A DNA stretch of 64,000 nucleotides from Muricea muricata (taxonomy: Eukaryota > Cnidaria > Anthozoa > Malacalcyonacea > Plexauridae): positions 4,402,001-4,466,000 of the forward strand of contig OY979725.1 of NCBI GenBank assembly GCA_963855995.1, written 5' to 3'. Below are positions 1 to 64,000 of this stretch, in pieces. The notes beneath the pieces are model-generated. The model was not told the DNA's origin and did no database searches. It saw nothing but the letters and a program-made list of their open reading frames with translations. Position 1 is the first letter of the stretch; each line of letters begins with the position of its first letter. Position numbers and translations under genes: made by a program.

Positions 1-370
1 TTAGTATATACTGAGGTCTCTGACTTCTGCTACCATTTTTAGGTTCTATTTTATATAATTTACATGCTAATACTAAATATGCATTAATGTGACTATGGAT
101 GTATTTCAACTGTGTAGGTTGCAAAATCCAAGATATTTTAATAAAGCATTTAATATAAAATTTAATATAAACAGATGGCTATATTGGACTTGGGCTTTAC
201 TCAGAGGTGAAAAATGTATCGGATCATTGTTCTCAGAGAGTATTTCAGGTTCACATTGACAAAAATGGGGACCAAAAATGGATTTGTACATGGGTTTACT
301 GACAAATTTTACTACTTTACTGCAATATTTTCTGCAAATGGCATAATTGATCGAAAAATAAAGAAGACCG

Positions 371-516
371 GGGGCCGGTTGTATAAAATTCTTAATCACT
401 TTTTTAATCACTGGTTTACAGTTAAATAGTAATTAAGTGCTAAATACGTTGTTCTGATTGGTTGATGTTTCCACTAATCATAGTTACCTTTAATCACTTT
501 TTATACAACCGGCCCC
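371..516. repeat. MITE, GGGGCCGGTTGTATAAAA termini
   Basis: Terminal inverted repeats of about 18 bp (GGGGCCGGTTGTATAAAA and its complement) bound a 146-bp segment with no coding content; TAATCAC motifs recur inside. A partial copy of the right half lies at 20965-21045. This is a non-autonomous DNA transposon; the superfamily is not clear. Confidence 0.6.
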
Positions 517-884
517 AAAGTGTTTCTTGTTTAAATTTGTGTTTCCTGTTTGTATCGCGCATAGGCATAGAAACACAAGGCAACTGGTCTTTTTAATTTA
601 TACAATTTACAAATGGCATACTTTCTTTTTTAAATTTTCACTTAATGCAGTTTCGTGTATATCCCATTCATCCTGTCGCTACCAACCTAATCTACGTACT
701 AGCTTGCCATCACTGAGGGCCTGTTGAGCGGGGGGAATTTGATGAAATATTACCCCAAAAGAGGATATATGATCCTAAGGGGTAATATTTTATCGAATTT
801 TCCAAGGGGAGGGTCTATAAATTATATGTGGTACTTGTACCAAAAAACAGGCGAAAAGAAAACATAACTACATGGAGTACATAC

Positions 885-3800
885 AATATAAAAAGGTCGC
901 CAGTTTTTATTGAGCATTTCTTCATCTGTAAGGCCTTCGATATTCCTGACTGCGTCCCAAATTGTTCTCAGAGCATTTCGTGTTGCCTTTTTGGCGTGTC
1001 TGCCATCTTTATGTTTCCACTAGATATTAGTATTTTGATCTCCGCCATTGTGAACATTAAATATGAAAATTTCGCACCATTTTTCAGCATTTAGTTGTGC
1101 GCGAGAGATCCGCGCGTGGGTATAGTGGTCGAATACAACGCTGGAGCATCTCGCCCTTCGATTGGAACAGAAATTTTCTCTATGAAGCTAAAACTGTGAA
1201 GTTGACGAGTGTTTTTACGTCACGTCTCACAGTAATTTAGCGTTGCCATAAATTTCGTTGTCATCTGGACGTGTTAATATTTTAAAATATAAAACTTTTT
1301 GACAATGTATTTTTGGGAAATTGCTTCAGAATTTCGCATCTTTGCATGGGCATTAATTTACCCAAGTTCGCTTCAATGCTACACCGAATCACACGTTTTT
1401 CGGTCTTTAAACCGATTTTTGAAAATTCGGTTCTGGTTTAGCCATGAGTTGCCAGACCTACGTAAGTATGACTCACCTCTGATAGCGAAATGGCCTCGCA
1501 AAACTTCTTCCATACGACATTGTGGATTGAGAGGTCATACAGCAAACGTACGGAACGTGCTCTAACATAACTTTCGCTGTCTTCCATTAATTTCCATAAT
1601 AAAACCGGTAGGTTAGTCTCCAATAACTGCACAATACATTCGGCTGAAATGAAACAATCAAATGAATTAATAATAAATGAAATTCAGTATAATTTGTATT
1701 AAATATTTATAGTAGAGGAAATAAGAGTACAAATATCGCATTTTATATAATAAACAACAATCATGAAATGCACGAAAGTAAATGTAAAACTCACCATCCA
1801 GTGTTGTAATAAGGTGCTGAAGGAAAAAGAGAGTAGAATCGCGCACATCCCAACATGAATTTGAACAATGCCTGACAAGTAGCTGATTCAAAGTTTCAAC
1901 ATTTACGTACGACGGAAACACTCCTCCCACCTCAGAAAACAAGCATTTTAGAGCCTCGAAACAAGCGCTAATTACCTAGATAAAGGAAATCACATAAATA
2001 GATACTCAATTCCCAATGAACAATAAGACAAACTTTTGAAATGGAAAAATTTAATAGCACAGCTGGAAAGAGCATCCTAAATCTCTACAATTGTGAAGTT
2101 TTATTGCGAAATATTACAAAACGTGAAAAATATAGAAATTTGCTAACTTTGCAAATTTTACGCGCGGTTGCAATAATTGTATTACGCGCGGGAAAGCGTT
2201 ACCACTATGTTGCAATGTGGGAATAGCCTATTTATTTTGCGTATTGGTCATGATTACAGTGCACAGCCCACGTTGATGTGAAAACGTTGCCTACTGTGCA
2301 TTCAAAAAGGTGTTGCAGATAAGTAATAAACAATTATTCCAATAGTTTAGTTATCCCTTTACAGTGTGTATAAAAAAACTGAACCTTTCAAATTCAATAT
2401 ATGCATTGTCGTAATTTGACAGCTCTAATCTCTCGTCAACTTAATATGCATAAATGAACACAACTCACAACTTATCCTCGTAGTTTTGTCCTATGAGTAC
2501 ACGACTTTGTGTTCTTACCATCCATTTGACAGGATGCGCAAAAACTGTTTGGTTTTTGCACTTCCTGTCAAACTGGACATATATTGTTAATATAGATACA
2601 CAAAACAAAACATTAATACCTGAATATCCTGGGAAACAAGTAGGATCTTGAGAAGCAAGTTGTAGCATTGCACATTGCCATTAAATGGACAGTCACCTAC
2701 AAAATAGAACGATCCCATAATGCTAACCTGCAACCAGCAACCGCCTTGCACATTATATTAACATCTGAATGATGAAACACAGCCTGGGTGCAAATTACCT
2801 TCGAAAACACCTCGCTTAAGACATACAGCGAGTGCCTTGATAAACAATTTGGTTGAGGAATGTTCTTGCAAGTAATAGTCATCAGACTGTTCGTTATGAA
2901 AATCCAGGATGTCTTTGCACCACAATTGAATGATTTTAACGACTGCGGACATTACACTTGTCTGTGAAGAAATGCAATTTGGTTGAAAACAATATTTCAG
3001 GAATTTTATAGGAAAAGCCTAGGAGCAATTTTATTCATTTCAAAACAGTGCAATTTGCAGAAAGCCTTATTCCGAAACACTATGTCACCTAACCTTACAA
3101 ATGTAAAGAAAACGGGAGGATTGTAAGATGACTAAATCAACTTGTGGTTAGGTTACATTCTAAATATCTTCCTAGCAACACTGTCGTGACTGTCTCAACT
3201 ACAAAATGAATACCAGCTAAAATCTGTCCATGCAACGAGTCCAAAAGCACAACACTGGAGCACTTTTCCCTAAATTCGATTACTTAATTTACAATAATTC
3301 TTCAAAAATTGCCTCTTTAGAAAGGTTTAATTTGCCGTTTTCGTTTGACTACATTTAACAGGTAAATCTTTGGCTACTTTTAATGATCTCTATCTGCAGA
3401 ATAACAATCAATGTATCCCAAAATATATCACTCGGATAAATTTTACTCATTTCAAACATAACTACTTTATCCATGATTCTGTCAAAAACGATTAACTGTA
3501 AAATGCGCTGACTTTATTTTATTAATCGACAGACTAGAATCTTTTTCATCGTTAATGAAAGCACGTTATTCGGCTGTAAACTATAAAATTTTACACCAAT
3601 CGTGACTTTATAAACACAAATGTATGAAAATATGCCATTTTGAAGGGTTATTTTCATTTACATCGTATTTGCTCAATTTTTCTTCAATTTTTGCAAAAAT
3701 GGTGATAATCGAAAGCTAAAAGATTGGTCTTTCAGGCTGCGAAAGACTTATTTCTCTAGATTAATGATCGATAATAATAGATTGATAAGAGCACTCCAAA

Positions 3801-6800
3801 ATTCGATTACCTTTTCTTTATACAACCTTACCTTAAGATGAAATTTTAAATACTCTTGGGTTTTGACTGTTTTTTAAGAGCTAAATACAAATATCAATTG
3901 CTCCTAAACCCAATCGCATTACCACTCGAATCAATGCATCTTTTTGTCTCACCTAATATTCCGCCCTCTCATTACCAGTTATCTTATTCCCCCTATACTC
4001 AGAGTGATATGTCTTGAGGGACACACTTTATTGTCTACCACCCTATCTATACCACAAACGAATTCGATTGCGGTTGAAAAAGAACGGATAGTGTGCAACA
4101 TTAAGGAACATATTCTAAATTTTAAATTTTAGTGTTACTTCATGTAAGGATATTAATAAATTCACAAAATGGCGCCCGACGTGGGGCAACTTGCTTTTCG
4201 AGAGTAAATTTTGAAGCATTTCCCTTTTGGGACAGTTTTGAAAAAGCAGTTCATAGAAACAAAAGTTTATCCTGTATTGACAAATTCAATTATTTGCATT
4301 CCCTGCTGGATGGTTCTGCGTTACAAGTTATTAAAGGCTTTGACGGAAGAAAATTTCCAAATTGCAATAGATCTTCTTAAACAGCGTTATGGAAATATAC
4401 AAGTTATTTTATCAGCCCATATGGATGAAATGTTGAAGCTTTAAGATTGTTCTGGTGATAAAGTATCAGTACGCAAAACCTTCGCAAAGTACATGATAAA
4501 ATCAACGTTAATGTAAGAGGACTTGAGGCCCTTGGAGTAAAAGCAGAACAATATGGTAGTCTACTCATCCCTACCATAATGTCAAAGCTACCAACGCAAT
4601 TACGAGTCCAAGTTGCTAGGAAAACTGCAAGCGAACTTTGGGAGATTAACGACACTTTAGAAATTATTCGAAAGGAACTTGAAGCGCATGACATTAGTGA
4701 GAGTGTTTGTACAAGTAATGATGAGCTACGAAGACAAAATGAATCATGGAAACAAAATGGACAGCGAAATCATATCGGCGAATCTCAGTAGCCAGCTTAT
4801 TTCTTAAAGATGGCAACAATGAACGAAAGATTAAATGGGTCTTTTGTGGGCAGAATCAATATTCAGCCCCTTGTCAAAAAGTAAAAGATAACGAGGAAAG
4901 AAAAAGCATTTTATGAGATCAGAAGCGATGTTACCTGTGTCTGCAAAGTGGACACCATGTACACGAATGCGAGAATGGTAGAAATTGCCGTTGGTGCAAT
5001 GGAAAACATCACCAATTTATTTGTAGCAAAAATACCAAATCACCTGCAGCAAAGGTTCCAGAAGATACCCAGAAGGAAGATGTGAAAGATGACAAGAGTA
5101 AAACCAAGGAGGGTACAACAACTACAACCCCAAAGCCTCGCCATCCAAGGTCCACATGCATAAGCTTAACACAGGAGTCCTGTCCGAGTACTTTTGGACA
5201 GTGGTAGTCAAAGATCGCATGCAACTAATCCTTTGAAACGTCTTGGTCTGCGGCCCGTAAAGAGACACTTAACTTGAATACGTTTGGGCAAGATAAATTT
5301 ACAAAACAGAAGTGCGACGTTGTTCATTCAAATCTGAAATAAAGCAAGGACGGCGAAGATATCAAGATTTCAACTCTTTGTTTCGAGAAAATATGTTCTC
5401 CTATACCCTCTAAAGTTCAACATCATTCCTACCAACACTTAATGGGACTGGATCTTGCTGATTTATCTCTTGCACAAACCAACAACCAGGATGATGGTGT
5501 CTTAGACATCTTAACAGGTTCGGCTTATTATTACGACATTGTTATGGGAAAAATCGTACGAGAAGACAGTGGGCCAGTAGCTGTCAACAGCAAATTTGGA
5601 TGGGTTCTTTCGGGGCGATCAACTAACGCGAGTCAAGGCAACAATACTTAACAAATAGATTTCATTTTTGCGTGCGTCTGTACTGTAATAGATCACAGAT
5701 GACGTCATAGCGTGTGAAGAAATAAAAAGTGCACACGAGACGCAGTCGAGTGCGTGACTTTTTGTTCTTCACACGGTATGGCGTCATCTGTGATCTATTA
5801 CAGTACAGAAGCACAAAAAAATGAAATCTATTTGTTTCATATTATAATAAAGTTGACAAAATTCATGCGAAGACCCGCGAAATAAATTAGCTAAATTACA
5901 TCACGCCATCAGTTGACGTCATCCGTGCGTGTGTACTTTAATAACACATAGCTCGCGACCAATGAAAATGCAGAATGAACACGTATTATTATATAATACG
6001 TTTTATAATATAGCATTTGTGAATCCTGAACTGGTTAAGAGCCGTGTTTACATAACTAAATGTAAACACGGAAAATTTCCCGCCACTTCTAAACACGGAA
6101 ATTTTTCGTATTCTTTGGGCTTTTGACTTTGCTATAATATTATAAAAAATTATAAAACATTTTTCCGTGTTGATATACAGTTATAACAACACGAGTGGAA
6201 ATTGGAAAAACGAGAAATTGTGAAGAATGCGCAGCTTCATGCGAGTTTGAAGACCATCATGTTAAATCCGATATTATTGCGTCTAAGACTAGGATCGCAC
6301 CGATACGAAAGCAGTCTATCCCTAGATTAAAACTCCTGGGAGCTACTATCCTGACTCAAATAGTTAGCTCCATTAGGTCCTCGCTGGTCTCGATTAGTGA
6401 ATCCGAAGTTTTATGTGGACGGACTCATTTACAGTACTTTGTTGGATTAAAACCGATAAGCCGTGAAAACAGTCCATACAAGGAAGAGTAGATGAAATTC
6501 GTCGGAGAGGACAAATGGATGTTCTGCCCACGAGAATTGAACATCGCAAATTTACCTTCACGAGGTTGTAGTGGAGAAGCACTGCTGAAAAACGATGAAT
6601 GGTTCCATGGTCCCAACTTCTTAAAAGAAAACAAAGAAAACTGGCCACAACCTTCTGGATGTAGTAACACAGAACGTGAAATCGCGTTAACGGAAACGTC
6701 CAAACGTTCTGACAAGCCAACAGTACATTCCCTTGCTGCCGTGGAAAAGGGAAATGTTCTCAAAGGAGTCGGAAAGGTAGTAGACTGTCACCGTTATAGT

Positions 6801-9800
6801 TCGAAGACAAAGTTGTTAATACGTGTAACATCGTATCTAGTGAAGTTCATAGCAAGGATTAAAAAACGTAAAGCTAACAACATGTCTGAACTATCAGCTG
6901 ACGAACTATTCGAAGTGGAAGAGATGTGGATCAGAGATGTTCAAAGCGACGAGTTTCCGGCAGAATTTCAGCAATTAACTACTGGTACGAAAGCTTCGAG
7001 TTCGAAATTTAATCAATCTTCTTCCTGCCAGGCATCATGTTACAGATTTAATAATCGAGGAAAACAACGAGTCATCAAATCATACAGGCATAACGAATAC
7101 CACATCATACCGCATTCGAGAAAGATATTGGGTACTTCACGGAAGGCGGTTAAACGAGTTCTACGAAAATGTGCAACTTATAAAAGATTAGAAAGGAAAC
7201 CGTATACCCCACCTACCATCGTGCCGTACAAGCGACGATCCACCCATTAGTTACACTGGGCTAGATTTCGCCGGACCCCTCAACGTCAAGGAAGAATCAA
7301 AGTGTAATCAATGATCAACAATGAAATCGTATATCGCTTTATTTACTTGTGCGTTAACACGAGCGATTCACCTAGAACTATTGCCAAGTTTATCAACCGA
7401 AGGATTTCTGCAGGCCTTTCGAAGGTTAGGGTTAGGGTAGCAGAGAAGTTCCGAGAATGTTGATTTCCGATAACGCAAAGACGTTTAAAGCGGCTAGCAA
7501 GGAACTGTCAAAAATCAAGCGTTCTTCCAAAATTCAACAGCATTTGGCAAATAAAGGGGTTTCGCGGAGATTCATTGTGGAAAAGGCCTGGCACGGGGGG
7601 TTTGGGGTTTTAACTTACAAACTCCATCGGGCGAGCTATGCTATCGTTTGAAGAATTATTTACGTCATTGGTGGAGATCGAGGCGACGTTAAATAATCGC
7701 CTTATCACCTCTGTTTACGATGACGAAGAGGGGCTATCATATCCTCTCACTCCGTCCTGTTTAATTTACGGGCGCAGAACGACAACTTCGCTCAATGACA
7801 GCCAGCACGAGATGGTGAGCATAAACAAGTCTTTGACGAAGAGAGTGACACATCACAGGAAGTTATTGAATGAATTTGGCAAACAATGGTAGCGTGAATA
7901 CCTATAAAGCCGGTTTTCCACTAGCGAATTTTTTCGCGCGAAGCGACTTTTCTTTTTTGTCTAAGCTCAATTAGTTCCGCATGATTGCAGCTGAAAGCTC
8001 AAGAACAAAGGAAAAAACTCGCTAGTGGAAAACCGGCTTTAAACATTCGTGAGTCAACAACGGCTTCTAACAACGGCAAGCAATAGAGTGCTTTAGCAAA
8101 CACGACGCGACGTCGACGAGGACGTGAAAATGACGTGTACAGACAACAGTCATCTACTTCCGGTTTGATCTAGAACGTCAGATTTGTCTTCTTGCAAGTA
8201 TTTTTGTGTTTTCATCCCGCCTGCTTATTTCCGTGGATATTTCAATCAGTTGTCAAGATATAGGCAAGGAAATGCTTTCTAAGGATGGCCTTCTGTCTCT
8301 GAAGATCGTGTCTGAGCAGTCGACAATTTCTGGAAGAGTAAACTGGAAATATTTTGTTGTTTTAAGGAGACTAAGTTTGTCATAGTTTTCGGAAAAAATA
8401 CAAAAGCTCAAGGTCATTTTTGAAAGTAAATGCTTACAGTTCTGGGTGATTCCATCAGGTTTGTGCGTTTTCAGTATAATATAGCATGTCAGTGATTGTC
8501 CTGGTGACATTTAGAAATGTTTTCAATAGTTTTTTTCTGGCTGAAATCTGTTTTTTCTCGGGTTTTTTAATTGTTGTACTTTTTTGAACTATGTCGATGT
8601 CGATAACGATGTCGAGGACGCAATAGCCAGGGGGGGGCATTGTTATTTTAAAGAACGAGAATACAAAGTGTATATTTTGGAAAACAGCGAATGTCGAGGA
8701 GCAGATTTCGCATAACAAAATTTTCGTATACGAAATCTGCATTAGGCCACAGATCAGGTATAGAACCAGATGTCTCACTAAGCAAAATTTATGTCCGCGA
8801 TTTTGAAGAGCTCGCGTCAGCCTTCGTGAGATTTGCTTGCGTCAGATTTGCTCGCGTCAGATCGCTCGCACCAGATTTGCTCGCGTCAGACTTGCTCGCG
8901 TCAGACTTGCTCGCGTGAATCTTTCTTGCTAAAAAGAAGCAGCGTATCATTTATCAGTAAAATTCGTCAAGAAAATAAAGACCAATAGGTAGTTGCGCCT
9001 AAAATCGCCGTTTAACTGCCAAATTCTGCACTTCCCTATCTTTTTTCTAATAAAAAATATGCATTACACTTGCCAGAGGTATTGCGTGTCCAATTCGTGC
9101 TCTCACGTAAGCAGTACACGTCAGCGTGTTATTGCGTGAGCAATTCGTGCTCTCTGGTTGCGTCATCTCGCGTGTGCAATTCGTGATCAGCCGAAAAATC
9201 GCGGACACGAAAACATTAGGAATAGATAGGAAGTGAGACATCTGGTTCTATACCTGATCTGTGATTAGGCTTCAATGGACAAGTCTCGTCACAGGCGGCC
9301 CAGTTCAGTGTGTAGTTTCATATAGAGATCAGTAGCGAGCGGTAGCGTATTGTTTTACATATATAAGATACATAAGGTAGGCAACTAAATTTAACCTGAC
9401 GAACATATAACTTTTGTTAAACACAAAATACATCGCTCGTGGAATTAAAAACAGGTAAAAATTTATAGCACGTTAATCTCCGATAATTTTACTACACATA
9501 TTCAATGAAATTTGTCTTCAATGTTTCCGAATGGATGCAAAATTTGAACATATTTTTCATGTATTGACAAAAAATTTCTTGTCCCGATGCGGGATGCCAG
9601 AGGTTGGCGTACACGTCAGCCTTTAAAAAGCATTCATAAACTCCTATTGGTTTAAATGAATATTTCGTTAAAAGTGCACCAATAGGAGTTTATAAATGCT
9701 TTTTAAAGGCTGACGTGTACGCCAACCTCTGGCATCCCGCATCGGGACAAGAAATTTTTTGTCAATACATGAAAAATATGTTCAAATTTTGCATCCATTC

Positions 9801-12800
9801 GGTAACATTGAAGACAAATTTCATTGAATATGTGTAGTAAAATTATCGGAGATTAACGTGTTATAAATTTTTACCTGTTTTTAATTCCACGAGCGATGTA
9901 TTTTGTGTTTAACAAAAGTTATATGTTCGTCAGGTTAAATTTAGTTGCCTACCTTATGTATCTTATATATGTAAAACAATACGGTACCGCTCGTTACTGA
10001 TCTCTATATGAAACTACACTCTGAACTGGGCCGCCTGTGGTCTCGTATACCCCTCAGACCTTCGGTATAAAAGTTACAATATGTACCATATAACTTCTGT
10101 CAGAAATGATATCTGTTGTGACTGTTAAAGACTTGGCAACAGCAGAACTCGAAAGACAATCTTTCAATGTCTTATTCAATATTCCAAGAACTGTCTCATA
10201 GCTGTCGTTTGTCTACCAAATAAAAACAAAAAATAACTGTTAATATATTTCTCATTTATCCATGGTCAATCTTGACATGGTCTGGAAACACAGCGAACTT
10301 AAAAGCGTTTACAATGAGCTATGATTTTATGTTGAATTGGCTTCACCGAGCACAAATCTATTAAAAGTTTGATTATTAATATTTCGATAGTACGGTTGAG
10401 TGCTTAGGCGAGGCAACGCTATTGGACGATTGCTTCATTATACCAAAAATTCATTGTCTTTAACGTGCATAAGTCTGCATAAACACGAACAAAAAGATAG
10501 AACAAAGACGTTGGCTGAGTCTCCCGACCATATTTAGATTGACTTTGATTTATCGAACTTATCCTGAAGGGTTTATATTTGCATTTGGACGGTTTTACTA
10601 ACAGTGGCGGATCCAGGGTAAGTCAAAATAAATTATAGCAGCTCAATTTCAATTTCAAAATAACTTTATAACAATGTCATAGGTTATGAATTTCAAAAGA
10701 ATAAAATCTAACCAATGAAGTTGCTTTGAAGGTATTTTAAAATGTAAATATATCCAAGAATGAGCTGTGGTAATTTATTTTGACTTACGCCAGATCCGCC
10801 ACTGTTTACTAACATGCCGTTTGTGGCGTCCTGATGTCGTTAACTTTCATTTAAATTGTAAATGATTAAAAAGTTCACAATCTGGAGAGCGCAGTTTTCT
10901 CACAAACTAGTTGCTACTTTATTTTCACTAAATTCACGACAATTTTTTTCATCGTTCAACAACAACAAGGACCACATAGACCGTTTGGCTGAACTGTTAA
11001 AAACATTTAGGATATACCGCCATTTGCAATTGAGCGTGACCCCTGCGTTTTTACGTGTTTGTTTCGTATTGATGTTTATTGGCCAAAATTTCACGTTGCT
11101 ATGGGCGGAACCAAAAATAATTCATAAGCAAAAAACAAAGGAAATCATAGCCGAGAAGGAATTTTTATGTGATAAAACACAGTCACGTAGATTTTCATTA
11201 AACATTTGCCTCGACTTTCTCGGCCTATATATATAGCCAACATCTATATTGAAAAATTGTTTCGTAAAAAAACGGACGAGATTGACATAAAATAGGTCGC
11301 TTTTGAAGTCATGAAGATACTCGTGTGTAATAAATTTACTGCATTGTTTGGGAAAAAATGTCCAAACATGCAGCAAGATCTGCTCTACTTCTCAACAACA
11401 TTCTAGCATAAATCTACCATAAATTAGGAAAAGCGCGCGAAATCAGCATAATATAATCACTCCTGCTCTTGTTTTGAATTATTGAATCACAAATATTACA
11501 TAAAATAATCTTCACGTACTAAGCACTGTGTTGACAACAACCTCTTGATAACAATATCGACACTCTGGTGTGCCAAATGATCCGCATCATTGTCTTCCAT
11601 CTTCCGCAGTGTTGCATGAACAGGGAAAGCGACCAACGCAAACAGTAAACACAAGGCAGGCTCACAAACCCTTCTATTTGTAAGGTCTCTACATAGAAAT
11701 ACAGGGTGTATCAAAAAAAAGGTAATCGAACTTTGCAGTGCTCTAGCGGGTTCATTATACAATCTACAGAAATCATTCTTTCGCAGGCGGAAAGACCAGG
11801 CTTTTAGCTTTCGATTGTCATTATTTTTGTGAAATTTGAAGAAAGATTGGGCAAATACGAATCAAATGAAAATAGCCGGTCGAAATCGCATATTTCCACC
11901 TCTGAGCATTATTAGGGCAGCGAATAAGAAAAGAAAATTTCATTAATCATTTATTTGTCACGAGAAACAATTAACATCACTAATAAAATGCCAGAAGTTT
12001 ACTACCTAAGCTAAAATTGGTCCCAGCTCTCCCATCTGGGAACTCCCAACGGTGGAAAAAATGCGATTTCGACCTGCCATTTTTATCGCATTTGTATTTG
12101 CTTGATTTTTCTTCAAATTCTATAAAAACGATGGCAATTAAAAGCTAAAAGCCTGGTCTTTCCAACTACGTAAGAATTATTTCTGTATGTTAAATATTGA
12201 ACGCCCTAGAGCACATCAAAGTTCGATTACCCTTTTTTTGATACACCCTGTATATAGGAAACATAACGTCAAATATGATTAGGTATGTTCAAAAGAGAAA
12301 GTTATGGTTTACAAAAACACTGCTATCATAACCATTTTACAAGGTACATATCAAAATTAAGGTATCGTTTTACTGGGGCAAACAGAAATGGCAAGCTTTA
12401 ACCGCCATTGTGAATGCGCTTTTTATTATATTGCAGACAGTTAGATACCCAACAACTACACAATGAGATTTTTTGCATACTATCATTACTGTTGATTTCA
12501 GGTCACTTTTCAAAGTAGGGTTCCCAAGTTTTTGATTATTCCTAATAACATTTACCAAATTTGGAAGATTGCGTGAGAACTTTCAAAACCAAATTCACAA
12601 CTTGGTGAACTAGGTGGTACTGACGCACCGAACTAAAGTACTGAACTAAAGTATTGAAGTACCCAATAAATTACTGAAGTACTGAACTAAAGTTCTGAAT
12701 TAAAATACTGAAGTAAAGTACTGAGGAACTGAAGTGAAGTACTGAACTAAAGTACTGAAGTGAAGTACTGAACGAAAGTAGTAAAGTACTGAAGTACTGA

Positions 12801-15800
12801 ACTAAAGTAGTAAAGTACTGAAGTACTGGAGGAGCCATCATAACTCAACAATGTTTTCAGAGGCTTCCCTGACAAATTGACAATATCTGAGCCCCCCTTT
12901 GTGCCTTTGGAGTTGGAAGGGCCCAAGTCCACCCATTCTGAGCCTACAGTAGTTATGCCACTTATAACAGTATACATTTTCCCATTTCAAAAATCTGTCT
13001 AATAGGAGAATACTCTATATTGGTACTTACATTACATAGGTAATTTTAAACACTCCTTGGACGAGTTGAAATGCATGAGACACAAAATGTCTTTCGTAAA
13101 GAACGAGAATGAACTCCAAAAAAGTATGGAACAAATCTTGCTTGTTTTCACAGTTGAGGAGATCCACCCAATCTATTGGGCCCAATCTATTTTAAACAAT
13201 TTTACAGAATGAATCACACTGCATAGCATTTGGGAACTTACTATGGTACGTTTTTAAGTAGATATATAACACCATATTGAATTGAGCTATCTGGCCAACT
13301 GGGATTGGTAGCGAGTCTTATCCAATTTTAGTGCACGAAATTATATTTTCGTGACGACTTGTCTTTGAGGACTCGCAGTGTTTCAATTCTATTTCAGATT
13401 AATATCAATCTAGTTTTTCGTATCTCTGAGGATGGTTCCGAAATAGAATTGAAACACTGCGCGTCCTCAAAGGCAAGCGTTAAGTTGTCGCGAAAATATT
13501 TCGTGCACTTAAATTGGATAAGACTCAATTGGTAGAGCGGCGATCTAGAAACCCGAAGATGCGAGTTCGAATCCCGCTCGAGACAATGTCAAATTAATAT
13601 GAATCTAGTTTTCATATCTCCGAGCATTATTCTGAAAAAGTCTGTCACAAAAGCCTGGGGTTAAACTCTTTGAGTTTAGCAGTGACTGTCAAGCTAAAGA
13701 ACATGAATATGTCCATAAAGTGAACTATCCTTATTCCGAATGGAAAGAGATTTTTCGGCAACTTAAACACAACAAAACTATATTATCAAATGAAAAATAT
13801 GAAATGTGCACTTTTTTGCCACCTTCATCAATTTTTGAGGTCTGTATACTGAAATGCTACTAGCCTTAGGGTTGAGCATGGTACCTTTTGTCTGTCGTTA
13901 GCAAAGTAAAAATTACATCAACGACTTTTCCACATTCATCTCTATTGATGTGGCTGAGCAATTTGAAACAAGACCGCATGATTCCTGTAGAACGCAGCAT
14001 TTCTTGTGAGGCCACAGCATCTGCTTCAAACAACTCTAGCAGCAGTTGAGCAACCGAAACATGACGTGACATTGTCCTTTCTAACCCAGCAGGTAATTGT
14101 TCCGTTACATACTTTAAATGACAGAGAAAGCACTTGTAACATGTATTAAGGTCTGCAGAGAAAATGCTGGTATTTATTTCCAAGCAATCATGCTTCGATG
14201 ATCCTTTCATATCATTCAAATCTATCTGGTAATTGCTATCCTTGCTCGATTTGTATAAGGAAATCAAATACTTGGCAATAAACTTTCTTGAAGAATCGAT
14301 AACAAATATACTGCTATCTACCAAGCACTCCATCGCCTTTTGTAAAACACCTGGACAGAAAAATGTACATATTAATAGTAACAATAAATTTGTCACCTTA
14401 GTGTGACAACTGGCAATTACATGTTGTCAACTTTGCTTCAAAATAAGTATTTATAGAATATAATTAATGTACACAAAAGCTTTACAAGTCTCACAAGCAC
14501 AAAGAGATTTGTTAGGGCGGAGGTGCCTCCCCCATTTTGCTAGTCCGCAACTGGCAAAGATCGATCATAAGAGATAATTTTTTTTGCATATAGCAGTACA
14601 CTTAAAGAGGCTGTCAAGTCAGTCCTGAGCAGGTGCTTCGCCCCACCCACTTCTGGCCAGGGACTTGACCACCTCTTTGGACAAGGAAGGGGTGCGAAGG
14701 AAGGGAGACTAGATGATTGAAGTAACAGAAACAAAATGGACAATTTTTTCTTGCAAAAAGAGAATTAAATTTTGCTAATAGGAAGCAGGTAATTTGAACC
14801 CTGCGACCTCATCACCTCGTAATTTCATCAGTGACATCACTTTGGTTTTGAATTTTATTCCCATACTGGCCACGCAGACATTTTTGCCTCAGAATGAAAC
14901 AGTCACCCTAGCATCATGTTTTCCAAAATTACACTTTAACAATTCACAGCACAAAGAATTCAAAGGTTCTGAAATAAACCATTTCTATATATATTATAAG
15001 CACTTCAAAAGATCAACAAACAACAGAAAAGCTGTTTATCGATGTAACCGCTACTACAACACTATCACCATTAGGTTGCAAAACAGAGTGACCTATTTAC
15101 AATGCTGAAAATTTAAAATTTACAATGCTACTGTACAATGTCCAAAAACTAAAGGAAGACAAATTAAAGACTTTTAATTAAGGACTTTCTTTATAAATTC
15201 AAGGGCTTTTAAGCCCTTTATTAAATTTTTTATTTCAACTACTGTCAGTATTATTCTAGAACATTAATTTTTAGGACATTCAAGTTATTGAGCTCTGATG
15301 AACATCTCGCATCAACCTCCCCTGTAGCCCCCATTCAATGGTTACAGTCATTTTGTTCTACAGGGGTCAGTTGTTCAAAAACCGGTTAGCTTTACCCTGG
15401 GTTAATGTAAAATTCAAAAGAAATTTTACATCAACTTGTATATAAGCTTGTGAATGTTTCTTACCAATCTTGCCTGGATTAATAGTAGTTTTGTTTTTAG
15501 TAGTTTTAAAAGAAACAGACATGTAGAAATAGGGAAACTAAAACAGTGGGTTAAAATTTAACCCCAGATTAAGGTTAACCCTGCTTTGAGCAACCGGCCC
15601 CTGGTATATACAGTATGTCCATTGTCTCTTGGTTTTAGTTCCAGATTGAAGAGTTTGCAAAGTGTGCAAGGAAAACAATTCAAATGGTCACTGCAGACAT
15701 GAAAACAGTTAATATGCTCATGCACAAAGTCCAACAGCAACAAATGTGTTTTCTTGTGACAAGATTTCAACTTGTACTAGTTCTTCCACCAATAAAGCAT

Positions 15801-16993
15801 GTCAGTTCAAGCTGTTCAAGCATTCTTTATTTAAAATGTTTTTCAACTCATAAAAATACAGTTTGTTGCAAAATACCAAGCAGATGGTATGTATCTTATA
15901 TATTTTGCACTGACACAGGGGGAGATGTAATTTTTTGGTTTGTCAGCTGGACATTATTACTGTGTGTCTGACTTCCAATGCTATTTCAAGCACATGCATA
16001 ACAAGGGCCTAAATGAATCAGGTGCAAGATGAAGTAAGCATCCAAAGAATGGAGGGGAGGGGACACTTTTGAAATAGTAAAAAGGCCACCTAAAAATTGT
16101 TCCAAAATTATTGCAGTGCATTGATGTGTGATGTCATATTGTGATGTTAAACAATACTACATGTCAAACAGTACTACAAACAATAAATAGGCACATTATT
16201 TGGAACCTTATATGATAACATACTGACATATATTTCGATATTGTTTAAAACTGGTTTGATTATGTTGTTTTGTATTATTATTGGTTCTAAAATAATAGAA
16301 TCATCATTTCAAATGCCCCACCCCCGAGCAAAGGTTCACATGCAAATGCCTCTCCCCTGGGATGTACTAGACAGGCAAATGCCCCAAGATGGCCCGGGGG
16401 GGGGGGATGGGCACGCTTGGATTTTGACTCATGCATAGAGATATCACAGTGTGTACAGGTAAAAATGGCACCAGCAGTGTTAAAAAGTGGGGGGGGGGGG
16501 AGGCATGCCATCTATGCTTTAGTTCCTATGCCACTAATCTAAGTCTGAAATCTGATTGTGTACCTGAATTCTGTGCCCACAGAAAACCATCATTGCTGTT
16601 GAGAATTGCAAAAGCAGCTTTAAAATACGAATCCCTGACAGCAGGAGCTTCCCACCAGAGTTCAGGTTTCTCCAATATTTCATCAAATAAATACTGCAGC
16701 ACATTGTCTAGACCAGACATCACATGAAATCCTTCACTACATTTGGATACGATTCCACATAGCCTTAATGCGAAGCTAATTGTGGCTGCACGACATTGCA
16801 CGTGTTTTACACGACTAAAAAACTCCAAGATCATAGGATTTACACACATCCCCCCGTCTTGTTTTACATTTTTGTAATTAGACTCGAGTACGTCTAACAA
16901 TTTTTCCAAGCTTGTATCGTCAACTATTTTGTCAATATTTGACAGAATTAGGTCCAAAACGCCAGCCAACAGAACATCCCTTCTGGCCGCCAT
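885..16993 (-). CDS. BRAT1: BRAT1-like HEAT-repeat protein, 11+ exons, 3' end incomplete
   Basis: BRAT1 is a HEAT-repeat protein known in vertebrates to bind ATM/BRCA1 and the Integrator nuclease subunits. Exons on the minus strand, in order: 16564-16993, 13885-14350, 13031-13186, 11520-11688, 11340-11413, 10087-10201, 2799-2961, 2620-2696, 1795-1975, 1477-1643, 885-1019. All use GT-AG sites and join in one frame (711 codons). Family signatures: DDTSLEKLLDVLE near residue 25, SFALRLCG near residue 70, NSCWDVRDSTLFFLQHL in the ninth exon and DSESYVRARSV in the tenth; these match the BRAT1 pattern of CWEVRDS and DPESYVRAS. The start ATG at 16993 fits the family N-terminus. Vertebrate BRAT1 is about 820 aa, so roughly 100 residues are missing; a possible further exon is 642-678 (weak). 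The last listed exon and the 74-bp and 77-bp exons are less certain than the rest. Confidence 0.82.
2037..2226. repeat. Copy of the GCACAGCTGxAAAGxxCATCCTAAAT repeat family
   Basis: This stretch, in a BRAT1 intron, resembles one half of the inverted-repeat element at 23716-24035 and segments at about 39570-39720 and 42010-42340. Shared words include a CACAGCTG-AAAG-CATCCTAAAT block, GCGAAATATTA and CGCGCGG. It is a diverged, probably truncated MITE copy. Confidence 0.5.
2962..3945. other. Intron stretch, only a degraded MITE
   Basis: Part of a BRAT1 intron. No convincing exon is visible. From about 3240 to 3830 there is a degraded copy of the element that is intact at 11702-12250: both ends keep GAGCACT and TTCGATTAC, and the AAAGCTAAAAG and CTTATTTCT words are present internally. 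The remainder is AT-rich with nothing identifiable. Confidence 0.45.
3946..4166 (+). repeat. Putative 5' LTR of the BEL/Pao element
   Basis: The LTR is inferred from position: it begins TGTC and ends TTCACA four bases before the primer binding site at 4170. It carries CA/CT-rich sequence with no ORF. No matching 3' LTR was found after the coding remnants, so the borders rest on the TG...CA convention and the PBS only. Confidence 0.35.
4170..4187 (+). promoter_or_regulatory. Retroelement primer binding site, tRNA-Lys type
   Basis: The 18-mer TGGCGCCCGACGTGGGGC differs at one base from the classical PBS complementary to the 3' end of tRNA-Lys(1,2). It sits just downstream of the presumed LTR and upstream of the gag-like ORF, which is the expected order for an LTR retrotransposon. 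Confidence 0.75.
4191..7892 (+). pseudogene. Degenerate BEL/Pao retrotransposon, reverse transcriptase missing
   Basis: Fragments of gag-pol appear in the correct order but in shifting frames. Gag DUF1759-like: 4211-4791 (LPTQLRVQVARKTASELWEI). Two zinc knuckles: 4925-5030 (CYLCLQSGHHVHEC, then CRWCNGKHHQFIC). Aspartic protease: 5185-5270 with LLDSGSQRS, then the DUF1758-like GVLDILTGSAYYYDIV stretch, 5442-5651, ending SGPVAVNSKFGWVLSG. The RNase H-adjacent Pao region resumes at 6195 (SKTRIAPIRKQSIPRLKLLG; CPRELNIANLPSRG). Integrase zinc and catalytic-core remnants lie at 7080-7890 (GLDFAGPLNVK, then LISDNAKTFKAASKEL). The reverse transcriptase core, expected between 5651 and 6195, is absent; that gap is filled by a MITE and unrelated AT-rich DNA. 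Multiple frameshifts and stops mean the copy is dead. Confidence 0.82.
5651..5837. repeat. Palindromic MITE inside BEL/Pao
   Basis: Long imperfect inverted repeats, about 75 bp each, from ACAAATAGATTTCATTTTT through CTGTACTGTAATAGATCACAGATGACG to the mirror at the right end. The short central loop has only ACACGAGACGCAGTCGAGTG-type sequence. It lies where the pol reverse transcriptase domain should be, so it inserted into, or arrived after loss of, that region. Confidence 0.75.
7914..8043. repeat. MITE, AAAGCCGGTTTTCCACTAGC termini
   Basis: Terminal inverted repeats of about 25 bp read AAAGCCGGTTTTCCACTAGC at the left and the exact complement at the right, with TA flanks on the left. The element is about 130 bp and non-coding. 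It sits immediately after the integrase remnant. Confidence 0.75.
8044..8741. other. Intronic DNA, no gene recognised
   Basis: No exon or known element recognised. Short low-complexity runs only (poly-T at 8527-8586, GGGGGGG near 8631, CGATGTCGATGTCGATAACG-like repetition at 8589-8612). Open frames here look like chance. Confidence 0.4.
8742..9270. repeat. Inverted-repeat element with internal tandem array
   Basis: Ends are inverted copies of CACAGATCAGGTATAGAACC followed by AGATGTCTCAC, with a second matching block (CCGCGATTTT / AAAAATCGCGG) further in. The middle contains a tandem array at 8811-8922 and CAATTCGTGCTCTC repeats at 9088-9190. No transposase is present; this is a non-autonomous element. 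Confidence 0.65.
8811..8922 (+). repeat. Tandem array of about 15 bp, GCTCGCGTCAGATTT
   Basis: Six or seven copies of a 10-15-bp unit based on GCTCGCGTCAGATTT, with variants GATCGCTCGCACCAG and GACTT. It translates as a repetitive (ASDLL)-like peptide, but that is a consequence of the repeat and not evidence of a gene. Confidence 0.7.
9291..10038. repeat. 748-bp near-perfect palindrome (fold-back element)
   Basis: Two 361-bp arms (9291-9651 and 9678-10038) are inverted copies with only scattered mismatches, separated by a 26-bp loop. The outer end is ACAGGCGGCCCAGTTCAG; the inner end is CTCCTATTGGT. Arms contain no ORF of note. It lies in a BRAT1 intron, 49 bp downstream of the exon at 10087-10201. 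The arm identity indicates a recent origin or gene conversion between arms. Confidence 0.9.
10262..10550. repeat. Dispersed repeat also found at 45845-46010
   Basis: A block with CATGGTCTGGAAAC, GAGCTATGATTTTATGTTGA and GTGCATAAGTCTGCATAAAC, continuing AAGATAGA..GAC, matches about 165 bp at 45845-46010 in the same orientation. Here it is interrupted by about 80 bp of unrelated DNA around 10365-10460. No coding content; class unknown. Confidence 0.6.
10602..10804. mobile_element. hAT-type MITE, copy 1, with 8-bp TSD
   Basis: CAGTGGCGGATCC...GGATCYGCCACTG inverted ends extend inward as GGGTAAGTCAAAATAAATTA-like sequence. It is flanked on both sides by TTTACTAA (10594-10601 and 10805-10812). 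The 8-bp duplication and CAGTGGCGGAT ends are characteristic of hAT. Copy 2 is at 30291-30493. Confidence 0.92.
11702..12250. mobile_element. Tc1/mariner-type MITE with CAGGGTGTATC ends
   Basis: Ends CAGGGTGTATCAAAAAAAAG and complement are flanked by TA dinucleotides, as for Tc1/mariner. Long internal inverted arms include TCGCATTTGTATTTGCTT-like and AGCTAAAAGCCTGGTCTTTC blocks. It is non-coding. Degraded relatives are at about 3240-3830, 36300-36560 and 57650-58044. The left end is 13 bp from the BRAT1 exon that ends at 11688. Confidence 0.82.
12251..12618. other. Intronic DNA, nothing recognised
   Basis: AT-rich BRAT1 intron sequence. The 62-codon open frame on the minus strand at 12370-12558 has no recognisable domain and no splice-consistent placement in BRAT1. 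Confidence 0.4.
12619..12835 (+). repeat. Tandem minisatellite, ACTGAACTAAAGT / ACTGAAGT units
   Basis: About 215 bp of imperfect 10-21-bp units alternating ACTGAACTAAAGT and ACTGAAGTGAAGT. Units drift at one or two positions. In a BRAT1 intron. No function can be read from it. Confidence 0.8.
13314..13525. repeat. MITE, AGTCTTATCCAATT ends
   Basis: Inverted arms of about 85 bp: AGTCTTATCCAATTTTAGTG, then CACGAAA, CTTTGAGGAC and CAGTGTTTCAATTCTATTTC, mirrored to AGACT at 13525. The element abuts a tRNA-like sequence on its right and a partly similar GGGATTGGTAGCG on its left, suggesting it inserted into a SINE head. Confidence 0.72.
13522..13585 (+). repeat. tRNA-like SINE head or tRNA pseudogene
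   Basis: An A-box-like TTGGTAGAGCGGC (13529-13541) and a B-box-like GAGTTCGAATCCC (13563-13575) have tRNA-like spacing. The acceptor stem does not pair with the sequence upstream, so this is not a functional tRNA; a tRNA-derived SINE fragment is most likely. A weaker A-box-like sequence is at 18478-18493. Confidence 0.5.
14397..15360. other. BRAT1 intron, no gene recognised
   Basis: Between BRAT1 exons 1 and 2. Open frames on both strands lack recognisable domains or splice context. A pyrimidine/AT-rich stretch at 15170-15240 is low complexity. Confidence 0.4.
15361..15604. repeat. MITE, CAGGGG(C/T)CxGTTGTTC ends
   Basis: Left end CAGGGGTCAGTTGTTCAAAA pairs with the right end TTTGAGCAACCGGCCCCTG; inner blocks GGTTAGCTTTACCC and GGTTAACCCTG also pair. 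Same family as 58572-58962, which has closely similar termini and TTAGCTTAAAC inner sequence. Confidence 0.7.
15605..16563. other. BRAT1 intron 1, simple repeats only
   Basis: No exon recognised. Two G homopolymers (16396-16406 and 16489-16501) and CCCCTCCCC-like motifs near 16315-16360. Frames on both strands here are uninformative. Confidence 0.4.
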
Positions 16994-17060
16994 ATTGGGC
17001 TACAGTATTTTAAATATCCACGTGGTATAATACCATTACACGCACACTGCACGCACACGT

Positions 17061-17510
17061 ATGCATACACACGTAAAAATATCACAACTTGTAACAAGTC
17101 TGCAGACAAGCCGTCAACAAGATGTGTTCGCACTGCTTGTTCCAAAGTTGTCAACAAGTTGTTCCAAACTTGTTGACAACTTGTAACAAGCTTGACGAAA
17201 ATATCAGACTTGTTACAAGGTTGTTCTAACAACTCTGATACAATCCTGTTGTAGCAAGTTTGTTCTGTGATTGATAACACAAGGCTGTAACAATATTGTT
17301 ATATCATGCTATGTCAGTCTTGTTGGAACAATCCTGTAACAGGTCTGATAGTCCCATCAAGCTTGTTACAATTTGTCAACAGCTTGTTCCAAACTTGTTC
17401 TAACAAATCGGAACAAGCAGTGCGAATACATCTTGTGAACAACTTGTAAACAGACTTGTTACAACTTGTTTGCAGGTCTGTAGCAACTTGTGCGTTCTTA
17501 CGTGTGCATA
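17061..17510. repeat. Inverted-repeat element rich in TTGTAACAAGT
   Basis: Ends ATACACACGTAAAAATATCA and the mirrored CTTACGTGTGCATAT form long arms (about 150 bp) built of overlapping ACTTGTAACAAGT-type words, with GTGTTCGCACTGCTTGTTCC conserved in both arms. It lies 68 bp upstream of the BRAT1 start codon, between the two head-to-head genes. Confidence 0.75.
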
Positions 17511-17893
17511 TCAGTAATCATGCAATCCAAATTAGCAGCAAAGTCTGCAGTGAGGCTGCGGGTGTCTTAGTGTCTACAATTCAACCTGAAAAAGCAAAAT
17601 AGGTACGTTTTTTTCTGGTGAAAGGCGCCTGGGCCGAAATCAGCTGGTCAGTATTCTCTTTTCTCAGTACTATCAGATCAGTGAATTTTTCTTGTGAAAA
17701 GCCTGGCCAGTCAGAAGGACGGCTTTCTACCCGTACGGCATTAACTTGTTATTTTAAAAATAAACCAATTCGTAAAAAAAATATTGAAGGTGGAAAGCAA
17801 AATTGATAAATACTTCATGTATCATATCTTTTGATCATATGCAAATTACTTACTTCGGTTTTTTGGTAAATCTAAGTTCAGTCAGACACTTAG

Positions 17894-18370
17894 GCCTGGG
17901 AACGAGATCAATGATGCGATTGACCCAATCTCGTACCCAGAGCCTGCGTTTCTTTTGGCAAGGAGGAGAGGCTCTGGATAACGCCAATGAGATATGTGAT
18001 ATGATTGGTTTATGCTGTTTCCTGCCCCAGTACCCCAGAGCCTGCAAACCTCTGTCCACGCCTCCACGGCTTCGTGAAACAACTGTATTCTTTTTATTTT
18101 CGATATCAAAAATTTTGATTTCGCTGTTCCAGTCATAATTCGCTTTGCCTTCTATAAATCTATGAATATTGCTCTATGATATTGCTACAAATAAACGCCG
18201 TTTTACGAATAGGGCACTGGTACCGAAATCACAATTATTCTGAATTTTTCATCGGCGTCATCCAGAGCCTACGAGATTGAGATTGACTCAATCTCGTACC
18301 CAGAGCCTGCGTTCCTTTTGCCAAGGACGAGAGGAACGCAGACTCTGAGTACGAGATTGCGATTGACCAT
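17894..18370. repeat. Dispersed repeats CAATCTCGTACCCAGAGCCT
   Basis: The block CAATCTCGTACCCAGAGCCT followed by GCGTT(T/C)CTTTTG occurs at 17926 and 18289. The second copy is followed by an inverted half (ACGCAGACTCTGAGTACGAG), making a hairpin with a CCAAGGACGAG loop. A related CCTGGGAACGAGATCAATG lies at 17895. Repeats of this look are familiar from cnidarian genomes; that is general knowledge, not a search result. Confidence 0.6.
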
Positions 18371-18640
18371 CAATGATTCGACTGACTGTCGAAATTTTCG
18401 CTAGCGCTAGAAAATTAATTGGGGGGGGGGGTCATATATTCATATATTCAGGTTCTGCCTAACTGTGCACACGGCGCTCCAATTGCTAGAGCGGCTGCCC
18501 AGAAGCCCCATGTACTATAAAGCTCTTTCTCCAATTCTCTTTGTCTCGAGTGCACTTCCGTTCTCGCGATAAAATTACCTATTGATTGCAAATTAAATTA
18601 CAGCGATTAAATTACTTCACTGAATCTATTAAAGCAAAGT

Positions 18641-41992
<23,352 letters not shown>

Positions 41993-44800
41993 ACTTCCTT
42001 CGAAAATACTCAGTCTGCTTGGAGCGCAATAGACCATTCCCCATGTTAGCACAGTCTGATAGAGCATCGCTGTTTCATAAAAATTGCGAGGTTTGGTTGC
42101 GAAATATTATAAAATGTGGAAAATATAGTCCAGTGAAATTTGCAAATTTTGTATACTTTTGTATTAGGCGCAGAAAGGGCTTATATATACCACTATATGT
42201 TCTAATGTGGTAAGCCTTTTTCGCGCGCAATACAAAAGTCTACAAAATTCGCAAATTTGACGGGACTCTATTTTCTACATTTTACGATATTTAACAACTT
42301 CACAATTTTACTAAATTAAGGATGCTTCTTCTTTTTTGAGATATTTAGGTTTTCAAGGTATACAAATTAGGTATTTCTTGCCGTCATTTACTCACGAATA
42401 TAATAAATTATATTTATTAAAGGATGAATATCTTTGGATATAGTTGGCGGAACCTTTTTCTGTTTTTTCTTGAATGTGGTAATTACGTAAGCGCACGCTA
42501 GTGTTCGCACCATGCTGTTGCCACGGAAATCCTTGGGATACATGTGTGTTATATTTGAAAAACCAAAAATGGATACTTCTCTCCTATTAAACGACATTTA
42601 CTGCAGTGCACATGCAGAATAGTTACATGTACGTTCAGATGAATCATTTATCTTACAGTTTGGAGGACACTCTTCCAAAACTGTCAATGTTGCAAACAAA
42701 CAATAGGAGTAGTGGCGTGCGGCTACCAAATTGCTATATTCATGCAACGTTTGAAACAGTTCTGTAGGTAATTTACAGAGATATTCGCCATTTTATAAAT
42801 GTAATGTTCTGTTACGATAAAAATAATTGCGAATTATGCATATATTTGTATTTCTCAGGGAGAAAGTTACCCAAAGAAAGTTAGAGGAAGTTAGTACTGT
42901 CAAAAAACTTACCGTCCGAACAAGAAATATTTATAATATCCGTCACAAATTAACCTAAATAACTTAGCGTAAATAGTAATAAATACTATTTTATTCAATA
43001 CAATAATTTATATTTAATTAGAGTCTCATTTTAGTGCAATAATTCCTGGTGTAGTCAATCAAGAAGATACGGTCTCGAAACTTATTTTCGTACAGTACTT
43101 TCGTTCGTGTTTATTCGCGGCTGCTCCACTTTTTTATTTTATAAGTCTTGATTATTTTTTATTGAGTTTTAAGTCATTATAAGGATTTAGAATAATAATT
43201 GATATTGCAATTGAAAGTTGCAATTAAGCAATTGAAATAATAATTAATAAGCAAAATACGAATGATTGGCGCCAAAAGACCGTCTCAAAAATAAACGTAA
43301 CTTATTCCAGACCAGGTATCCATTGAATATGTCCGTACAATAACTTTCAAAAGAGATGGGGACACCTACAGCTTGTAGATAAATAGCTACACTTAGTGTT
43401 GTTTCTTCCCCTCTCCGGTCCCCCCCCCTGGTCAACTTTGTTAACCCGTTTGTAGAAACCGTAGCAGCTAAAGAACGACGATTATATGATCTCGCATACC
43501 CTGGATTTAGGTGGTCTACAACTAAATTTCAAAATTTACGGCGTTGTCTAAACACTTCCAGAATTTCAAACAGAAAAAAGTTATAAACAGGGGAATTCAG
43601 CAAACAGTAACCCGTGTCAGGGTAAAACTATGATTCTACCCTGAACAAAGCTCGTTCATTGGCTTTCCCGAGTGCTCTATTGTTCTGTTGCATTGTTTTG
43701 TTCAAGTTATTAATATACGCAAAAGAGCTGATTTGATATGATTTTTTAGGGTTGTTGAAAACGCAATTTTCCGCATTTCAGGCACGATAACTCCGCTAAT
43801 ATTCAATATTTGAAGGTGAAACTTTCTGGACATGTAGTAACGGCCTAAGGGGTATATGGAAAGTAAAATACTCGTACGCCACTACATCCAGGACTCGAGT
43901 GGCGTATTATCAGTTCGCCGCGCTCACTTATGAGATATCATTCTTGCCACTCGAACATAAAATCCATATCTCTGCGCCACTGTGAAATATCCTATATTTC
44001 TCTAGGGGATGAGCTAAAATGAGCGAACGTTCTGAGTGCACAGTGTTAAAATATAATCTTCGATGTAAGAGGCGCCACACATTGTTTCTGAATAATTGTA
44101 GTTCACACCCTATGACATTGTCTTGAGTATATAGTCAACAAAAGGTTGTTATAAGTTTCTATCATTTATGTTCCTCCCCAAATTATCCGTACAGAATTGC
44201 TTAAATTAATGCCGAGGAGACACTGGTAAGCACAACAATATTTTTCACGTAAGGAAACAGCCCTAACAGTCTGAAGTAAAAAAAGTCTGAAGTAAAAAAA
44301 TAGTATTGGACCCCCTTAATCATTTTATGAAACGAAACAACAAAAATTAAAATACTTTCAATATTGATGAATAAAAAAGGTATATTTTACAAAAATTAAT
44401 GACCAAAACCTTTTTTTAATTTCATATTTCGGCAAAACAAAAATCTCAAGCGATCAGGAATCATACATTTTTCATATCATAAACTATGACTTATTTTAAT
44501 ACCTCAAATCATTTTACGCTTTCTTTGATCCTGGGTAAACGGGATTGTATAATTAGCTCGTTAAATGAGATGGAAATAGAAAACAACATTGAAATAGGGG
44601 CGCGAAGATTCAATTTTTGTAAATCACAAGCTTCAGAGGTGGCTGTCCCAACAGTTTTGAAAATAATGGTGGCTAGAACATCAATACTGTATTATAAAAT
44701 TCTTCATAACAAATTAAAGGATACGCTCAAATGCAACATATAGTATACACTTTGAATTTATTTTTCTTTATTAGTATGGCGCCTTACTTCAAAGCTGTGA
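41993..44800. other. Intergenic, convergent gene ends
   Basis: Between the stop of the hydantoinase fusion (41992) and the stop of SLC52 (44803). 42010-42340 is an inverted-repeat copy of the 23716-24035 family (AATTTGCAAATTTTGTATAC; TTTACTAAATTAAGGATGCT). 43060-44740 holds AT-rich sequence and short palindromes around 43870-44000. No further gene was recognised. Confidence 0.5.
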
Positions 44801-47800
44801 CTAACAAGCATTCTTGCCATGAAAATCATGTAAAATATTCACAAACGGGAATATACTAAACGCACCAACGAAAGATCCAATCTGAATACTCATTCCACAC
44901 CAATATAACGCTCTCCTGCTCTCTTCTCGCATAATAACTGATATCGTTAGTCGAATATACGTACCAAACATGCTCGTTGTCAATCCCACCAGAACCTAAA
45001 GTATACAAATTTTTTTTAAATTTTTTGGGTCCGGTATTTGTCAGAGTAGTCGAAAAACGGCTTCTTTTCTTTGTTTTCCTGAACCCACTAGTGATGGTTT
45101 GGCTTATCTACTCATCTACTCTACCAAAATATGTAGTAGACAGTAAGTTACCCTAAAAACATACAGTGAGATTCAGTACTCGTAAAGATATCGATCACGT
45201 GATCATTTCCTGCCAAAAATTTTGTGTTTTCAAAATGGCGATGTTTGTATGAGCAACTAGCAGCTAAATTGAGGAATTGCACCCGGTGACCCGGTGCACA
45301 AACTTGAATTTTTCCGCGTTTGAGGTCTGGACGCTAGTTCTTACCGGAAACCATATCATTAGTCGGAAAAAGTTAATTTAATGAAAGGAGTCGAATTGAT
45401 ACAGCCAATGAATAAAAAAGATGTCAACAATCTGGTAGTCACCACTATCTGCACCTGTATATATTCTTTTGCTATACCTACAAACGGGGCCTTATATATA
45501 AGAGCATGTGCGGCGTTCTTCTTGTCTCACTCATACATGTAAACAACCTTTGCGGAGGAGAGAGCTTCGGATTAATGATTTGGTTTCCGGTAAGAACTAG
45601 CGTCCAGACCTCACACGCGGAAAAATTCAAGATGGTGCACCGGGTGCAATTCCTCAATTTAGCTGTTAGTGTAAGAGCAGCGAACCAATTTTAATTTTTC
45701 ATGTTAAAAAAACAAAAGCGTAACTAATACAAGTTTAAAAGCCAGAAACAGACGACAATTTAAGATAACAAAGTAAAAAAAAAATAATCCGAAAAAAAAC
45801 AACATCTTGAAAACCCAAGATATGGTTTAGTAAAACCATAGTCAATACAGGCATGGTTTGGAAACCTGGCGAACTTCAAAGGGTTTATAAATGGTGAGCT
45901 ACGGTTTTATGTTGAGTTGACTTCACGGTGCATAAGTCTGCATAAACACGAACAAAAAGATAGACAGACCTTGGCCGAGTATCCAGACCATATCTAGATT
46001 GACTTTGGTAAAACATGACACAAATTTAAATGGTTATGTAAATCCATATCTTCGGTTTTTAAGATGTTTTCTTTTTTCGGATTAAGTTTTTTTACTAAAG
46101 GTTTACACTTGAAGAAACTAGTACAAGTACGCTTTGAGTTCAAGTAATATGATCGAAAATTTAGCATTACTTGCTTCAGTTTTTGAAAAATACGACTAAT
46201 AATACCTATGAAATAAACAAAACATTGCACAACGGTTTGAATAAAAGAATTTTATCTTCTCGTGGCTCATATCTTCGAACCGCCGCGTTATATCCTGCAA
46301 TTATGTATTTTCAGTAAAAACGTAATTTGGTGCGCAAAACATGCTTTAATGGCATTGGTTATTATACTAAAGGGGGGTATCACTCGAAAAAAACTGGTAC
46401 ACTTTTGCAGATATCCCAAACAAAAATTCCAAAAACTCTTTAAAAATCCCTTAAAAGTCCCTTTATTCAAATCGTGAAGTTTTTGGAACTGTATAGCATA
46501 TAAACCAATACTCGCATGAGTATTAATTTGAAAACAAATAAAAAATTTGGCGTTACAACATACAAAATAAATAATCAGCATTTTGACATTCTATTCATGC
46601 ATTTTCACCACCTGGATGATTGGACATGGGATTACCTGAGCACAATGGTAACTAAATTATAAAAGGGTGCAAAGCATATTTACTCACAGCAATAATTGCT
46701 CCAGCATGAGACTTGTACAACCAAGGCATTGGGCTTTGACTGGCTAATACAACTTGATAAACAGCAGCACACAAGAATATAAAGGATGCAACAATAAGAG
46801 GTTTCCATGATTTGCTTTTGAACCATATACTGAAAAAGCACATGATGGACGATGTAACTGGTCCCAAAGAAGCAACTAAACAAATCAGTTGGATAAAAAA
46901 TTATTGCTTAACGATATGGATTTAAATATCTATATATGTCAAACTCTATGAACTCTGCACTTTAGCAGCTAGTTGAGTGTTTGAAGGCATTCAGCTTTAT
47001 AAATTGATTCCTTATACAGTCTATAAACACAAAAAAATTTGCATTTGCATGACCAAATGTTGGGCTGGCTTCACCACTGGAGACATGGACACCATGTATA
47101 TATAATATATCATACGTCTACATATCATTCTAAAATCAGGAATGTCTTAGATAAAACTAACTGCTATATGATCAATCATATACCATATAAATTATATACT
47201 CTATAGCCATATATAATCATTTCATTACATTGCAAACTGAGGATGAACTTCCCTCAACGTTTAAAAACTAAGAACACAGTGTAAGACAATGGTATTTTTA
47301 AATTTATCATCATATTTTGTACCAAACAGATTTGTGAAATATGAAGAACAAGGCTACCGATATCTTTTGAAATTGCTTCAAGTGCATTATGGAACTGGTG
47401 TCAACCAGTGTTTCCACTTTCAAAAACTGAAACTTCTTACAAATGTTCAAGAATGAAACGTCAATCAAATTTGCACACAGATGTTTCTGTAATTGATTAA
47501 TCTTAAATCAATTATTGTATTGTCTATTGTTTCATAAAGAGTTTTGAGTCTGTCATGGAATAAGATGGCATGTTAGCAGTGATGTTAAATCCCATATCAC
47601 ACTTGTAAGCATTATTTAACCCAGGTATGATAATTTGCGTGGTACTCCTTACTAAAAGCCTATAAATAGACAAAAGTCATGAACTTTTACTAAAAGCTTT
47701 GTTTCAAAACTTATTGGTTTAAAGTTAGTACTATGTTTCCAGATCAAAACTGTGAAAAATAACAGGTCTAACAACCCCCGCAAAAAACATGCTAAGTATC

Positions 47801-48823
47801 ATGTCATGCAAAATTCATACCCAAATGATAGGACGGCATTCCATAAGGCTCAAATGCATATGGGGACAATGATGGAAGAATACCAAATGTTAAACTGCAC
47901 ACAACTGCTTGGATGACAAAAAGAATGGCTAGTGTGCCACTTGACAAACATGAACTACCAAACTGTACTTCAGGCTCTACTTCTTCACTAATCAACTTTG
48001 TAGTGTCTATTCCATCATTTTGTTGCCCAACAGTGTTTGCTAACACCTCAGCATTGTTCTGCTCCTTCACAGCAAATGGTAGAAAATTCAGTGCAAGAAA
48101 TGCAAAGCCAGAGAATATCATCATTGCTAGCAAAATTAAGAAGTATGTCCTCGCTGAAAACAGTAGGCCAGTATCAGCAGAAGTTGATGTTGAGCTGTTG
48201 TGCATGCCAGTACCATTGGTGTCATTACTACATGCATATCTGGGAGAGCCTTGGATAATAGCAGTTAAACCAGGAAGTAGGCCAGAAAATGACTCACCAA
48301 TGTACAAGGCTGTTAGATAACGTGGGTCGTACATTACCATAAATGTAAGGAAAACAACTGATGATGTACAATCAACTAGCGACAATGTAAAAACCAGAAG
48401 CATTAAAGCAACACTGTGGGGCTTGCCATCAATCGTTGTTGTCTCTTTGAACCATATTGAAAGAAATAAACACGATAAAATACCGATAACAAACAACAAA
48501 TATATTGTTAGTTTGTCAGTGAAAAAACGTGGGCACAGATGGTTAGCCAGCGAGTAAAGAAGAGGCCCAGCAAGTCCCAACTGAATTATCACTACTGTAT
48601 ATGACGCAATTTGCCATTTCTCAGGTGCGTAAAGCACAATGACTGGCATTTCAGACCAGATACCATTGACTGTTATCCACGAACTCAAAGCAAAGCAAGC
48701 AATTAAACTGTATGTTCGCCATGATATATCAGTATTAACTAAAGCGTTCTTTGCTTCACGGTAGCTCGCCACCAAACGATTCATCATGCTCACAGGCGTG
48801 CAGGAAAAATATGATGTACTCAT
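44801..48823 (-). CDS. SLC52A: SLC52-type riboflavin transporter, 3 exons
   Basis: Minus-strand exons 47821-48823, 46688-46875 and 44801-44995 join in frame (1386 nt, 461 aa), near the usual 445-470 aa of the family. SLC52 proteins carry riboflavin across the plasma membrane. Exon 1 has the family hallmark WITVNGIWSEMPVIVL, followed by EKWQIASYTVVIIQLG, and several hydrophobic segments, then a hydrophilic loop (residues ~185-260). Exon 3 has VIMREESRRALYWCGMSIQI and GSFVGAFSIFPFVNIL, close to the conserved LRDLSRSALLWCG and GALLMFPLVNVL segments. Relative to the family, about nine residues at the exon 1/2 junction (around SYHLG/VASLGP) are missing, so a tiny exon may have been overlooked. Start ATG at 48823; MMNRLV, 12 codons in, is an alternative. 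Confidence 0.88.
45261..45665. repeat. MITE, CAGCTAAATTGAGGAATTGC arms
   Basis: About 110-bp arms: CAGCTAAATTGAGGAATTGC, GAATTTTTCCGCG, GGTCTGGACGCTAGTTCTTA, CGGAAACCA and their mirrors ending AGCTG. Left arm has a GACCCGGTG duplication. It is in the last SLC52 intron. Confidence 0.8.
45845..46010. repeat. Dispersed repeat, copy of 10262-10550
   Basis: Shares GAAACCTGGCGAACTTCAAA-like sequence, GAGCTACGGTTTTATGTTGA and GTGCATAAGTCTGCATAAAC with the 10.3-kb copy, but without the interruption. In the last SLC52 intron. Confidence 0.6.
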
Positions 48824-49402
48824 AACATTGGCAGCTATTTATTCAGGGTTCACTGCATGGTTCAATTCTGTTCTTAGAACAGGTGGGAATTTTGTCTGAG
48901 CATGCGCTAGAGTTCGCGCGGTTAACATAAAAGAGACTTGGGAGAAGTAAATTTAGAAATTCGATTCAGGGTTGCCAGCTTGGCGCCAAAAGCGCCAAAT
49001 TTCTCGATTTTGGCTTCTTTCGACACTGTTTGGCTACTAAAAATTTGATTTGGCTTCTCTCTATTTTCTGGCTTCTTTTTGGCTTTTTTTTCAAAAAGAA
49101 AACTTATGTAACTTTTCAAACATAGTCACGCATTCATCAGTATAAGTTGGTTATTTTAGTGTAAACTTTTTCACAAGGATATTTAGTTGGCTAACTTTTG
49201 CTAGTCATGCATATTAATTCAGCTATAATGCATAATTTAGCAGAATTATAATTCTAGTTTGCTACTGTCTTCGTGGACGTCCGACCTTTTGGGAATAAAA
49301 ATTGTTTTTATTTTAATATTTATAACTTTTCAAGTTTTTAAACTTAAAAATTTATTTTCTAAACTCTAAACTGGCTGTTATAAAAGTTTCAAATTAGTAA
49401 AA

Positions 49403-51435
49403 TTGAAGATGAGCTTAAGCAAAGCGACCACGACTGAACGGGGAAACAAATGGAAAAGTCATTACGACTCGGCACGAAAATTCAAGGCTGAATGGCAAAA
49501 GAAATATCCTTGGGTAGAAAAGGCAAAAGATGGTTCGGATGATGCTCACTGCTCGCTTTGTCGACAAAATATCACTCCACGATTATCAAATGTAGACAAA
49601 CACGAACAGACTGTGAAGCACAAAAGACAAGCTAAGTTTGTATCTTGTAATAAAAAGATATCACTGGTTCCCACCAAGGAAGATGAACAGGTAAAAGAAA
49701 TGGAACTACAACTTGCTGTTGGTATAATATGTCACTGCTCAATCATGGCAGTGGACCATCTTGGAGAAATCATGGCGCAACATGGAAAAGGAAGTAAGAT
49801 GGAAAAGATCAAGCTGCATCGAACGAAATGCACCCTGCTCATGAAAAATGTGATTTCCCCTGCTCTGCATAAAGATCTCAGCGCAGATATGGCCGGTCAG
49901 AAGTATTGCGTCATCGTGGATGAATCGACAGATGTTTTCTGCAGCAAACTTCTTTGCGTGGTAATTCGTTACTACAGCAAGTCAGAGAAAAGAATCGTGA
50001 CATCGTTCCTAAGCCTGATACCGGTGGTGAAAGCAACTGGTAATGACCTGTTTGAAGCGCTAAAGAGTTGCCTAGAAGAATCTGGCTTGGATCTGACGAA
50101 TTGTATTGGATATGCGAGCGATGGAGCTTCGGTTATGGTCGGGAAGCATAATTCAGTATGGTCGAGAATTAAAGAAGGATCGCCAAATTGTATCCTGATT
50201 AAATGTATTTGCCATTCCTTAGCACTCTGTATCAAACGCGCCTTCGATAAGATGCCTGCAAACCTTGGTTTTATGCTGACTGAAAGTCCAAAGTGATTCT
50301 CTAAGAGTGGAGTTCGTCGTGACACCTACAAGCAACTCTTCGAGACATTCGAAGGATGCGATGTAGATAGTTCTTCAATACCTCTTCCCTTCGAGAAGTG
50401 CAATCAAACCAGGTGGTTGGTGCGAGGATAAGTAATCTACAATATCTTAGTAAACTGGGAGATATTGAAGACTTACTTTTCCTTGGCCGAATGTGAGGTA
50501 GAAGCGAATGTTCGTTACAAGGCCCGCCTCATCAAAGAAATGCTCAACGATCAAATTAATCAACTGTACTTTCATTTCTTGTCCCCCGTGGTTACCGAGT
50601 TTGAGAGAGTCAATGCATTTTTCAAGCAACTGACACCGAAGCGAACGAGATGGTAAAGGAGCTCAACCTCTATTATAATAGCTTGAGTGGTCGAGCCTAC
50701 GATTCTTCCGGTGTTCCCTTGCCGGCTGATGAAGTTGACTACGGGGCAAAGTTTGTGTTCGAAGCAGCTGCATTACTTCGTAGCCAGAAAAATGATGAAA
50801 ATACTGCTAGAAGAGTTCGCGAAACGTACAGAAGATGCCATTCAATGCTTCTAGAAGCAGCTGCGCAAGTCCAAAAACGCCTTCCATCCTCAAAGGACAT
50901 TTTTCATGGATTATCCCTTCTGCACCCATCTCACATCCTAAACCAAGTTGGGCGTGTTCCTTTGGCTAGCCTTCCAATGCAACATCTTATCAATGAGAAG
51001 ATTGCAGAGATCGATAACTAGTATCGCAGCATTTTGTATGTCGATTGGAAAGAGACTAACGTTTTTAAAGATGGCATTCCTACTGAGGCTGTCAGCTTTT
51101 GGTCTGGTGTGCTGGAATATCAAAACTTGCTTGGGAACAGCACCTATCACGATCTTGCTACCTACGCCCTAGCTTGCCTTGCTACGCCAACAAGCAATGC
51201 AGTGGTTGAGAGAATGTTTTCGTATGTTACGGGAGTCAAGACGAAATCGCGCAACAAGATGAGTTCTTCCTTGCTCGAAGCCATAGTCAGAATCCGCACC
51301 CATCTGTACTTTAGAGGCAAGTGCTGCAAGGACTTTGTGCCAAGCAAAAGAATGCTTGAGCTTTTCACGAAGGACATTTATAAAAACGCGAACAACAGCT
51401 CCTCGGCAGATGATGAAGACGAACTTCCATTCTAG
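49403..51435 (+). pseudogene. hAT transposase, three stops and a frameshift
   Basis: The first segment has a zinc-finger-like CSLCRQNITPRLSNVDKHEQ with a later H, then YCVIVDESTDVFCSKLLCVV (first catalytic Asp region), CIGYASDGASVMVGK and CICHSLALC. Later parts include CNQTRWLVRG and the hAT C-terminal dimerisation region YALACLATPTSNAVVERMFS. Breaks: TGA at 50294, TAA at 50429, a frame change near 50635, and TAG at 51019. Order and content fit a BED/TTF-type hAT transposase of the DUF4371-like lineage. It is not functional. Confidence 0.9.
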
Positions 51436-51746
51436 CTATACACATAAAGACCTGTGACTAAGATGTAGACTGTAAGTCTAAAATTACTGACTATATAGCG
51501 AAAGACTAGCATGTTAAATACAATTAGATGTTTGACGTTTACTAATTACTGGTAGTATCTATATAAATAAACCAGTAGCAGATCATGAATGATGAATTTG
51601 AATTCTGATTCACTTACTGTCACTTGTATGTCAGACTAACCGATTAATATTGGTATATTTCCTATTTTCATCCCAGTCCCCTCTCTAAATTTCGATTTTG
51701 GCTTCTTTTGGCTCAGTTTGGCTGCATTTTACTCATAGATATAGTA

Positions 51747-52633
51747 ATGTACTGCCCCAACTGCAGATTGTATGGGCTTCATAAAACACAATCCTTTCCA
51801 AACCCACTTTTGTAATTTTGTCCAAAATGTTTTTATTAGCAAGCATTTCTGGTGTTAAAAATATGACCTTAAATTTTGTGAGTTCCTCAAGATATGAATT
51901 TTGAACATCACATGGGACTTCACCAGTAATTTTGCATGCTGCAATGTCAAGAGCCAAACATCGACTCAGGAGGTCATTAATTAGTGACAATGTTGGAACT
52001 ACAACAATAGTAGGCTTATCAGCAAGAACAGCAGGAAGCAAAAATGTCAAACTTTTGCCACCACCAGTGCCTAGAACTCCAAGAACATTTTTTTGTCCAT
52101 CGTAGACAATATAATTTCTTTTTGAAGCGGCTTGAAAGACTGATGATGGAAAAAGCAATTCAATGTTGTCTTGATGAGGTGTTCTCGCGAAGTTGTGTCA
52201 GATACGTCGTGGTGAAATACTGCTTGGCGTGTCAAAGGAATGTTTGTGTTTTCGAGACTGTCAGATTCGACATTGCATGTGGAAGTCTCCTTCGCTGGCT
52301 TTTCAATTTTTAAAAGGCTCACGCAGGGTTTACTGTTCACATCGAATACAACAGTAAATACAACAATTTCTTCACTTTCACAGCATTCGCAAACGATTTC
52401 CAGCGGCAACAATCCGGCGTTGAGCTTGAAGCTAAGCCGACCTGCCGCAAAACAAACCCGAATTTCGTCGCTGCTTCAAAACTGCTGCTAGCTTTTAAAT
52501 TTACAAATACATTTGAAGAGCTAACTTTATAATTGGATATTTTATCCTTTTCAAAACACGGAATTCTTTCAATACTTGCCAATATTTCAGTAATTTCGTC
52601 GTCCGAATACGTCGCGCCTATTGCGGCAGCCAT
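51747..52633 (-). pseudogene. RecQ-like DNA helicase fragment, frameshifted and truncated
   Basis: Opens at ATG 52633 (MAAAIGATYSDDEITEILAS). A first frame change near 52430-52400 leads to LPLEIVCECCESEEIVVFTV and then FFHHQSFKPLQKEIILSTMD, the RecQ motif 0 pattern. A second, in the A7 run near 52092, leads to NVLGVLGTGGGKSLTFLLPA (motif I), VVVPTLSLINDLL (Ia), ITGEVP, FLTPEML and IVFYEAHTICSWG (motif II, where RecQ has DEAH-x(2-3)-QWG). The first acid of DEAH is Tyr here. Sequence stops at the end of motif II, so motifs III-VI are lost. Non-functional as it stands. Confidence 0.75.
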
Positions 52634-53160
52634 GTTTTACAACACGCGTTTATAATACCTTACCCTACCCCCATTAGGATTGGTATTTGCAATGCGCAAG
52701 AATGATGCGCAGAACGGTTCAACCATGTCGGGTTTTGGCAGGCATCTCCTCGATTTTTTCTCACCTTCCATGACAGAGATGCCTGCGGAGGAGGCTATAG
52801 TAGAGCTAGATTGCTGACGTATACCTAGCGCGCGTGACCCCCAATAGAAGAATCCAAGATGGCGTCGCAACCGGGCAAAAAAACTAGGAATAGTATTACG
52901 AAAAACAGGTTTTTGGGCTTTTTTGATCGTTTAACTGCTGCGAATCACGTTCAACTGGACTTTTTTGAAAATAAGTCACTATTGCGGAGGTTTTGAACCT
53001 GAAATGAGACGAGTGGGCTAGATTCTTACAAAATTATCGTTCGCTGAAGATTCCAAGGAGTGGACGTTTTGACCGGTTCCGTTAGTTTGCGTGGATTATT
53101 GCACTTTTAACACTTCGAATCACGATCGATCGCGTATATTTAGGAAACGATGTTTATTAT

Positions 53161-54365
53161 CTATGTTTTAATTGTGAAAAGGAAAGCGTTTGCCGAATTT
53201 TATGAAAAAATATCGTGGGTTAATTTCCTCAGTATCAGCAGCTATACGCCGGCTATTATGACTGCACATCCACCTCCACCTGGAAGGTAGAATTTTGTTT
53301 GTTTGTTCATTATGGTTTTTATGAGTTTATGGGAAATGATTGTTTGTGTAGAATCTGCTGACAAAGTAGCACAAATGTAAAAACAAATGATTTAAATAAG
53401 TATGAACGAAACCCATGTTTCCAATTGGTTTCTATTGATTTATGATTATTGATATCAATAACATATAATTTGTGTAAATCTGAGAAGCTAAGCATAGTTT
53501 TAGAGACTCATGATATTATTAAAGTGTATGTGAACATGCATGGGGCTTGATAACATGCATGAATCAAATTAACATTTAATATACTTGAAGCAAAGATCTA
53601 TTAAAATGTTAAATGACCAGGGTTTGTGTCATCAAAACTCAGAAAGTGTCTGGTATTATAAATTATAGATGTACAGCTTAATAAAGTTCAAAATACATAT
53701 TGCTGGTTGCCAATGTGCTTCTGATTTTGCTCAAAATCAATTACAATATTGAAATCTGCACATGAAAATCTCACCATTTGTCAACAAGCTGTGCCTGTGA
53801 CAAATGTGTTGCAAAGATGAAAACAAGTTGTGAAATGCTGTAATTTTTTAAAGCTCCTGTAAGCTTGTTAACAAGACATTTATAAATGCTTGTAAATGTG
53901 TGGGAATGTAAACACAGTTTTTGCAAAACATTATTATAAAATCAGATATTCTTTAGGATTGCTATAGAGATAATTAAGCAATATAACTTGCTACAGAGAT
54001 AATTAAGCAATATAACTTGCTACAGAGATAATTAAGTAACATTGACTTCTGCCTATAGATATCAATTTTCATTTGTAATAAATATGACATCTCTGCAAGC
54101 CCAAAGCAGAACCCTGCATGTCCATTATTACCTTATCCCAACTTAAAGTCAATCATGCTGCCTCCTGCAAAACTTGTAGTGTACCAGTACTGAAGGACTT
54201 TACGCAGATGTTCAATTTCACATTTAATACTAAGCAAAAATCAAAATAACACTCAAAATCAAAATCACTAGAAGTAGTAATTTGCAAAAAAGTTAAATTT
54301 ACTACAAGAACATACTAAACAACCAGTTGTCTACTCCAGAAGTCTTTAACGAACGATATTTGATA
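53161..54365. other. Non-coding centre of the nested element
   Basis: AT-rich, no ORF of interest. Three direct copies of a ~30-bp unit (GCTACAGAGATAATTAAGCA/TATAACTT) are at about 53955-54040. Confidence 0.55.
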
Positions 54366-55861
54366 TATGATAAACATCGTTTTCTAAATATATGCGATCG
54401 GTCGTGATTCGAAGTGTTAAAAGTCCAATAATCCACGCAAACTAACGAAACCGGTCAAAACGTCCACTCCTTGAAATCTTTATCGAACGATAATTTTGTA
54501 AGAATCCAGCCCACTCTTCTCATTTTGCGCTCAAAACCTCCGCAATAGTGATCTATTTTCAAAAAAGTCCAGTTGAAGGTGATTCGCAGCAGTTAAACCA
54601 TCAAAATAGATCAAAAACCTGTTTTTTGTAATACAATTCCTAATGTTTTTGCCCGGTTGCGACGCCATCTTGGATTCTTCTATTGGGCGTCACGCGCGCT
54701 AGGTATACGTCAGCATCTAGGTCTACTATATCTATGATTTTACTATGCGTTTGGCTTTTTTCGGCCCAGGCCACCTGGCAACCCTGATTCGATTTTTGAG
54801 CGTTTTAGGTGGATTTTTGACCTCGTTTTTTCTTCCAACCCAGTTTTTATTAATTTATTGAATTATTGGGAAGGCTAGGAAGGTATGAGAACGTTCGGAG
54901 GCTAAAAAAATATAAAAATGCAACTTTTGCGTAACCTTATACATTCGAACGGCCTCGGATTCCCACGGAAATAGCTAATAGTTCCTCCTAGCCCGAATTT
55001 TGAGGTGAACGAATTATCTCCCAAAATAAGTGTTTCAAGCAGCAGTTTTAACCATATTTCGTTTTGAGGCACTCGACTAGATTTTGAAGTATTTTAATTT
55101 TTGTGATTTTATTGTTTGATCTTCACCCCCATAAGTCACCCTGTATTAAAGTGAAGGGAGAGGGAAATATATTTGCATGATTTCAAAACTATTCACATTT
55201 TCTGAATCAATAGACTCCAGTATTTCAAGTGATATGCTTTAACGAACAGGTATGGCAAAAACATGTCATTTCTAGTGGAATATTCAGAGGTACCTAGTGG
55301 GTCTAATACAGACTATGTCAGACAGTGGTGCCGTTTTCGTTATCAACCCGAATTTTTACATCAAAAATACTTTGATTAGTGCAGTAAGAAAGCTTTGAAG
55401 ATTGATTTAGACATGCTTTCGTTTTGAGGCTCTCCACTAGATTTTTTACAATCTTGAGTTGAATATTTAGCCCCACAGAATAATTTGATTGGTCGTTATT
55501 ATTTCATGAGCGTTGCGTGTCGCGGAAATCTAATAATAATAATATAAACCGGAAAACCGGAACCTCTTGGACTGTTTTCATTATTGGTTTCGACATTTTT
55601 GTTTTCCTCCAGACGATCCTTATTACGAGGCATCTTGCAAAATTGAGCAGTTGCAAAGCCATTTGTTGAGACCAGTGGTTGAGACAATAACAAAAGAAAG
55701 AGAAAAGTGTTGTCATGCGTTGAATTATCGTTCATGTACTGCTTGACACCCAATTAAATTTTGTCTTTGCAATATCCATCACAGCTACTTGCCTGTGCAC
55801 GCAGGAAATCTGAGGAACATTTTGGAGATCTTTCCTGCATTTCACAGTACGCATACACAAA

Positions 55862-58800
55862 ATGGCGAGAATTACTCCCAAGCGCGTATGCAGAAATGTT
55901 GCAATTGCTGTTGTGGTTGTTGTAGTGTATTTTTTATTTAATAATGGAGAACCCCAGATTGAGTATTCAGAAGATATGAAGGCTAAAACATCCCTGATCA
56001 GTGACTTTTGGGTGCCGGAGAAAAGCTTAGTAAAAGTGATAGGACCAGGTGACGGTGGAAGTCCAGTTTACACCAATGCTGGTGAAGAGGAACAAAAACA
56101 AATGTCATACAGTGAATATGGTTTTAACCAGTTTATCAGTGACAAGATATCACTCAACAGAACTGTGCCTGATACAAGACCAAACCAGTGAGTATTTGAT
56201 TAATATAATTGATCCTAGTAGAATCAGGTATTCTTTGCCAGTATGGAATGAAGGTGATGCGGACGACACGACACATGTGCACAAAGGCTGCTCTATGGGC
56301 ACAAATTGGTGCACAAAGGTCTTGGTGCTCAAATGGTGCACTACTGTGTTCTCTGCAGCTAGATTTTATAGTAAATGTCTGGCTAAGAATGGAGAAAATA
56401 GCATTTTAGGTGTTTTTCTGCGGAGCATGCCCCCCAACCCACCCAAATTTGATGTTCAAATCAAAGTAGGGAAAAATAAATAGACATTGAGTCACAAACA
56501 TTTTCTTAGCCCATACACGTATGACCTTTATAGTGGTATGGCCTAACGAATAAACAGCAGAATCGTAAATGACAACAGAATGACAGTTACAGTTATGACA
56601 TATGACACATCCATTTCACGGGGCTCATACAATGCAATTATATCTGATGGCTACCTTTACTATCTTCTAGATAGAAGGTTTAGATGCATAGCACTAAAAA
56701 CTGTTTGACCTATCAACAGGGGGTAGCCAGCTCTAAACAAGTGGGGGGGGGGTCTAATCATTCAGTACATGTGGGTATCCTGCTTCGAAAGACTTCCATA
56801 CCATCTTGCTCCATGCATTTTAGGCAGCTGTAATAAAGCTGCTTTCTGTTTTTTAGTACTTTTATTCTTGCAATTGCATTCTGGGTTTTTAAAATCTCTG
56901 TATGTTCTTTAACAGATGTAAAAGTCGTCGATATTATAAAAAGTTGTTAAAAGCATCTATAGTTATCATTTTCCACAATGAGGGTTGGTCAACACTGATG
57001 CGAACAGTCAACAGTGTTTTAAACAGATCACCACCATCCATGCTCAAAGAAATCGTGTTAGTTGATGATTTTAGTAATAAAGGTAATATTATTTCAAATT
57101 TTTGTTTTTTTATGTAAATCCTCTTCACAATTTGATTTTAAATCCATATATTTGTACCTACTAATTTCTTTAAGTAGTATCGTTAGGTAGTATCAGAGTG
57201 CATTGTCATAAATGAATTTTGCTAAGCTCATATAAGTTTCAGTTGTGCTGGGCTTAAGGAATTAAGGCACAACAAAAAAAAATCGGGGCTCCTTGATCAT
57301 GAGTTGGGTGTCTTACAAATACATAGGGGTAGTGAATAGACTTAGGCAAAATCCACTAATCTGCAAAAAAATCTTTACCAAATCTGCAAATATTTGGACA
57401 AATATACAGATTCACAGTTCCCAAAAATGCTCCAAGATTACTATGTTTTTACATCTGGCCTATCCCAGCCCTGATTAGAGTTAGATAATTAGATTTCAAG
57501 ACTGTGACAGGGGGCAGGCGAATGCATAATCCTACTGACTTTTAAAAAATATATTGTTGTTAGGACATTGGCATTGCTTTGCTTGCAAGATTGCTTTGAC
57601 TTTAGGCACGTTTTGGGACATGTTCTACGCTCTAAAGTATTGTTATACACGGTGTATCAAGTGCTGACTAGCGCGTTCGTTGATTTATGTACAAAAATAA
57701 ATCTTTCGCAGTCGGAAAGACTAGGGTTTAAGCTTCGATTGTCACCATTTTTTTGAAATTTTAAGAAAAATTGAGAAAATGCGAGTCAAATGAAAATAAC
57801 CGATTGAAATTGCATATTTTCAACTCTGAAAAACCAATAAGAAAAGGAATTTTCATTAATCACCACTAAATTTCAAAAGATTTTCATTAAATTCCCAACG
57901 GTGATCGAAAAGATGCGATTTAGACGGGCAATTTTTATATGATTCGTATTTGCTCAGTTTTAGCTCAATTTTTACAAGAACGGTGACATTCAAAAGCTAA
58001 GGGTCTGGTTTTTCGAACTGTGAAAGAATTATTTCTGGATGTTATACAGGGTGAGTAAAAAAAAACTGATGCTCTTTCAAATTCAAATTAGCTGCAAATT
58101 TCATTACGGTACGGTGTATTCCCATGGGTATACAGAGAACAGATCGTGATTTACTACACAGTACTTAAACCAGTTCTGACAATTCTTGCACGGTTAAAAT
58201 TATGCATTTTAACTTCCACTGGGAATTAGATTTTGTTTTTGATCAACGTCTGTCAAATTGCAAGAATGCAATGCTGCTAGTTTGAATTTCAATAGTATCA
58301 GTTTTTTTACTCATCCTGTACTGTGTAGTTAGTCACGATCTGTTCTCTGTATACCTGTGGGAATACTTAAAGTTCCGTAATGAAATTCACGGCTAATTTA
58401 AATTTGAAAGGGCATCAGTTTTTTTTTACTCACCCTGTATATGAAGCGGCCAAGAAACTGGAGAAACTAAATTACGATTAACTTTTTTATGAACCCTGTA
58501 TAGACTATAAACGCGTTTGGTACTTTATTCCCCGTCCTTGGTGAATTTTAAACGTCAAAAAGGCTAAAATTCCAGGGGTCGGTTGTTCGAAGCCCGTTTA
58601 GCTTAAACAGTGGTTAAGCTCAAAATAGAAACAAAGTTTATTGATAGTTTGCATTTAACGTCACGGCGGCCATGTTGGAGGTATAACACAACAGAATATG
58701 TTATTAGTTCCATTGTTGGATCCAGCCGGCGTGGGTGGCTGACATTGTCTGCCGCATCCCAAGAGATTGATTGCAAACTAAGAATAGATTCATTCAACAA

Positions 58801-61800
58801 CTAAACTAAAAGTTCTGAACCTTAATAGAATGATTATGCTTACAACTGCATATTTACTGCAAAATGTTTAAGTTAGCTGTTTAACGAGTGATGTAAGAGC
58901 GTTATTTAATTTTGACTCATCCACCGTTTACGCTAAACGGGCTTCGAACAACCGGCCCCAGGTGAAAAAGGCCAAACGGGCAGGAAAAGAAAAACAATGT
59001 ACTTTATATAAACTACCGAACTAAAAAAATTATGCACAAACTTTCTCACCACCTGCCACAAACAGATCTTCTACGTTCATCGCCACAAAGTCTGCTTTAT
59101 CGTTACGAAACGTACTCGGAACTACGCTACTGGCCACCCATAGTATTCAACCGGGAATCAAAACAATTTACCAAAAATTCACAGCGCCTACAGCGGCCCA
59201 CAAGTGCAATGCGCAAAACAATGTTGAATGTTCAAACAACTTAGCAGAACAGGATTAATCTATAGAAAATAAGTTTAAAAAAATGCAAAATAAAAATTCT
59301 CGATCATTGCTGTTGATTTGATCTGTGATTTGATCATTGCATGCAAATTACCGCATGACATGTACAACGTGGACGCATACAGGGACACGTGCGCACTTTT
59401 TATTTATAAACTTTTCTTTTATTTCAATAGCTGTGATATAAACTTCTCGTTTCTCTTTATTCATGAATAATTATATAAAGTACATATGTGGATTTCTTAA
59501 TTGCGGAGGACAGCTGAAACAAAAGTATTGACGCCATTGATTGACGCCTATGACGCCATCCCATTGATGAATTCATTTTTACAAAAACGACAAAAGTGAA
59601 ATAAATCTTTTACAATTTCCCCACAAAAAGGGCAAAACATTATACATTAGGTTTTATGATGGTTGTTATCTGTATTAAAAGATGATCGTTCTTGAACTCC
59701 AGATGTAATAGACAAGGATTGTGATGTAGTTCCATGTAGAGTTGGCGGTTGAAAGCGTTTACAGGGGAAAGTTAAAGTTATTTTTCAGGATTGCTTCACA
59801 CAGAATCTCTACTCGGAGGATGGCGTTACCCAGTAACACTTAGGCACATCTGGCTATGCTTTAATGTCCTTCTACTCTTGTCAGACATTATTTTCTTCTT
59901 CATCAGGGTTTAGTTTCTCTTCTAATCGATCAAGTGCTGTTGCACTGAGTTACCCGCACAGCTAAGAATGAGGCGTCTGTCAGACCGATACGCGCTTGTG
60001 GTAGCGCTGCTGGACTTCGGATGATTTTTTTAGATGTTCTGTTGAATTGTGTTTGTCTGCGGCTGTTCTTCAACTATAGTGCGCGAATTTAATGTGCCAC
60101 ATGGCCAAAAACCAAATATTCTCAGACTGTTCCGTGAGAATATTATTGTAACAACACGCTGCAACGTGTACCACAGATGATACAAAATTTCTTTTACTGA
60201 ATACTCACACAGGAACGCCATTTAATTTTTTTATGAAATATCCATGTACTAATGTGAAAAGTATTTTATCTGAATACGAAGGTTTTTTACTGCACTGGAC
60301 CTGCAAACAGGTTATTGCGGTATTAACATTCAACAGGCCGTCGACTTCTACTAATTTTTGACATTTTCAGAAACTCAACTCAAATTTAAGCGCAGGCGAT
60401 ACTTTCAGTGATTAAATATTTAATAATAACAACTATTGGTACGTATGTTACAAAGGTTACACAGGAACACCTTAAATTACAACATGCTCATTGAGTACCC
60501 GATTTCATTCTTTTTCCAGAACGAGAAAGGGAAGATGGGTTTTTCAATCTGTTTTTATTCTTTTTTAGATCATTTAAAATCTCGACTGGACCTTCATGTA
60601 AGCAATCTGCGAAAAGTACGATTACTGAGATCAAAAGAACGCTTGGGCTTGATTCGAGCTAGAATGTTGGGCGCATCTAATATTCGAGGAGATGTTGTTA
60701 TTGTTTTGGATTCTCATTGCGAGGTTAACCAGGGCTGGTTGCCGCCTCTACTTGAACCGATCACCTTAGACGAACACGTAGTAACATGTCCAATCATTGA
60801 CTCCATTGACCATAATACGTTTGCATATCGCGCGATGGGCTCGTATGTGCGAGGAACATTTAACTGGAGGTTTGATTACAAGGAAAGGGAGATAACTCCG
60901 GAACAACGAAGAAGAAGGAAGGATGCGACACAAGAAGTTTGGTAAGAGGAAGCGTTTATTGTCAAGAAAATAATAGAGGGCATTTGCCACAGAGCAGTCA
61001 GAATCTTTGGTTGTACTGTAATTTTAGATGTATTTAATGCAGTGTGTAGAATTTATAACAATCAATGTTTTACTTTTCGAAACTGTTCTCATTAATGAAT
61101 GAAGACAGGACAGTAACTTGAGCATTAATTTTGGTAGTACAGCTAGCGTATAATGCGACGTGAACTAATTGGACACAAAACTTTAATTCTGTCAAATTTT
61201 GGTAGAATCAAAATGTCAGATTTTGATTGTACCAAAATCATGTTGACCTGGAATGAACCTTCGATATCGGTAAGCTGATAAATCGGCCTCATTTTTATTT
61301 TAAAAAATATTGTCAGCTTAGTGGTCACTGACTGTAGTTTGATCAGTTAATACAATTGTATCTGTTATTCAAAAGATATAGAATCTATACATATAGAATC
61401 TATGATCAAGGTTTGCCGAAAGTTGATATCATGTTGAAGTAGTTCTCCATAAAAAGCTATAGCTATACGTAATGATATGTAGCGGCTCAAAAATTGGTTA
61501 TCTGATGTTGATAATTTTTGTTTCAAAAATTTCCGAGAATTTTTTTCAATTTTGCTCATTATGTCTATTGCTTAGCCGCACATTGCCGCGTGTGTTTTGT
61601 GGTCTTCCACGGCTAAATTTCTCTTTCTGCCACGCGATTTTCTGGCTATGTTTTCTCACAGAATTGCCAGCCAATTCTCGTATATCTCTCTGCTTGAAGG
61701 TGGAGTTACAGTGGTAGACTCCATCGCTGCTGGTAGTTACTGTCGCTTAAACTTCCCTCAACCATCGACTGCTAGAAAACGAGCAACACGTTTCAATCCA

Positions 61801-63363
61801 AACCATCCATGCATACACCCTTTCCATGCATACACAACAGCCAGCTTCTGGCCTCTAACTTAAAATTTGCGCAGAATTTGCGAGGTTTGCCAAAAGTCAA
61901 CTTAAATATGGGTAAGATTGTGTGTGTAAGATATAGATATCTACCTTTATTATTTAAACGTTATTCCATTTGCTCTCTGTAGGTCGCCAGTAATGGCTGG
62001 GGGACTTTTTGCAATCCATAAAACCTTTTTTGATCAGCTTGGCCAATACGACCCAGGCATGGAAATTTGGGGTGGTGAACAATATGAGTTGTCTTTTAAG
62101 GTTAGTTTGATTAAAAATGTGTTGTCGATATTTACCTACGATGTTCTTCTCTAAGGGAAACTCCCCCCCCCCCCCCCCCTAAAAAAAGCAAACTTAAGAA
62201 GGCGCCTTTTGTCAAGAATTTAGAAATAGCCACTAAAACTATGCTAAGTAATTAACTCACTTTGCAATCTCAGACTCAATACACAGCCCTCGAAAACCGT
62301 CAAAATTCAGGTAGGCAAAAAAAAATGCCGACGTAAATCCAACCTAGATCTACATGTCTCGGCATTTTTCAAAATCTTTTCCGTGTGTTGGAGCACTGGT
62401 AGTGATCAGGCATTATTTATACGAAGCACTCTAATTGGAATATAACCTAAAGGTTATAACTCCAGCCGGAAAGTAGTCAAAAGTTAAAGCCAAGCTTTAT
62501 CGCGTACATGCATGTAGTAACACAAATGGAGTCGCAGAACACAAACATTGGAGAGTGATATAGACGCGGCACGCTCGATGATGGGCTTTCAAAACAACGA
62601 AATTTGTCGTGCAAGACAAAAACGGTGAACAATTTGTATTCACAACGGCGTTGTCATTGTCGATACAATCTTAAACTATAAGCATTGACGCGTCTTTCAA
62701 GCTACGTTAAGGTCGGCAACCTAGAAGGTTTATGGGTCGGCATTGCCGACCTCGTTTTCGTGGGCTGTTCAATACAGCACAGACAACAGTGCGTGAACAG
62801 CGAGCTATATAGTGCGTAAAATATAAAGCAAAAGTTTGAAGAGCTTAGATTTCTCTAGTAACATAAAAATGTTGTATACGACAGGCAAACAGAGGCTTTT
62901 CTATCTTACCTGCTAGGCAGAACATTTTCCAAAAAGTACCACTAATGATAATGAAGCATGTTATTCACCAAATTCACGTTACCTTTTTGGCGAATAAATG
63001 ATTTTTTTGCGAATAAATGATAGATATTCCATTCCGTAGATTTGGATGTGTGGTGGGAAAATGGCTAACATACCATGTTCTCGTGTTGGGCATGTATACC
63101 GGAGGAATGTTCCCTATTCATACCCAAAACCCAACGCGGTTTCAATAAACTTTCGTAGAGTTGCCGAAGTATGGCTGGACGAATATAAGTTTTGGCTTTA
63201 TGACCGTCGTCCGGGTTTAAAGCTTGTCAATGATTTTGGAGATATTTCACAACGAATTGCTCTTCGAAAAAGGCTGAAATGCAAATCCTTCAAATGGTAC
63301 CTAGAAAATGTTGCTAATGATACCGTGTCTCAGGACTATGTTTTTTCCAGAAGTTATTCTCAG
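55862..63363 (+). CDS. GALNT: Polypeptide N-acetylgalactosaminyltransferase, 5 exons
   Basis: Transfers GalNAc from UDP-GalNAc to Ser/Thr to start mucin-type O-glycans in the Golgi. Exons 55862-56187, 56916-57082, 60569-60941, 61983-62100 and 63040-63363 are in one frame (436 codons). Residues ~13-27 ([13 protein letters not shown]) are a type II membrane anchor, followed by a short stem and [13 protein letters not shown], a family signature. Catalytic motifs: [20 protein letters not shown]; the DxH metal motif in [13 protein letters not shown] (Asp212, His214); [20 protein letters not shown] (318-327); [15 protein letters not shown] (His346). [11 protein letters not shown] ends the catalytic domain. 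After the exon at 63363 the frame meets a stop within a few codons whether read through (63390) or spliced to an acceptor at 63421 (63433). No ricin-type lectin domain is visible; it may lie on exons to the right of the window. Confidence 0.9.
57650..58044. repeat. Diverged copy of the 11702-12250 MITE
   Basis: Starts ACACGGTGTATCAAG; internal CTTTCGCAGTCGGAAAGACT, GCTTCGATTGTCA, CATTAAATTCCCAACGGTG and TTGCTCAGTTTTAGCTCAAT match the 11.7-kb element in order. The right terminus is lost where the next MITE abuts. Confidence 0.65.
58047..58437. mobile_element. MITE, CAGGGTGAGTAAAAAAAAAC ends, TA target
   Basis: Inverted ends CAGGGTGAGTAAAAAAAAAC with an inner pair TACAGAGAACAGATCGTGA, flanked by TA. 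An internal ACTCATCCTGTA near 58308-58320 looks like the end of a second, truncated copy inserted inside. The left terminus also occurs at 31279. Confidence 0.75.
58572..58962. repeat. MITE, CAGGGGTCGGTTGTTCGAAG ends
   Basis: Left CAGGGGTCGGTTGTTCGAAG, CCCGTTTAGC; right mirror GCTAAACGGGCTTCGAACAA, CCGGCCCCAGG. About 390 bp. Same family as 15361-15604. Confidence 0.75.
62101..63039. other. GALNT intron 4, no gene recognised
   Basis: C homopolymer at 62164-62180. GCCGAC / GTCGGCA words near 62325 and 62740 form a possible hairpin pair. No exon or element identified. Confidence 0.4.
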
Positions 63364-63398
63364 GTGAGAAATTTTAGCGTAGTGTTGTAACAAATCCT

Positions 63399-63647
63399 TT
63401 GATAAATTGCTTATTTTTCAGAACAGAAAATAATCTTGAACAATATAAAAGGGGAAAAAACAGCAAAATTTCAAGAAGAAGCCCCTCGAAACGTCCTCCA
63501 AAGTTATATTTTTCTAAACAAGAATCTTTTTCGCAAGAAAAGTTTAACATACAGTCATTGGATGAGGCTAAGCATGATATCGAGAATGATTCAGACCGAG
63601 TGGTTGTTATCTGCCTAGGCGAGGCTGGGGCGGCTAACAATGACTAG
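63399..63647 (+). other. Open frame after the GALNT catalytic domain, unresolved
   Basis: An 82-codon frame with an acceptor-like TTATTTTTCAG at its start, basic in the first half (YKRGKNSKISRRSPSKRPPK) and acidic in the second (DEAKHDIENDSDR). It would need phase 2 from the upstream exon, but the exon at 63040-63363 ends in phase 0, so it does not join that gene. It could belong to a neighbouring gene or be chance. Confidence 0.25.
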
Positions 63648-64000
63648 CCTAAAAGCATGTTATGAGATTCATATGTCCAATAATGGTTTGTACCACTGTC
63701 GACAGCACTGCTAGAATGTCTAAAAAACTCGTTCAAGGCTTAAAAAAAATCACCTGCTTCGACGTTTAAAATTGTCCACAACTTCAGATTGTTTTCTATG
63801 AAAGGGTGACCCAGTTCCCCTAACACTCACGTGTACTGCTCTTAAAATTTGAAACCTTACTCTAGTCCTCAACCACGCTATTATACTACTGCATATCATT
63901 CTTGCTCGTTTTCTGCCAATTTTTCTGCTAGTTGTTTGAGAAACATCTGACAATCACTTCCCAATCCACCACTTGTCCCGAGAACAAGTGGGGTGAATGT
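63648..64000. other. Right edge, nothing recognised
   Basis: No exon or element identified. Short open frames have no domain signal. A possible downstream lectin exon of GALNT would lie beyond the window. Confidence 0.4.

Follow-up and report, generated by a model that had tools for sequence, protein, structure and literature searches.

A RecQ-like helicase fragment within a P-type MITE of Muricea muricata is very probably the remnant of a nested AcademH-like transposon

Results

Structure of the locus

The window, i.e., the whole stretch of DNA that was analyzed, comprises 64,000 nt of the Muricea muricata genome (contig OY979725.1, positions 4,402,001 to 4,466,000). It contains an element of 3,003 bp (51734–54736) with borders that could be read directly from the sequence. 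The element has perfect inverted tips of 13 bp, CATAGATATAGTA and TACTATATCTATG, and sequence inspection revealed exact copies of the 8-bp target duplication ATTTTACT on its left (51726–51733) and on its right (54737–54744). The exact borders, the inverted ends, and the duplication had all been described in an earlier note on this DNA and were verified. By our own arithmetic, an exact 8-bp repeat combined with a 13-bp inverted tip is expected about 0.0005 times per 64 kb in random sequence with equal base frequencies. A scan of the window yielded at least four structures with an 8-bp repeat and inverted tips outside TA repeats, the element at 51734–54736 included. The reality of the borders is better supported by the relatives in the genome, because in 16 of 20 of them the same canonical ends are flanked by an exact 8-bp duplication. 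Two further structures in the window were a near-perfect palindrome of 750 bp (9290–10039; 96.3% self-complementary, a foldback-type element) and a pair of diverged inverted ends (24639–24879 and 33213–33476; 84–90%), which lie about 8.5 kb apart and flank TA-rich arrays at 26.8–29.2 kb.

The 3-kb element is nested within a larger element on the plus strand (48967–54786; 5,820 bp including nested elements). The latter has 12-bp inverted tips (CAGGGTTGCCAG and CTGGCAACCCTG), and sequence comparison revealed its target duplication, ATTCGATT, at 48959–48966 and 54787–54794. Its open reading frame at 49370–50296 matched the Pfam domain DUF4371 with 25.6 bits, which is below the cut-off of 32.1, and no match in Pfam was found for the presumed C-terminal stretch (51202–51432). 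The tips, the 8-bp duplication, and the sub-threshold DUF4371 match indicate that this outer element is probably a hAT transposon; the label is probable and not proved, because DUF4371 remained below the cut-off and the C-terminal stretch had no Pfam match. Of the earlier claim of an insertion into a hAT element, the nesting was thus confirmed and the name of the host is probable.

Self-comparison of the 3-kb element uncovered an inverted repeat of 369 bp (52796–53164 versus 54363–54730, 92% identity). The right arm is complete to the right tip (54363–54736). A distance of 1,051 bp separates the left arm (52796–53164) from the left tip. This space is occupied by a RecQ-like piece, which breaks the left arm after bp 13; the arm resumes at bp 7–9. 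The heptamer TATAGTA is present on both sides of the piece, at 51740–51746 and at 52796–52802. The RecQ-like gene is on the minus strand, contains frame shifts, and is truncated just past helicase motif II (YEAH). The longest open frame (51733–52197, minus strand) encodes 154 aa and includes motif I (GTGGGKS) and motif II. A Pfam search with the piece retrieved DEAD (2.4e-13), and all 37 matches among solved structures were RecQ-type helicases, with RECQ5 as the best (4.5e-13). The inverted repeat, the position of the piece within its left arm, and the broken RecQ frame are not mentioned in the earlier note. Searches of viral contigs with the M tip (see below) and the RecQ piece gave no match, as expected for a eukaryotic genome.

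The carrier is a member of a high-copy MITE family

The family of the carrier, designated M, was characterized by searching the genome with the 357-bp right end. The search returned 977 first-look candidates, on which the copy number rests; 40 of them were scored at 97–100% identity and one further candidate at 77%. Apart from the window copy, this left 39 scored copies, 20 of which were fetched; one copy at a contig end and 18 lower-listed ones were left out. Their structure was directly evident: M is a high-copy family, and a typical copy is 1,947 bp long, non-coding, and bounded by inverted ends of about 375 bp. The exact 8-bp duplication was missing from four fetched copies, three of which have a damaged end (L021, L027, and L035), while L030 has good ends and unlike flanks. 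The left tip continued directly into GACCTAGATTGCTGACG in 18 of the 20 copies, 16 of which had the exact 13-bp tip. The search for further copies that the earlier note had proposed retrieved the same ends and the 8-bp duplications, but the RecQ piece was present in none of the 20 copies. Two copies, L030 and L038, were lengthened by other inserts. The 5,586-bp copy L038 was considered as an autonomous M and was rejected, as the insert of 3,656 bp (L038:2758–6413 of the oriented copy) proved to be a palindrome of repetitive sequence, with arms composed of short repeats.

In the window, M is represented on the plus strand by two parts, namely the outermost 13 bp of its left inverted end (51734–51746), which were compared with the 18 copies with a continuous left tip, and the remainder from its bp 9 to the right end (52798–54736). 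From M bp 7 onwards, the window copy is 98.6–99.6% identical to the 13 copies compared. No long open reading frame, and therefore no own THAP/P transposase, was found at 53100–54420, and no coding sequence was detected. Across 17 M duplications, T was found at position 2 in 12 cases, A at position 7 in 12 cases, and C at position 8 in 10 cases.

A coding relative assigns M to the P superfamily

The genome was searched with the P transposase profile PF12017, which gave 150 scored matches of 338 candidates. P-type transposases are abundant in this genome; the listed matches were all above the cut-off, and many reside in frames of 700–900 aa. One P locus, L069, was analyzed, in which the PF12017 match and an M copy are no more than 3 kb apart. 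The M copy lies at L069:5948 (C2:6192147), 56 bp from the end of the P element (L069:461–5891). The P element itself was observed in full: it is 5,431 bp long, has inverted ends of 455 bp (94% identity) that terminate with CATAGAYATAGTAGG (CATAGACATAGTAGG and CATAGATATAGTAGG), is flanked on each side by the 8-bp duplication GGTTCCCG, and contains an open frame for a P transposase of 860 aa. The Pfam matches of the protein were TNP-like_RNaseH_N (1.3e-42), GBD (2e-43), Tnp_P_element (2e-21), RNaseH_C (2.5e-16), and THAP (1.9e-13), i.e., the THAP, HTH, RNase H, and GTP-binding domains as in P transposases, and comparison with the structure of the Drosophila P transposase gave 5e-34. The ends of L069 and M share blocks of sequence. 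Their local alignment scores were 57 and 68, compared with a maximum of 26 in 500 letter shuffles, and BLAST aligned one end with 76% identity over 92 bp, with higher values in blocks.

Judged from these sequence features, M can be classified as a non-autonomous member of the P superfamily, i.e., a P-type MITE, because its coding relative has homologous ends, an 8-bp duplication, and a P transposase. M is filed solely as non-autonomous because it has no long open reading frame; a coding capacity of its own is not defining for a MITE. The L069 element is a relative of M and not necessarily its source. An assignment of M to hAT was also considered. The duplication motifs given in PMC3276498 are GTCCGGAC for P and GTNCGNAC for hobo (hAT); the M motif fits both equally and was not decisive, and the decision came from the P transposase of L069 with its homologous ends. 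The earlier note had expected longer copies to reveal the transposase, and a longer relative with homologous ends indeed did so, the enzyme being of the P type. It had also named a full-length relative with a P transposase and without RecQ as an argument against its own reading, and L069 is such an element.

The RecQ piece is the right end of an 11-kb transposon

The 1,049-bp RecQ piece was found at seven places in the genome, i.e., the window, three copies with 98–99% identity, two partial copies with 73–74%, and one 38-bp end. Parts of M were sought in the loci of the other six and were not found; the window alone joins the two. The three close copies share further sequence to the left of the piece, and all of them end on the right at GGAGGAGGCTA. 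Extension of one copy reached its other end. The structure of the transposon, designated X, could then be read directly from three full copies on contig C1 (11,017, 11,014, and 10,971 bp), which have common 19-bp ends TAGCCTCCTCCGCAGGCAT and are all flanked by exact 9-bp duplications (AGTATTACC, CATTGTAAC, and CATCTGACG). The fragment in the window (51747–52797, minus strand, 1,051 bp) is 98.7–99.5% identical to these three copies, has the same right terminus GGAGGAGGCTA, extends from X position 9966 to the end (numbering of copy A), and contains the 5′ half of the broken RecQ-like gene. Its last two nucleotides (TA) coincide with the first two of the left arm of the M repeat. The suggestion that an element had captured a host gene was rejected, as the copies with 98–99% identity are bounded by transposon ends.

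X encodes the remaining RecQ domains, i.e., Helicase_C (6.4e-17), RecQ_Zn_bind (3.2e-10), and RQC (7.9e-8), and the RecQ frame is interrupted in all three copies. In addition, X has an ORF with ankyrin repeats and an ORF for a candidate transposase. Among seven ORF pieces searched, six of which were from X or its RecQ gene, the candidate transposase matched only DUF6589, below the threshold (E 0.026). Three ORF pieces compared with NCBIfam gave only ankyrin-type matches. A 20-bp pattern of the X end, with up to one mismatch, gave at least 56 forward and at least 64 reverse matches in the genome, compared with none for the control. Seventeen short relatives were fetched; the 9-bp duplication was exact in five, at least eight of nine positions agreed in 13, and four had no duplication, whereby nine of the 17 had identical flanks and are hence not independent. 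An exact 9-bp duplication was also present in L046, another short copy, of 287 bp. MITEs of 124 bp with X ends (C1:6739065–6739188 and others) recurred with the same flanks, and therefore this MITE appears to be carried within another repeat.

Formation of the composite

At the right junction, the X terminus is followed by TAGTAGAGC (52798–52806), which corresponds to M bp 9–17 and differs by one substitution from the M family sequence TAGTAGACC. It has the position of the right copy of a 9-bp X duplication. Of the left copy, five of the nine bp survive (TAGTA, 51742–51746, equal to M bp 9–13), and they are followed immediately by X position 9966. The left junction has no intact X end; the insertion and the deletion are deduced from the right junction, where the duplication copy differs from the family sequence at one base, and from the five residual bases of the duplication on the left.

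We infer that the locus very probably arose as a nest of DNA transposons on three levels with a subsequent deletion, and that the RecQ sequence is a remnant of X. M would have inserted into the hAT-type element, generating the duplication ATTTTACT. X, with about 11 kb, would then have inserted into the left inverted end of M at TAGTAGACC, generating the 9-bp duplication. Finally, a deletion would have joined M bp 13 to about X position 9966, whereby X would have lost about 9.97 kb (1–9965) and its left duplication the final 4 bp. M may have been moved by a P transposase acting in trans and X by its own proteins; the last step may have been a simple end-joining deletion, and the composite of M and the X fragment was presumably never mobile as a unit. 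The identity of 98.7–99.5% to the X copies indicates that the X insertion is not old relative to those copies.

P elements are mobilized through their ends. Since the two M tips have been preserved, as has the 8-bp duplication, M together with the X fragment might, by analogy with P elements, have entered the hAT element as a single unit. However, the assembly contains no second composite, only one of the seven RecQ places being beside M, and the left inverted arm has been shifted 1 kb away from its tip. The donor might have been lost by excision, yet this requires an extra step, and an entry as a unit is regarded as highly unlikely. Still a little less credible is a gene capture, in which gap repair after P excision switched its template to X and back, so that M gained the RecQ fragment without transposition of X. 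A left joint without an X end would agree with such an event, and the 7-bp TATAGTA on both sides of the piece could result from a slipped template switch. However, the right joint lies exactly at the X terminus, for which a random switch would have no preference, and M resumes in the register of a 9-bp duplication (TAGTA before the piece and TAGTAGAGC after it). The view of the earlier note, in which RecQ would be the own gene of a transposon family with such 13-bp ends, agrees with the window copy, where the piece lies directly inside the tips, but it can practically be dismissed: RecQ belongs to X with its different ends and 9-bp duplications, it is missing from the 20 fetched M copies, and the 860-aa frame of the coding relative of M encodes a P transposase.

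Under the nesting and deletion scenario, the RecQ gene is a passenger remnant of X, truncated past motif II, and neither captured nor functional cargo of M. The 13-bp ends are the residue, after the deletion, of much longer inverted ends. The RecQ-like identity reported previously was correct, whereas its attribution to the surrounding element was not. The supposition of a non-autonomous or decayed copy of a helicase transposon family applies in that M is non-autonomous and the helicase stretch stems from a helicase-encoding transposon family, but the carrier is not that family.

Discussion

The composite in the window is an ordinary case of genome nesting and involves known kinds of transposons, a P-type MITE and a helicase transposon. 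The features that had seemed to point to an undescribed superfamily are accounted for by M as a P-superfamily MITE and by RecQ from the AcademH-like X. Chance nesting and a deletion had mimicked a new superfamily of helicase-bearing transposons with short ends, and this is corrected here. Useful annotations are a high-copy, long-ended P-type MITE together with a coding relative in one genome, and three AcademH-like copies of about 11 kb with exact 9-bp duplications.

The AcademH lineage of Academ is reportedly due to Kojima 2020. With its RecQ helicase and its 9-bp duplications, X would fit AcademH, and it is filed as AcademH-like because its candidate transposase gave no more than the sub-threshold DUF6589 match. 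As described in PMC10045372, AcademH elements encode a helicase and have duplications of 9 or 10 bp, AcademX elements have 3 or 4 bp, and this difference is tied there to the encoded helicase or nuclease. The RecQ-type (SF2) helicase and the 9-bp duplications reported in that source for AcademH are shared by X; in contrast, the candidate transposase of X was unmatched to the Academ DDD/E transposase. The ankyrin-repeat ORF of X may be a further difference. KolobokH, presented in PMC9587614 as a RecQ-encoding DNA transposon of fungi, shares this type of helicase gene with X. However, Kolobok duplications are TTAA, whereas the X copies have 9-bp duplications without a TTAA motif, and therefore X was not assigned to Kolobok or KolobokH. 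IS3EU, with TA..TA ends, was also rejected, as its duplications usually have 6 bp versus the 9 bp of X. A literature search for RecQ, DNA transposon, and '8-bp TSD' found no match among the papers covered, and none of these was found to name DUF6589. It seems unlikely that X represents an undescribed lineage of helicase-bearing DNA transposons outside AcademH. The candidate transposase matched nothing above the threshold, and the features of such a lineage would be the length of about 11 kb, the TAGCC...GGCTA ends, the 9-bp duplications, the RecQ gene opposite the candidate transposase, and the ankyrin-repeat ORF.

M resembles the P superfamily (Drosophila P, zebrafish Pdre2, and Galileo), for which 8-bp duplications and tips starting with CAT are described (PMC10983969, PMC4168063), and its coding relative has the THAP, HTH, RNase H, and GTP-binding domains of that superfamily. 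The target motif GTnnnnAC of the 17 M duplications is likewise shared with P, for which PMC3276498 gives GTCCGGAC. The hAT superfamily, including hobo, shares with M 8-bp duplications and a similar motif (PMC3276498), but M has ends that are homologous to the ends of L069, which encodes a P transposase. Pdre2 of zebrafish has 13-bp tips (CATACCTGTCAAC) and, like M, an 8-bp duplication according to PMC10983969 and PMC4168063. In contrast to Drosophila P, Pdre2, and Galileo, no coding sequence was detected in M, and the end sequences differ. Galileo, as portrayed in PMC4168063, has duplications of mostly 7 bp compared with the 8 bp of M; its long inverted ends and abundant non-autonomous two-ended copies are likewise found in M, and this long-ended Drosophila transposon is the nearest known analogue of M.
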